Source: Sphingomonadales bacterium (GTDB taxonomy: Bacteria; Pseudomonadota; Alphaproteobacteria; Sphingomonadales; Sphingomonadaceae). Taken from it: a DNA stretch of 64,000 nucleotides. The notes under the pieces were generated by a model that searched no databases, had not been told where the DNA came from, and worked only from the letters and a program-made list of their open reading frames with translations. The stretch lies in contig JANXVZ010000037.1 in assembly GCA_025351405.1 (NCBI GenBank), positions 1-64,000 of the forward strand, given 5' to 3'. Position numbers and translations under genes: made by a program. Of the stretch, positions 1 to 64,000 are shown one piece after another. The number at the start of each line of letters is the position of its first letter. Within the stretch, counting starts at the first letter, position 1.

Positions 1-32
1 TGGGCAACGATAACGCTGCCGGGGGGACGACA

Positions 33-527
33 ATGGCCACCATCATAGATCGCCGTGTTTGCGCCGAAATCGACGGCCCGTTCGTGCTCTTCCTCATCGG
101 TATCCGCATCAATCGGCCGTGGAAGCCATGGTCGTTCCTGCCGGTGTTCAACGCCATGCCCGGGATGCTGGCCGAACTCGCGGGCAATCCCGACCTCGGG
201 CTGTTGCACAGCCGCACGCATTTCGGCCTGCGCAATGCCATGCTGGTCCAGTATTGGCGCAGTTTCGACCATCTTCACGCCTATGCCGCCGCCCGCGACC
301 GCGCCCATCTGCCAGCATGGACTGCGTTCAACAAGGCCATCGGCAGCAACGGCGACGTCGGCATCTGGCACGAAAGCTATCTCATCGACCCCGGCCAGAG
401 CGAGACTATCTACAACAACATGCCGGAATGGGGCATGGGCCGCGCCGGAACGCTTCATGATGCAACAGGCGCCCGCGCCCGCGCCGGGGGGCGCTTGCAG
501 GCCGGTCGGGGTGTGGCTGGCGGCTGA
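33..527 (+). CDS. DUF4188 domain-containing protein (monooxygenase-like)
   Basis: ORF 164 aa; motif-rich core 'GIRINRPWKPWSFLPVFNAMPGMLAEL...GLLHSRTHFGLRNAMLVQYWRSFDHLHAYA...GIWHESYLI' typical of DUF4188. Confidence 0.75.
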   Translation: MATIIDRRVCAEIDGPFVLFLIGIRINRPWKPWSFLPVFNAMPGMLAELAGNPDLGLLHSRTHFGLRNAMLVQYWRSFDHLHAYAAARDRAHLPAWTAFNKAIGSNGDVGIWHESYLIDPGQSETIYNNMPEWGMGRAGTLHDATGARARAGGRLQAGRGVAGG

Positions 528-1225
528 GCAGGCGCCTCGCTCGACAAAGTCATCGCATCGACGCGCTGCGACCATGCAGCGAGCAGCGGGCGCGCGTCGT
601 GCAGCGCCTTGCCTTCGGCCGTGCGGTCGAGAACGAAAACCATCGACCGCACGGCGAGGTCGGCGACGCTTATGGCGCTGCCGACCAGCCAGTCCTGACC
701 TTCCAGCCGGGCGCAGAGACTGTCATAATGTCTCGCCAGTTCGATTGTGATCTCGCTTTCGCTCTTGCGGCCAAGCCCCTGTGTCCTGGCGATTTTGCGC
801 AATGGCCCGGCGAGCAGGCGCGACAGCATGCGTTTTTTGAAGCCGCGTTCCTGGTGGAGCAGATCATCCATGAACCATGCCCGGTTCTGCGGCCAGTTGC
901 GCATCGTCACGTCGAAGAAATACAGGCTCTCGTCGGCCCAGTCTTCGAGGATGAGCGCATCGCCGCGTTCGCGCGGGTCGGCGGGAATCAACCGTGGCTC
1001 CGTCACCAGCGTATCGAGATAGCGGATGATCTCGGTCGAATCGACGATCGTCTTGCCGCCATCGGTCATCGCGGGGAACTTCCCGGTCGGGCTGATATGG
1101 CGGAACTTGCCGGCGCCGAGCAGCGGCACTTCGACAGTGTTCCACGCCAGGCCCTTTAGCCGCAGGGCGCGTCGAACCTTGTCGCAAAATGGCGAAATAT
1201 TGAACTGATAGAGCGTGATCGTCAT
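455..1225 (-). CDS. Glutathione S-transferase family protein
   Basis: MTITLYQFNISPFCDKVRRALRLKGL...FPAMTDGGKTIVDSTEIIRYLD; thioredoxin-like GST N-terminal domain; ORF begins at 1237 but the Met at 1225 is the likelier start. Confidence 0.8.
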   Translation of the reverse strand: MTITLYQFNISPFCDKVRRALRLKGLAWNTVEVPLLGAGKFRHISPTGKFPAMTDGGKTIVDSTEIIRYLDTLVTEPRLIPADPRERGDALILEDWADESLYFFDVTMRNWPQNRAWFMDDLLHQERGFKKRMLSRLLAGPLRKIARTQGLGRKSESEITIELARHYDSLCARLEGQDWLVGSAISVADLAVRSMVFVLDRTAEGKALHDARPLLAAWSQRVDAMTLSSEAPAQPPATPRPACKRPPARARAPVAS

Positions 1226-1674
1226 GTCTGCTCCCACCGTGCCGCAGCCGTGTCATCGCTGGTGCGCGGTGCCACCCAGGCGGTGGAACCGTCGGCGCGC
1301 TCCTCGCGCTTCCAAAAGGGCGCGCGGGTCTTCAGCCAGTCCATCAGGAATTCCGCCGCTGCGAAGGCGGCGCCGCGATGGGCGCTGGCGATGGCGACAA
1401 GGACGATGGCGTCCCCCGGCAACAGACGGCCGTGGCGATGGATGACGGTGCCCCCCAGCAACGGCCAGCGCGCCTCCGCCTCGGCAGCGATGGCAGCGAG
1501 CTGGCGTTCGGTCATTCCCGGATAATGTTCAAGGCTGAGGGAAACCAGTCCGGCGTCGGCGCGGACATGCCCGGTAAAGCTGACGACGGCGCCTATGTCA
1601 TGGCGCCCGGCGCCGAGCGCGGCGGTTTCGATCCCGCTGTCAAACGCCTCGGGCTGGACGCGCGTGGTGATCAT
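1222..1674 (-). CDS. moaE: Molybdopterin synthase catalytic subunit MoaE
   Basis: MITTRVQPEAFD...GAVVSFTGHVR...LEHYPGMTERQL...VIHRHGRLLPGDAIVLVAIASAHRGAAFAAAEFLMDWLKTRAPFWKRE. Confidence 0.92.
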   Translation of the reverse strand: MITTRVQPEAFDSGIETAALGAGRHDIGAVVSFTGHVRADAGLVSLSLEHYPGMTERQLAAIAAEAEARWPLLGGTVIHRHGRLLPGDAIVLVAIASAHRGAAFAAAEFLMDWLKTRAPFWKREERADGSTAWVAPRTSDDTAAARWEQT

Positions 1675-1922
1675 CCGCCGGTGACTGGCGGAAAGATTGC
1701 AACCTCCCGGGCGGTGCCGAGCCCGGCGTCCGGGCCGACGAACACCTCGTCGACTGCAACCCGGATGGCGCCGCGGTCGGCAAGTGCTGCGGCATGACCC
1801 GGCGACAACGTTGCCAGCCAATCGAGCAGCGCCGCAACCGTTGCCACGCCGGCGGGGGGATCCAGCGTTTCGCCGCCCGTGCCGATACGCTCCCTGACCC
1901 AGGCAAAATACAGCAATTGCAT
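1671..1922 (-). CDS. moaD: Molybdopterin synthase sulfur carrier subunit MoaD
   Basis: 83 aa, ubiquitin-like, ends VAIFPPVTGG (C-terminal GG), adjacent to moaE. Confidence 0.92.
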   Translation of the reverse strand: MQLLYFAWVRERIGTGGETLDPPAGVATVAALLDWLATLSPGHAAALADRGAIRVAVDEVFVGPDAGLGTAREVAIFPPVTGG

Positions 1923-1926
1923 CGGG

Positions 1927-2487
1927 CTATGCCATGTGCTTCAGGCCGACACGCAGATAATCATAGCCGGTTACCAACGTCAGCGCGGCGGCTACCCACA
2001 GGCAGGCGAGCCCGATATCATGCGCCGGCAGCCAGGGCATGAATGTCGTGCTGGCCCCGGCGAACACCAGTGTGCCGAGCGCGATCATCTGGAAGGCCGT
2101 CTTCCATTTGGCCAGTTGCGACACCGGCAATGAAACCTGCAAGCCCGCGAGATATTCCCGCAAGCCCGAAACGATGATCTCGCGCAGCAATATGATGAGC
2201 GCGGCGATGACCGCGACACCGTGGACGATGCCGCTGTGCACCAGCATGACGATGACCGCGGCAACCATGATCTTGTCGGCGATCGGATCGAGAAATACCC
2301 CGATCTTGGATACCGTGCCCTGCGCCCGCGCCAGATAACCATCGAGGTAATCGGTCAACCCGGCGATGAAGAAAAGCACGAACGCCACCAGCCATTGCCA
2401 CGCCCCCGGACCCCACATCAACGCCACCAGCAACGGCACGGCGAAGATGCGGCTCAGCGTCAACAGGTTGGGGAGGGTGGACAACAC
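1927..2487 (-). CDS. pgsA: CDP-diacylglycerol--glycerol-3-phosphate 3-phosphatidyltransferase
   Basis: MLSTLPNLLTLSRIFAVPLLVAL; CDP-alcohol phosphatidyltransferase motif DYLDGYLARAQGTVSKIGVFLDPIADK. Confidence 0.93.
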   Translation of the reverse strand: MLSTLPNLLTLSRIFAVPLLVALMWGPGAWQWLVAFVLFFIAGLTDYLDGYLARAQGTVSKIGVFLDPIADKIMVAAVIVMLVHSGIVHGVAVIAALIILLREIIVSGLREYLAGLQVSLPVSQLAKWKTAFQMIALGTLVFAGASTTFMPWLPAHDIGLACLWVAAALTLVTGYDYLRVGLKHMA

Positions 2488-2547
2488 AGGGGCAACCTAG
2501 GCAATCACAAGCGTCGGCGAAAGCCTGTCTGTGGAGGAAATGCACGC

Positions 2548-3219
2548 ATGGATGTCAGTGAGGCGGTTGCATCGCGCCGGTCGGTGCGGGGTTTTCTCGA
2601 CAGGCCTGTCGATCCGGCCGTGCTGCGGCAGATCGTCGAAAAGGCATCACGAGCCCCTTCGGGCGGCAATCTGCAACCCTGGCATATCGATGTCGTTGGC
2701 GGCGACGCGCTGGCGGGGCTGAAGCGCATCATGCAGTCCCGGATCATGGAGTTGCCCAAGGGCGAGCCGACCGAATATGACATCTATCCGCGCGAACTGC
2801 CTGAACCGTATAGCAAATACCGGTTCGCCGTGGGCGAGGAGCTGTATCGCGCCCTCGGCATTCCGCGCGAAGACAAGATGCGGCGGCTGATGTGGTTTGC
2901 CCGCAATTTCCAGTTTTTCGGCGCGCCGGTTGCACTATTCTGCACCGTACGCCGAACCATGGGCCCGCCGCAGTGGAGCGACCTCGGCATGTACCTGCAA
3001 ACGCTGATGCTGCTGTTGCGCGAGGCAGGGCTCGATAGCTGCCCACAGGAGTGCTGGGCGATCTATCCGGCGACGATTAGGGACTTTCTGGCGATTCCCG
3101 AGGACCGGATGCTGTTCACCGGCATGGCGATCGGTTACATCGACGAGGCAGATCCTGCCAATGCGGCAAGGGCAGCGCGCGCGCCGCTCGAGGATTTTGC
3201 GACGTTTCGCGGCATCTGA
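2548..3219 (+). CDS. Nitroreductase family protein
   Basis: MDVSEAVASRRSVRGFLDRPVDPAVLRQIVEKASRAPSGGNLQPWHIDVV; nitroreductase FMN-binding signature; start set at ATG 2548. Confidence 0.85.
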   Translation: MDVSEAVASRRSVRGFLDRPVDPAVLRQIVEKASRAPSGGNLQPWHIDVVGGDALAGLKRIMQSRIMELPKGEPTEYDIYPRELPEPYSKYRFAVGEELYRALGIPREDKMRRLMWFARNFQFFGAPVALFCTVRRTMGPPQWSDLGMYLQTLMLLLREAGLDSCPQECWAIYPATIRDFLAIPEDRMLFTGMAIGYIDEADPANAARAARAPLEDFATFRGI

Positions 3220-3237
3220 AGTGCCGCTGGAGAGCGA

Positions 3238-3885
3238 ATGACAGAGCCGACCGTCTTGCAGCCGATCAACCGCCGCGGCCTGCTGCGTGCGGGCCTGGCG
3301 GTCGCGGCGTTGTCGGCGGTGCCATTGTCTGCAGGGCGATGGTCGGCAGGGTCGGCGATGGCCGCCACGCCGCAGGCGCTGTCCCCGGCCTTGCGAGCGC
3401 GGGCGTTGGCGGCACTCGATCGCCATCGCGCGGTCGTCGGCCTCGCCGATGTCATGGGAATCGCCGATTTTGCCCAGCCATCGGCGCGACCGCGCTTCCA
3501 CCTGCTCGATCTTGCGTCGGGGCATGTCGAAACGCTGCTGGTTGCCCATGGCCGCGGGTCGGACCCCGAACATTCCGGCTGGCTGCAGCGTTTTTCCAAT
3601 GTCGACGGTTCGTATGCGTCGTCGGCAGGGGCTTATGTCAGCCGCGATGTCTATATCGGCAAGCATGGCCGGTCGCTCCGCCTCGACGGGCTCGATGCCA
3701 GCAACAACAATGCCATGGCCCGCGCCATCGTTGTCCACGCCGCCTGGTATGTCAGCCCGGAGATGGCGCGCGAAACCGGCAAGCTGGGGCGCAGCGAGGG
3801 CTGTTTTGCCGTCGAGGCGGCCAGCCTCGACCAAGTGCTGGCGCGGCTGGGCAACGGCCGCATGATCTACGCGGACAAGGTCTGA
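3238..3885 (+). CDS. Murein L,D-transpeptidase catalytic domain family protein (exported)
   Basis: Tat/Sec-like N-terminus (INRRGLLRAGLAVAALSAVPL), core FHLLDLASGHVETLLVAHGRGSDPEHSG...GRSEGCFAV (YkuD-like catalytic Cys region). Confidence 0.75.
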   Translation: MTEPTVLQPINRRGLLRAGLAVAALSAVPLSAGRWSAGSAMAATPQALSPALRARALAALDRHRAVVGLADVMGIADFAQPSARPRFHLLDLASGHVETLLVAHGRGSDPEHSGWLQRFSNVDGSYASSAGAYVSRDVYIGKHGRSLRLDGLDASNNNAMARAIVVHAAWYVSPEMARETGKLGRSEGCFAVEAASLDQVLARLGNGRMIYADKV

Positions 3886-3989
3886 CCCAGACGCTGTCGT
3901 CGCATCGCGGCGGGCCGGCTGGAACCCGCGGCGGCGCGATGAATTGAACCCCGCACGGGCGAACTGCGTCCCGCAACGGGAAGCCAAGC

Positions 3990-5297
3990 ATGGCGCAGCC
4001 GCAACCTTCGACCATCCCGCGCACCTCGATCATCCGGGCGATGTTTCCGCCCCGCCCCGGGCAGTGGTTCGGGCCGCTCGTGGCGGTCGCCGGGCTGGCA
4101 ATCGTCGCGGCGGTCCTGGTGCTGACCAGCGGCATCGTCGACCTTTCGGCTTCGACGCCGCACCCGCAAGGCTGGGCACAGTTGCTGCATTACACGTTCC
4201 GGCGATCGGTCGGGCACCAGGCGGCCGACATCACCGTCCCTGCCGATTTTCGCCAGACGCCGGTGATAAAGGGCGCGATATATTATGCGCGAGTCTGCGC
4301 CGGTTGCCACGGCGGCCCCGGCCTTGGGCAAAACCCCATCGCGCTGGCAATGCGCCCTGAGCCGCAATACCTGCCCCCGCTTGTCGCCGGCTTCAGCGAC
4401 GGCGAGCTGTTCTGGATCGTCAAGCACGGCGTCAAGTACAGCGCCATGCCGGCGTGGCCGGCCGCCGATCGCGATGACGAGGTGTGGTCGATCGTGGCAT
4501 TCCTGCGCCAGATGCCTCGCTTCGACAGGGGGCGCATGGCTGCGCTGACCACGCCAGCGCCCGCTGCGGCGATACTGCCGGCGCCGGCGCCGCAACCGGT
4601 TGGCCCCCGGCACTATGCCGCGACCATCATTCCCGATCTTGGCGGCACCGAGCAACGTGCCACGCGCCCGGCGGTCGGCTTCGGCGCCGGGCTGGCCATG
4701 GATAGGCCAGCGCAGATGTGTGTCCAGTGTCATGGTCCCGACGGCCGCGGCCTCGCTGGCGGCGCCATCCCCAACCTGACCATCCTCGACGCGGTCACCC
4801 TGCGCCAGGCGCTGACGGCCTTTGCCAGCGGCACGCGCCACAGCGGTTTCATGCAGCCGGTGGCGGTGCAGTTGACCGACGTGCAAATCGCCCAGGTCGC
4901 GGATTATTTCGCCGCGCTGCCGCGCAAGCCGTCGCCGTCGATGACCAGCGATGCCGGGGTGGTCGCCGCCGGCCTCGCCATCGCCAACAATGGCCTTCCT
5001 GCAAAAAAGGTCGCTGCCTGCCAGACCTGCCATGATGTCAGCCGCGCCACCGCAAAGCTTTATCCGGCCATCGCTGCGCAGAATTTCTATTATCTGCGTG
5101 ACCAGATGCGCCTGTTCCGCGACGGCATCCGCCATCAACCCGGCGTCCCCCAGCCGATGGCGACCGAATCGCACCGCCTGAGCGACGCCGAGATCGATGC
5201 GGTATCCCGCTATTACGCGGCGCTGCCACCACAGGCGCCGCGCCCGGTCGAGACGGCGCCCGGGATCAAGGCGCCAGCGCCGGGGCGAGTGTCATGA
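3990..5297 (+). CDS. Membrane-anchored multi-heme c-type cytochrome
   Basis: N-terminal TM helix and three CxxCH heme sites: CAGCH, CVQCH, CQTCH. Confidence 0.85.
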   Translation: MAQPQPSTIPRTSIIRAMFPPRPGQWFGPLVAVAGLAIVAAVLVLTSGIVDLSASTPHPQGWAQLLHYTFRRSVGHQAADITVPADFRQTPVIKGAIYYARVCAGCHGGPGLGQNPIALAMRPEPQYLPPLVAGFSDGELFWIVKHGVKYSAMPAWPAADRDDEVWSIVAFLRQMPRFDRGRMAALTTPAPAAAILPAPAPQPVGPRHYAATIIPDLGGTEQRATRPAVGFGAGLAMDRPAQMCVQCHGPDGRGLAGGAIPNLTILDAVTLRQALTAFASGTRHSGFMQPVAVQLTDVQIAQVADYFAALPRKPSPSMTSDAGVVAAGLAIANNGLPAKKVAACQTCHDVSRATAKLYPAIAAQNFYYLRDQMRLFRDGIRHQPGVPQPMATESHRLSDAEIDAVSRYYAALPPQAPRPVETAPGIKAPAPGRVS

Positions 5298-6160
5298 TGC
5301 CGCCCGCGACCCCGGACGATGGCGCCCTCGTGGACGGCCCTCCCGAATCGCAGCCGTCCGAGGCGCTGACCGGTACCGAGACGGCGGCGGTCGAAGAGCG
5401 CAAGACTGGCTCGTCGAAGGTGCTCCACGAGGTCATCCGGCTGCAGGGCGACGAGGAACTCGACCGGCCTGCGATGTCGCTGGCACTGTCGGGCCTGGCG
5501 GCCGGCACCGCGATCAGCGCATCGGTGTTCGGCGAGGCGGCGATAGGCATGCGGCTGCCGCGCGCGCAATGGTCGGAACTGCTCGTGGCGGTGGGTTACG
5601 CCATCGGCTTCATCGTCGTCATCATGGGCCGGCTGCAACTGTTCACGGAGAACACGCTGACAGCCGTGCTGCCGCTGACCAGCAACCCGAGCTGGCGCAA
5701 CCTGGGACGGGTGGCGCGGCTATGGGCGATCGTGCTGGCCGCCAATCTTGCCGGCACGCTGATCGTTGGCGCCGGCATCGCCAGCGGCCTTGTCGCCGCG
5801 CCCCGGATGCAGGCGGAGGTGCTCCATCTGGCGCAGAAGCTGACGGCGCCCGATGCCATTACGGTCTTTGAAAAGGGCATTCCTGCGGGCTTCATCATCG
5901 CCGCGCTGGTATGGATGCTGCCCAATGCCCGCGGTGCCGAATTCTTCCTCATCGCCACGGTGACGTGGCTGATCGCGATAGGGGATTTCAGCCATGTCAT
6001 CGCCAGCTCGACACTGGTGTGGGCGGCCTGGTTGATGGGTGCGATGCCGCTGTCCAAGGTTGTTGGCGGTTTCGTCTTGCCGGCGCTGGCGGGCAATATC
6101 CTTGGCGGCACCGGGCTGTTCGCCCTGCTCGCCCACGGGCAGGTCAAGGCGGAGATTTGA
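5294..6160 (+). CDS. Formate/nitrite transporter family protein
   Basis: Multi-pass membrane protein with FNT motifs (GRLQLFTENTLTAVLPLTSNPS...); start overlaps the cytochrome stop. Confidence 0.88.
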   Translation: MMPPATPDDGALVDGPPESQPSEALTGTETAAVEERKTGSSKVLHEVIRLQGDEELDRPAMSLALSGLAAGTAISASVFGEAAIGMRLPRAQWSELLVAVGYAIGFIVVIMGRLQLFTENTLTAVLPLTSNPSWRNLGRVARLWAIVLAANLAGTLIVGAGIASGLVAAPRMQAEVLHLAQKLTAPDAITVFEKGIPAGFIIAALVWMLPNARGAEFFLIATVTWLIAIGDFSHVIASSTLVWAAWLMGAMPLSKVVGGFVLPALAGNILGGTGLFALLAHGQVKAEI

Positions 6161-6191
6161 GGCGCAGCGGCAGGCGGCAAACCGCGCGTGA

Positions 6192-6884
6192 TTACGCCTC
6201 GCGCCGCCCCAATTCGATCATCCCCCGCGCCTTGTCGGCAAACCTGCGCGCTTCCTCGGCATCGTCGGTGCGCAGCTTGACCGGTTCGGGGACGGCGATG
6301 CCGCGCTGCGCCGCGGGTCGCTCGGCGATAGCGGCAATCCAGCGTTCGAGGTGGGGCAGGCCGTGGGTTTCGACCCCCGACCATTTTGCCGTCCGCACCC
6401 AGCACCAGTTGGCGATGTCGGCAATGCTGTAGTCGCCGGCGAGAAATTCGCCCTTGGCCAACTGCCCGTCGAGGACGCTGAACAGCCGTCGCACTTCGCC
6501 CTGGTAACGCGCGATGGCGGCGGGGATCTTCTCCGGGAAATAGCGGTAGAAGACGTTGGCCTGGCCCATCATCGGGCCGATGCCGCCCATCTGGAACATC
6601 AGCCACTGGATCACCCGGCTGCGACCCTTGACATCGGTGGGCAGGAACTTTCCTGTCTTTTCGGCTAGATACATCAGGATGGCGCCGGATTCGAAAATGG
6701 CGAAATCGCCATCGGTGAGCGCCGGCACCCGGCCATTGGGGCAGATGGCGAGGAATGCCGGGGCCTTTTGCTCACCCTTGGCCAGGTCGATTTTCACCAC
6801 CTCATAGGGCAATGCCATTTCCTCCAAGGCGACCGAGACCTTGTAACCATTGGGTGTTGCGGCGGTGTAGAGCGTGATGGTCAT
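6192..6884 (-). CDS. Glutathione S-transferase family protein
   Basis: [58 protein letters not shown]...[18 protein letters not shown]. Confidence 0.9.
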
Positions 6885-7040
6885 GGCGGGTGGTCCGGCG
6901 CTGTTGGGTATGACGCATCCTAGCAGAGTTTCGCCTTGCGTCACCGGCGTGGGGGCGGCGCTTCGGCTGCGGTCCCAGCCCGACCTTGCGCTATAATGAC
7001 GCCATAAGTGCCGAATGGCCGGAGACCTAACAATTCGCAA

Positions 7041-7157
7041 GTAACGCGTGTTTTTGCAGCGTAATTTCTGTTATGCTCGCGTTACGACTCGTCGATAACG
7101 ATTTGTTAATAATCGCCGACGAGTAATAAAAAACGCCAAGGGTTGCAACGTAACGCG
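7041..7157. promoter_or_regulatory. Cluster of three GTAACGCG motifs (two direct, one inverted)
   Basis: GTAACGCG at 7041-7048 and 7150-7157; CGCGTTAC (reverse complement) at 7078-7085; immediately upstream of the Cys-ladder gene. Confidence 0.5.
7087..7124. repeat. Inverted repeat in the leader/promoter of the Cys-ladder gene
   Basis: ACTCGTCG(ATAA)CGATT ... AATCG(C)CGACGAGT; outer 8-bp arms perfect (7087-7094 / 7117-7124). Confidence 0.6.
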
Positions 7158-7206
7158 CGCCGGCATCACCGCCAGCGCGTTCGCTGCTATTTCTTGGGAG
7201 AGAACA

Positions 7207-9288
7207 ATGAGCAATGGTATCGAAGCGTCTGACGTCGCAGCCGATGTCAGCAGTGGCGGTATTGCCGTGGCGCGGCTCGCGCAGAACGCCGATCTGTTCA
7301 ACATCGCGATCAAATCCTTTCGCGGCTACCAGGGCGAGGAATGGGCGCGGACGCTCAACAAGGCGCAGTTGCTCGTTTCCTGCCACCGCATCTGCGAGTG
7401 GGTATGCAGCAAGGAATGTGTACGGCTGTGCATTTTGCTGGCCGGGCCGCCCCGCGAGCCGGTTACGATCGAGCAGATCGGGCCGTTCACGGACGTGCTG
7501 CGCCGGCTGGCGGAAAATCCCAAGCTGATCGCCGTGCTGGCCAAGGCGGTGGAGGCGGAAGACCCCAAGGCCTTTTATGCCGTCGCCACCGAATTGAAAG
7601 CGCAGGCCTTTATCCACCTGCTCTGCCACTGGGTGTGCTTCATCCGTTGCCACCTTGTTTGTCGGGTGATGTGTGACCGCCTGCACTGGAACCCGGAAAT
7701 CCTCATCACCGCGCTGCGTGAATCCGCCGTCGCGGTCGCCAGCGTGGGCCGCAACCCGGACGACTTGAAGCGGCTGATCGCCGGGGCCGCCACGCTCGAT
7801 TGCGCCGCCATCAAGGGCATCTTCGGCCCCAATCGCGATTGCCGGTTGATCTGTTTCTGGTTGTGCAGCTGGCGCTGTCTCGTCGTGTGTTTTGCCCTCA
7901 CGCGCAGCTTCCAGGTCACCAGCGATTTCTCGATCGATGAGATGCGCGCCTTTGCGACCTTCTCGGGCGAACTTTCGCGCGTCCCGGACGTGACCGGGGC
8001 GCCCGCCGCCAATGGCATCGACGCGCTTGTCAGCGCCGTCATTCGCCAGGACGAAAAGGCCTTCATCGAATTTGTCCGGGTTCACAAGGCAGAGCGCTTC
8101 GTCCACCAGCTTTGTCACTGGGTGTGTTATCTCGTCTGTCAGCGGCTGTGCATCTGCGTCTGCCCGCCGCCGGGCATCATCCCGATCTTCGACCATGTCG
8201 GATCCTATCGCGTCGATCCGTTCTTCCACGATTTCACCTCGGCGGGGACGACGACGGCGGGCGGCTATGCCTTTACCGCAACGATCCCGCTGATCGGACT
8301 ATTGCCGCCAAGTCCGGCCGGCGACCCGATCGAATACCGCTTCACGGTGCAAAAGCTGCCGGGCGGGGCGCTGCAACCGCTGACCATCAACGAGATCGGC
8401 GGCACCGTCATCGGCTCGCTGGAGTTCTGGGAATGGGATGCAACGGCGCTGCCGGCACCGGGACAATGGAAGCTGCGCACGACCGACTACAGCATCAACA
8501 ACGCCCCGCAATTCTACGATATACAACAGGACATCGGCCCGGCGCTGCACATGCAGGTATCGACCCCCATCACGGCCGATGGATGGGTGCGGGTGCCCAG
8601 CGACGACAATCTGACCCAGCATGGCGGCGGCAAGTTTGCGCCGACCCACGTGCTGGCCTCGCTCGACACTACCAAGCTGACGCTGGAGCAGTTCGACCTG
8701 CACGGTCCAGGAACCGGGCTGCCGATCATCGCCGGCGGCGCGGTGCCGGCGGGGCCGCCGCCTGCCGACAACAAACGCTCCGAAAAGCCGCAGTTCGCCA
8801 TCAATTTCGAAGCCCGCAAGGTGATCGGGGCCGTGGCGATCAGCGGCAATTCGCTGCCACGCATCGCGCTGAGCAACACCCGCTATGCCTTTGATCGCCA
8901 TCCGGATTGGGCGGGGACGACGATCACGCTGGCCAGCGGTTATCCGTTGGCGCTGCTGCTCGATATCCAGGAATTGATCGGCCATGGCTGCGACCCGCTA
9001 TCGGCAATGTCGACGCCGGCATTGCATGCGCAGTTCACGGCCTATCACCCGTATCTGGCGTCGTGCAGCGTCTATATCGAGGGGCCGGCGCCGGTGCCGC
9101 CTACGGTCAACCCGGCAATCGATGGCGCCGGTCAGGCCATTTCACCGGCGGGCGGCGAGGCGTTCACCATTACCGGCCTAAGCCCCTGCGCCTACATCCT
9201 GTGGCTGACGGCGACGCTCAACCTGACCACTGGCTATGGCGCCATTGGTGGAACGTACAGCGACCATATCGCATTCTGCATCCACTGA
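7207..9288 (+). CDS. Orphan cysteine-ladder repeat protein of unknown function (693 aa)
   Basis: Four segments with Cys at every fourth residue: C59-C75 CHRICEWVCSKECVRLC; C140-C156 CHWVCFIRCHLVCRVMC; C212-C228 CRLICFWLCSWRCLVVC; C303-C319 CHWVCYLVCQRLCICVC; helical linkers and an approx 370-aa C-terminal domain; no family recognised. Confidence 0.85.
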   Translation: MSNGIEASDVAADVSSGGIAVARLAQNADLFNIAIKSFRGYQGEEWARTLNKAQLLVSCHRICEWVCSKECVRLCILLAGPPREPVTIEQIGPFTDVLRRLAENPKLIAVLAKAVEAEDPKAFYAVATELKAQAFIHLLCHWVCFIRCHLVCRVMCDRLHWNPEILITALRESAVAVASVGRNPDDLKRLIAGAATLDCAAIKGIFGPNRDCRLICFWLCSWRCLVVCFALTRSFQVTSDFSIDEMRAFATFSGELSRVPDVTGAPAANGIDALVSAVIRQDEKAFIEFVRVHKAERFVHQLCHWVCYLVCQRLCICVCPPPGIIPIFDHVGSYRVDPFFHDFTSAGTTTAGGYAFTATIPLIGLLPPSPAGDPIEYRFTVQKLPGGALQPLTINEIGGTVIGSLEFWEWDATALPAPGQWKLRTTDYSINNAPQFYDIQQDIGPALHMQVSTPITADGWVRVPSDDNLTQHGGGKFAPTHVLASLDTTKLTLEQFDLHGPGTGLPIIAGGAVPAGPPPADNKRSEKPQFAINFEARKVIGAVAISGNSLPRIALSNTRYAFDRHPDWAGTTITLASGYPLALLLDIQELIGHGCDPLSAMSTPALHAQFTAYHPYLASCSVYIEGPAPVPPTVNPAIDGAGQAISPAGGEAFTITGLSPCAYILWLTATLNLTTGYGAIGGTYSDHIAFCIH

Positions 9289-9294
9289 GGCGCA

Positions 9295-9322
9295 CCCCCT
9301 CTCTTGCACGCAAGAGAGGGGG
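9295..9322. terminator. Strong hairpin between convergent genes (bidirectional terminator candidate)
   Basis: CCCCCTCTCTTG-CACG-CAAGAGAGGGGG: perfect 12-bp stem, 4-nt loop, between stops at 9288 (+) and 9324 (-). Confidence 0.7.
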
Positions 9323-9323
9323 A

Positions 9324-11258
9324 TCACCCGCTGGTGTGAAAATGCCCGTGGATCGCCTCGGCCATGGCTTTCGAAATGCCCGGCGCACGCTCCAGCTCCT
9401 CCAGCGCCGCGCCACGGACGGCGCGCGACGTGCCGAAATGCATCAGCAGTGCCTTCTTGCGCGCCGGACCGATGCCGGGAACATCGTCGAGCGGGTTGGC
9501 GGCGATGGCTTTCGACCGCTTGGCCCGGTGCGCGCCGATGGCGAAGCGATGTGCTTCGTCGCGAAGCCGTTGCAGGAAGAACAACACCGGCGCGTTCGGC
9601 GGCAAATGCAATTCACGGCCCGACGGCAGATGGAAGGTCTCGCGGCCGGCGTCGCGGTCGAAGCCCTTGGAAACCCCGACGATGCAGACATTGTCGACAC
9701 CGAGCTCGGCCAGCGCCGCGTTGACAGCCGACAACTGGCCCTTGCCGCCGTCGATCAACACGAGGTCGGGCCAGTCGCCGCCGGCGCGGTCGGGGTCTTC
9801 CTTTTCCAGTCGGGCAAAGCGCCGCGACAGCATCGCCTTCATCATGGCAAAATCGTCGCCGGGCGTGATGCTGGCATCGTTCATGTTGAACTTGCGATAC
9901 TGGTTCTTGATGAAGCCGTCCGGCCCGGCGACGATCATCGCGCCCAGCGCGTTGGTGCCCATGATATGGCTGTTGTCATAGACTTCGATGCGCTGCGGGG
10001 TGCCGTCGAGCTCGAAAAGATCCGCAAGCTCGACTAGCAATCTGCCCTGTGTGGTCGATTCGGCCAGCCGGCGATCGAGCGCCTCGACGGCGTTGCGCGC
10101 CGCCTGTTCGATCAACTTGCGGTTGGCACCACGCTGGGGGGCCTTGACCCCGACGCGATGACCGGCCTTTTCCGAAAGTGCATCGGCAAGCAATGCTGCC
10201 TCCTCCAGGGGGCGGTCGAGCAACAACTCGCGCGGCGGCGGCAGTTCCTCGTACAATTGGGCAAGGAAGCTCATCAACACCTCGTCCTCGCCCACGCCAT
10301 CGGTGTGAGCCGGGAAAAAGGCGCGATGGCCCCAGTTCTGGCCACCGCGGATGAAGAAGATCTGGATGCACATGGTGCCGCCCTTGGCCGCCAGCGCCAC
10401 GATGTCGGCGTCGCTGGCACTGCCTTCGGCGCTGACCGCCTGGCTGCCCTGGATGAAGGTCAGCGCCTTCAGCCGGTCGCGCAACACCGCGGCTATCTCG
10501 AAGTCCATCGAAGCGGCGGCGGCCTCCATCGCGGTGCCAAGCTTGCGCTGCGCCTCCTGCGTGCGGCCCGACAGGAAGGCCTTGGCGTCGCCGACCAGCT
10601 CGGCATATCCGGCATCGTCGATGCGGCCGACGCACGGCGCCGAACAGCGCTTGATCTGGTGGAGCAGGCACGGCCGCGTCCGGTTGGCGAAAAAGCTGTC
10701 GGTGCACGAGCGCAGCAGGAAGACCTTTTGCAGTGCATTCAGCGTGACGTTGACCGCGCCGGCGCTGGCGAACGGGCCATAATAGACGCCCTTGCCGACG
10801 CGCGCGCCGCGATGCTTGGAAATGCGCGGGAATTCGTGGTCTTCGCGCAGGAAGATGAAGGGGAAGCTCTTGTCGTCGCGAAGCAGCACATTGTACGGCG
10901 GCCGATAGCGCTTGATGAGCTGGGCTTCGAGCAGGAGCGCCTCGGCCTCGGTCGTCGTCGTCACGATCGTCATGTCGCGGGTTTGCGCCACCATGCGCTG
11001 CAGCCGCCGCGACAGCCGCGCCACCTGGGTGTAGTTGGTGACCCGGTTCTTCAGCGCCCGCGCCTTGCCGACATACAGCACCTCGCCGGCGGCATCGGTC
11101 ATCCGATAGACGCCGGGGCGCACCGGCAGGGTGCGCAGCACGTTGCGGATGGCGGCAATGCCGCGATCGATATCGGGCACATCGGTGCCCTTGACCGCGA
11201 AGGTGGCGGTCGATTCGGAAAATCGGTCAGTGATCGACGGCTTCGGCGGCTTCGGCAT
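9324..11258 (-). CDS. uvrC: Excinuclease ABC subunit UvrC
   Basis: GIY-YIG domain (PGVYRMTDAAGEVLYVGKARALKNRVTNY), UvrC RNase H-like core (IEVYDNSHIMGTNALGAMIVAGPDGF), C-terminal HhH. Confidence 0.96.
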   Translation of the reverse strand: MPKPPKPSITDRFSESTATFAVKGTDVPDIDRGIAAIRNVLRTLPVRPGVYRMTDAAGEVLYVGKARALKNRVTNYTQVARLSRRLQRMVAQTRDMTIVTTTTEAEALLLEAQLIKRYRPPYNVLLRDDKSFPFIFLREDHEFPRISKHRGARVGKGVYYGPFASAGAVNVTLNALQKVFLLRSCTDSFFANRTRPCLLHQIKRCSAPCVGRIDDAGYAELVGDAKAFLSGRTQEAQRKLGTAMEAAAASMDFEIAAVLRDRLKALTFIQGSQAVSAEGSASDADIVALAAKGGTMCIQIFFIRGGQNWGHRAFFPAHTDGVGEDEVLMSFLAQLYEELPPPRELLLDRPLEEAALLADALSEKAGHRVGVKAPQRGANRKLIEQAARNAVEALDRRLAESTTQGRLLVELADLFELDGTPQRIEVYDNSHIMGTNALGAMIVAGPDGFIKNQYRKFNMNDASITPGDDFAMMKAMLSRRFARLEKEDPDRAGGDWPDLVLIDGGKGQLSAVNAALAELGVDNVCIVGVSKGFDRDAGRETFHLPSGRELHLPPNAPVLFFLQRLRDEAHRFAIGAHRAKRSKAIAANPLDDVPGIGPARKKALLMHFGTSRAVRGAALEELERAPGISKAMAEAIHGHFHTSG

Positions 11259-11352
11259 GGGCTGGATTTAGGGTGGCAAGCCCGGGAGGGCAAACCCCGC
11301 TTGTCGATATGGACCCGAGCCTGCAAACTGGATCGCACACAGGAGATTCCCT

Positions 11353-12711
11353 TTGCGCCGACCCCTTATCGCCTCGCTCATCCTCGCTGCCCCGGTTATT
11401 GCCACCCCTGCTGCTGCTGCCAACTCCGCCGCCGGCACATCCCTCGCGGCACAGGTATCCGAAGGGGAGCTGCGCTCCACCATCACCAGCCTGGTGGGCT
11501 TCGGCACCCGCCACACCTTGTCGGACACGGTTTCACCCACGCGGGGAATCGGCGCGGCGCGTCGCTGGGCCGCAAGCCGGTTCGACAGCTTCGCCAAGGC
11601 CTGTGGCGGGTGCCTGACCATCGTCACCCCCTCCGAAACCGCCAGCGGCAAGCGCATTCCGAGCCCCGCCGTGATCGTCGACGTGCTCGCCATCCAGAAG
11701 GGCACTGGCGACCCCAATCGCGTCATCATCATTTCCGGGCATATCGATTCGCGAAACAGCGATCCACTCGACCCCAGGGGTGATGCGCCGGGCGCCAATG
11801 ACGATGGTTCCGGGACGGCCGCCGTCATCGAAGCAGCGCGCGTACTGTCGCGGTCCAGGTTCGACGGCACCATTGTCTATGCCGTGCTGTCGGGCGAGGA
11901 GCAGGGGCTGTACGGCGGCAAGCTCCTGGCGAAATACGCAAAGGCGCAGGGCTGGAAGGTCGAGGCGGTGCTCAACAACGACATCATCGGCAATTCGCAC
12001 GGCATCAGCGGCGTCCGCGACAACAGCCATGTCCGGGTGTTTTCCGAAGGCACTCGCGCCACCGAGACCCCGGAGGAAGCCAATACCCGCCGCTATAATG
12101 GCGGCGAGACCGACAGCCCGGCGCGCAACCTGGCGCGCTTCGTCGATGGCATCGCCGAACGCCACCTCAAGCCCTTCGACGTCGAGATGGTCTACCGTAC
12201 CGATCGCTATGGGCGTGGCGGTGACCAGGTGCCGATGCTGGAGGCCGGCTATCCCGCCGTGCGAATCACCGAGGCGCAGGAGAATTACGACCGCCAGCAC
12301 CAGGACGTCCGCACAGAAGCCGGCAAGCCCTTCGGCGACGTCATCTCCGGGGTCGATTTTGCCTATCTGGCGCAGGTGACGCGGGTCAACGTGCTCAGCC
12401 TGGCCGCGCTCGCCGCAGCGCCGCCGCCGCCGGACACCGTCGCGATCGAAGGCCAGGTATCACCCGATACCAAGGTCAGCTGGTCGGCGGTACCGGGCGC
12501 CGCCAGCTATGACGTGTGGTGGCGCAGCACGACGGCGCCGCAGTGGCAGTACAAGCGCAGCGTGCCGGCCGGAACAACGGCGTTGGTACTGCCCGGTGTC
12601 ATCATCGACAGCTGGTTTTTCGGCGTATCGGCGGTGTCGCGCGATGGCCATGCCAGCCCGGTAGAGTTTCCTGGGCCGGCGGGTGCCTTCTTTCCGCAAC
12701 CGGCGCGGTAG
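11353..12711 (+). CDS. M28 family metallopeptidase (exported)
   Basis: Signal peptide; VIIISGHIDSRNSDPLDPRGDAPGANDDGSGTAAVIEAARVL and SGEEQGLYGGKLLA (M28 metal-binding motifs). Confidence 0.88.
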   Translation: MRRPLIASLILAAPVIATPAAAANSAAGTSLAAQVSEGELRSTITSLVGFGTRHTLSDTVSPTRGIGAARRWAASRFDSFAKACGGCLTIVTPSETASGKRIPSPAVIVDVLAIQKGTGDPNRVIIISGHIDSRNSDPLDPRGDAPGANDDGSGTAAVIEAARVLSRSRFDGTIVYAVLSGEEQGLYGGKLLAKYAKAQGWKVEAVLNNDIIGNSHGISGVRDNSHVRVFSEGTRATETPEEANTRRYNGGETDSPARNLARFVDGIAERHLKPFDVEMVYRTDRYGRGGDQVPMLEAGYPAVRITEAQENYDRQHQDVRTEAGKPFGDVISGVDFAYLAQVTRVNVLSLAALAAAPPPPDTVAIEGQVSPDTKVSWSAVPGAASYDVWWRSTTAPQWQYKRSVPAGTTALVLPGVIIDSWFFGVSAVSRDGHASPVEFPGPAGAFFPQPAR

Positions 12712-12769
12712 GGCCTGCGGCACCGCGTGGCTTGCCGCCATGCTTGCCGGCGCTTAACGCAGCCGCAAC

Positions 12770-13537
12770 ATGGCATCTCCCCGCAACCAGACTGCAATCG
12801 TCACCGGTGGCGCGCGTCGCATCGGCGCGGCGCTGGTGCGGGCGCTTGCCGCCGACGGCTGGCACGTTGTCATCCATTGTCACCAGTCACGGCGGGAGGC
12901 GGACGCCCTGGCGTCGGAAATTGCCGCGCAGGGCGGCGATGCCAGCGTCGTCGCGGCCGATCTCGCCGCACCGGCGGCGGCGGATACGATCATCGCTGCA
13001 ACCACAGGCGCACCGCCGCTCGGGCTGCTGGTCAATTCCGCCTCGCGATTCGCCTATGACCGGATCGAGGATTTCGCCGTCGACGACTTCGACGCCCATA
13101 TGGCGATCAACCTGCGCGCGCCGGCGCTGCTCACCCGCGCCTTTGCCGCCGCGGTGCCGGCGGATGCGACGGCGCTTGTCGTCAACCTGCTCGACGCCAA
13201 GCTGGAATCGCTCAACCCCGATTACTTCACCTACACGCTCAGCAAGATCGGCCTTGAAGGCCTGACCGAACTCGTCGCGCGCGCCTATGCACCGCGATTG
13301 CGCGCCGCCGGCATCGCGCCGGCGGTGACGCTGGTCAGCGGCCCGCAGTCGCGTGAGAACTTCGATGCCGTGCACGGCCTCAACCCGCTGCGACGCGGTG
13401 TCGCGGTCGATGAGATTGTCGCCGCGCTGCGCTTCATCATTGCCACGCCGACCTTCAACGCCCAGACGATCACCCTCGATGGCGGCCAGCGCCTGCTCGG
13501 CCTGCCACGCGATGTGGCTTACATGGTGGACAAATGA
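12770..13537 (+). CDS. SDR family oxidoreductase (pteridine reductase/FolM-like)
   Basis: TGGARRIGAALVRALAADGWHVVIH, YTLSKIGLEGLT; adjacent to a FolB-family gene. Confidence 0.8.
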   Translation: MASPRNQTAIVTGGARRIGAALVRALAADGWHVVIHCHQSRREADALASEIAAQGGDASVVAADLAAPAAADTIIAATTGAPPLGLLVNSASRFAYDRIEDFAVDDFDAHMAINLRAPALLTRAFAAAVPADATALVVNLLDAKLESLNPDYFTYTLSKIGLEGLTELVARAYAPRLRAAGIAPAVTLVSGPQSRENFDAVHGLNPLRRGVAVDEIVAALRFIIATPTFNAQTITLDGGQRLLGLPRDVAYMVDK

Positions 13538-13959
13538 TCGACGACCTTATCGAAAACCCGATTCTCGCCGGACTGGTGCCGGCCTCGCTGGCGCCCAAAA
13601 GCCGAAAGATCCTCCTCGAGGATTTCGACATTCCGGTCGATATCGGTTTCCATGATTTCGAAATCGGCACCCCGCAGCGCCTGCGCATCAACATCGAGGT
13701 GTGGCTGGAGGAAGCCGCGTTTCCGCGTTGCGATACCGTGGCTTCGGCGTGGGACTATGACGTGCTGCGCACCGCCGTGCTGGCGCTGGTCGAGGGACGG
13801 CGTTTCAACCTGCAGGAAACCGTCGCGCACGAAATCTACGACCTTGTTGCTGCCCGGCAGGGCGTTGCAGCCCTGCGTGTCTCGACGCGCAAGCCCGATA
13901 TCTACCCCGATTGCGCCGCAGTAGGCGTCGAGATCAGCAGTTTGGGTACCGGCGCCTAG
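13534..13959 (+). CDS. folB: Dihydroneopterin aldolase family protein
   Basis: ILLEDFDIPVDIGFHDFEIGTPQRLRINIEV...DYDVLRTAVLALVEGRRFNLQETVAHEIYDLV. Confidence 0.8.
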   Translation: MIDDLIENPILAGLVPASLAPKSRKILLEDFDIPVDIGFHDFEIGTPQRLRINIEVWLEEAAFPRCDTVASAWDYDVLRTAVLALVEGRRFNLQETVAHEIYDLVAARQGVAALRVSTRKPDIYPDCAAVGVEISSLGTGA

Positions 13960-13980
13960 GGCGGCCGGCCGCACAGGCCC

Positions 13981-14841
13981 TTAGGAAGTTCGCCCGCAGG
14001 GTCCGAGGCTGGCAAGGGCGGCCTTCCAGTCGGCCGCCAGGGCAGCGGAGTCATCGCCGTTCATCACCGCCGGCGGCAGGTTGGCGGGCAGGGCGCAGGC
14101 GAGGCGGTACCAGCCCAGCGTCTGCGGCTGCACCGGGGCCGCCGATTCATCGATGACGTCGCCGTTCGACACGGTCACCTTGCGCGCCTCGCCCGGACGG
14201 CTGATCACCACCATGGTGACGCTGTGGCCATTGGCAAGGCTCAGGAAAAACTGGCTTTCGCTCTCGCCTTCAACAGTGCCGGGAACCCGGAAACCGTTGC
14301 TGACGCCGGTCACGACGGGTGCGGTGCCGGCGAGCATTTCGGTGGCGATGGCGCGCACCCGCGCTTCGATTGCGGGACTCCAGGGTTGCTGGCCGCGCGC
14401 CGAAACCAGTGTCGCCTTGCCATCCGCGCCCGGCGTGCCGATCCACGCCAACGCGACCTCACCCTTGGGTTTTGGCGGCCGGCCGCGTTCGTCCACCGGG
14501 GCATCCCATAGCCAGCGCAGGACGGGCGGCACTGCCCCGGGCGCCACCAGCGCCGCGTCGACGGTCGCGGTTACCAGCAACCGGGCCTTGCCGGCCGCCA
14601 GGCCCGGGCTGTCCGCCGCCCCGATCCGTTCCGCCGATTTGATCGTGGCACGCACGATGACAGGGGCTGCAAGGGTCAGGTCGGCGAGATCGGCATAGGA
14701 AAGCGTGGTTTCGGCGGCGTGGGCGGCGCCGACACTGCCGGCGCAGGCAATCGCGATCGCGCCGACCAGCAATCGCCATGATTTCGAATGGATCGCCGGC
14801 GATCGGACAGCGGCAGAGTACGCATGCTGGGTGAATTCCAT
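13981..14841 (-). CDS. Hypothetical exported protein
   Basis: 286 aa ORF; hydrophobic N-terminal segment LLVGAIAIACAGSVGAAHAAE resembles a signal peptide. Confidence 0.65.
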   Translation of the reverse strand: MEFTQHAYSAAVRSPAIHSKSWRLLVGAIAIACAGSVGAAHAAETTLSYADLADLTLAAPVIVRATIKSAERIGAADSPGLAAGKARLLVTATVDAALVAPGAVPPVLRWLWDAPVDERGRPPKPKGEVALAWIGTPGADGKATLVSARGQQPWSPAIEARVRAIATEMLAGTAPVVTGVSNGFRVPGTVEGESESQFFLSLANGHSVTMVVISRPGEARKVTVSNGDVIDESAAPVQPQTLGWYRLACALPANLPPAVMNGDDSAALAADWKAALASLGPCGRTS

Positions 14842-14880
14842 GCCGCCGTTCTAGCGCCGATATGGACCGCCGACCACCCC

Positions 14881-14940
14881 GCGCCGGTATGGCGCCGACC
14901 CCCGCACCGGCGCGGCGCCGACCCCCGTGCCGGTATGGCA
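14881..14940. repeat. Short degenerate 23-bp tandem repeat
   Basis: gcgccggtatggcgccgaccccc / gcaccggcgcggcgccgaccccc / gtgccggtatggca. Confidence 0.65.
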
Positions 14941-15201
14941 ATGGTCATGTCGCGGCCCGGCCGCTTTGATGGTGCCAGCGACCGGCATGAACATTTGCCG
15001 GACATATCGGACGGTAGATTTTCCGTTACTTCGGTCGCGCGCAGCGACGAACCGACGTTATCGGCATGACAAAGCGGTTGCGGCATCGCCCGTGATGCGG
15101 TTAAGGCTAAAGGCTGGAGGGTGCGTCGAGGGACCGAGGGGAATTCGGGTCCGCGGCGCAACCATAATTTCGGTGTCTATTGAGGGAGTGTCGCACCGCC
15201 C

Positions 15202-15849
15202 ATGGCTTATGCTGATCAAGGGATGAGCAGGAACCGCATGATCTCGCTTGGCGTGGTCGCGTTGCTCCATGTCGGACTCGGTTATGCTTTCATTACCGGG
15301 CTCGCGCTCAAGGCGGTCAAAGCGATCGTCCAACCGCTCGAAACGGTCAATGTGAAGGAAGAGAAGCCGCCGCCGGAGGAACCACCTCCGCCGCCTCCGA
15401 AGGACGTCGAGATCCCGCCGTATGTGCCGCCGCCCGAAGTGACGGTTGCGCAGTCGACGGCGCCGACGATCACCACACAGACCGCTGTTCCGCAGCCCGA
15501 GCCGCCAAAGTTCGTGCCGCCGGCGCCGCCCCAGCCTGTCGAGGCGCCCAAGGCGGCACCGACCGCCGCGACCGACAAGGGTCGTGGCAACACGATGACC
15601 GATGACGACTTTCCCGATGCGTCGCGCCGTGCCGAAGAGCAGGGCACCACGCGGGTAAGCTTCACCATCGGCACCGATGGCAAGGTTTCGGCTTGCTCGA
15701 CGGTCCAGTCCAGCGGCTTCCCGCGGCTCGACGATGCGGCTTGCAAGATCATCATCCGGCGCTGGCGCTTCAACCCGGCAATGCGGGACGGTCAACCCGT
15801 CCCGGAAACCCGGCAGCGTCCGATCCGCTGGGTGTTGAAGAACAACTAG
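15202..15849 (+). CDS. tonB: Energy transducer TonB
   Basis: N-terminal TM, Pro-rich PPPEEPPPPPPKDVEIPPYVPPPEV spacer, C-terminal TonB domain (SRRAEEQGTTRVSFTIGTDGKVSACSTVQSSGFPRLDDAACKIIIRRWRFNPA). Confidence 0.93.
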   Translation: MAYADQGMSRNRMISLGVVALLHVGLGYAFITGLALKAVKAIVQPLETVNVKEEKPPPEEPPPPPPKDVEIPPYVPPPEVTVAQSTAPTITTQTAVPQPEPPKFVPPAPPQPVEAPKAAPTAATDKGRGNTMTDDDFPDASRRAEEQGTTRVSFTIGTDGKVSACSTVQSSGFPRLDDAACKIIIRRWRFNPAMRDGQPVPETRQRPIRWVLKNN

Positions 15850-15914
15850 CCGCCGGCTTTTCGTCGCCGGACAGATAACAAACGATAAAAGCAGATCATC
15901 GAGGGAACAAAACA

Positions 15915-16640
15915 ATGGAAACCGTCGCAGTCGAAAACCCCTATGGCCTGATGGCCGCACTCCAGCAGGGCGGTATCATCGCCCAGTCGGTTTTCGGCAT
16001 TCTCGTCTTCATGTCGTTCTTTTCCTGGTTCATCATCTTCACCAAGTATTTTGAACAGCGGAAGGTGCTGACCGAAGCCAAGGAACTGGAAAAGAAGTTC
16101 TGGTCCGCTCCCGATCTCAAGACCGGCGCTTCGAAGCTCGACAAGAATTCGCCGTTCCGCCAGATCGTCGATGACGGCCTGCGTGCTTCCGATCACCATG
16201 AAGGTCGCCTGACCGACAAGATCGACCAGCACGAGTGGGTGACGATGGCGCTCAACCGTTCAAATGCCGGCGTTGCCTCAAAGCTGCAGTCGGGCCTCGC
16301 CTTCCTCGCCTCGGTCGGTTCGACCTCGCCGTTCATCGGTCTGTTCGGTACCGTCGTCGGCATCTATCGCGCCCTCATCAACATCGGCCTTGCTGGCCAG
16401 GCGTCGATCGACAAGGTCGCCGGCCCGGTCGGTGAAGCTCTCATCATGACCGCACTTGGTCTTGCCGTCGCCGTTCCGGCCGTGCTCGGCTACAACTGGC
16501 TGATCCGCCGCAACAAGGATGTCGCTGAGAAGCTCAGCAACTTCGTCTCGGACGTCCATGGTGCGCTGGTTTCCGGTTCGCGGGTTGCAACGCCAGCCGT
16601 CGGCATGGTCGGCAAGCCCGTCGCTCCGGTCGCACGCTGA
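15915..16640 (+). CDS. exbB: MotA/TolQ/ExbB proton channel family protein
   Basis: ASVGSTSPFIGLFGTVVGIYRALINIG...VGEALIMTALGLAVAVPAVLGYNWL. Confidence 0.93.
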   Translation: METVAVENPYGLMAALQQGGIIAQSVFGILVFMSFFSWFIIFTKYFEQRKVLTEAKELEKKFWSAPDLKTGASKLDKNSPFRQIVDDGLRASDHHEGRLTDKIDQHEWVTMALNRSNAGVASKLQSGLAFLASVGSTSPFIGLFGTVVGIYRALINIGLAGQASIDKVAGPVGEALIMTALGLAVAVPAVLGYNWLIRRNKDVAEKLSNFVSDVHGALVSGSRVATPAVGMVGKPVAPVAR

Positions 16641-16675
16641 GCGTCCGGCAACAGCAGAAGAAGGGCATCTGACTC

Positions 16676-17149
16676 ATGTCGATGAACATCGGATCGCCCA
16701 GCGAGGACGGCGAAGAACAGCCGATGACCGAAATCAACACGACGCCGCTGGTCGACGTCATGCTGGTCTTGCTCATCATCTTCCTCATCACCGTTCCTGT
16801 TGCGATCCAGACCATCCCGCTGACGCTACCGACGGTGACCAACCTGCCGACGACGACCAAGCCCGAGAACGTCCTGCTTTCGGTCGACGCCAATTGCGAC
16901 ACCTTCTGGGGTCAGCAAAAGGTCGAGACCAAGCAGGAATTGCTCGATCGCGGCGTCGCGGCGCTCAAGGCCGAAATCAAGCGGCAGGAAGCCAAGGGCG
17001 GCAAGATCGAGTTGCCCGAGGTCCATATCCGCGGTGACAAGGACATGGAATATCGTTGCGTTGGCGGGGTGATCTTCACCATGCAGCGCGCCGGTTTCCA
17101 GAAGATCGGTTTCATCTCGCAGCCGACACCAGGCAACGTAACGCGCTAA
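16676..17149 (+). CDS. exbD: ExbD/TolR family biopolymer transporter (copy 1)
   Basis: MTEINTTPLVDVMLVLLIIFLITVPV. Confidence 0.93.
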   Translation: MSMNIGSPSEDGEEQPMTEINTTPLVDVMLVLLIIFLITVPVAIQTIPLTLPTVTNLPTTTKPENVLLSVDANCDTFWGQQKVETKQELLDRGVAALKAEIKRQEAKGGKIELPEVHIRGDKDMEYRCVGGVIFTMQRAGFQKIGFISQPTPGNVTR

Positions 17150-17222
17150 TATCGTCCGGGCGGCGAGGTCCCCATCGGGATCGTCGCCCGGAACGATCAC
17201 AAGATTTCAGGAGTAGTTTTCG

Positions 17223-17648
17223 ATGTCGATGGCCGTTGGCAATAGCAGTGGCGACGATGCCGCGCCGATGATGGACATGAACACGACGCCGCTGATCGAC
17301 GTCATGCTCGTTCTGCTCATCATGTTCATCATCACCATCCCGGTGCAGACGCATGCCGTGAAGCTCGATCTGCCGCCGCCCAACCAGGCGCCGACGCAGG
17401 TCGATCCGGTCTTCAACCAGATCGACATCGACTTCCTCAACAATATTTATTGGAACAAAACCGAGGTCGATATGCCGACCCTGCGGGGCTACCTCCGCCA
17501 GGCCGCCAAACTTCCGACCGAACCCGAACTGCGCCTGCGTCCCGAGGGCCTCGCCAAGTACGAGCTGGTCGACAAGGTGATGGCCGAAGCCCAGCAAGCC
17601 GGCATCACCAAGATGGGCTTTGTCGGCAACGAGGCCTACGCCAACTGA
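17223..17648 (+). CDS. exbD: ExbD/TolR family biopolymer transporter (copy 2)
   Basis: MMDMNTTPLIDVMLVLLIMFIITIPVQTHAVKLDLP. Confidence 0.93.
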   Translation: MSMAVGNSSGDDAAPMMDMNTTPLIDVMLVLLIMFIITIPVQTHAVKLDLPPPNQAPTQVDPVFNQIDIDFLNNIYWNKTEVDMPTLRGYLRQAAKLPTEPELRLRPEGLAKYELVDKVMAEAQQAGITKMGFVGNEAYAN

Positions 17649-17671
17649 GGCGTCACGATATTGCGGACATG

Positions 17672-17699
17672 GGGGCGGGCCGAAGGGCTCGCCCCTTTT
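17672..17699 (+). terminator. Rho-independent terminator of the tonB-exbBDD operon
   Basis: GGGGCGGGCC-GAAG-GGCTCGCCCC-TTTT, one G-T wobble. Confidence 0.8.
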
Positions 17700-17921
17700 G
17701 TTTGGCCCCCGCGCATGGTGCAGATCCTGGATGGCTGTGGCTCGAAACGACCTGCGCAGCCTTACTGCAGAAGACGTGTTATCGCTGCGTGATGACCCGG
17801 CGCAGTAACGCCTCGAACGCTTTACTGTTCGGCGATGCGGCGTAAGCAGCCGCTATTGCGCCATGCGACGGGCGACCGGGGATTTATGGTCGCGGCGCTC
17901 GACACCCTTTGTCAGCCAACC

Positions 17922-19718
17922 TCACGCCGCCGTCGGCTGCGCCTCGCCCTCGAACTGCAGCCGCGCCAGCTTGGCATAGAGGCCGCCGCCGGCGATCAGG
18001 CGGTCGTGGGTGCCCTCGGCGACAATGCGGCCGCCGTCCATGACGATGATGCGATCGGCATTGCGCACGGTGGCAAGGCGGTGGGCGATTACCAGCGTGG
18101 TTCGGCCGTGCATCAGGCCCTCAAGGGCGCGTTGCACCAGGCGTTCGCTTTCGCTGTCGAGCGCGCTGGTGGCTTCGTCGAGCAGCAGAACCGGCGCGTC
18201 GCGCAGGATGGCGCGGGCGATGGCAAGGCGCTGGCGCTGGCCACCGGACAGCCTGGTCCCGGCCTCCCCCAGAAAGCTGTTGATGCCATCGGGCAATTCG
18301 CGAAGGAACTTGTCGGCATGGGCAGCTTCGGCGGCGGCCCAGACTTCGGCTTCGGTGGCGCCGGGGCGCCCGTACCGGATATTTTCCAGGGCCGAGGCAG
18401 CAAAGATCACGGTTTCCTGTGGCACGACGGCGATGCGGGCGCGAATGTCGGCGGGGTCGGCACTGGTCAGCGGCACGCCATCAAGGCGGATCTGGCCTGC
18501 ATCCGGGTCATAAAAACGCTGCACGAGCTGGAACAACGTCGATTTGCCGGCGCCCGATGGCCCGACCACCGCGACAGTCTCGCCGGCTGCAACATCAAGA
18601 CTGAAATCTTCCAGCGCAGCGCCATCGGGCTTTGACGGGTAGTGGAAGACGACGTGATCGAGCACCAGCGCACCGCGCGCCGGCACCGGCAACGGCACGG
18701 CGTTGTCCGGGGCACGAATCCCCGCCTGGGCGACAAGTAGCTCGCGCATCCGGCCGCTGGCACCGGCGGCGCGCATGAAATCGCCATAGACTTCGGTCAA
18801 CGTCCCGAATGCGCCGGCAACGATGACGGCATAGAAGATGAAGGCCGCGATGGTGCCGCCGGTCAAATCGCCGGAAATGACGTCGAGCGCACCCTGCCAA
18901 AGCACCAGCGTGATGGCGCCGAAGATGAGCGTGATGACGACCGCGGTCATGCCGGCACGCAGGCGGATCCGGCGCTTGGCGGTGGCGAAGGCACTTTCGA
19001 CTGCGGTGGCAAAGCGCGTCGCTTCGCGGCGTTCCTGGGTGAAGGCCTGGACGATCTTGATGGCGCCGAGCACTTCGGCGACCATGGTGCCGACATCGGC
19101 GATGCGGTCCTGGCTGGTGCGCGCCACGGTGCGGACACGGCGACCGAGGATGACGATCGGCAGGATGGTGATGGGGATGACCAGCAACATCAGCCCGGTA
19201 AGTTTCGGCGCCAGGGTGAACATGAAGATGATGCCGCCGATGCCGGTGGCAGCGTTGCGCAGCGCCATAGAGGCCGAAGTCGAGACCACCTGTTCGATGA
19301 CGGCCGTGTCGCTGGTCAACCGCGATGCGATTTCGGCGGGGCGGTTTTCTTCGAAAAATACAGGGTCGAGGCCGAGCAGGTGGCTTTGGACGGCCTTGCG
19401 CAGATCGGCGACGACGCGCTCGCCGATCCAGCTGACAAAGTAGAAACGAAATGCCGTCGCGACACCGAGGATGACGACAATGCCGAGCATGGCCCAGAAG
19501 AACGGCGCGATCTTGGCGGCGTCCGAACCGGCGGCAAAGCCGTTATCGACGACGAGCTTGAGGCGTTGCGGAATCGCCAGCGTTGCCAGCGCCGCAACGA
19601 TGAGAGCGGTCAAAGCTGCGGCAAGGTGCCACGGATAGGCGCGAACAAACCCCCACAGCAGCGAAAGGTTGGACAGTTTGCGCTGCTCGGGCGGGGTATT
19701 ATCGGGTTCTTTGGCCAT
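17922..19718 (-). CDS. ABC transporter ATP-binding protein/permease (exporter-type half transporter)
   Basis: TM domain plus Walker A GPSGAGKSTLFQL, signature LSGGQRQRLAIARAIL, Walker B VLLLDEATSALD. Confidence 0.93.
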   Translation of the reverse strand: MAKEPDNTPPEQRKLSNLSLLWGFVRAYPWHLAAALTALIVAALATLAIPQRLKLVVDNGFAAGSDAAKIAPFFWAMLGIVVILGVATAFRFYFVSWIGERVVADLRKAVQSHLLGLDPVFFEENRPAEIASRLTSDTAVIEQVVSTSASMALRNAATGIGGIIFMFTLAPKLTGLMLLVIPITILPIVILGRRVRTVARTSQDRIADVGTMVAEVLGAIKIVQAFTQERREATRFATAVESAFATAKRRIRLRAGMTAVVITLIFGAITLVLWQGALDVISGDLTGGTIAAFIFYAVIVAGAFGTLTEVYGDFMRAAGASGRMRELLVAQAGIRAPDNAVPLPVPARGALVLDHVVFHYPSKPDGAALEDFSLDVAAGETVAVVGPSGAGKSTLFQLVQRFYDPDAGQIRLDGVPLTSADPADIRARIAVVPQETVIFAASALENIRYGRPGATEAEVWAAAEAAHADKFLRELPDGINSFLGEAGTRLSGGQRQRLAIARAILRDAPVLLLDEATSALDSESERLVQRALEGLMHGRTTLVIAHRLATVRNADRIIVMDGGRIVAEGTHDRLIAGGGLYAKLARLQFEGEAQPTAA

Positions 19719-19770
19719 GACTTACCCCTAGCAGGCCTTTGAGTGTGACTCAATCGGGGGTCGATCGTGT

Positions 19771-19794
19771 GGCAACGTTGCCGGCAACGTTGCC
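19771..19794. promoter_or_regulatory. Two abutting perfect 12-bp palindromes (GGCAACGTTGCC)x2
   Basis: ggcaacgttgccggcaacgttgcc in the divergent intergenic region between 19718(-) and 19892(+). Confidence 0.6.
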
Positions 19795-19891
19795 GGTGGG
19801 GGCAGCCTTGCCGTTTATCGCTTTATGCTGCACCTGCGCTGTGCAATAGTTTGACGACCCGGGCCGTTACAACCGGGAAGAGGGATCATCG

Positions 19892-21199
19892 ATGCTCTAT
19901 ACCGTGTATGAAATGCAGCGGGCCTGGCTCGCCGGGCTTGGCTCGATGGCGCAAACCGGTTCGGAATGGTTGCTGTCGCCGTCGAACCCGCTTTCATACG
20001 CAAGCAGCAGCCCGGTGATGGCGCGTGCCCTGGAGGTTTTTGCCCATGCCACCGCGCCGCGCGGCAAGCCGGCATTCGGTCTCGATACCGTCATCATCGA
20101 AGGTGAAATCATCTCGGTCACCGAAGATATCGTGGCGCGCAAACCCTTTGGCCAGTTGAAGCATTTCAAGCGTGACGTCTCCGGGCGCAGCGATCCGCGC
20201 GTACTGATCATCGCCCCGATGTCGGGGCATTACGCGACGCTGCTGCGTGGCACCGTCGAGCGCCTGCTGCCGTCGCACGAGGTCTACATCACCGATTGGC
20301 GCGACGCCAAGAAGGTGCCGATGTCCGACGGTCATTTCGATTTCAACGATTATATCGATTATATCATTGAATTTGCAGGTATCGTCGGCCCCGGAAGCCA
20401 TATGCTGGCGGTCTGCCAGCCCGCCGTCCCGGCCTATGCCGCCATCGCCATCATGTCGGCCGACAACAATCCTGCCACGCCGCTGACCCTGACGATGATG
20501 GGAGGCCCGGTCGACACCAGAAAGGCGCCGACGTCTGTTGATGACCTGGCCACCGAACGGCCGTTTGCCTGGTTCGAGCAGAATGTCGTGGCGCGCGTGC
20601 CCGATGTGCACCCGGGCGCTGGCCGCAAGGTCTATCCGGGCTTTCTGCAACTGGCCGGGTTCATGTCGATGAACCTTGCTAACCACATGAATTCGCATTG
20701 GGAAATGTTCAAGCACCTTGTCGCCGGCGACGATGACAGCGCCGATGCGACAAAGGCATTCTATGATGAGTATCGCTCGGTTTGCGACATGACCGCGGAA
20801 TTCTATCTGCAGACGATCGACGTCGTGTTCCAGCGTCAGTTGGTTGCCAAGGGCGAATTCGTCCATCGCGGCAAGCTGGTCGACCCGGCCGCCATCGATC
20901 GCACCGCCTTGCTCGCCATCGAAGGCGAGCGCGACGATATCTCCGGCCTTGGCCAGACCAAGGCGGCACTCGATATCGCCACGGGCCTGCCAGAATCCAA
21001 AAAGCGCTATTTCATGGCGGCGGGTGCCGGTCACTACGGCATCTTCAACGGTCGCAAATGGCGCGAAGTCATTGCGCCCGTGGTGGAAAATTTCATCCGC
21101 TCGCATGACGACGTCAAGCACACGGCCTTGCCGAAGGTCATCGTCGTGCCGCTCAACCGCACCGAGCCGCGTGAAATCGCCGGCATCGAGGTCGCATAG
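19892..21199 (+). CDS. phaZ: Polyhydroxyalkanoate depolymerase (intracellular)
   Basis: MLYTVYEMQRAWLAGLGSMAQ...RVLIIAPMSGHYATLLRGTVERLLPSHEVYITDWRDAKKVP...GGPVDTRKAPTSV. Confidence 0.9.
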   Translation: MLYTVYEMQRAWLAGLGSMAQTGSEWLLSPSNPLSYASSSPVMARALEVFAHATAPRGKPAFGLDTVIIEGEIISVTEDIVARKPFGQLKHFKRDVSGRSDPRVLIIAPMSGHYATLLRGTVERLLPSHEVYITDWRDAKKVPMSDGHFDFNDYIDYIIEFAGIVGPGSHMLAVCQPAVPAYAAIAIMSADNNPATPLTLTMMGGPVDTRKAPTSVDDLATERPFAWFEQNVVARVPDVHPGAGRKVYPGFLQLAGFMSMNLANHMNSHWEMFKHLVAGDDDSADATKAFYDEYRSVCDMTAEFYLQTIDVVFQRQLVAKGEFVHRGKLVDPAAIDRTALLAIEGERDDISGLGQTKAALDIATGLPESKKRYFMAAGAGHYGIFNGRKWREVIAPVVENFIRSHDDVKHTALPKVIVVPLNRTEPREIAGIEVA

Positions 21200-21265
21200 G
21201 TCCTGCCCTCCAGGGCCCCGGCGCGATGAGGCGGTCCGGGGCTGCAACTCCTGTGGTGTCGGCTA

Positions 21266-23080
21266 TCAGCCGGCCAGCGTTGCTTCCATTTCGGCGAGGT
21301 CGAGCCAGCGTTCCTCGGCCTTGGCGAGGTCGGCACGAACACGTTCTAGTTCTGCGTTGACCGAGGCAAAACGCTTTGGGTCCCGGGTGTACAGCGCCGG
21401 GTCCGACAGCGTTGCTTCGTGGCGGGTGATTGCCGATGACAGCGTTTCGATCTTGCCCGGCAACTCAGCGAGCTCGCGGGCGTCGTTGTAGCTGAGCTTT
21501 GCCGCCCGGGCCTTGGGGGTAACCGGGGTATTGGCATTCTTCTGGCGAGGCGCCTTTGCGTCTTCGCGCGCCGCCGCGGCCTTGCGCTTGCGAAGCTCCG
21601 CCCAATCCGACCAGCCACCAACGACGGTTTCCGAATTGCCCTCGCCATCGAGTGCGACGACCATCGTCACGACGCGGTCGAGGAAGGCACGGTCGTGGCT
21701 GACCAACAGAACCGTGCCGGCATAGTCGTCGAGAACTTCTTCGAGCAGGTCGAGCGTCTCCATGTCGAGATCGTTGGTCGGCTCATCGAGCACCAGCAGG
21801 TTCGACGGTGTTGCGAATTCGCGCGCCAGCAGCAAACGAGAGCGTTCGCCGCCGGAAAAGCTATCCACCGGCGCATCGATGACCGACGGGTCGAACAGGA
21901 ACTCCTTGAGATAGCCCGAGACATGTTTCTTGCTGCCGTTGACTTCGAGCCAGTCACCACCGTCGGCAAGGACGTCGCGCACGGTCTTGGGGGTGCCGCC
22001 GTCCTCGGCATCCAGCCGGGCGCGACGCTGGTCGATGATGGTCGGGTTGAGGGTCTTGGCGCGGCGAATGCTGCCGCTGTCGGGCGCCATGTCGCCGAGC
22101 AACAGCCGGATCAAGGTCGATTTTCCGGCACCATTGGGCCCGATGATGCCGATACGGTCGCCGCGCCGCACGCGGAGCGACAGGTCGCGCAGGATCGGTC
22201 GCTCGCCAAAGCTCAGCGCGACATGCTGGGCGTCTATCAGCACCTTGGTCTTGCCGTCATCGGCCTCGGTGGCCAGCTTGGCGACGGCATCGCCGGTGGT
22301 CATCGCCTTCCGTTCGGCGCGCAGGTCGATGAGTTTGGACAGGCGCCCCTGGTTGCGGCTGCGGCGGGCGGTAACGCCGCGCAGCAACCAATGTTCTTCC
22401 TGCCGCAAGCGGGCGTCGAGCTTGGAGGCGTTCTTTGCTTCCTCGGCAGCCAGCCGCTCGGCCCAGGCTTCAAAGCCGCCAAAGCCGACTTCGGCACGCT
22501 TCAGCGAACCCCGGTCGAGCCACAGCGAATTGCGCGTCAGCCGGGTGAGGAAGGTGCGGTCATGGCTGATGGCGACAAAGCCGCCACTGAAGCGATCAAG
22601 CCAGGATTCGAGCCATTCGATCGCAGCAATGTCGAGATGGTTGGTCGGCTCGTCGAGCAACAGGAGCCCGGGCTGCTCGGCGAGCGCCCGCACCAACGCG
22701 GCGCGGCGCCGTTCGCCACCGCTGGCTGTCGATGCATCGCGATCGAGATCGGCACCGAGGCGATTGGCGACGGATTCGAGCAGATGGTCGGCAGGGGCGC
22801 CATCGCCGGCGCGTACATAATCGCCCAGCGTGGCAAAGCCGGCGAGCGCCGGGTCCTGCTCCAGCCGCACGATGCGCAGGGCCGGGGACACCGCGCGCCG
22901 GCCTTCATCAAGGTCGATCTCGCCGGAGATCAGCTTGAGCAGCGTAGTCTTGCCAACGCCATTGCGGCCGATCAGCGCCAGCCGGTCGCGGGCGTCGATG
23001 GTCAGGTCGAGCCCGCGGAACAACCAGCCGCCGCCTTGGCGCAGGCCGGCATTTTCAAGGGTGAGAATCGGTTCGGGCAT
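21266..23080 (-). CDS. ABC-F family ATP-binding cassette protein
   Basis: Duplicated ATPase domains (LIGRNGVGKTTLLKLISGE; IIGPNGAGKSTLIRLLLGD), no TM; start at MPEPILTLENAGL (23080). Confidence 0.92.
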   Translation of the reverse strand: MPEPILTLENAGLRQGGGWLFRGLDLTIDARDRLALIGRNGVGKTTLLKLISGEIDLDEGRRAVSPALRIVRLEQDPALAGFATLGDYVRAGDGAPADHLLESVANRLGADLDRDASTASGGERRRAALVRALAEQPGLLLLDEPTNHLDIAAIEWLESWLDRFSGGFVAISHDRTFLTRLTRNSLWLDRGSLKRAEVGFGGFEAWAERLAAEEAKNASKLDARLRQEEHWLLRGVTARRSRNQGRLSKLIDLRAERKAMTTGDAVAKLATEADDGKTKVLIDAQHVALSFGERPILRDLSLRVRRGDRIGIIGPNGAGKSTLIRLLLGDMAPDSGSIRRAKTLNPTIIDQRRARLDAEDGGTPKTVRDVLADGGDWLEVNGSKKHVSGYLKEFLFDPSVIDAPVDSFSGGERSRLLLAREFATPSNLLVLDEPTNDLDMETLDLLEEVLDDYAGTVLLVSHDRAFLDRVVTMVVALDGEGNSETVVGGWSDWAELRKRKAAAAREDAKAPRQKNANTPVTPKARAAKLSYNDARELAELPGKIETLSSAITRHEATLSDPALYTRDPKRFASVNAELERVRADLAKAEERWLDLAEMEATLAG

Positions 23081-23337
23081 GGGGCTACGCTGGGTTTTCT
23101 GGGCTGGCTGTCTGGAACGGATGATAGCGGATTGCACGCGGCTGGTGGCGTGATTTGCCTCGATCCGCAATCTAAAAGCGCGGGTGGCCCATATCCATCC
23201 GGCGGCCAAATGCGCGCAGGCTGTGGCGCTGGGCAGGCAGCGGCGAGGCCTCGCCACCTTTGTGCCATAATATTCATGGCCTATTCACGCCGCGCCGGGC
23301 ATTGGAACAGCATCGTCCATCTGGTTGAATTGCCTTG

Positions 23338-23625
23338 ATGCTTCCTCTGGTTTCCCTGCTCCTGATGTTTTCGCCGGTCGCCTACAGGTGTCCGGCGCCC
23401 GGCGTCGAAAACTCTGTGCGCTGCCTTGTCGATGCCGGCGAGATCCTGCCGTTCGAAGCGATCCGCAACCGTGTGATGAGCCAGGTCACCGGCGACTATG
23501 TAGGCGCCGAGTTCGACACCGACACGTTGCGCTATCGGTTCCGCTTTCTCAACGATGGCAAAGTGATTAACGTCGACGTCGACGCTCGCACGGGTCAGAT
23601 CATCTCGCGTCGCAAGTCGTTTTAG
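23338..23625 (+). CDS. Small exported PepSY-like protein
   Basis: approx 95 aa, signal-like N-terminus; VMSQVTGDYVGAEFDTDTLRYRFRFLNDGKVINVDVDARTGQIISRR. Confidence 0.65.
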   Translation: MLPLVSLLLMFSPVAYRCPAPGVENSVRCLVDAGEILPFEAIRNRVMSQVTGDYVGAEFDTDTLRYRFRFLNDGKVINVDVDARTGQIISRRKSF

Positions 23626-23634
23626 GACACAAAG

Positions 23635-24297
23635 ATGCGTATTCTAGTCGTTGAGGACGAGCCGAACCTGCTGCGGCAGCTCAAGTCCGGGCTGGAGGGC
23701 GCGGGTTATGCCATCGACACCGCCAGCGATGGCGAGGATGGGCATTACCTTGGCTCAAACGAAAATTACGATGCCGTCGTGCTCGACCTGGGGTTGCCCG
23801 AGGTCGATGGCCTGACGGTGCTCGATCGCTGGCGCAAGGAAGGCAAGACCATGCCGGTGCTGGTTTTGACAGCGCGCGACAGCTGGTCCGACAAGGTCGC
23901 CGGGCTCGATGCCGGCGCCGATGACTATCTGGCCAAGCCTTTCCAGACCGAGGAGCTGATCGCCCGGTTGCGCGCCCTCATCCGGCGTGCGGCGGGGCAG
24001 GCGACGTCGGAACTGATCGCCGGGGGCGTGCGCCTCGATGCGCGGTCCGGACGCGTCACGCTCGACGGTGATCCGGTCAAGCTGACCGCGCAGGAGTTCA
24101 AGTTGCTCAGCTACCTGATGCATCACAAGGGCAAGGTGGTCAGCCGCACCGAATTGATCGAACATATCTACGACCAGGATTTCGACCGTGATTCCAATAC
24201 GATCGAAGTGTTCATCACCCGTATCCGCAAGAAACTCGGTGCCGACCTGATCAGCACCACGCGCGGCCTTGGCTACAGCCTCAACGACGCGGGCTGA
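23635..24297 (+). CDS. Response regulator transcription factor, OmpR/PhoP-like
   Basis: MRILVVEDEPNLLRQLKSGLEGAGYAIDTASDGEDG; receiver plus winged helix (VVSRTELIEHIYDQDFDRDSNTIEVFITRIRKKLG). Confidence 0.93.
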   Translation: MRILVVEDEPNLLRQLKSGLEGAGYAIDTASDGEDGHYLGSNENYDAVVLDLGLPEVDGLTVLDRWRKEGKTMPVLVLTARDSWSDKVAGLDAGADDYLAKPFQTEELIARLRALIRRAAGQATSELIAGGVRLDARSGRVTLDGDPVKLTAQEFKLLSYLMHHKGKVVSRTELIEHIYDQDFDRDSNTIEVFITRIRKKLGADLISTTRGLGYSLNDAG

Positions 24298-24310
24298 AAC
24301 GCTGCCCGAC

Positions 24311-25753
24311 ATGCAGCCTCCTGTGCAGCCCGGCGCTCCGGCCCTGCGCCCGGACGCGGCGGCCTTGCCGGTGCGCCGTCGCTTCTGGATGACGGGGTCG
24401 TTGCGGCTGCGCATGGTGGCGCTGGCAGCGGCGTGGATCATACCGTTGCTCGGGCTGGGGGCGTTTGCGCTCGACCGCGTGATTGTCAGCGCCATCACCC
24501 GCAATTTCGACAGCCAGCTCGATTTCGCGCTGACCTCGATGATCGGCGCGGCCGATCTGGATGACATAGGCGAGGTGCGTTTCCTGCGGCCGCTTGGCGA
24601 CCAACGATTCTTCGAGCCATATTCCGGGCTGTACTGGCAGGTTTCGACGCCGGGGCAGGAGCCGTTCCGGTCGCGATCGCTGTGGGATCGCGCGCTTGGC
24701 GACGGCCCGACCACCAATTGCCAGAATGTCTGCCGCTATGCCTCCAGCCGCTTTGCCGGCGAACCCTTGCGGGTGGTTGCGCGCGATGTGAAGCTGCCGG
24801 GATCATCGACCAAGTTTCATTTCCAGGTGGCGCAATCGACGCGCGATTTTGATGAACAGGTTCGCAACCTGCGGTCGATCCTGTTCTGGTCGCTGGGAGG
24901 GTTGGGCCTCGCCCTGATCACGCTGGCGGCGCTGCAATCAACCTATGGCCTGTCGCCGCTCGGCCGCGTCAGCCGCGCCATCGCTGCCATCCGGTCTGGT
25001 ACCGCAAAGCGCGTCGCCGATGATTTTCCGTCCGAAATTGCGCCGCTCGTCAGCGAAATCAACGAACTGCTGGAACACAACGAAAGCCAGGCCGAAGCGG
25101 CACGGCGTCATGCCGGCAACCTCGCCCATGCCTTGAAGACCCCGATGAGCGTGCTGATCGGCGAGGTGCAGGGGCGGACCGATCCACTGGCGCTGGCGGT
25201 GATGCGCGAAGTTACTGTCATGCGCCGTCATGTCGATCATCAACTGGCGCGGTCGAGGGCTGCCGGCCGCCGTGGCGCGTCGGCCTCGCGTGCCGATGTC
25301 TGGCCATCGTTGCAGGCTATCGTCCGCACCGTTGGCCGTATCCATGGCACGCGGCTTGAAAACGGCCGGGAGATCGAGGTGACGATCGATCTTGCCGGCG
25401 ACAAGACACTGGTTTTCCGCGGCGAACGCCAGGATCTGGATGAGATGGTCGGCAATCTTGTCGACAATGCCGCGCTGCACGGCGGTGGCCGGGTGTTTGT
25501 CACGGCCCAACGCGGCGCGGCGCCCGGCACCCTGGAAATCCTGGTGGAGGACGACGGCCGCGGTATCTCGCCCACGGATCGCACCCGCCTGTTCGAGCGC
25601 GGCGAACGGCTCGATACCGACAAGCCGGGGACAGGCCTTGGCCTCGCCATCGTCCGCGACGTGGCGGAAATCTATGGCGGCGCGGTGGCGCTGGAAGAAT
25701 CGGAAGACCTTGGCGGGCTGCTGGTCAGGTTGACGCTGCCCGCAGCGGGATGA
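24311..25753 (+). CDS. Sensor histidine kinase, PhoQ-like
   Basis: Two TM, HAMP-like region, RRHAGNLAHALKTPMSVLIGEVQ (H-box), DLDEMVGNLVDNAALHGG (N-box), GTGLGLAIVRDVAEIYGG (G-box). Confidence 0.9.
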   Translation: MQPPVQPGAPALRPDAAALPVRRRFWMTGSLRLRMVALAAAWIIPLLGLGAFALDRVIVSAITRNFDSQLDFALTSMIGAADLDDIGEVRFLRPLGDQRFFEPYSGLYWQVSTPGQEPFRSRSLWDRALGDGPTTNCQNVCRYASSRFAGEPLRVVARDVKLPGSSTKFHFQVAQSTRDFDEQVRNLRSILFWSLGGLGLALITLAALQSTYGLSPLGRVSRAIAAIRSGTAKRVADDFPSEIAPLVSEINELLEHNESQAEAARRHAGNLAHALKTPMSVLIGEVQGRTDPLALAVMREVTVMRRHVDHQLARSRAAGRRGASASRADVWPSLQAIVRTVGRIHGTRLENGREIEVTIDLAGDKTLVFRGERQDLDEMVGNLVDNAALHGGGRVFVTAQRGAAPGTLEILVEDDGRGISPTDRTRLFERGERLDTDKPGTGLGLAIVRDVAEIYGGAVALEESEDLGGLLVRLTLPAAG

Positions 25754-25754
25754 C

Positions 25755-26036
25755 CTACGCCCCCGCCGCTGTCTGATGGTGGCGAATCACTTCATCGATA
25801 ATGAAGCACAGGAATTTTTCCGAAAACTCCGGATCGAGCTTGGCGGTCACCGCCAGCGCCCGCAACCGCGCCACCTGTGCCGCTTCGCGCCCCGGATCGG
25901 CCGGGGGCAGCCCGGCGGTTGCCTTGTAGAGGCCGACCGCCTGGGTCACCTTGAATCGCTCGGCGAGCAGGAACACCAGCGCGGCATCGATGTTGTCGAT
26001 GCTGTCGCGATAACCGCTCAGTATCGTATCGGTCAC
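25755..26036 (-). CDS. Chorismate mutase
   Basis: YRDSIDNIDAALVFLLAERFKVTQAVGLYKATAGLPPADPGREAAQVARLRALA; likely GTG start at 26036. Confidence 0.87.
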   Translation of the reverse strand: MTDTILSGYRDSIDNIDAALVFLLAERFKVTQAVGLYKATAGLPPADPGREAAQVARLRALAVTAKLDPEFSEKFLCFIIDEVIRHHQTAAGA

Positions 26037-26140
26037 GCGATTCTCCCGGATGTGCTGTTTCCTCAACACCTTTGCGGCGGATGCGCGCGGGCGCAAGCGC
26101 CGGGGTTGCGCCACGATGAACTCGGGCTATGGACTGTCGC

Positions 26141-27160
26141 ATGGTTGCAACCGTTCACCCCTTGCGAAAGCGCGATGGCGCCACCCCGTCGATCGCCGGG
26201 CTGGTCACGCTTACGGCATCGGGGCTGACGGCGGTCAACCACGTCATCATCGACCGGATGCAATCACCGGTGGCGCTTATCCCGCAGCTCGCCGGCCATC
26301 TGATCGCCGGCGGTGGCAAGCGGCTGCGGCCGATGCTGACGCTGGGGTGTGCGGCGTTGCTCGATTACGCCGGGGACCGGCATTACAAGCTCGCCGCCGC
26401 GGTGGAGTTCATCCACACCGCGACGTTGCTGCACGATGACGTCGTCGATGCATCGGGGTTGCGGCGCGGCCAGGCCACCGCCAATCGGCTATGGGGCAAC
26501 CCGGCCAGCGTGCTGGTCGGCGACTTCCTGTTCAGTCGCTCGTTCGAATTGATGGTCGAGGACGGGTCGCTGAAGGTGCTGAAAATCCTCAGCAGCGCAT
26601 CCGCGATCATTGCAGAGGGCGAAGTGGCGCAGTTGACCGCGCAGCGCGACGTTGAAACGACCGAGGATCGCTACCTCGAAATCATCACCGCCAAGACCGC
26701 GGCGCTGTTCGCTGCTGCCTGCCAGATTTCGGGCGTGGTCGCCGAACGTGGCCCTGCAGCCGAGGCCGCTCTCGAAGCCTATGGCCGCAACCTCGGCATT
26801 GCCTTTCAGCTCGTCGACGATGCCATCGATTATGTGTCCGATGCCGACACCATGGGCAAGGATGCCGGCGACGATTTCCGCGACGGCAAGATCACCCTGC
26901 CGGTCATCCTCGCCTATGCGCGCGGCAGCGAGGGCGAGCGCCAGTTCTGGCGCGACGCGATGACGGGCAGGGCGGCAGGCGATGCCGAACTGGCGCGCGC
27001 GTCCGCCCTGCTGGCCCGCACCAACGCTGTCACCGACACGCTGGCGCGGGCGCGCCACTATGGCGCCCGCGCCATCGATGCGCTCGCCGGCTTCCCCAAT
27101 GGCCCGGCCCGCACGGCCCTGACGGAAACGGTCGAATTCGCCATTGCGCGCGCATTCTGA
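26141..27160 (+). CDS. Polyprenyl synthetase family protein
   Basis: GGGKRLRPMLTLGCAALL, LLHDDVVDASGLRRGQATAN, FQLVDDAIDYVSD (DDxxD motifs). Confidence 0.93.
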   Translation: MVATVHPLRKRDGATPSIAGLVTLTASGLTAVNHVIIDRMQSPVALIPQLAGHLIAGGGKRLRPMLTLGCAALLDYAGDRHYKLAAAVEFIHTATLLHDDVVDASGLRRGQATANRLWGNPASVLVGDFLFSRSFELMVEDGSLKVLKILSSASAIIAEGEVAQLTAQRDVETTEDRYLEIITAKTAALFAAACQISGVVAERGPAAEAALEAYGRNLGIAFQLVDDAIDYVSDADTMGKDAGDDFRDGKITLPVILAYARGSEGERQFWRDAMTGRAAGDAELARASALLARTNAVTDTLARARHYGARAIDALAGFPNGPARTALTETVEFAIARAF

Positions 27161-27186
27161 CCCACTAGCCGGCGCCCGGCGGGGCG

Positions 27187-27486
27187 CTACGTCGCCTCCG
27201 CCTCACCAACGACATATAGCTTGAGGTTGCGTTCCGAAATTTCGAGCTCCGCCCAATGGGCACGCCAGGCGGCAATGTGATCGGACCGGAAATGCGCCTG
27301 GAGATGGGCGCGGGTATCCCATAACTCGTTGATGTGCATGAGACCGGGGTCAAGCACGTCCTCGGCATAGCTGTATTCATGGCAACCAGGTTCGGCACGG
27401 CTGGCTTCGATCATGGTGCGCATGGCGGGCCGGGCATCGGCGAGGCGCGCAGCCGGCAGGCGGATTGTCCCGGTTATCAGCAGCAT
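27187..27486 (-). CDS. Putative quinol monooxygenase (ABM domain)
   Basis: MLLITGTIRLPAARLADARPAMRTMIEASRAEPGCHEYSYAEDVLDPGLMHINELWDTRAHLQAHF. Confidence 0.85.
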   Translation of the reverse strand: MLLITGTIRLPAARLADARPAMRTMIEASRAEPGCHEYSYAEDVLDPGLMHINELWDTRAHLQAHFRSDHIAAWRAHWAELEISERNLKLYVVGEAEAT

Positions 27487-27516
27487 TGCCCGGCCTCCCA
27501 AGGGTTCGGCCCGGGT

Positions 27517-28557
27517 TCAGGCACCGAACGGGCGATCGCCGATCGGAACCGTCCGGTCGTCGACCAGCGCCACGCGCAGTGTACATCGCAGGCCATCGCT
27601 TGCGAAATCGATTTCGGCCGCATTGCCGGATCGGTGCCCAAGCGCATGGCGGATCAGGCGCGACCCGAACCCTTCATGCGCCGGGGCCGCCACGGCGGGG
27701 CCGCCACGCTCGCGCCAATGAATGACGACAGCACTGGCCACGGCAGCGATCTCGATGTGCCATGTCACCGCAACTTCGCCCTGCGCCACCGACAGTCCGC
27801 CATATTTGGCGGCGTTGGTCGCCAGTTCGTGGAGGACGAGCGCCACGGCGAGCGCATTCTGGGCGTCGAGCCGGGCATCGGGGCCGTCGATGTGAAAGCG
27901 CGGGTCAATGCCGCCGCCATGGCCCGCGAGCGATTGCACGACGATGCTGCGGACGTCTGCCGCCAGCCAGTCTTCGTTGACCAGCACGTCATGGGCGCGC
28001 CCCATCGCCAGCAGCCGCTGTTCAAAGCCGGTCCAGGCTTCATTGGCAACGGCAGGCTTCAGGGTTTGCCGTGCCATTGCATGGACGGTCGCCAGGCTGT
28101 TCTTGACGCGGTGCTTCATCTCTTCGAGCAGCAGGCGCCGCTGCGCCTCCTCGGCCTTGCGCGCCGTGATGTCCTTGCTGATGCCGATCAGGCCGATGAT
28201 GTTGCCATCGGAATCCCGCAGGGGGCCCTTGCTGGAAAGGTAGATGCGTTTGCCGCCGGTGCCGGTCAGCACCTCCTCGAGGCTGACCGTCAGCCCTTCA
28301 CGCATGATGCGTTGATCGGCATCGGCAAAGGCTTGTGCCTCCACCTTGTCGTCGAGAAATTCGAGGTCCGAGCGGCCGGCGATTTCTGCCCATGACCGGC
28401 CGAGGATAGCAAGGGTCGCGGCGTTGGAAAATATCATCCGCCCCTCACGATCCTTGGCATAGATCATGTCCGACGTGGATTCGCCGATGTTGAGCAGGAT
28501 TTCGCGTGTGAACACCGATCCGATGACATCCGCGCGCGGTATTTCGATGTCGGCCAA
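27517..28557 (-). CDS. PAS domain-containing HWE/HisKA_2-type sensor histidine kinase
   Basis: PAS; LLLEEMKHRVKNSLATVHAMARQTL (H-box), LALVLHELATNAAKYGGLS, IHWRERGGP. Confidence 0.88.
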   Translation of the reverse strand: MADIEIPRADVIGSVFTREILLNIGESTSDMIYAKDREGRMIFSNAATLAILGRSWAEIAGRSDLEFLDDKVEAQAFADADQRIMREGLTVSLEEVLTGTGGKRIYLSSKGPLRDSDGNIIGLIGISKDITARKAEEAQRRLLLEEMKHRVKNSLATVHAMARQTLKPAVANEAWTGFEQRLLAMGRAHDVLVNEDWLAADVRSIVVQSLAGHGGGIDPRFHIDGPDARLDAQNALAVALVLHELATNAAKYGGLSVAQGEVAVTWHIEIAAVASAVVIHWRERGGPAVAAPAHEGFGSRLIRHALGHRSGNAAEIDFASDGLRCTLRVALVDDRTVPIGDRPFGA

Positions 28558-28802
28558 TCGTGATACCTTGTTCGTATGATAAGTTTCGTCGTCGAAACGA
28601 TACCCGGGTAGCGAAGCATAGATGTTTCAGGGTCAGTTTCCAGCCGAATTCCGTCCTGCGCAATCGAGGTAATGTCGGCGGCGCCGCTTATCTAAATGTA
28701 AACCATTCGTTTATCCATGACGGATAATTAAGGTATAGGTCACCTTTCCGGTTAGTCGTTGATGTAGAAGCCATTTGGATAGCCAGGGGGCACATATTCG
28801 AT

Positions 28803-29366
28803 ATGGCGAGTTTTCAGATGTTGCTGATCTTTGCGGCTTTGGTGGTGGTTGCACTTGCACTGTTGGTGCGGGTGCTGACCGATGCCAGTGGCCATCCGAC
28901 CGCGGTGGTGGCGCGGCCAATAATGACGAATGCGGAACTTGCCTTCTTCAACCTGTTGCGGCCGGTGGTGGCACCGCTCCATGTGGCGCCGCAAGTGGCA
29001 ATGGGGGCATTGCTGCAGAGCGCCGCGGGGTTGAGCAAGTCGCAAGGCCAGTCATCGCGCAACAGCTTCAGCCAGAAATACGTTGATTTCGTGCTGATCG
29101 ACGATGCGGGCAAGGTAAAGCTCGTGGTTGAACTCGATGATTCGACGCATAACCACAAGCGGGATGCCGGTCGCGACCGGATGATGGCGCAGGCAGGCTA
29201 CAAGACCATGCGAATTCGCGGCGCGGATTCGCGCAATGCGGAATTGCTCGCGGCGCGGATTGCCCAGGCGGTGCTGCCGGTCGAGGCGGCGCCCGCCACG
29301 CGCTGGTGGAACGAAGCCAAGGCCGGGCGCAAAGGCGGTGCGACGTCGGGAGCCATCCCCGCCTGA
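28803..29366 (+). CDS. DUF2726 domain-containing protein with N-terminal TM
   Basis: N-terminal hydrophobic helix; AELAFFNLLRPVV...YVDFVLIDDAGKVKLVVELDDSTHNHKRDAGRDRMMAQAGYKTMRIRG. Confidence 0.8.
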   Translation: MASFQMLLIFAALVVVALALLVRVLTDASGHPTAVVARPIMTNAELAFFNLLRPVVAPLHVAPQVAMGALLQSAAGLSKSQGQSSRNSFSQKYVDFVLIDDAGKVKLVVELDDSTHNHKRDAGRDRMMAQAGYKTMRIRGADSRNAELLAARIAQAVLPVEAAPATRWWNEAKAGRKGGATSGAIPA

Positions 29367-29439
29367 GGCGGATCGCGTGCGACCGGCGTGCCTGTCGGGC
29401 GGCTTGAACAATCCGTCGCGATGCGCGATGGCAGGTGCC

Positions 29440-29718
29440 ATGCAAGCCCGCCTTTACCAACGCCCCAAGAGTTCGATGCAGTCCGGCCGGGCACGCACTG
29501 GCCAATGGCTGCTCGAGATCGAACGCGATCAACCGCAGCGCGCCGATCCGCTCACCGGCTGGCCAGGTTCGGGCGATACCGATACGCAGGTGCAGTTAGG
29601 GTTTGCCACCGAGGCAGCCGCGCTGGCCTATGCCGCGGCCAGGGGCATATCGGTGGAGATCGTGCCGCTGGGGCCGCGCAGCCTGAAGCTGCAGGCCTAT
29701 GCCGACAATTTCAAATAG
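29440..29718 (+). CDS. ETC complex I subunit (NDUFS4-like) conserved-region protein
   Basis: MQARLYQRPKSSMQSGRARTGQWLLEIERDQPQRADPLTGWPGSGDTDTQVQLGFATEAAALAYAAARGI. Confidence 0.85.
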   Translation: MQARLYQRPKSSMQSGRARTGQWLLEIERDQPQRADPLTGWPGSGDTDTQVQLGFATEAAALAYAAARGISVEIVPLGPRSLKLQAYADNFK

Positions 29719-29745
29719 TCCTGGCCCGGCGGCGACGCGCTCCGT

Positions 29746-31005
29746 TCAGCCGCCACGCGCAAGGCCGAACTGGTTGAGATACCAGGTCTGGAAATTGGCG
29801 ACACCGCGTTCCTGGTCGGAATATCGACCTGGCATATAGCGTTTCGACAGGATGCCGGCCTGGTTGTCCTCGGTGATCTGGCGGTCCTGAATGGTCGTCA
29901 CGTCCCAGGCCCAGACCATCTTCTCGACATCGGGGTTCACCGCCTTGCCGTCGACGATCCAGCTGATGTCGACATCGGTCAGCATCGTCGATCGCGGCGT
30001 GAACTGGAACAGGATGGCAAAATCATTGCAGGCCACGACGTGGCTGAACGGCGAAAACGCCAGGTGCATGCGACCGCCGTCGAATTCGGTGCGCTTTCCC
30101 ATCAGGCTCGATGCCGCGGTGCCATCGCTGGTTTCGCTCAGATAGCCTTCACGAATGGTGCGCTGCATGACAAGGCGCAGATGGCTGCTGTCGGGGTGGT
30201 CGTCGATATTGCCGACAGGGCGGCCCATGGCGGCGACGCGCTTCTCCCACGCCTCCAGCACCGGCATATAGGCCGCGACGGCGTCGCTGGGGCCGGAACT
30301 GGGGCCGGCCCCGACCGCGACCAGCGCTTCAGGCGGGTGCATCGAGCAGAATTCCGGATGCGCCGGCTGGCAGTGATAGCATTCGAGAAAATTCTCGACG
30401 ACGAGCTTCCAGTTTGCCCCGGTCGGGTAGGAGGCGCGGTGTGCGATCCTGGCATCGGCAAAGCCATGATAGTCGAGAATTGCCGCCATATCGCCGAAGG
30501 TGGCGTCGAAATCGTCGGGTTGTTCATCGCTGAGGTTGATGAAGATGAAGCCGTGATATTCGCGAATGTGGCACGGCAGCAGGCCATTGGCCTTTTTATC
30601 GAAATCGGCGGGCATCAGCCGGGCGGACAACAGGGCGCCGTCCAGCCCGTAGGTCCAGGCGTGATAGGGGCAGACCAGCTTTGGCGCATTGCCCGACGTC
30701 GCCGAGCAGACCAGCGATCCGCGATGCCGGCAGACATTGTAGAAGGCGCGGACACTGCCGGCGTTTTCGCGGATGATGATGATCTGTTCGCCGCCGACCT
30801 TGAAGACGAAGAAATCGCCCTTGTTCGGCACCTGGTCGATATGGCCGGCCATCAGCCATTTGCGGCCCACGACGGCGTCCATATCGGCGGCAAACACCGC
30901 ATCGTCGCAGTAGAATGCCCGATCGAAGCTGTAGCCGGGGCGGGCATTGGCGGCGAGCTTCTGCATCATGTCGGCGCGGGTTTGCGTCACGGTCGTGCCT
31001 TCCAT
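29746..31005 (-). CDS. Rieske 2Fe-2S aromatic-ring-hydroxylating/betaine-demethylating oxygenase alpha subunit
   Basis: Rieske site NVCRHRGSLVCSATSGNAPKLVCPYHAW; mononuclear Fe region NWKLVVENFLECYHCQPAHPEFC. Confidence 0.9.
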   Translation of the reverse strand: MEGTTVTQTRADMMQKLAANARPGYSFDRAFYCDDAVFAADMDAVVGRKWLMAGHIDQVPNKGDFFVFKVGGEQIIIIRENAGSVRAFYNVCRHRGSLVCSATSGNAPKLVCPYHAWTYGLDGALLSARLMPADFDKKANGLLPCHIREYHGFIFINLSDEQPDDFDATFGDMAAILDYHGFADARIAHRASYPTGANWKLVVENFLECYHCQPAHPEFCSMHPPEALVAVGAGPSSGPSDAVAAYMPVLEAWEKRVAAMGRPVGNIDDHPDSSHLRLVMQRTIREGYLSETSDGTAASSLMGKRTEFDGGRMHLAFSPFSHVVACNDFAILFQFTPRSTMLTDVDISWIVDGKAVNPDVEKMVWAWDVTTIQDRQITEDNQAGILSKRYMPGRYSDQERGVANFQTWYLNQFGLARGG

Positions 31006-33452
31006 CAGATCTTGATCCGGGCGTTGCCGGGATCGAACAGCGGTTTCAACGAGGCAGTGACCGGCCAGCGCACGCCGGCGATCTCGATCTCATAGTCGTC
31101 GGCGCCGATGGCCCCGACAACGCCGCCATCGGGTGCGGTGACATAACCAAGGCCGCATGCCCCGCCCAGTGTCGGCGCGTACATGCCGGACCGGATGTAA
31201 CCGGCGATGCGGTCGCCCTGCCATATCGGCTCGTTGTGATAGAGCATCGGCTCCGGGGACTTGAGCAGGAACTGCACCAGCCGTTGTCGCAACCCGGCGC
31301 TTTTTTGCGCAATCAGCGCGTCCCGACCGATGAAGCCGCCAGGCTTGTCCAGCTTGACAGCAAAGCCGAGGCCGGCCTCCAGCGGCGTATCCTCGTCGGT
31401 GATGTCGTGGCCCCAGTGGCGATAGGCCTTTTCCATGCGCAGCGCATTCAGCGCGTGATAGCCGGCCAGTTTCAGCCCGAACGCTGGCCCCGCGACGACG
31501 ATGGCATCGAACACGCCGGCCATGAACTCGGTGGGAACATACAACTCCCACCCCAGTTCGCCGACATAGGTGATGCGCGAGGCGCGGACGATGGCATAGC
31601 CAAGCTCGATCTCCTGGCTCGTCGCGAACGGAAATGCCGCGTTCGACAGGTCGTTGGGGCTCAGCGATTGCAGCAGCGCCCGGGACTTTGGCCCCATGAG
31701 GGAAATGACGCCCATGCCGGAGGTGACATTGGTCAGCACGGCATGCGCCTCGGCATCGATATGGCGCTTCAACCAGTTGAAGTCGCGCGTCTCCGTTTCG
31801 GCGCCGGTCACGATGAGGAATGCGGTCGCGCTCAGCCGCGTCACGGTCAGGTCAGCCTCGATCCCGCCCTTTTGGTTGAGCCATTGCGTGTAGACCAGCT
31901 TGCCGGGTGCGACGTCGACGTCATTGGCGCAGACCTGGTTGAGCACCCGCGCTGCGTCGCGGCCCTCCAGCCGGAACTTGGCAAAGCTGGACTGGTCGAA
32001 CAGGCCAACGTCTTCCCGCACCGCCTTGCATTCGGCGGCGCACGCATCGAACCACTTCTGCCGGCCATAGCTGTATTCATATTGCGGATTGCTGCCGGGC
32101 TCGGCGTACCAGTTCGGGCGCTCCCAGCCATAGGCTTCGCCGTGGCAGGCGCCCGCTGACTTCAGCCGGTCATGGAGCGCGGACTTGCGGACGCCGCGCG
32201 CCGTTTCATATTGTTTGAACGGCCAATGCGTTGCGTACAGCAGGCCCAAGCTCTCGCTGACGCGTTCGCGCAGATATTTGCGGTTGATCTGGAACGGCAT
32301 GTTGCGACGGATATCGACCGACCAGAGATCGGCCGGCGGCAAGCCGTCACGGATCCATTCGGCCATCACCTTGCCGATTCCGCCCGCCGACTGGAGCCCG
32401 ATGGAATTGAGACCCGCAGCAACGAAACAGCCGGGCAATTCCGCACTTTCGCCAAGATGATAGCGGACGTCCGGGGTAAAGCTTTCGGGGCCGCAGAAGA
32501 ATTTCTTGATGCCGGCATGTTCCAGCGCCGGGACGCGGCGCATGGCGTCCATCAGCACGGGTTCGAAATGTTCGAAATTGCCGGCAATCTCGTCGAAGCA
32601 GAAATCTTCGGAAATGCCGTCCATGCCCCATGGGCGGGCATTGGGTTCAAAGGCGCCGACCAGCAGCTTGCCGGCATCGTATTTGTAATAGCCGCAATAG
32701 TCATAGTCGCGCAGCACCGGCAGGTCGGGGGTCAGGCCGGCAACACCTTCGAACAGCACGTAATAATGTTCGCAGGCGTGCAGCGGCGCTGCAACGCCGA
32801 TGCTGGCGGCAAGGTCGCGGGTCCACATGCCGCCGCACAGCACGACATAATCGGCGTCGATCGGCCCATCGGCGGTTTCGACGCCGGTGACGCGGTTGCC
32901 ATCGTGGCGGATGCGGGTGACCTTGGTATTTTCGAAAATCCGCACACCGCTGTTGCGCGCACCCTTGGCCAGCGCCTGGGTAATGTCGACGGCATTGGCA
33001 TAGCCGTCGCTGGGGATATGGATGCCGCCGACAATGTCGTCGACCTGGGCGATCGGGAAACGTTCCCTGATCTCCTGTGGGGTGATGACGTTGACCGGCA
33101 GGTCGAACACCTTGGCCATCGAAGCGCTGCGCTTGAGCTCCTCGAAGCGTTCGAGGTTGCTGGCCATCGAGATCGAACCGCACTGGCGATAGCCGGTGGC
33201 CTGGCCGGTTTCCGCCTCCAGCCCGCGATACAGTTCGCCGGTGTATTTCGCCAACTTGGTCATGTTGATCGATGGGCGCAACTGCCCCACCAGCCCGGCG
33301 GCGTGCCAGGTGGTGCCGCTGGTCAACTGCTTGCGTTCGAGCAGGATGGTGTCGGCCCAGCCGATCTTGCCAAGATGATAGGCGATCGAAGTGCCGATGA
33401 CACCACCGCCGACGATGACGACGCGTGCGCGCTTCGGAAGGGTGGCAGCCAT
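31005..33452 (-). CDS. FAD-dependent oxidoreductase/GcvT fusion (dimethylglycine/sarcosine dehydrogenase-like)
   Basis: RVVIVGGGVIGTSIAYHLGKIGW, LTSGTTWHAAGLVGQ; C-terminal GcvT domain (GELGWELYVPTEF...GYHALNALRMEKAYRHWGHDI). Confidence 0.9.
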   Translation of the reverse strand: MAATLPKRARVVIVGGGVIGTSIAYHLGKIGWADTILLERKQLTSGTTWHAAGLVGQLRPSINMTKLAKYTGELYRGLEAETGQATGYRQCGSISMASNLERFEELKRSASMAKVFDLPVNVITPQEIRERFPIAQVDDIVGGIHIPSDGYANAVDITQALAKGARNSGVRIFENTKVTRIRHDGNRVTGVETADGPIDADYVVLCGGMWTRDLAASIGVAAPLHACEHYYVLFEGVAGLTPDLPVLRDYDYCGYYKYDAGKLLVGAFEPNARPWGMDGISEDFCFDEIAGNFEHFEPVLMDAMRRVPALEHAGIKKFFCGPESFTPDVRYHLGESAELPGCFVAAGLNSIGLQSAGGIGKVMAEWIRDGLPPADLWSVDIRRNMPFQINRKYLRERVSESLGLLYATHWPFKQYETARGVRKSALHDRLKSAGACHGEAYGWERPNWYAEPGSNPQYEYSYGRQKWFDACAAECKAVREDVGLFDQSSFAKFRLEGRDAARVLNQVCANDVDVAPGKLVYTQWLNQKGGIEADLTVTRLSATAFLIVTGAETETRDFNWLKRHIDAEAHAVLTNVTSGMGVISLMGPKSRALLQSLSPNDLSNAAFPFATSQEIELGYAIVRASRITYVGELGWELYVPTEFMAGVFDAIVVAGPAFGLKLAGYHALNALRMEKAYRHWGHDITDEDTPLEAGLGFAVKLDKPGGFIGRDALIAQKSAGLRQRLVQFLLKSPEPMLYHNEPIWQGDRIAGYIRSGMYAPTLGGACGLGYVTAPDGGVVGAIGADDYEIEIAGVRWPVTASLKPLFDPGNARIKI

Positions 33453-33458
33453 TGCGTG

Positions 33459-35873
33459 TCAGCCCTTCATCCGGGCGTTGTCGGGGTCATAGGCGGGGTG
33501 TTCGAGCACCGTCGCAGGGCAGCGCCGGCCCTGGATGACGATATCGAACATCGTCCCCGGCGCCGCATTTTCTGGTGGCACTGCGGCGAAAAACAGGCTC
33601 TTGCCCACGCGATGGCCATAGCCGCCCGATGTGGTCATGCCGATGCAGCGGTCTCCCTCCATCACCGGCTCGGCGCCGCGTGCATCGGTATCGGTGGCGG
33701 CCATCTCCCCATAGACGATGCGCATCCGGTCGGGGGCGTCGAGCGTCGCCTGCCGGCCGACAAAGTCATCCTTCTTGAAGGCGATGAAGCGGTTCATGTC
33801 CGCCTCGATCATCGTCAATTCGTTGGTCAGCTCGTTGCCCCAGGCCTTGTAGCCTTTTTCCATGCGCATCGTGTTGACGGCATAAAGCCCGTAGTTGGCG
33901 ATGCCGAAATCCTGCCCCGCGGCCCAGATGGCGTCGTAGAGCGGCAGCATGGCATCCATCAACGGGTGCAGTTCCCAACCCAGTTCCCCGACATAGGAAA
34001 CCCGCAGCGCCCTTACCCGGTGTCCGGCAATGGTGATTTCGCGCCCGCTGAGCCAGCGAAACCCCTCATTCGACAGGTCTGCATCGGTTAACCGCGCCAA
34101 CACATCGCGCGATCGCGGCCCGCTGAGCACGAGAACGCCGCGCGCTTCGGTCACGTTGCGGATGCGCACCTGCTCATCGGGGTGTTTCGATTGCATCATC
34201 AGGTCGAAGTCGCGCAACTCCGCAGCGGCGGCGGACAGGCAGTAGAAATGATCGTCGGCGAGCCGGGTCACGGTCATTTCGCCCTGGATGCGCCCGCCGC
34301 GCGACAATGGATGGACAAGGCCGATGCCACCGGCCTTGCGCGGCATGCGATTGGCGCAGATGCGGTCGAGAAACGCCTCGGCATCGGGTCCGGTAACGTC
34401 GTATTTGGCAAAACCGGTAAGATCGAGCACGCCGACCCGCTCCGCCACGGCGCGGACCTCGTCCTTGACGACATCAAAGACGTTGCTGCGAGCATAGCCG
34501 GAAACTTCCGTGCGGCCATCGATCGAAAACCATTTCGGGCGTTCCCAGCCAAAGGTTTCCGTATGGACGGCGCCCTGCGCGAGCAGACGATCGTGCAGGG
34601 GGCTGGTCTTGCGCGGCCGACCATCGGGCTCCTCCTCGCCCGGCAGCCGGGTGGTGAAGGTCAGCCGGTAGTCGAGAAAGACTTTCTCCCGTGAATAGTC
34701 TTCATCGGCAAAGGCGCCATAGCGGCGCGGGTCGAACTCCGTCATGTTGATATCGGCGTCGCCGAACACCATCCATTGCGCCAGATATTTGCCGGCCCCG
34801 CCACCCTGGGCGATGCCGAATGAAGTGCCGCAGCAATGCCAGAAATTGGTCAGCCCCGTCGCCGGCCCCAGCAGCGGGCCGCCGTCCGGAGTATGCGGGA
34901 TGGCACCGTTTATAACACGGCGGATGCCGACTTCGCCAAGGATCGGCATCCTTTCGACGGCGCGTTCCAGCCATTTGCCGATCCGGTCGAGATCGTCGCC
35001 GAACAACTCGCTGGTCGATTCCCATTCGGGCATACCCTTGGGGGCCCAGGCTTCCTTCAGACCGATATTCTCGTAGATGCCGATGAGCCCGCTTTTCTGT
35101 TCCTGGCGAAAATAGCCCGATACATAGGGGCAGCGCATCACCGGGATTTCCTCCGACCGGTCCATGAAAGCCTGGATCGGATCGGTGACGACGTAATGGT
35201 GTTCCATGTTGGTGACGGGAATGTCGATGCCGGCCATCTGCGCCACCTGCCGGGCATAACAACCCGCGGCATTGACGACGATTTCCGCCCGGATGACGCC
35301 GTTTTCGGTCGCCACATCCCATTCCCCCGACGGCAACTGGCTAAGGCCGGTGACACGGTTCTTGCGGATGATCGTCGCGCCCATTGCCCGCGCGCCGATG
35401 GCCAGCGCGTTGCAGATCCCCGATGGATCGGCGTGCCCATCGGAGGTGGTATGCGCCCCGGCGATCACGCCATCGGTGGTCAGGAACGGGTTGATCCGGC
35501 GAATTTCGGCGGGGTCGATGATCTCCATGTCGAAGCCGATGATCTTGGAATAGCCGTGAATATATCGGAGCCACGCCAATTCGCGATCGTTGGTGGCCAG
35601 CCTGATGCCGCCGGATTTGTGCCAGCTCACATACTGGCCGGTCAGGCCTTCCAGGCGTGGATACAGGTCGTTGCTGTAGGCGTGGATCTTGGCAAGGTTG
35701 TAGCTGCCGGTGATGTTGGGGCATTGTCCGGCGGCGTGCCAGGTCGAGCCCGAGGTGAGTTCGTCCTTTTCGATGAGGATGCTGTCGGTCCAGCCGAGCT
35801 CGGCAAGGTGATACAACAGGCTGGCACCCATGATGCCGCCGCCGATGATGACCACACGCGCCTGTGTCTTCAT
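33459..35873 (-). CDS. FAD-dependent oxidoreductase/GcvT fusion (dimethylglycine/sarcosine dehydrogenase-like), second copy
   Basis: RVVIIGGGIMGASLLYHLAELGW, LTSGSTWHAAGQCPNITGSYN; GcvT C-terminus (GELGWELHPLMDAM...MRMEKGYKAWGNELTNELT); ORF extends to 35975 but the Met at 35873 is the likelier start. Confidence 0.88.
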   Translation of the reverse strand: MKTQARVVIIGGGIMGASLLYHLAELGWTDSILIEKDELTSGSTWHAAGQCPNITGSYNLAKIHAYSNDLYPRLEGLTGQYVSWHKSGGIRLATNDRELAWLRYIHGYSKIIGFDMEIIDPAEIRRINPFLTTDGVIAGAHTTSDGHADPSGICNALAIGARAMGATIIRKNRVTGLSQLPSGEWDVATENGVIRAEIVVNAAGCYARQVAQMAGIDIPVTNMEHHYVVTDPIQAFMDRSEEIPVMRCPYVSGYFRQEQKSGLIGIYENIGLKEAWAPKGMPEWESTSELFGDDLDRIGKWLERAVERMPILGEVGIRRVINGAIPHTPDGGPLLGPATGLTNFWHCCGTSFGIAQGGGAGKYLAQWMVFGDADINMTEFDPRRYGAFADEDYSREKVFLDYRLTFTTRLPGEEEPDGRPRKTSPLHDRLLAQGAVHTETFGWERPKWFSIDGRTEVSGYARSNVFDVVKDEVRAVAERVGVLDLTGFAKYDVTGPDAEAFLDRICANRMPRKAGGIGLVHPLSRGGRIQGEMTVTRLADDHFYCLSAAAAELRDFDLMMQSKHPDEQVRIRNVTEARGVLVLSGPRSRDVLARLTDADLSNEGFRWLSGREITIAGHRVRALRVSYVGELGWELHPLMDAMLPLYDAIWAAGQDFGIANYGLYAVNTMRMEKGYKAWGNELTNELTMIEADMNRFIAFKKDDFVGRQATLDAPDRMRIVYGEMAATDTDARGAEPVMEGDRCIGMTTSGGYGHRVGKSLFFAAVPPENAAPGTMFDIVIQGRRCPATVLEHPAYDPDNARMKG

Positions 35874-35977
35874 GTGATTGCCGGCCCCCGCTATCGCCTG
35901 CGCCACAGTAACGGCGGCGATTGCTGCAAAGCAAATCACCAGATAAGGGGGTTTGGCCATAATGGATTTATGCATCG

Positions 35978-36916
35978 ATGCCGGACCGATCGACCATTAC
36001 CGGGTTGCCGACGCTGGCGTGGTTGCGGGCTTTCGAGGCTGCGGCGCGCACCGAAAGTTTTACGGCAGCGGCGCGTGAACTGGGGCTGACCCAGGCCGCG
36101 ATCAGCTACCAGGTTCGGGCGCTCGAGGATTATCTGGGCTGCGCGATGTTCGACCGGCTGCCGCGCGGTGTCCGGTTATCGGCAATGGGCATTGCCTATC
36201 TGGCGCCGGTGCGAAAGGCCTTTGACGACCTTGCGATTTCGACGGTGGGCCTGTTCGGCGCCAACGACAGGGTCAGCCTGTCGGTGCTGGCGCCGGTGTC
36301 GTTCGGATCCTTGTGGCTGGCACCGCGACTGCCGGGATTCCTGGCACGCTATCCCGCCATCGAAGTGCGGCTGTCGGCAACCATCTGGGGCAATACCGCT
36401 CCCAGCGCGTCGGTCGACCTGGAAGTGCGTTATGGCGAGGGGAAATGGAGCGGGCATTTGTGCGAACCGCTGATCCGGCAGGACATGGTCGTCGCTTGCA
36501 GCCCCGATTTCGTGCAGCGGGCGGCGTTGGGCCTGGGCACCAACGGCGATATCGCCGCGCTGGTAAAGGGCCGGATGATCCACATCATGGGCCATGAGAA
36601 CCACTGGCTGGCGTTCGCCGCCGCGCACGGAATAGCCGACATGGTGCAGACACCGGGGTCTGCACCGGGGCCGACAGTCGACACGACGATCGCCGCCCTC
36701 GAACTCGCCGCCAGCCACGCCGGCTGCGTCATTACCCACCCGCTGTTCCTCGCCGGTTATCTCGCCAGCGGCCGCCTGGTGGTCCCATCCGCGCTGTCGT
36801 GTCCCGATGACCAGGGCTTTCATGTCCTCACCCCGGAACGACCCCAGCGCACCCGCCGCGAAGTCCATGTCTTTCGGGAATGGCTGAAGGAGACGGCAGC
36901 CTCCGAGCCGCATTGA
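35978..36916 (+). CDS. LysR family transcriptional regulator (GcvA-like)
   Basis: LPTLAWLRAFEAAARTESFTAAARELGLTQAAISYQVRALEDYLGCAMFDRLPRGVRLS. Confidence 0.92.
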   Translation: MPDRSTITGLPTLAWLRAFEAAARTESFTAAARELGLTQAAISYQVRALEDYLGCAMFDRLPRGVRLSAMGIAYLAPVRKAFDDLAISTVGLFGANDRVSLSVLAPVSFGSLWLAPRLPGFLARYPAIEVRLSATIWGNTAPSASVDLEVRYGEGKWSGHLCEPLIRQDMVVACSPDFVQRAALGLGTNGDIAALVKGRMIHIMGHENHWLAFAAAHGIADMVQTPGSAPGPTVDTTIAALELAASHAGCVITHPLFLAGYLASGRLVVPSALSCPDDQGFHVLTPERPQRTRREVHVFREWLKETAASEPH

Positions 36917-36943
36917 TCTGCGCATGGCGTCGAACCCCCAAGG

Positions 36944-36967
36944 AAATTTGGTGGTTGGCCCAAATTT
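36944..36967. promoter_or_regulatory. Inverted repeat AAATTTGG-N8-CCAAATTT, candidate LysR-type operator
   Basis: Perfect 8-bp arms, in the intergenic region upstream of the 37088 operon. Confidence 0.45.
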
Positions 36968-37087
36968 TTCATTTGTGGGGCGCTGCACCTGCCTCTTTAA
37001 ACGCAAGTCATGGGGGTATGATTTTTCCTGCCTCCCGCGGCATTGGGACAGGCCTGGCGCCTGGCTCGAATCGATGAGCAGCAACAT

Positions 37088-38041
37088 ATGAAAATCGGTT
37101 TTATCGGCCTCGGCAATGTCGGCGGAAAGCTTGCCGGCAGCCTTGTCCGCAACGGCCACGACGTCACCGTCCGCGATCTTGATCCTGCGCTGGTGGCCGA
37201 ATTCGTCGCCCGCGGTGCCTCGGCGGCGGATTCGCCCGAGGACATGGCGCGCAAGGTCGACCTCATCATCACCTGCCTGCCGTCCCCCGCTGCCAGTGCC
37301 GTGGTTGCAGAAGGTCCGGACGGCTTCCTGAAGGAGATGCGGCCCGGCAAGGTCTGGCTGGAAATGAGCACCACCGATCATGCCGAGGTGTTGCGCCTTG
37401 GCAAGCTGGTCGAAGATCGCGGTGCCATGTTCATGGAATGCCCGGTTTCCGGCGGATGCCATCGTGCCGATACCGGCAACATCGCGATCTTTGCCGGCGG
37501 CCCGCGCGCCGCCTTCGAATATGTGCTGCCGGTGCTGACGACGCTGGGCCGTCGCATCCTGCATACCGGCGAACTCGGCACCGCCTCGCAGTTGAAGGTG
37601 ATGACCAACTACCTGTGCACCGTGCACCTGGCGGCGCTGGCCGAAGCCTTGACGACGGCAAAGGTCGTCGGGCTCGACATGAATACCACCTATGAAGCGA
37701 TCCGCATTTCCTCGGGCAATTCCTTTGTCCATGAAACCGAATCGCAGGTCATCCTCAACGGCAGCCGTGACATCAATTTCACCATGGACCTCGTCATCAA
37801 GGACGTTGGCCTGTTCGACAAGCTGGCAAGCGATCACGGTGTCCCGCTGGAAATTTCACCGCTCGTCCTCGATATCTTCCGGGATGGGCAGGAACGCTAT
37901 GGCCCGCGGGAACATTCGCCCAACATCATCCGCCGGCTGGAGGAGGCCACGGGGGTCAAGGTGCTGGGGCAGGGGTTCCCGGCCGACATCGTCGATGATG
38001 AACCCGAAGAACCCGGCTATGAAGTCGTGGCGCGGCGCTGA
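37088..38041 (+). CDS. NAD(P)-dependent oxidoreductase, 3-hydroxyisobutyrate dehydrogenase family
   Basis: MKIGFIGLGNVGGKLAGSLVRNGHDVTVRDLDP; FMECPVSGGCHRADTGNIAIFAGG. Confidence 0.9.
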   Translation: MKIGFIGLGNVGGKLAGSLVRNGHDVTVRDLDPALVAEFVARGASAADSPEDMARKVDLIITCLPSPAASAVVAEGPDGFLKEMRPGKVWLEMSTTDHAEVLRLGKLVEDRGAMFMECPVSGGCHRADTGNIAIFAGGPRAAFEYVLPVLTTLGRRILHTGELGTASQLKVMTNYLCTVHLAALAEALTTAKVVGLDMNTTYEAIRISSGNSFVHETESQVILNGSRDINFTMDLVIKDVGLFDKLASDHGVPLEISPLVLDIFRDGQERYGPREHSPNIIRRLEEATGVKVLGQGFPADIVDDEPEEPGYEVVARR

Positions 38042-38044
38042 ACG

Positions 38045-39550
38045 ATGGTTGGTGCGGTGCCCGCCAGCCACACCGAGTGGCGCGCCCGCGCCGCAGCATT
38101 GCGCATCGAAAGCGGGCTGTTCATCGATGGTCACAGCGTCGCCGCGGCGGACGGCGCGACACTCGCCGTGATCAACCCGGCGACCGGCGCCACAGTTGCC
38201 GAGATGGCGTGCGGTGGCGCGTCGGATGTCGATCGCGCCGTTGCCAGCGCAAGGGCGGCGTGGGACGATGGCCGCTGGCGGCACATGGCGCCCCGCGATC
38301 GCATGGCGGTGTTTCGCCGCTTTGCCGACCTGGTGGAGGCCAACGCCGCCGAGCTGGCGCTGCTCGAAACGATCGCCATGGGCAAGCCGATCAACGACGC
38401 ATTGGGCGTCGACATTCCCGAAGCCGTGGTCACCATCCGCTATTTCGGGGAATGTATCGACAAGATCGCCGGCAGCGTCACCAATACGGCGCACAACGCC
38501 CTGCACATCGTCGCGCGCGAGCCTATCGGCGTCATCGGCGCTATTTCCGCCTGGAACTACCCGCTGCTGATGGCGACATGGAAGATCGCCCCGGCCCTGG
38601 CGGCGGGCAATTGCGTCGTGCTGAAGCCCGCCGAACGCGCACCGTTGTCGTGCGTCAGGCTGGCGCAATTGTTCATCGATGCGGGTGGGCCGCCGGGGGT
38701 GTTCAATGTCGTCAACGGTCGCGGTCCGGAGGCCGGGCGCGCCCTGGCACTGCACCCGGACGTCGCCAAGATCAGCTTCACCGGGTCGACCGCCACTGGC
38801 AAGCAGTTGATGATCCATGCCGGCGAATCCAACCTGAAGCGGGTGTCGCTCGAAACCGGCGGCAAGAGCCCCCAGATTGTCCTGCCCGATGCCGATCTCG
38901 ATGTCGCTGTCGATGCAGCGGTGCGCGGCATTTTCGACAACAGCGGCCAGGTCTGCAACGCCGGCTCGCGGCTGCTGGTCCACGAGGCGATCCACGACGA
39001 GTTCATCGCGCGCTTTACCGATCGTGCCGCCGCACTTTATGCGCCGGGTGACCCGCTCGACCCGGCGACCAGCCTTGGCCCGCTGGTGGCGCGCGCCCAC
39101 CAGCAGGCGGTGCTCGGCTGGATCGACAAGGGTATCGCGTCCGGCGCCTGTCTCGAGTTCGGCGGCACCGTCGACCCGACGCGTCCGCAGGGCGCCTATG
39201 TCCTGCCGACGCTGTTCAGCGGCGTCCGGCCCGACATGGCGGTTGGCCGCGAGGAGATATTCGGGCCGGTGGCGGCGCTGTTCAAATTCCGCAACGAGGC
39301 CGAAGCCATCGCACTGGCCAATGATTCGCCCTATGGCCTTGCCGCCAGCATCTGGACCGCAGACCTGAAGCGCGCCCATCGCATGGTCAAGGCGCTGGAG
39401 GCCGGCGTCATCTGGGTCAATTGTTTCGGCGATGGCGACATGACCCAGCCGTTCGGCGGCTACAAGCAATCGGGAAACACCCGCGACAAGTCGCTGGAAT
39501 GTATCGCTGGCTACATGCAATCCAAATCGGCGTGGTTCGCGCTCGATTAG
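38045..39550 (+). CDS. Aldehyde dehydrogenase family protein
   Basis: FTGSTATGKQLM, VSLETGGKSPQIVLPDADLD, FDNSGQVCNAGSRLLV (catalytic Glu/Cys), FGGYKQSGNTRDKSLE. Confidence 0.93.
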   Translation: MVGAVPASHTEWRARAAALRIESGLFIDGHSVAAADGATLAVINPATGATVAEMACGGASDVDRAVASARAAWDDGRWRHMAPRDRMAVFRRFADLVEANAAELALLETIAMGKPINDALGVDIPEAVVTIRYFGECIDKIAGSVTNTAHNALHIVAREPIGVIGAISAWNYPLLMATWKIAPALAAGNCVVLKPAERAPLSCVRLAQLFIDAGGPPGVFNVVNGRGPEAGRALALHPDVAKISFTGSTATGKQLMIHAGESNLKRVSLETGGKSPQIVLPDADLDVAVDAAVRGIFDNSGQVCNAGSRLLVHEAIHDEFIARFTDRAAALYAPGDPLDPATSLGPLVARAHQQAVLGWIDKGIASGACLEFGGTVDPTRPQGAYVLPTLFSGVRPDMAVGREEIFGPVAALFKFRNEAEAIALANDSPYGLAASIWTADLKRAHRMVKALEAGVIWVNCFGDGDMTQPFGGYKQSGNTRDKSLECIAGYMQSKSAWFALD

Positions 39551-39553
39551 TCC

Positions 39554-40483
39554 CTAGGCGCGGGTGGCGACCGTTTCCGCGGCGTTGGCGGCAACCCAGT
39601 CCATGAAGGTGCGCACTCTCAGATTCTCCCGCATCTCCTTGCGGCAGATGAGTCCCCAGCCGCCAGGGCAGCGCGTACGGTGATCGACCGGCATCACCAG
39701 GCGCCCGGCGGCGAGATCGCTGCCGACGAACGGGCCGTTGACCAACGCGATGGCTTCGCCGTCCAGCGCCATCTCGAGCGCCACCGCCAGTGTATCGACG
39801 ACCAGATACGGTGACGACGGGTCAAAGCCGACGCCGGCGGATTCGAACCAGCTGTTCCAGTTGCGCACTTCGGTATAGACCGCGACCAGCGGCTGCTCGA
39901 GCAAGTCCTCGACCATGGGTTTGCGCGGCATCCTCGCCAGCAACTGTGGGCTGCACACCGTCAGCAGGGAATAATCGAACAACGGGATCCAGTGGAACCG
40001 CGCAGGATCGGGCAGGGTCTCGCAATAAACCAGGCCGACATCGGCGTGGACCTCGTCGAATTCCCATTCCACCGCGCAGGTGCTCAGTGTCAGCTTCATG
40101 CCCGGATGATCGGCGAGGAAGTGCGGCACCCGCCGCGCCAGCCAGCGGATCGAAGCGGTGACATAGGTCTGCACGCGCAAGGGCTTGTCGGTAGCGCTGC
40201 GATGCACCGCCTCGACCCCCTCGATGAGCGATTCGAACGCCGCCCGGACATAGGGATAGAATACGCGCCCCTGTTCGGTCGAAATGATGTGGCGGCCTTC
40301 CTGTGCGAACAGGTCGACGCCCAGCGCATCCTCGATCAGCTGGACCTGGTGGCTGATCGCCGGATGCGTCAGGCAAAGCTCGTCGGCGGCATCGCGGATG
40401 CTCTGGCGTCGTGTCGCGGCCTCGAAACCCTTCAGCGCCTTTAAGGGTGGCAACCGATGCAGATCGATCCTGGTTTGCGACAC
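39554..40483 (-). CDS. LysR family transcriptional regulator (GcvA-like)
   Basis: LPPLKALKGFEAATRRQSIRDAADELCLTHPAISHQVQLIEDALGVDLFAQEGRHI; GTG start at 40483 assumed, ORF extends to 40537. Confidence 0.88.
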   Translation of the reverse strand: MSQTRIDLHRLPPLKALKGFEAATRRQSIRDAADELCLTHPAISHQVQLIEDALGVDLFAQEGRHIISTEQGRVFYPYVRAAFESLIEGVEAVHRSATDKPLRVQTYVTASIRWLARRVPHFLADHPGMKLTLSTCAVEWEFDEVHADVGLVYCETLPDPARFHWIPLFDYSLLTVCSPQLLARMPRKPMVEDLLEQPLVAVYTEVRNWNSWFESAGVGFDPSSPYLVVDTLAVALEMALDGEAIALVNGPFVGSDLAAGRLVMPVDHRTRCPGGWGLICRKEMRENLRVRTFMDWVAANAAETVATRA

Positions 40484-40558
40484 GGTTCGTTCCCCCTGCG
40501 GAACGGACAAGTCTATGGCGATCCGGCCGGGGCGCAATCGGTCAATTTATTTTATCGG

Positions 40559-42190
40559 TTACTGTTGCCCAAATCGCGCATCGTCGAGGATCATCGCAGC
40601 CGCTTTTTCCGCGACCATCACCGTCGGTGCATTGGTATTGCCGGAGGTGATGTTGGGGAAAATCGAAGCATCGGCAACGCGCAGGCCGGCGATCCCGTGT
40701 ACACGCAGCCGCGCATCGACGACCGAGGTCGCGGGGTCCGGCCCCATCATGCAGCTGCTGGTCGGGTGATAGACGGTATCGGCCCTGGCGCGAAAATCAT
40801 CGAGCAGCTCGGCATCGGTCTGCAGGTGGCGGCCGGGAACCAGCTCATCGGTGATGATTTCGGCCATTGGCGCGGTTGCCGCAAGCGTCCGCAACAGCCG
40901 GCTACCGGCCAGCGCCTGTCCGATGTCATATTCGGTCGAGAGGTAATTGGGCCTTATCGACGGCGGGGAACGCGGGTCGGGGGAGACGATCGCCAGCGTG
41001 CCGCGGCTGGTCGGGCGGCAACCGTTGAACGACAGCAGGAAGGCGGAGAACGGGTCGGGGTTGAGCAGGCGGCGTTCCGAAAGCGGCGACCGGGTGTAGC
41101 TGACCGGGCTGAAATACAGCTGCATGTCGGGCCGGCCGCTCGTGGCCGTGCTGCGAATGAAACCGCCGCTCTGGTTGACGCTCATCGACAGCGGGCCGCC
41201 CCGATCAAAAAGATAGCGCAGGGCGGCACGGATTTTGCCGACCAGCGGTCGCAGTTCATCATTGAGCGTCGGCAGCGATGACCGGTAGAAATAGCTGACT
41301 GCGAGATGATCCTGCAGGTTTGCGCCGACAGCGCGGGCATCGATCAGCGGGGGAATGCCCAGCGAATGCAGCAAAGCTGCGTCGCCGATCCCCGAGAGTT
41401 GCAGCAGTTGCGGCGAATTTATCGACCCGCCGGCAACGATCACCTCGCGCCGCGCGCCGACCGTCACCGTCGCGCCGCGCCGGTGATATTCGACGCCGAT
41501 GGCACGGCGGCCCTCGAACAGGATGCGGGTGGCATGGGCGTGCGTGCGCAGCACCAGGTTGCCGCGTTGCAGCGCCGGCCGCAGATAGGCGTTGGCGGTG
41601 GAAGCGCGGCGGCCCTTGCGCGTGTTGATCTGGTAAATGCCGACGCCTTCGGCCTGTGGCCCGTTGAAATCGGCGGTGAAGGGATAGCCCATGGCCTCGC
41701 CGGCCGCGATGAAACGCCGGCAAAGCGGGTGCGCGACGCGCGAAATGTCGGTGACATGTTGCGGTCCGCCGGCGCCATGCCATTGGCTGGCGCCATGGTC
41801 ATGGTCTTCCGACCTGATGAAGAACGGCAGCACATCGTCCCATGCCCAACCCGGATTGCCGGCGGCCGCCCAGTCGTCGTAATCGCCGCGCTGGCCCCGC
41901 ACATGGACCATGGCGTTGATGGAGCCGGATCCGCCGATGACCTTGCCGCGCGGCCAATAGCTCTTGCGCCCGTGGAGCGCCGGCTCGGCTTCGGTGTCGT
42001 ACATCCAATTGACGCGGCGGTCGAAGAAGGTGCGGCCATAACCGATGGGGAGCTGGATCCAAAGCGTCCGGTCCGATCCGCCGGCTTCGATCAGCAGCAC
42101 CCGGGCGCTGCCATCGGCCGACAGCCGGTTGGCCAGCACGCATCCCGCGGTGCCGGCACCGACGATGATATAGTCGAACATGTCCATCAA
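40559..42190 (-). CDS. GMC family oxidoreductase (choline dehydrogenase-like)
   Basis: DYIIVGAGTAGCVLANRLSADGSARVLLIEAGG; RGKVIGGSGSINAMVHVRG; HPTSSCMMGPD. Confidence 0.93.
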   Translation of the reverse strand: MMDMFDYIIVGAGTAGCVLANRLSADGSARVLLIEAGGSDRTLWIQLPIGYGRTFFDRRVNWMYDTEAEPALHGRKSYWPRGKVIGGSGSINAMVHVRGQRGDYDDWAAAGNPGWAWDDVLPFFIRSEDHDHGASQWHGAGGPQHVTDISRVAHPLCRRFIAAGEAMGYPFTADFNGPQAEGVGIYQINTRKGRRASTANAYLRPALQRGNLVLRTHAHATRILFEGRRAIGVEYHRRGATVTVGARREVIVAGGSINSPQLLQLSGIGDAALLHSLGIPPLIDARAVGANLQDHLAVSYFYRSSLPTLNDELRPLVGKIRAALRYLFDRGGPLSMSVNQSGGFIRSTATSGRPDMQLYFSPVSYTRSPLSERRLLNPDPFSAFLLSFNGCRPTSRGTLAIVSPDPRSPPSIRPNYLSTEYDIGQALAGSRLLRTLAATAPMAEIITDELVPGRHLQTDAELLDDFRARADTVYHPTSSCMMGPDPATSVVDARLRVHGIAGLRVADASIFPNITSGNTNAPTVMVAEKAAAMILDDARFGQQ

Positions 42191-43374
42191 ACGACGGGAC
42201 GTTGCGCCATTTCGAGGTGCAGCATGGTGCCGGTATAAGGGTTGGCGAGGGCGACCGCCTCGTCCAGCTCGACGCCCAACCCTGGCGTTGTCGGCGGGAT
42301 GACATGCCCGTCTTCGAAGCGGATCGGCGATTTGAGGATATCGCTGTGAAACCCGCCCCAGCTTTCGATGCTTTCGAGGATCAGGAAGTTGGGCGAGCAG
42401 GTGGCGATCTGGATGTTCGCTGCCCCGACTATGGGCCCGCAGTACAGGTGCGGCGCGATCTGGGCGTGGTGGACTTCCGCCATCGCCGCAATCTTCTTGG
42501 CCTCGAGGATGCCGCCGACCCGGCCAAGATTCATCTGCAGGATGGCGGCGGCACCGGTGTCGAGCAGCCGGGCGAATTCATATTTTGTCGCCAGCCTTTC
42601 ACCGGCGGCGATGGGGATCGAGGTTGCCCGTGCCACCTTCGCCATCTCCTCGGGCGCGTCGGGGGGCACAGGCTCTTCCAGCCACAAGGGATCGAACGGT
42701 TCGAGCCGCCGTGCCAGCCGGATCGCCGACGCCGCCGTCATCTGTCCATGCGTGCCGAACAACAGGTCGGCACGATCACCGACCGCCTCGCGCAGGCGCC
42801 CGGCAAAGCGCTCGCTCAGGGCAAGCGCATCCAATGACAGTTGCCGCCCGTCGAAGGCGGAATAAGGCCCGGCGGGGTCGAACTTGAGTGCCGTGAAGCC
42901 CTGCGCCAGATAGTCGGCGGCATGGTTGGCCGCGAGATCGGGATCGTGATAGACGTCGCCGGTGTCACCCGGCCGCGGATAGATATAGGTATAGGCGCGC
43001 AGCCGTTCGTGCACTTGGCCACCCAGCAGCTTGTACACCGGCTTGCCCGCCGCCTTGCCGACAATGTCCCAGCAAGCCATTTCAAGCGCGCTGAGAATCG
43101 CCATCATCGTGACATCGGGGCGCTGGGTAAATCCGCTCGAATAGACCCGACGCCACAGGTTTTCGATATCGTGCGGATCCACGCCGATCGCATACCGGGC
43201 AAAGACGTCCTCGATCATCCGGGCGACGAGGTGCGGTTCGAACGGCACGCAATAGGCTTCGCCGACGCCGCTGACGTTATCGTCGGTGGTCAATTTGACG
43301 AACACGAAATAGCGGCCACCAAAATGCGGCGGCGGGTTGCCGACGACGAAAGTGGTGATGTCGGCCAGTTTCAT
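42187..43374 (-). CDS. Mandelate racemase/muconate lactonizing enzyme family protein (enolase superfamily)
   Basis: ALEMACWDIVGKAAGKPVYKLLGG; FDPLWLEEPVPPDAPEEMAKVARATSIPIAAGERL; LQMNLGRVGGILEAKKIAAMAEVHHAQIAPH. Confidence 0.9.
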   Translation of the reverse strand: MKLADITTFVVGNPPPHFGGRYFVFVKLTTDDNVSGVGEAYCVPFEPHLVARMIEDVFARYAIGVDPHDIENLWRRVYSSGFTQRPDVTMMAILSALEMACWDIVGKAAGKPVYKLLGGQVHERLRAYTYIYPRPGDTGDVYHDPDLAANHAADYLAQGFTALKFDPAGPYSAFDGRQLSLDALALSERFAGRLREAVGDRADLLFGTHGQMTAASAIRLARRLEPFDPLWLEEPVPPDAPEEMAKVARATSIPIAAGERLATKYEFARLLDTGAAAILQMNLGRVGGILEAKKIAAMAEVHHAQIAPHLYCGPIVGAANIQIATCSPNFLILESIESWGGFHSDILKSPIRFEDGHVIPPTTPGLGVELDEAVALANPYTGTMLHLEMAQRPVV

Positions 43375-43389
43375 TGCTGTGGTGTCGTT

Positions 43390-44700
43390 TCACACATAAC
43401 CGACCGCCGCCTTCTGGTCCGCGACGATGGTGCGTGATGCAGCCCAATAGTGAAACGCCGCCCACAATCCCGTCGGCGCCAGGATCAGCAGGGCGCTGCG
43501 CAGCGACGCGGCATCGGCACCGGCGGGCCCGGCGAAATGGTCGCTCAACCAGCCAACGCCCTGGGGTGCGACGATGAGGTTGAGGACATTGGCGGCAACG
43601 AGGGAGACCGCGATCGCCATCGCCCGCATCCGGCACGGCGCCAGGTTCTGCACCATCGCCATCGCCGGGCCGATGTAGAAATAAATGGCCGGGATGAACA
43701 GCCACAGCATCAGCTTCGCGGTTCCCAGCGAGTGGGTCCAATAGACCATGAACGATGGCACCGTGGCGACCGCGGTGACAGCGGCCAGCAGCCAGACGAT
43801 GCGCCGCGGATCGACGAACGCCGGCCGCGACAGCATCCACGCCGTCAGCAACGATGCACCGATGCCGGCGACAAGGTGTATCGGGCCTACGATGGCGCCG
43901 GCCGCGCCGACATCGAGGCCATACATGCGCTGCAGGAAGGTCGGGGTGAACCACATCAGGCCCCAACCCCAGAACGCCGAGACACCGCCGCCCATGATGA
44001 CATGGAACGCCGCCTTGTGTTGCCAGAGGTATCGCAGCGTTTTCCGGATCGGCGGCGCATCGGCCTTTTCGATCCTGTCCAACCGGCCCCGCTGTGGTTC
44101 CTTGATGGTCAGGTAGACGATGATTCCCATGACGAGGCCGGGGACGCCCAGCGCCAGGAAGGCGGCGCGCCAGCCATAGGCGTGGGCGACCATCCCCGCC
44201 ATGTCCGCACCGAGCCAGGCCCCGATGGGGGCGCCCAGCGCGAACACGGTCATCGCCATCGGCCGGCGATCGGCGGGAAAGTAATCGGCGACGACCGAAT
44301 TGCATGCCGGCGTGCCGCCCGCTTCGCCGATGCCAACGCCGATCCGCGCCAGCAACAATTGCCAATAGCCCTGCGAAAGCCCGCAGAACGCCGTCATCAC
44401 CGACCAGGCCACCAGCGCGGCGGCGAGCAGGTTCTTGCGGTTGTAGCGATCGGCAACCCAGGACAGCGGTATGCCGAGGGTTACATAGAACAGCGCCAGC
44501 GACACCCCGGTGAGGAAGGCGATGCCGCTGTCCGTCAGCTTCAGTTCCAGCCGGATCGGTTCGAGCACGGTGGACATGACATAGCGGTCGGCAATGCTGA
44601 TCGTGTAGACCAGCATCATGATGCCAAGCACATACCAGCGCCCGGTCATCCCGGCCGGCGCGCTATCCTGTTCGGCGATGGCCGCGGTCGCTGGTGTCAC
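43390..44700 (-). CDS. MFS transporter
   Basis: 12-TM type, YTISIADRYVMSTVLEPIRLELKLTDSGIAFLTGVSLALFYVTLGIPLSWVADRYNRKNLLA; GTG start at 44700 overlaps upstream stop. Confidence 0.88.
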   Translation of the reverse strand: MTPATAAIAEQDSAPAGMTGRWYVLGIMMLVYTISIADRYVMSTVLEPIRLELKLTDSGIAFLTGVSLALFYVTLGIPLSWVADRYNRKNLLAAALVAWSVMTAFCGLSQGYWQLLLARIGVGIGEAGGTPACNSVVADYFPADRRPMAMTVFALGAPIGAWLGADMAGMVAHAYGWRAAFLALGVPGLVMGIIVYLTIKEPQRGRLDRIEKADAPPIRKTLRYLWQHKAAFHVIMGGGVSAFWGWGLMWFTPTFLQRMYGLDVGAAGAIVGPIHLVAGIGASLLTAWMLSRPAFVDPRRIVWLLAAVTAVATVPSFMVYWTHSLGTAKLMLWLFIPAIYFYIGPAMAMVQNLAPCRMRAMAIAVSLVAANVLNLIVAPQGVGWLSDHFAGPAGADAASLRSALLILAPTGLWAAFHYWAASRTIVADQKAAVGYV

Positions 44701-46739
44701 GCGGTTATGTCCTTCATGCCGGGCAGGGCGCCGAGTGCAGCCCTGAGCGGTGCAAGAAATGCATCGTACGGCGTCCATTGGTCGAGGCCGCCACGAAAGA
44801 TCGGCTGGCGGACCTGTTCGGAGCTGGCGGTTCGCACGGCACGGTCGGTTTGGTGAAAATCGACGCATGATCGCTCGAAGGGCAGGCCGCAGAAATCGAG
44901 AAGGCGACGCACCTGCGTTTCGAGATCGGCGACGACGTCCTCATACTGTACGTGCAGCACCTTGCCGGGCAAAACACTGTCCCAATGCTGCATCAGGTCG
45001 ATGTAGCCGGCGTAATAGCGGCCGATCGCGTCGAGGCCGTAGGTGAAATCCTGGCCTTCAGCAAACAACTGCTTGAAATTGCTGAAGCAACAGGCCATCG
45101 GCTCGCGCCGTGCATCGATGATGCGGGCATTCGGCAGGATGAGGTGAATCAGCCCTATATGTCGGAAATTATTGGGCATCTTGTCGATGAAACGGAGCTT
45201 GCCGGTGCGGTAGATTGCGGTGTCGCGCAGATAGGCCTCGCCGAATTCGGTCAGTTCATCGACCGTGAGGTCCGCGAGATTGCCGGGATATATCGCCTCG
45301 TCATCGACCCGCCGCCGGCCATCGAGCCGGTGCGCCAACGCCAGGATGTTGGGCAATTCGCTCGTGCCCTCCACCTGGGAATGCGACGCCAGTATCTGCT
45401 CGAGCAGTGTCGATCCCGCCCTCGGCAGGCCAACGATGAAGATCGGGTCGTCGGCAAGCGCGCCGCTGCCGCGCTTGGCCTTGAACAATTCGGGCGTGCA
45501 GGCGCGCTTTTGCGCGGCCATTTCCGCCGCGATCCGCGCCGGGTCATAGCGCAGCTCCTCGCGCTTCAGCCGGTTGCCGGTGTCGTAATAACCAAAGGAC
45601 CGGGCATGGTCGCCACGGTCTTCCAGCGCCTTGCCGAGGGCAAAACACAGGTGATAGCGGTCGACCGTGCTGGTCGTGCGCGCGGTTTCGGCCGCTTGCA
45701 TGCTGCTGATTTCGGCATCGCTGAAGCGATAGGTCTTGAGGTTGGCGAGGCTCCACCACGCATCGCCAAAGTCGGGTTTGCTGTCATGCGCCTGCCGATA
45801 AGCCGCGACCGCGTCGTCATGGCGGCCAATGGTTTTCAGCGCATGGCCGCGGGTCAGGCTGACCTGGTGATTGTCCGGCTTGGCAGCGGACAGCGCGTCA
45901 TAGATGCCAAGCGCTACATCGAAATTGCCCACCGCCAGATTCTGGTTGGCGAACAGCATGTCGAAATGCGGGATGCCGGGGGCCTTGCGGCGCAGCAGGT
46001 CTGCCTGTTGCAGCGCCTCGGCGAATTTCTGCCGCTTGTGCAGGACGTTGACATAATCGAAGCGGCCGGGATGGAATTCGGGTTCGAGGGCAACGCACGA
46101 TTCAAGGATGAATTCCGCTTCGTCGAGCACCTGGAAACGCGTGCCCAACTCCGCCAGCATCCGCATCGCTTCGAGATGGTGGCCGTTGGTCTGCAGGAAA
46201 TGGCGGCACAGCTTTTCCGCCTTGTACAGCTTGCCCTCGTGCATGAAACTGGCAACGCTGACCAGCGTCGGCGGCAAATTGTCCAGCCAGTCGAACTGGT
46301 TGCGGGCAAGGGCCTCGGCGTCCCGGCGGCCGGCGGCGTGGTTCAGTTCCACCAGCGCCCGCCAGCTGGCGATCAGTGCCGGATTGGCCGCGACGGCGCG
46401 GTCGAAGGCTTCGATGGCCAGCTCGACATCGCCGCCGGCGCGATGGCAATGGCCTTGTTCCTGAAAAGCACGGGCGTGCGCAGGCTCCAGATCGAGCAAG
46501 CGTTCGAGCGTCTGCCGGGCCTCGTCCAGCTTGCCGCCATAACGCTGGGCAACTGCAAGGATATACAGCGCATCGACATTACCGGGTTCCGATGCCAGCA
46601 GGCGTTCCACGGCCGCCGCAGCCTTGGCGAAGGCACCATCCTGCAGGAGGCGCCGCGCTTCACCGATCGTCGCGTCACCGATTGCCGTGTCACCGATCGT
46701 CGTCCCGGCGCCAGCGACGCCCTGTTTTGTTGCATCCAT
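44697..46739 (-). CDS. Tetratricopeptide repeat-containing sulfotransferase family protein
   Basis: N-terminal TPRs (EARRLLQDGAFAKAAAAVERLLASEPGNVDALYILAVAQRYGG...); PAPS 5' loop FIVGLPRAGSTLLEQILASH. Confidence 0.9.
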   Translation of the reverse strand: MDATKQGVAGAGTTIGDTAIGDATIGEARRLLQDGAFAKAAAAVERLLASEPGNVDALYILAVAQRYGGKLDEARQTLERLLDLEPAHARAFQEQGHCHRAGGDVELAIEAFDRAVAANPALIASWRALVELNHAAGRRDAEALARNQFDWLDNLPPTLVSVASFMHEGKLYKAEKLCRHFLQTNGHHLEAMRMLAELGTRFQVLDEAEFILESCVALEPEFHPGRFDYVNVLHKRQKFAEALQQADLLRRKAPGIPHFDMLFANQNLAVGNFDVALGIYDALSAAKPDNHQVSLTRGHALKTIGRHDDAVAAYRQAHDSKPDFGDAWWSLANLKTYRFSDAEISSMQAAETARTTSTVDRYHLCFALGKALEDRGDHARSFGYYDTGNRLKREELRYDPARIAAEMAAQKRACTPELFKAKRGSGALADDPIFIVGLPRAGSTLLEQILASHSQVEGTSELPNILALAHRLDGRRRVDDEAIYPGNLADLTVDELTEFGEAYLRDTAIYRTGKLRFIDKMPNNFRHIGLIHLILPNARIIDARREPMACCFSNFKQLFAEGQDFTYGLDAIGRYYAGYIDLMQHWDSVLPGKVLHVQYEDVVADLETQVRRLLDFCGLPFERSCVDFHQTDRAVRTASSEQVRQPIFRGGLDQWTPYDAFLAPLRAALGALPGMKDITA

Positions 46740-46776
46740 GGCCAAGCCTAGCTGCAAGCGGCCCGGAACAAAATGC

Positions 46777-46811
46777 ACTGGGGGTGCATTGCCATGCAAT
46801 TCACCCCCGGT
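46777..46811 (-). other. Intercistronic hairpin between TBDR and TPR-sulfotransferase
   Basis: ACTGGGGGTG-C-ATTG ... CAAT-T-CACCCCCGGT. Confidence 0.55.
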
Positions 46812-46833
46812 GTCATCTCGTGTCGCGCGATCG

Positions 46834-49245
46834 TCAGTATTTGTACGACATGCGAAGCCCGATCGTGCGCGGCCGGATCGTCGTCGTCCGGGCGACGCGG
46901 TCGGATGCGTTGATATAGATATCGGGCCGCGCATCGCTGAGGTTTTCGACGTAGAGCGAGGCACCCCATTCGTCCTTGTCGATACCGACCGCCGCATCCG
47001 CAGTCGTATAGGCACGCAGCGGATAGTCGGCGCCAAGGTTTATCGACGTGTGGCTGCTGCCGACATGATGGATGCCGAACTGGCCATACAGCTTGGTGTT
47101 GCCCTCCAGCTCGTAATCATAGCGGGCGCGGATATTGCCCTGAAACTTCGGGCTCAACGCCAGCTGGCTGCCCAGCGGCACCAGCGTGATGAGCTGGACC
47201 AGCCCGAGCGACCCGCGCGTCAGCTTGGAGTTGTTGTACGACGCCGCGGCGTTGACCGTCAGGCCCCGAACCGGCCGAACCGTCAGGTCAGCCTCGATAC
47301 CGTCGATCTTGGCATCGGCGGCGTTGGCGGCAAAGGTAAGGAAGAACAGGCTTGGCTGGTAGATCGAGACCTGAATATCCTTCCACAGGATATGGTAGGC
47401 CGCGAGGTTGAGGATGACCGACCGATCGAACAACGCCAGTTTGGCGCCGATTTCGAAATTCTTCACGGTGTCGGAGTCATAGCCGAACGGAATTGCGGTC
47501 TTGGGGCTTTGCGGGTTCGGATCGGCGACGCGGCCGATGCGGTTGAAGCCGCCGGGGCGATAACCTTCCGAATAGGTGCCATAGAACAGCAGGTCATCGG
47601 TCGGCTTGAAGCTCAGGTTGGCCTTGAAGATTGTGCCCTTCTGCAGCCGGGGCTTGGTGTGGATGGCATCGAGATTGTAACCCGAATCACGATCGACCCC
47701 GCGGTTGCCGAAGTTGGCAGAGCCGACGATCGATGCCTTCTGGTCGAAATAGCGCAGACCCCCCGTCAGGATCAGCTTGTCGGGGATGATGTCGAAGGCC
47801 AATTCCCCGAACAAGGCGATCTGGCGGTCGGTACGGGTGATATCGTTGAAAAAGGTGACGCCCGGATTGCGGGGGTTGGGGTCGATCGATGTCGCGCCCT
47901 TGATGGGAGCATTGGGCACAAAGCCCTGTTCGATCGAGCCTTCATAGTTGAATTCGCCGATGTCATAGATCTTGGCGCGATCGTAATATGCCCCGCCGAT
48001 GGCACGGACCCGCTGGTCAGCCGGGGTCGAGACCCGGAATTCATGGCTGATGCGGGTGTTGCGGTTGTTGCCCTGGAACGACATCCGCGGCGTCGCGCAC
48101 GACGCATAGCCGGGGTATTTGCAGATATAATAGGCCGCGAACGGCCCGGCGTTCGAATAGGCGGTGTAGTCGATTTTCTGCACGGCGCGGCGATTGAGAT
48201 AGGCGCCGGTATAGATCACATCGAGCGCGCCGAGCCGACCTTCGAGCGTCCAGGCGGTCTGGTCGAACTTGTCGGTCAGCGTGTCGGGATTGTAGCGCTG
48301 CACCTTCAGGTCGCCGACCAGCGGATCATAGTCGAACACGCCGTCGACCTTCAGTTTCTGGCGCATGTGCTGCAGGCTGACCGACCAGTCCGGGCTGATG
48401 TCGTATTTGGCCGATACGCGGAAGCCCTGGTAGACCGCGTCGTTGAAATTATCCTGCACGAACTGCGAATTGGTGATCGTCGGGCGCACGGCCTCCGGGT
48501 GGCCGCCGAGGCCGTTGTTGGCATTGCTCTGCATCCGGAAGCTGCCGGGGACATTGTCGATATAGCCACCGCGACTGTCGTTGTAGACGACGACGCGAAC
48601 CGCGAACTTGTCCTTGATGATCGGGATGTTGACGAAACCCTCGACCGAATTGCTGCTGTCGCCGCCCTTGGTGAAGGCAACGCCGCCCTTGAATCCGGCA
48701 TGGAGGGCGCTGGCATCGGGCTTGTTGGTGATGTAGCGGACGGCGCCGCCCATGGCGCTGGCACCGAACAGCGTGCCCTGTGGACCGGCCAGCACTTCGA
48801 CGCGCTCCAGGTCGGCGGTGTAGACGTCGAGGTTGCGCGCCGGGACGGATACGGAAGCATCGTCGAGGTAGAGGGCGACGTTCGGGTTGACGCCCGCCGA
48901 GCCGGCCACGAGGATCGACTGGGTGTCGGTCGACAAGCCGCGAATGTATATCTGCGACTGGCCGGGGCCGCGGCCGCCGGTGCGTACGTTGGGCAGGAAT
49001 TCGATAAGCTTGTCGAAGTTGGCGACGTTGAGCTTGGTCAGGGTTTCGCCGCTCAGCGCCTGCACCGCGACGGGAACGTCCTGAAGATTTTCGGAACGCC
49101 TTGTGGCGGTGACCACGATATCGGCGATACCGGCATTTGCCGCGGCCGCCGCCGTCGCTGCCTTCTGCGCGAATGCCGGGCTGCCGCCCGCGCCCATCAA
49201 CGCAATCACGGCAACCGCCGCCGAGCTTGTCAAACCATTTTTCAT
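46834..49245 (-). CDS. TonB-dependent receptor
   Basis: Signal peptide, plug domain (IVVTATRRSENLQDVPVAVQALSGETL, TQSILVAGSAGVNPNVALYLDDASV), beta-barrel ending GLRMSYKY. Confidence 0.94.
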   Translation of the reverse strand: MKNGLTSSAAVAVIALMGAGGSPAFAQKAATAAAAANAGIADIVVTATRRSENLQDVPVAVQALSGETLTKLNVANFDKLIEFLPNVRTGGRGPGQSQIYIRGLSTDTQSILVAGSAGVNPNVALYLDDASVSVPARNLDVYTADLERVEVLAGPQGTLFGASAMGGAVRYITNKPDASALHAGFKGGVAFTKGGDSSNSVEGFVNIPIIKDKFAVRVVVYNDSRGGYIDNVPGSFRMQSNANNGLGGHPEAVRPTITNSQFVQDNFNDAVYQGFRVSAKYDISPDWSVSLQHMRQKLKVDGVFDYDPLVGDLKVQRYNPDTLTDKFDQTAWTLEGRLGALDVIYTGAYLNRRAVQKIDYTAYSNAGPFAAYYICKYPGYASCATPRMSFQGNNRNTRISHEFRVSTPADQRVRAIGGAYYDRAKIYDIGEFNYEGSIEQGFVPNAPIKGATSIDPNPRNPGVTFFNDITRTDRQIALFGELAFDIIPDKLILTGGLRYFDQKASIVGSANFGNRGVDRDSGYNLDAIHTKPRLQKGTIFKANLSFKPTDDLLFYGTYSEGYRPGGFNRIGRVADPNPQSPKTAIPFGYDSDTVKNFEIGAKLALFDRSVILNLAAYHILWKDIQVSIYQPSLFFLTFAANAADAKIDGIEADLTVRPVRGLTVNAAASYNNSKLTRGSLGLVQLITLVPLGSQLALSPKFQGNIRARYDYELEGNTKLYGQFGIHHVGSSHTSINLGADYPLRAYTTADAAVGIDKDEWGASLYVENLSDARPDIYINASDRVARTTTIRPRTIGLRMSYKY

Positions 49246-49595
49246 CGATTTCCCCCCGGATTTCGCACGCACGCCAAATTTGCCACGACTTGGAACCTAC
49301 ATGGAAACGTCACATGAAACTGTTCGTGATGTTAGTCCGCGGCAATTGAGCGTTTTTGACTGACTGATAAGAAAAATTTGCGTCAAGTTGTCGCCATGAG
49401 GGCTGCAAAAATCGCCTTTTGCCTCATAACATACGGAAAACGATGTAAGTTCTTGCAGTGGGCGTGGAGGTCGAACTCCCCGGATGCTACCAACGTAGCA
49501 TGGGTTTGTGTCAGATCGGCTTGGTTGACAAGCGCTTTGACCATGGACCATTCAAGAAACATTCGCAATGAATCGACCCTTGCAGGGACATAAAT

Positions 49596-50456
49596 ATGCC
49601 GTCCGAATACTATACATTGACGTTTTCATGCAAAGATCGTCCCGGAATAGTATCGAAAGTCTCCGGTAAAATATTCGATGTCGGTGGCAATATATTCGAA
49701 TCTCATCAGTATAACGATATCGATAATGACCTGTTTTTCATGCGGACAACCTTCAGCCTTGCGGACGAAGCAAGGTTCGACCTGTTCAAGGCCGGTTTTG
49801 CCGATATCGCCACGGCGGCCGGCATGGACTGGCGAATTCATGCCCGCAGCGACCGCAAGAAGGTTTTGATCCTGGCGTCGCGCAGCGATCATTGCCTCGT
49901 CGACCTGCTCTATCGGCGGCGGATTGGCGAACTGGAGATGGATATCAGCGGGATCATCTCCAACCATGCCCGCGAAACCTATAACGGTACGGATTTCGGC
50001 GATATTCCCTTCCATCACTTGCCGGTCACCCCCGCGACCAAGGCTGCGCAGGAGGCGCAAATCTGGGATATCTTCACCAGCACCGGGTCGGAACTGGCCG
50101 TGCTGGCGCGCTACATGCAGATCCTGTCGCCCGGCCTCGTCGAAAAGCTGAGCGGGCGTTGCATCAACATCCACCATAGCTTCCTGCCGGGATTCAAGGG
50201 GGCAAAGCCCTATCACCAGGCCCATCAACGCGGCGTCAAGGTGATCGGCGCGACCGCGCACTACGTCACCGGCGACCTTGATGAAGGCCCGATCATCGAA
50301 CAGGATGTCGAACGCATCAGCCATTCGGATACGCCCGATGACCTGGTGCGCAAGGGCCGTGACATCGAGCGGCGGGTGCTGGCCCGTGCCGTCGCCTTGC
50401 ACCTTGACGGCCGGGTCATACCCAATGGTTCAAAGACCATCGTGTTCCGGGATTAG
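49596..50456 (+). CDS. purU: Formyltetrahydrofolate deformylase
   Basis: N-terminal ACT ([37 protein letters not shown]) and formyl transferase domain ([48 protein letters not shown]). Confidence 0.95.
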
Positions 50457-50484
50457 CGACGCCAAGCGCCAGATGGAGGTACCG

Positions 50485-51867
50485 ATGACACCCAGGTTGC
50501 TGACAATTTTTGTCTTTTTGATGGGGGCCGGGGCAACCGCCGTCGTTTCGGCGACCAGCCCGGCAGCCGCCGCACCGCCGAGCATTCCCGGGGTCGATGC
50601 CCCCGAGCTGGCGGCGCCCGGCAGTGCCGGGGTCGGGGTCACGACGATCGAACTGGTCGACCCCGGCCAGCCCGACCTGCTTGCCGCCAACCTCCATACC
50701 GGTGTGGTGCCGTTGATGGATCGCAAGCTCGTCGTCGATATCTGGTATCCGGCCACCGCCGCAGCGACGGCACCGCGGGTGACCTATTCCGCAGCCTTCT
50801 GGGGCGAACCGGGGCGGCCGCCGGTCAGCTTTACCGTTCCCGGCGTGGCGGTGCGCGATGCCGCGCCGGCGGGCAGGGCATTGCCGCTCGTCATCCTGTC
50901 GCACGGGTACAGCAATGCCCCGGCATCGATGACGTGGCTGACCGAAAACCTGGCGTCCAAGGGCTATGTCGTAGCCGGCATCCACCATGATGATGCCAAC
51001 CCCTATGTGGCGCGCCCGCAGGACCGCGCAGCGCCGTTGCTGCGGCGGCCGCTCGATATCGTTTTCGTGGCGCAGCAACTGCAAAAGCGTCTCGGCGCCC
51101 AGATCGACCCGGCGCGCATCGCGCTGATCGGCTATTCCATGGGCGGCTATGGCGTGGTCACCGCCGGCGGGGCGTCGCTCGACCCCGATGGCCCGGCGAT
51201 GAAGGCTATCCCCGGTGGCTGGCTGCAACGCCATGCCCGCGGCACGCCCGGGGCGGCCGCGATGGCGCTGCCGGGGGTCAAGGCCATCGTTGCCATGGCG
51301 CCGGCGGGTGGCGGCAACCCCGGCAGCGCAAGCGGCTCCGGCAGCGCAAGTGGCTCCGGCAGCGCCTGGGGCAAGGCCGGGCTGGCGGCCATCACGGCGC
51401 CGATGTTGATCGTCGCCGGCAATCGCGATCCGGTCGTTGACTATGCTTCGGGGGCAAAGACCATCTTTGCCGATGCGATTCATTCCGATCGGTACCTGTT
51501 GACCTATCGCGAAGCCGGGCACGCCGTCGGTCTCAACCCGGCGCCCGCCGAAATGCGCGGGTCGGTATGGGACATGGACTGGTTCGAGGATGCCGTGTGG
51601 CGGCAGGACCGGATCAACGCCATCAACCTGCATTTCATCACCGCGTTTCTCGACAGGTACCTGCGCGGCAATGCAGAGCGTGCCAGCTATCTCGATGTCG
51701 CCGTCGTCAATTCGGATGACGGCAAGTGGGATGCCCCGGCAACCGCCGCCTGGGGAGCCTACAGCCCCGGCGGCAGCGGCGTCACCCTGTGGAAGGGTTT
51801 CCAGCGACGCCACGCCCGCGGCATGGAATTGCGCCATGCGGCGCCAGGCACGCATCCAGCGGACTGA
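50485..51867 (+). CDS. Alpha/beta hydrolase (dienelactone hydrolase/PAF-acetylhydrolase-like, exported)
   Basis: Signal peptide; LPLVILSHGYSNAPASMTWLTENLASKGYVVAGIHHDD; IALIGYSMGGYGVVTAGG nucleophile elbow. Confidence 0.85.
   Translation: MTPRLLTIFVFLMGAGATAVVSATSPAAAAPPSIPGVDAPELAAPGSAGVGVTTIELVDPGQPDLLAANLHTGVVPLMDRKLVVDIWYPATAAATAPRVTYSAAFWGEPGRPPVSFTVPGVAVRDAAPAGRALPLVILSHGYSNAPASMTWLTENLASKGYVVAGIHHDDANPYVARPQDRAAPLLRRPLDIVFVAQQLQKRLGAQIDPARIALIGYSMGGYGVVTAGGASLDPDGPAMKAIPGGWLQRHARGTPGAAAMALPGVKAIVAMAPAGGGNPGSASGSGSASGSGSAWGKAGLAAITAPMLIVAGNRDPVVDYASGAKTIFADAIHSDRYLLTYREAGHAVGLNPAPAEMRGSVWDMDWFEDAVWRQDRINAINLHFITAFLDRYLRGNAERASYLDVAVVNSDDGKWDAPATAAWGAYSPGGSGVTLWKGFQRRHARGMELRHAAPGTHPAD
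51322..51371 (+). repeat. 18-bp in-frame tandem repeat encoding (GSASGS)n
   Basis: ggcagcgcaagcggctcc / ggcagcgcaagtggctcc / ggcagcgcctgggg. Confidence 0.8.
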
Positions 51868-51983
51868 CGATCTGGCATGCCCGGCGCGCGGGTCGCCTCG
51901 CCGAGGTTGATTTTTGGGTGTTTATTCGACACAGCAAGCGCAGGCGATGCCGATTGAAGGGTGTATGCACCACACGTCTTCAT

Positions 51984-52060
51984 GCGCCCGTAGCTCAGTT
52001 GGATAGAGCGCGGGACTTCTAATCCTGAGGCCGCAGGTTCGAATCCTGCCGGGCGCACCA
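51984..52060 (+). tRNA. tRNA-Arg (anticodon TCT)
   Basis: Full cloverleaf: GCGCCCG TA GCTC AGTTGGATA GAGC G CGGGA CTTCTAA TCCTG AGGCC GCAGG TTCGAAT CCTGC CGGGCGC A CCA; CCA encoded. Confidence 0.95.
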
Positions 52061-52157
52061 GATCCTTCGCCGCCGCCAACCGGGTCATGGCCCCGGCCTC
52101 GGCCGTCATGGCCGTTCTCGATATGGCCGGATGCGATCGATCGGGTAAGCTGCCGCC

Positions 52158-52880
52158 ATGATTCGCACCACCCTTGCTGCTGTCCTGCTGCTGTGTGCAG
52201 CGCCAACGCTCGCCCAGCACGCAGGGCCGCCGCCGCCCGCCGGCGATACGGCCCAGCCCGCGGTCGCCCCGGTTGCGCCGCCATCGGTGCCCGCACCGCC
52301 ACCGGTCGTCACGCCGCCCGCCGCGGCGCCAGTCGTCGCGCCGCCCGCCGCGGCAACCGTCCGGGTCGCGCTGACCACGGCGCAGGGCACTATCGTCCTC
52401 GCGCTGGAAAAAGTGCGGGCACCGCTGACCACGGCGTATTTCCTGCGCTATGTCGACCAGAAGCGCCTCGACGGTTCGACCTTCTATCGCGCCAACCGGA
52501 TCGATGCCGCGGGCAAATATGGCCTCATCCAGGGCGGCGTTCGCGATCCCAAAAAGCTGCTGCCACCGGTGGCGCATGAACCGACGACGAAAACCGGGCT
52601 GTCGCATACCGATGGCACGATTTCGCTGGCGCGGCTGGCGCCGGGCACCGCGACGGCCAACTTCTTCATCGTCGTGGGGGATCTGTCCTCGCTCGACGCC
52701 AACCCCAGGGCGGCGGGAGATAACCAGGGCTTTGCCGCCTTTGGCCATGTCGTCGAGGGCATGGACGTCGTCCACCGCATCCTTGCCGCGCCGACGTCGC
52801 CGACCGCCGGCGGCGGCGCAATGAAGGGCCAGATGATCGAAGCGCCGGTAAAAATCCTGGCGGTGCGACGCATCCCATAG
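52158..52880 (+). CDS. Peptidylprolyl isomerase, cyclophilin type (exported)
   Basis: Signal peptide and Pro/Ala linker; VALTTAQGTIVLALEKVRAPLTTAYFLRYVD...FNFFIVVGD-like LAPGTATANFFIVVGD, FAAFGHVVEGMDVV. Confidence 0.88.
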   Translation: MIRTTLAAVLLLCAAPTLAQHAGPPPPAGDTAQPAVAPVAPPSVPAPPPVVTPPAAAPVVAPPAAATVRVALTTAQGTIVLALEKVRAPLTTAYFLRYVDQKRLDGSTFYRANRIDAAGKYGLIQGGVRDPKKLLPPVAHEPTTKTGLSHTDGTISLARLAPGTATANFFIVVGDLSSLDANPRAAGDNQGFAAFGHVVEGMDVVHRILAAPTSPTAGGGAMKGQMIEAPVKILAVRRIP

Positions 52881-52912
52881 GCCGCTGCCACGCAATCTTC
52901 ACACACGCACGC

Positions 52913-52941
52913 CTTGACCTTGGCGCGCCACCGCCACATAT
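52913..52941 (+). promoter_or_regulatory. Candidate groESL promoter (CTTGAC ... CACATAT)
   Basis: CTTGAC at 52913 and CACATAT near 52935, upstream of CIRCE. Confidence 0.4.
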
Positions 52942-52953
52942 GCGCCTCAGCCG

Positions 52954-52980
52954 TTAGCACTCGCCCCTGGTGAGTGCCAG
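52954..52980. promoter_or_regulatory. CIRCE element (HrcA operator) upstream of groES
   Basis: TTAGCACTC-GCCCCTGGT-GAGTGCCAG; left arm consensus, right arm 2 bp off GAGTGCTAA. Confidence 0.88.
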
Positions 52981-53015
52981 ATGGTCGCAAATCAACCAGA
53001 ACGAGGGCTATCCCC

Positions 53016-53306
53016 ATGAAGTTCCGTCCGCTCCACGACCGTGTGCTCGTGCGCCGCGTCGAAGCCGAAGAAAAGACCGCAGGCGGGATCATCATCCCCG
53101 ACACCGCCAAGGAAAAGCCGCAGGAAGGCGAAGTTGTCGCCGCCGGCACCGGCGCACGCGGCGATGATGGTACCGTCCATCCGCTCGAAGTGAAGGCCGG
53201 CGACAAGATCCTGTTCGGCAAATGGTCGGGCACCGAAGTCAAGGTCGAAGGCGAAGACCTTCTGATCATGAAGGAAAGCGATATTCTCGGCATCCTGACT
53301 GCCTGA
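53016..53306 (+). CDS. groES: Co-chaperone GroES
   Basis: [47 protein letters not shown]. Confidence 0.97.
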
Positions 53307-53333
53307 GCCATCGCTTCCGTCCACCCGCTTTAA

Positions 53334-54998
<1,665 letters not shown>

Positions 54999-55028
54999 GG
55001 ACCCGCTTTACCGACGTTCGAGAAACAG

Positions 55029-55057
55029 GGGGTCGCGGTTCGCCGCGGCCCCTTTTT
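55029..55057 (+). terminator. Rho-independent terminator of groESL
   Basis: GGGGTCGCGG-TTCG-CCGCGGCCCC-TTTTT. Confidence 0.85.
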
Positions 55058-55258
55058 CTATGGGGTATTGGTATCTTCGGCTGCCGGAGTGGGCGCGACC
55101 GGCAGCACCGGCGCCTTGCGCGCTTCGGCGATGGCAGCATCGACATCGGCATCGGCCTTGGCGATGACCTTGGCTTCAGCACCGCTGTTGGCGGCTTCCG
55201 GCTTGCTGTTGTTGCAGGCGGCGAGCAGCAGCGGCAAGATGACGAGGATGCGTTTCAT
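55058..55258 (-). CDS. Small putative lipoprotein
   Basis: MKRILVILPLLLAACNNSKPEAANSG: lipobox LLAAC. Confidence 0.65.
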   Translation of the reverse strand: MKRILVILPLLLAACNNSKPEAANSGAEAKVIAKADADVDAAIAEARKAPVLPVAPTPAAEDTNTP

Positions 55259-55364
55259 GGCCGCTGGCGATAGCCGATGGGCGCCGCGATGAAAAGCTGC
55301 GAGCATCGACGCGACAATGCGGGGCGCCAGGGCATTACGTGGCGCCAGGGCAGGGAGCGACAGG

Positions 55365-55988
55365 ATGGGGTTTTACAGCGAACGCATATTCCCGTGGTTG
55401 CTCGATCGCAGCCTCGATGTGCCGGGCATCAATTCTCGCCGCGCGGCGTTGGTCGCCGATGCCGCCGGCGAGGTGCTAGAGATCGGCTTTGGCAGTGGTG
55501 CGACCTTGCCATGGTATGATGCCGCCAAGGTGCGGCGGCTGACGGTTGTGGAACCATCCGAAGGCATGAACCGGCGCGCCGCCGCGCGCATCGCGGCAAG
55601 CGCCATTCCGGTCATGTCGGTGCCGGGGGCAGGCGAGATGCTGCCGTTCACCGATGCCAGCTTCGATACGGTGGTGACCTGCCTGACCTTGTGCAGTGTT
55701 GCCGATCCGCCGCGCGTGCTGGCAGAGATTCGTCGTGTCCTGCGCCCCGGCGGGCGCTTCCTGTTCCTGGAGCATGTCGCCAGCGAAAATGCCGGCCGGC
55801 GGCGCTGGCAGGTGCGGTTGACGCCGTTGCAGACGGTGATCGGCGTTGGCTGTCACCTCGATCGCGACAGCGCGGCGGCGGTGCGGGCCGCGGGTTTCAC
55901 GCTGCCGCCGCTCGAACAGGCGATCGAACCGGCGTTTGGCGTCGTGGCGCCGCTGGTCCCGCTTATTTCGGGGTCGGCGGTGCGTTGA
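55365..55988 (+). CDS. Class I SAM-dependent methyltransferase
   Basis: VLEIGFGSGATLPWYDAAKVRRLTVVEPSEGM...DTVVTCLTLCSVADPPRVLAEIRRVLRPGGRFLFLEHV. Confidence 0.9.
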   Translation: MGFYSERIFPWLLDRSLDVPGINSRRAALVADAAGEVLEIGFGSGATLPWYDAAKVRRLTVVEPSEGMNRRAAARIAASAIPVMSVPGAGEMLPFTDASFDTVVTCLTLCSVADPPRVLAEIRRVLRPGGRFLFLEHVASENAGRRRWQVRLTPLQTVIGVGCHLDRDSAAAVRAAGFTLPPLEQAIEPAFGVVAPLVPLISGSAVR

Positions 55989-56784
55989 CGTCGCTGGGAG
56001 GTGCGGCGGGTGGCACGGCGGGCGGTGCGTCACCGGGCGGCAGCGCCTCGTCGTCTTCCTGCGGCGGATTGCCGTCGTAATAGGCGTTCTGCCGACTTTG
56101 CAGATAGGCCGACCGTACCGTGGCATATTCGTCAAGGCTGCCCGACAGCACGCCATCGGCGCCAGCGTCGACCAGCCTTGACCTCAGGTTGATGACACGA
56201 ACGCTGATCTGGCCGGCCTTGTAGAGCAGGGTCGGGTGGAAGACAGCGTTGCGGATATAGTCACCGGGATCGAGCCTGAGATCGCCGGCCAGGCCGACCC
56301 CGTCACGCACCGTCGAAGGGCCAAAGAAGGGCAGCACGACGAACGGCCCCGACTTTATGCCCCACACCGCGAACGTCTGCCCGAAATCTTCCTGCTCCTC
56401 GGGGCGGCCCATGCCCGTCGCGACGTCGGCGAGGCCGCCGACACCCAATGTGGTGTTGATGATGAAGCGATCGAGGGTGCGGAAGGCCTGCTTGATCTTG
56501 CCCTGGAGCACGGCGTTGACGAAGCTCAGCGGCTCTTCATAATTGCCGACGGCATTGGTGACGCCGTTGCGCACCGGCTGCGGCAACACGGTGCGATAGA
56601 CGTTGACGACCGGCCGCAGCGCATATTTGTCGAGCTTCTTGTTGAAGGCATAAACGCGGCGGTTGCTCTTTTCCCACGGGTCGGCCTGGGCCTGCGCCGA
56701 ACTGCCGATGCGCGGCGTGGCGCAGCCCGAAAGGCCGACGAGCAGCAGCGGCATGACGATGTGAAGCAAGCTGAATTGACGCAT
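55963..56784 (-). CDS. mlaA: MlaA/VacJ family lipoprotein
   Basis: Lipobox LVGLSGC; DPWEKSNRRVYAFNKKLDKYALRPVVNVYRTVLPQPVRNGVTNAVGNYEEPLSFVNAVLQGK. Confidence 0.92.
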   Translation of the reverse strand: MRQFSLLHIVMPLLLVGLSGCATPRIGSSAQAQADPWEKSNRRVYAFNKKLDKYALRPVVNVYRTVLPQPVRNGVTNAVGNYEEPLSFVNAVLQGKIKQAFRTLDRFIINTTLGVGGLADVATGMGRPEEQEDFGQTFAVWGIKSGPFVVLPFFGPSTVRDGVGLAGDLRLDPGDYIRNAVFHPTLLYKAGQISVRVINLRSRLVDAGADGVLSGSLDEYATVRSAYLQSRQNAYYDGNPPQEDDEALPPGDAPPAVPPAAPPSDVNAPPTPK

Positions 56785-56886
56785 ATGTTTCTTTTGCCGG
56801 GGATTTTCGCGTCGCACAATGGTCCGAAGTCGGCAACGCGGCATGACGTTTTCCGGCGGGATCGTGCCCGGCGCTCCTTGACACAT

Positions 56887-56902
56887 ATAAAGATATCTTT
56901 AT
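56887..56902. promoter_or_regulatory. Perfect 16-bp palindrome ATAAAGATATCTTTAT overlapping the ArsR/methyltransferase start codon
   Basis: acacATAAAGAT-class site: ATAAAGAT|ATCTTTAT at 56887-56902; ATG begins at 56901. Confidence 0.65.
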
Positions 56903-57860
56903 GTCCCATTCCGGTATGCAACCGCTGCTCGATATTTTCCGCGCACTGGCCGATCCGACCCGGGTCCGCATCCTGCTGCTCGTGCGGCGCATGGAGCTTT
57001 CGGTCGGCGAGCTGGCCGCCGTGCTGGAGCAGAGCCAGCCGCGCGTGTCACGGCATTTGCGGATCCTGGGCGATGCGGGGCTGGTGAGCCGCGCCAAGGA
57101 GGGGGCCTGGGTGTTCGTGCGGCTCGGCAACAAGGCGTTGAGCGACCCGGTGCTTGCCGCCATCGACGCCATTTCGCCGGATATCGGTACTGCCGACCGG
57201 GCCAGGCTTGTCGATGTCCGCGCCGAGCGCGCCGCCGCTGCCGACGCCTGGTTTGCCGTCCATGCCGCCGATTGGGACCGTGAACGCTCGTTGCACATCG
57301 CCGAAAGCGCCGTCGAGGCGGAAATCCTGTCGGCGTTGGGGGATCGCCCGCTCGGCGCGCTGGTCGATATCGGCACCGGCACCGGCCGCATGATCGAACT
57401 GCTTGGCGCGCGGGCCGCGAGTGCCCTCGGCATCGACAGGTCACCCGAAATGCTGCGTCTGGCGCGCGGCCGTATCGATGCGTCGGGCCTCGAACATGCC
57501 GAAGTGCGGGCCGGCGACATGTATTCCTTGCCGCGCGCGTCGCATAGCGTCGATACCATCGTTCTGCACCAGGTGCTGCATTTTGCCGATGATCCGGCGG
57601 CGGTCATTGCCGAATCGGGCCGTATCCTTGCTGAAAACGGCCGGCTGCTGGTGGTCGACCTGGCGCCGCACGACCGGGAACAGTTGCGCGCCCAGCAGCG
57701 CCATGTCCGCCTTGGCTTCGCCGAAGACCAGGTTTGCGGCTGGATGCGCGACGCCGGACTCGAGCCATGCCACGTCAGCCACCTGCCGGCACGCGATGCG
57801 CTGGGGGTGACGCTGTGGCTCGGCACACGCCTCCCGACTTACGAAAGAGCCGCAGCATGA
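56901..57860 (+). CDS. ArsR family HTH regulator fused to SAM-dependent methyltransferase domain (SahR-like)
   Basis: ALADPTRVRILLLVRRMELSVGELAAVLEQSQPRVSRHLRILGDAGLV plus LVDIGTGTGRMIELLGARAASALGIDRSPEMLRLAR; in operon with metF/metH. Confidence 0.88.
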   Translation: MSHSGMQPLLDIFRALADPTRVRILLLVRRMELSVGELAAVLEQSQPRVSRHLRILGDAGLVSRAKEGAWVFVRLGNKALSDPVLAAIDAISPDIGTADRARLVDVRAERAAAADAWFAVHAADWDRERSLHIAESAVEAEILSALGDRPLGALVDIGTGTGRMIELLGARAASALGIDRSPEMLRLARGRIDASGLEHAEVRAGDMYSLPRASHSVDTIVLHQVLHFADDPAAVIAESGRILAENGRLLVVDLAPHDREQLRAQQRHVRLGFAEDQVCGWMRDAGLEPCHVSHLPARDALGVTLWLGTRLPTYERAAA

Positions 57861-58798
57861 CCATGCCGACTGTCCAGATCGCCGCAGCGGTTCGCGCAAC
57901 CGATGCGCCGCTTTATGCCGACCTGCCCGGCGACGTGGCGGTGAGCTTCGAATTCTTCCCGCCCAAGACCGAAGCCATGGAAAAGACGCTGTGGGAATCG
58001 GTCGAGACGCTCAAACCGCTGACGCCGCGCTTTGTTTCGGTCACCTATGGCGCAGGCGGATCGACGCGGGAACGCACCCATGCCACCGTTGCACGCATTG
58101 CCCGCGACACCGCGATTTCCGCCGCCGCCCACCTTACCTGTGTCAACGCCAGTCGTGACGAGATCGATACGATCGCCGACGCCTATTGGCAGGCGGGGGT
58201 TCGCCACATCGTCGCGCTGCGCGGTGATCCGCCGGTCAAGGACGGGCGCTTCGAGCCGCATCCCCGGGGCTATGCCAGTTCGTCGGACCTCGTCTCCGGG
58301 TTGAAGCGGCTGCATGATTTCGAGATATCGGTGGGCGTCTATCCCGAAGTCCACCCCGAGGCCGCCAGCGCCAGTGCCGACCTCGACGCCTTCAAGGCCA
58401 AGCTCGATGCCGGGGCCAGCCGCGGCATCAGCCAGTTCTTTTTCGAACCCGAGACCTTCTTCCGCTTTCGCGATGCCGCCGCTGCCGCCGGGGTCGATGC
58501 CGAAATCGTGCCCGGCATCCTTCCCGTCACCAACTTTGCCAACCTGCAGCGCATGGCCGGGCCGTGCGGGACGACGGTGCCGGCATGGATGTCGCGGTTG
58601 TTCGAAGGTCTCGACAACAAGCCCGAGGCGCGCCAACTCGTCGCGGCGAGTGTCGCTGCGGAACTGTGCCGCAGGCTGTATAGCGGCGGCGTCCGTCACT
58701 TCCACTTCTACACGCTGAACCGGGCGGAACTCGCCTACGCCATTTGTCATATGCTCGGGGTGCGACCACCCCATCCCGCATTCGAGGTTGCCGCATGA
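57857..58798 (+). CDS. metF: Methylenetetrahydrofolate reductase
   Basis: VSFEFFPPKTEAMEKTLWESVETLKPLTPRFVSVTYGAGGSTRERT...HIVALRGDPP. Confidence 0.95.
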   Translation: MTMPTVQIAAAVRATDAPLYADLPGDVAVSFEFFPPKTEAMEKTLWESVETLKPLTPRFVSVTYGAGGSTRERTHATVARIARDTAISAAAHLTCVNASRDEIDTIADAYWQAGVRHIVALRGDPPVKDGRFEPHPRGYASSSDLVSGLKRLHDFEISVGVYPEVHPEAASASADLDAFKAKLDAGASRGISQFFFEPETFFRFRDAAAAAGVDAEIVPGILPVTNFANLQRMAGPCGTTVPAWMSRLFEGLDNKPEARQLVAASVAAELCRRLYSGGVRHFHFYTLNRAELAYAICHMLGVRPPHPAFEVAA

Positions 58799-59837
58799 GT
58801 GTTTCCAATCGCTTTCGCGCCGAAGCTGCCAAGCGCATCCTGATCAAGGACGGCCCCTATGGCACCGCCATCCAGGGCCTGGGCCTCCAGGAGGCGGACT
58901 ATCGCGGCGACCTGGTGGTGACGCATGACCAGAAGGGCAACAACGACCTGCTCAACCTGACGCGCCCCGCCGCCATCGCCGGGGTCTGCGATTCGTACAT
59001 CGCGGCGGGGGCGGACCTGCTCGCCACCAACACCTTCAACGCCAACCGCATCAGCCAGGCCGATTATGGCTGCGAGGCGCTGGTCGGCGACATCAACCGC
59101 GCCGCGGCCCGGATCACGCGGGAATGTGCCGATCGCGCCACCGCCGCCGATGGCCGGCCGCGCTTCGTCGCCGGCGCGCTGGGACCGACCAACAAGACGC
59201 TGTCGCTGTCCCCGCGGGTTTCGGACCCCGGCTATCGCGAAGTCGATTTCGATGGCGTCAAGGACGTCTATCGCGAGCAGATCGACGCGCTGGTGGAGGG
59301 CGGCGTCGATATCATCCTCATCGAGACGGTGTTCGATACGTTGAACGCCAAGGCCGCCGCCTTTGCCGCGATGGAAGCCGGCGAGGCGCTGGGCTGCGAA
59401 CTGCCGATCATGCTGTCGATGACGCTGACCGACCTGTCGGGGCGCAATCTGAGCGGCCAGACGGTGGAGGCCTTCTGGCATTCGATCCGCCATGTGAAGC
59501 CGCTGTCGGTCGGCCTCAACTGTTCGTTCGGTGCCACCGAATTGCGCCCGCACGTCGTCGCGCTGGCCAAGGTCGCCGATACGCTGCTCCAGGTCTATCC
59601 CAATGCCGGGTTGCCCAACGATCTTGGCGAATATGACGAGGCGCCGGATACCACCGGGGGGCTTGTCGGCGACTGGGCGGCGACCGGCCTGATCAATATT
59701 GTCGGCGGCTGTTGCGGCACGACGCCGGCGCACATCGCGGCGATGGCCGAGGCAGTGGGGGCGTATCCACCGCGGGTGGTGCCGCATGAGGGCGCAGCGC
59801 TGCGGCTGTCCGGCCTCGAAGCCTTTAGTTTCGCCGC

Positions 59838-59841
<4 letters not shown>
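58795..59841 (+). CDS. metH: Homocysteine S-methyltransferase family protein (MetH N-terminal module)
   Basis: [26 protein letters not shown]...[18 protein letters not shown]...GLNCSFGA...[18 protein letters not shown]. Confidence 0.93.
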
Positions 59842-62543
<2,702 letters not shown>

Positions 62544-62664
62544 GCGCGGCCCGTTGCTGGGGCCGTTGCTGTCCTACGCGCGCCTCGACGTCTATCGTTG
62601 CGACACGCGCTCATTCTCATTGTCACGGACTCGATAGCGCCACCGCGGTTGTGGCCGAAACGAA

Positions 62665-62705
62665 TTGGAAGGTCAGGAAAACGCCGTACGGGGCTGACCT
62701 TCCAA
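62665..62705. repeat. Perfect 12-bp inverted repeat TTGGAAGGTCAG-N17-CTGACCTTCCAA
   Basis: Arms 62665-62676 and 62694-62705, followed by an A-run on + strand. Confidence 0.75.
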
Positions 62706-62777
62706 AAAAAATGCCAATGAAATCAAGCCGGGCAAAAAGGCGCTGTTTTTCGCGACGGCCGTTTGGCCGGGTGCGAA

Positions 62778-63479
62778 TCAGCCGGGGATCCATCCGCTGC
62801 GGCGCGCCCGCAGCACCGAACCCATCAAGCCGAATGCCAGCACGAACATCGCCCATGTCGACGGCTCGGGAACATTGCCGACGGGGGTCGGATTGGTGAA
62901 CGACGCCGAAATCGTCACCGGGCCAAAGATCGTCGCACCCGGCGTCAGCCCGACATTGTTCTGCAGGCAGGTGGCGACGCCCGTGCAGGTGACACCGGTG
63001 AACAGGAAGGAAAACCCTGTCCCCGCCACGAAGCCGCCGTTGACGACAAGGGGAATGACATAATTTTGTCCCGGCGTGTTGAGCAGCAACGTCATCGACG
63101 TGCTGCCGTGCAAGCTGTTGTAAAAGAAGAAATTGGTGTTGGCCGGGTTGGATTGTGCAAAGGGCGCATTGGGGCCGGCCATCGGCGTGCTGGCGCCGTC
63201 ATAGCGGGTCACGAAGGAATATGTGCCGGTGTTGTAGCCCGGATCGCCGCCGGCAATGACTCCCGACAGGGTGAATGTCGACGTCGTGCCGTTGAATGTG
63301 CCGGCGCCTTGACCGACATCGAAGCTGCCGATGCCCGGAGCGATGGCGCCAAGGCCATAGAGCGTGAAGATCTCGTTGCTGGCGCCCAGCGATACGCTGA
63401 TCGCACTCGCCGGCACCGCACCGAGGATGGCGATCGCGGCAAATCCGTATTTGATGGCTGTGTTCACAACTGCCTCCAT
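62778..63479 (-). CDS. PEPxxWA-CTERM sorting domain-containing protein
   Basis: Signal peptide (IKYGFAAIAILGAVPASA) and C-terminal VPEPSTWAMFVLAFGLMGSVLRARRS. Confidence 0.92.
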   Translation of the reverse strand: MEAVVNTAIKYGFAAIAILGAVPASAISVSLGASNEIFTLYGLGAIAPGIGSFDVGQGAGTFNGTTSTFTLSGVIAGGDPGYNTGTYSFVTRYDGASTPMAGPNAPFAQSNPANTNFFFYNSLHGSTSMTLLLNTPGQNYVIPLVVNGGFVAGTGFSFLFTGVTCTGVATCLQNNVGLTPGATIFGPVTISASFTNPTPVGNVPEPSTWAMFVLAFGLMGSVLRARRSGWIPG

Positions 63480-63798
63480 GCTTGCGGTGATCGCTTCTGG
63501 GCTGGTGGATGTGGTCGCTGTTGGTGCTTTGCAGAAAGCGGCCCCCTCCCCGGAACGCCGCCCCCTCCAACGCATCCACCCTCTGGCACCGACATGGCAA
63601 TTGCGCCGTTTTGCAAACGGCCGGCGATGAATCGCCTGCCCCGAGCGCAAACGGGGGAGCCTGCAAATTCGGGGGATGCCCGGGATCGCCCCGCCATTTC
63701 TTGGCCCGCACCCGGTGGTGTCCCTGGCAAGCATTGCGTGTTGCGCGGTAGCGGGCGCACCGGCATGGTCTCGCCAACCCCCAATCGGAGCACCGAGC

Positions 63799-64000
63799 AT
63801 GAAATCAGCAGCCATCGCCGTCGCCATGCTGGCGCTTTTTCCCGTTGCGGCGACCGCCGCGCTCAAGTCCGCCACGATGGCGACAGCCCCGATGATCCTG
63901 CGGGGCAAGGTGGTCAGCTACGTCGCCCCCGACCTCGTCATCAAGGGTCGTGACGGCAAGGCGGTGACCCTGCAATTGGCGCCCGATGCCCAGGCCAGCA
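63799..64000 (+). CDS. Hypothetical exported protein (truncated by window end)
   Basis: MKSAAIAVAMLALFPVAATAALKSATMATAPMILRGKVVSYVAPDLVIKGRDGKAVTLQLAPDAQA; signal peptide; no stop before the window end. Confidence 0.7.
   Translation, partial: MKSAAIAVAMLALFPVAATAALKSATMATAPMILRGKVVSYVAPDLVIKGRDGKAVTLQLAPDAQAS

What the first reader, a model, noticed from the sequence alone, without database searches (positions are those of the whole stretch)
7207..9288. Orphan 693-aa protein with four C-(x3-C)4 cysteine ladders
Seen directly: four segments place Cys at exactly every fourth residue (C59/63/67/71/75; C140/144/148/152/156; C212/216/220/224/228; C303/307/311/315/319 with an extra C317), 21 Cys in total, with recurring CHWVC. 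On an alpha-helix an i,i+4 ladder gives a continuous thiol face. Established parallel: copper storage proteins (Csp) line a four-helix bundle with CxxxC thiols to hold many Cu(I). Here the ladders are longer, roughly 70-90 residues apart, and attached to a large extra domain, so I do not recognise the family. Inference: a cytosolic (no signal peptide) metal or metal-cluster storage protein, thiol redox buffer, or self-assembling cofactor scaffold.
Basis: partly seen in the sequence, partly recalled or inferred. Interest (0 to 1): 0.92.

Follow-up and report, generated by a model that had tools for sequence, protein, structure and literature searches.

The report
Paired cysteine-ladder helical repeat protein
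This gene belongs to a rare, unannotated bacterial protein family that holds up to 24 cysteines in six-step ladders on four helices, and the cysteines are gained and lost in facing pairs, which points to a new helical scaffold built from cysteine rungs that could act as disulfides or hold metal.

Summary
The ladders are real (4 in the window, 0.01 expected), but the protein has 26 Cys, not 21, and is not an orphan. Pattern and profile searches found nine more four-module homologues (Actinomycetota, Acidobacteriota, Chloroflexota, Pseudomonadota) and three two-module cousins. Nothing matches in Pfam, PHROGs, PADLOC or PDB (sequence or fold); NCBIfam gives one sub-threshold hit.

Each N-terminal module (about 78 residues) is three short helices plus a ladder helix with six Cys slots at i,i+4. 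The beta-rich C-terminal domain also occurs without ladders. Ladder Cys make up 14 of 26 invariant columns. Cys losses are paired: slot k of ladder 1 with slot 7-k of ladder 2, likewise ladders 3 and 4 (13 double losses, 2 single; p=4e-5). An extra pair, C199/C317, covaries perfectly. This implies antiparallel Cys-to-Cys rungs, like a six-rung extension of twin-CX3C hairpins.

Rung chemistry is unresolved: dithiol/disulfide (slightly favoured) or two-thiolate metal sites as in Csp3. It fails the sequence test for Csp membership. The gene sits between uvrC and a GST gene that are direct neighbours in many congeners; all 23 other congeners searched lack it, so it was probably acquired horizontally.

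The parts
7207..9288 (+). Cys-ladder protein, 693 aa, 26 Cys
   Evidence: homologues
7225..7446 (+). module 1 (residues 7-80): three short helices plus ladder helix
   Evidence: repeat alignment; predicted helices H7-25, H28-39, H43-52, H56-79
7381..7431 (+). ladder 1, C59/63/67/71/75 (slot 6 is Ala79)
7468..7677 (+). module 2 (residues 88-157)
7624..7674 (+). ladder 2, C140/144/148/152/156 (slot 1 is Ile136)
7693..7902 (+). module 3 (residues 163-232); C199 (7801-7803) pairs by covariation with C317
7840..7890 (+). ladder 3, C212/216/220/224/228 (slot 6 is Thr232)
7933..8166 (+). module 4 (residues 243-320)
8113..8163 (+). ladder 4, C303/307/311/315/319 (slot 1 is Val299) plus C317
8188..9285 (+). 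C-terminal beta-rich domain (residues 328-693), also found without ladders fused to transthyretin/carboxypeptidase-regulatory-like domains
   Evidence: low model confidence
7041..7206 (+). upstream intergenic region with ribosome-binding-site-like GGGAGAG and two inverted repeats; presumed own promoter, no sigma-70 match
9295..9322 (.). 12-bp-stem hairpin between the convergent ladder gene and uvrC (terminator-like, no T tract)
   Evidence: z -3.8

Best explanation
The protein is a tandem-repeat helical scaffold made of paired-cysteine rungs, fused to a separable beta-rich domain. Each of four modules ends in a ladder helix with six Cys slots at i,i+4. Ladder helices 1 and 2, and 3 and 4, lie antiparallel so that slot k faces slot 7-k, giving up to 12 cross-helix Cys-Cys rungs (10 in this protein) plus one extra facing pair, C199/C317. 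Status of the steps: ladders and their conservation are shown; helix formation and a single compact domain are predicted by AlphaFold2; antiparallel rung pairing is inferred from Cys covariation and statistically well supported; the chemistry of the rungs is inferred only. I commit, narrowly, to dithiol/disulfide rungs: an extended twin-CX3C structure whose facing thiols can close into cystines, stapling the domain or storing oxidising equivalents. The reduced form could bind soft metals, as reduced small Tim proteins bind zinc.
For: Nine N-domains (pairwise identity 27-64%) fill 192 of 216 ladder slots with Cys; 192 of their 205 Cys lie in slots; 14 of 26 invariant columns are ladder Cys, p=1e-11. 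Over 13 proteins and 138 rungs: 123 have both Cys, 13 have both lost, 2 have one lost; 1.4 double losses expected if independent. Permuting columns among slots, best of six pairing rules, gives p=4e-5; the five other rules score 0-2 co-lost cells against 12, and i,i+4 neighbours on one helix score 1. Replacements look like contact pairs (Arg with Tyr/Trp/Phe, Val with Phe). C199 and C317 are both present in 7 and both absent in 3 of 10 four-module members, so every N-domain Cys of this protein has a partner. On the tree this needs about 7-9 coordinated against 2 uncoordinated changes (my parsimony count by eye). N-domain model: pLDDT 90, pTM 0.89, each ladder in one helix. Precedent: small Tim twin-CX3C helix pairs form C1-C4 and C2-C3 disulfides when oxidised and bind zinc when reduced (PMC3759932).
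Against: No member shows a signal peptide by inspection, so the protein is probably cytosolic and reduced, where 10-12 stable disulfides would be unusual in mesophiles. Facing thiols that bind metal in pairs would give similar co-loss. Two rungs have a single Cys. The C-terminal domain has three widely conserved Cys, an odd number. The pairing test rests on 10 four-module sequences with shared ancestry, and the rule was noticed in the same data. Model coordinates were not readable, so Cys-Cys distances were not measured. No oxidoreductase is conserved nearby.
Confidence: 0.45

Rival explanations
1. Cytosolic soft-metal store, most likely Cu(I): the four ladder helices line a core with facing thiolates that bind 10-20 or more Cu(I), working like Csp3 but not related to it.
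For: No signal peptide seen in any member. 20-24 slots of thiols, close to the 16-19 Cys per Csp3 monomer (PMC10155185). In MtCsp3 eight Cu(I) sites use CXXXC on one helix and the rest use Cys from adjacent helices (PMC5171941). Conserved His next to Cys in ladders 2 and 4. Pairwise co-loss also fits two-thiolate sites.
Against: No similarity to DUF326/Csp by Pfam or PDB searches. No copper genes or other conserved neighbours recognised. No CueR/CsoR/CopY-like site in a crude scan. C199/C317 lies off the ladder stripe yet covaries as an isolated pair. Co-loss is across helices, almost never between i,i+4 neighbours, although eight of 19 MtCsp3 sites use CXXXC on one helix.
Confidence: 0.38
2. 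Irreversible thioether cross-linking of the ladders by a radical SAM enzyme, as in the sactipeptide huazacin/thuricin Z, whose Cys4/8/12/16 link to residues 38/34/30/26.
For: The only library match is HuaA (NF037972), E 0.005, 16.8 bits. Huazacin has the same i,i+4 Cys ladder and the same antiparallel register (PMC8172795).
Against: The score is below the curated cutoff of 35 bits. The facing partners are Cys, not acceptor residues. No CX3CX2C radical-SAM motif was found in genes beside the ladder homologues checked (the one hit is a short ORF beside a ladderless cousin). No leader or cleavage feature seen.
Confidence: 0.04
3. The Cys are a generic conserved core with no thiol chemistry.
For: Lost rungs are replaced by ordinary core pairs such as Ala/Ile and Val/Phe.
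Against: Cys, not other hydrophobic residues, fills 89% of slots across several phyla, and 14 of 24 slots are invariant in nine sequences.
Confidence: 0.05

Closest known systems
Cytosolic copper storage proteins Csp3 (DUF326)
   Same: Many Cys on helices with CXXXC spacing, no signal peptide, similar number of thiols per chain
   Different: No sequence match. Csp3 is a 108-136-residue single four-helix bundle; here four ladders lie in tandem 78-residue modules of a roughly 690-residue protein, with strict six-slot i,i+4 ladders and paired co-loss
Twin-CX3C helix-loop-helix proteins (mitochondrial small Tims) and plant alpha-hairpinins
   Same: CX3C on two helices, with facing Cys pairing in antiparallel order (C1-C4, C2-C3)
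   Different: Two rungs there, six per helix pair here; ladders are separated by three helices; bacterial, no signal peptide seen, no homology; rung chemistry not shown
Huazacin/thuricin Z sactipeptide (NF037972)
   Same: C-x3-C-x3-C-x3-C ladder with rungs in antiparallel register; weak profile hit
   Different: A short peptide with Cys-to-C-alpha thioethers made by radical SAM enzymes; score below cutoff and no such enzyme found near the ladder homologues

Membership tests
Csp3/DUF326 copper storage proteins | sequence similarity to the DUF326/Csp family | tested here: not met
   no Pfam match up to E 5; no Csp chain in PDB sequence searches up to E 5-10
Csp3/DUF326 copper storage proteins | four-helix-bundle fold | tested here: inconclusive
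   Foldseek with the N-domain model found no PDB match at E<=0.001; coordinates not inspected
Csp3/DUF326 copper storage proteins | binds many Cu(I) through core thiolates | not testable with these tools
   needs metal titration
Twin-CX3C disulfide hairpins (small Tim, alpha-hairpinin) | facing CX3C helices paired C1-C4 and C2-C3 | tested here: met
   antiparallel co-loss rule, p=4e-5; covariation only, not a structure
Twin-CX3C disulfide hairpins (small Tim, alpha-hairpinin) | homology to a known twin-CX3C family | tested here: not met
   no such family among Pfam matches
Twin-CX3C disulfide hairpins (small Tim, alpha-hairpinin) | rungs are disulfides | not testable with these tools
   needs mass spectrometry or a structure
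Huazacin-family sactipeptides (NF037972) | score above the curated cutoff of 35 bits | tested here: not met
   16.8 bits; best single module E 0.11
Huazacin-family sactipeptides (NF037972) | radical SAM maturase encoded nearby | tested here: not met
   no CX3CX2C motif in gene calls around the ladder homologues checked; the window side reached only to about 26 kb and only called ORFs were tested

The most novel reading that the evidence does not exclude
A new protein fold in which two antiparallel helix pairs carry six-rung ladders of facing cysteines (24 slots), forming a bacterial cytosolic cystine or metal zipper with no known relative, spread by horizontal transfer with swappable beta-domains.
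Probability: 0.4. Interest if true: 0.88.

Novelty: new variant of a known kind. Interest (0 to 1): 0.77.

Why it matters
No described protein known to me, or found in the papers searched, uses six consecutive i,i+4 cysteine rungs between helices. If the rungs are disulfides without a signal peptide, the protein challenges the rule that mesophile cytosols do not build them. If they hold metal, it is a second, unrelated solution to bulk thiolate metal storage beside Csp. Either way the family gives a clear, testable pairing map and a natural scaffold for protein engineering.

Tried and rejected
Close relatives: none in 100 relatives, 300 order genomes, plasmids or phages with the single sequence; the E<=1 matches are chance-level. 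The first genome contigs protein scan found nothing; the DNA pattern scan worked, although most of its hits are low-complexity repeats. Viral contigs: no relative. Plasmids and phages with other family members: none for the ladder part. Defence or phage protein: no PADLOC or PHROGs match. Fold libraries: no PDB or viral match. PDB profile hits to alphaRep and designed helical proteins cover mainly the generic first helices, not the ladder, and were dismissed. c-type cytochrome (C-x3-C-H occurs in ladders 2 and 4): rejected because there is no signal peptide and His is not conserved in ladders 1 and 3. Transmembrane ladders: hydrophobicity of most ladders is below or near the usual threshold and charged residues sit mid-ladder. 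Conserved operon: none; two ArsA ATPases upstream in G814 only, and a DUF1360 protein in G1842 and G716 only.

Full report
OBSERVATION. In the window the DNA form of the five-Cys ladder occurs four times against 0.01 expected; residue shuffles of the protein give a ladder in 9 of 200,000 cases. In the whole genome there are two further matches, on contigs 1 and 41, no more than the backwards-pattern control gives. The Cys total is 26, not 21.

FAMILY. Pfam, PHROGs, PADLOC and PDB give no credible match; NCBIfam gives only a sub-threshold hit to the huazacin RiPP family. Profile searches added three full-length Acidobacteriota members (G814, G818, G1842) and two-module cousins in Solirubrobacter (L267), G1049 and G1826. 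L081 and L115 come from isolates, so the family is not a binning artefact. It is sparse: 2 of 348 genomes in the Solirubrobacter phylum, 4 of 297 acidobacterial, 1 of 201 in the phylum of L151 and 1 of 199 in the Specibacter family, these counts including the centre genome and some members that match only in the C-terminal domain.

ARCHITECTURE. The N-terminal 320 residues are four repeats of about 78 residues that align with each other: three short helices, then a ladder helix. The family ladder has six Cys slots at i,i+4. The C-terminal domain recurs without ladders behind transthyretin/carboxypeptidase-regulatory-like domains (L270, L284), and ladders recur with a different, Ig-like-looking C-terminus (L267, L283, L315). 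Ladder and C-terminal parts are therefore separable modules. No member shows a signal peptide by inspection; no signal-peptide predictor was available.

STRUCTURE. AlphaFold2 on the full protein with seven sequences was confident only for the N-domain. The N-domain alone, with six sequences, gave pLDDT 90 and pTM 0.89, with each ladder inside a single helix. Foldseek found no similar solved or viral structure. Coordinates could not be read, so packing of the ladders was not measured.

PAIRING. Across nine N-domains, 192 of 216 slots are Cys, and 14 of the 26 invariant columns are ladder Cys. The exceptions are informative. Slot 3 of ladder 1 and slot 4 of ladder 2 are lost together (Arg with Tyr/Trp/Phe/Thr); slot 6 of ladder 1 with slot 1 of ladder 2; slot 5 of ladder 1 with slot 2 of ladder 2; slot 6 of ladder 3 with slot 1 of ladder 4. 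All obey k + k' = 7 within ladder pairs 1-2 and 3-4, i.e. antiparallel pairing. Of 138 rungs in 13 proteins, 13 lost both Cys and 2 lost one; column permutation over six alternative rules on the ten four-module proteins gives p=4e-5. The cousin L267, which was not part of that permutation, obeys the same rule. Two further Cys, C199 and C317, are both present in seven and both absent in three of ten members. The rule was noticed in these data before it was tested, so a fresh set of homologues is the proper confirmation; G1842 and G1826 were fetched after the rule was noted and agree with it, G1842 by repeating a known double loss and G1826 by having no loss.

MECHANISM. What is shown is a conserved cysteine grid and its pairwise behaviour. 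Two chemistries fit: cystine/dithiol rungs, as in small Tims, which form C1-C4 and C2-C3 disulfides and bind zinc when reduced (PMC3759932), or two-thiolate Cu(I) sites as in Csp3 (PMC5171941, PMC10155185). The off-ladder pair C199/C317 and the near-absence of i,i+4 co-loss tilt me slightly to the first; the lack of signal peptides favours the second. I put 0.45 and 0.38 on them.

ORIGIN. None of the other 23 genomes of the genus carries a match. In many of them uvrC and the GST gene are neighbours on the same strand; in L286, a relative with 88% uvrC identity, they are about 70 bp apart. Here the ladder gene sits between them on the opposite strand. In several other congeners something else follows uvrC, so that side varies. 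The tree puts the window protein with the Chloroflexi one (100/98), and the Sphingomonadaceae lichen protein with Specibacter and G1842. A clean single-gene acquisition is the simplest reading; no mobile element was recognised. GC of the gene (63.4%) matches its surroundings (64.1%). The host's name was not given; the label 'Sphingo' for the window row is my guess.

LIMITS. Gene calls around homologues were made by a simple ORF and GC3 rule, so absence of conserved neighbours and of radical SAM genes is approximate. Literature novelty was checked by keyword searches only.

Noticed in passing
window 7041-7206: Upstream region holds two inverted repeats: GTAACGCG (7041-7048) / CGCGTTAC (7078-7085) and ACTCGTCG (7087-7094) / CGACGAGT (7117-7124); possible operators.
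   Followed up: partly
window 9295-9322: 12-bp-stem hairpin CCCCCTCTCTTG/CAAGAGAGGGGG between the convergent ladder gene and uvrC, without a T tract; no second copy in the window.
   Followed up: partly
L281 3419-6220 (G814): Two ArsA-type ATPase genes and two small genes without Pfam match lie just upstream of the ladder gene in this genome only.
   Followed up: partly
L314 7502-7831 and L284 6637-6945: A small DUF1360-like protein follows the ladder protein in G1842 and the ladderless C-terminal-domain protein in G716.
   Followed up: partly
L267 7468-8778, L283 4443-5897, L315 6402-7841: Two-ladder variants with a different C-terminal domain that carries a conserved CCY motif near its end.
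   Followed up: partly
L316 8205-9830 (Salinibacter ruber plasmid pSR47): A hypothetical protein resembling the ladderless C-terminal-domain protein of G716 over 84% of its length lies on a plasmid.
   Followed up: partly
L287-L292, downstream of uvrC: In several congeners other genes occupy the place next to uvrC, including long ORFs that look like GGDEF/EAL signalling proteins by eye; the site is variable in the genus.
   Followed up: no
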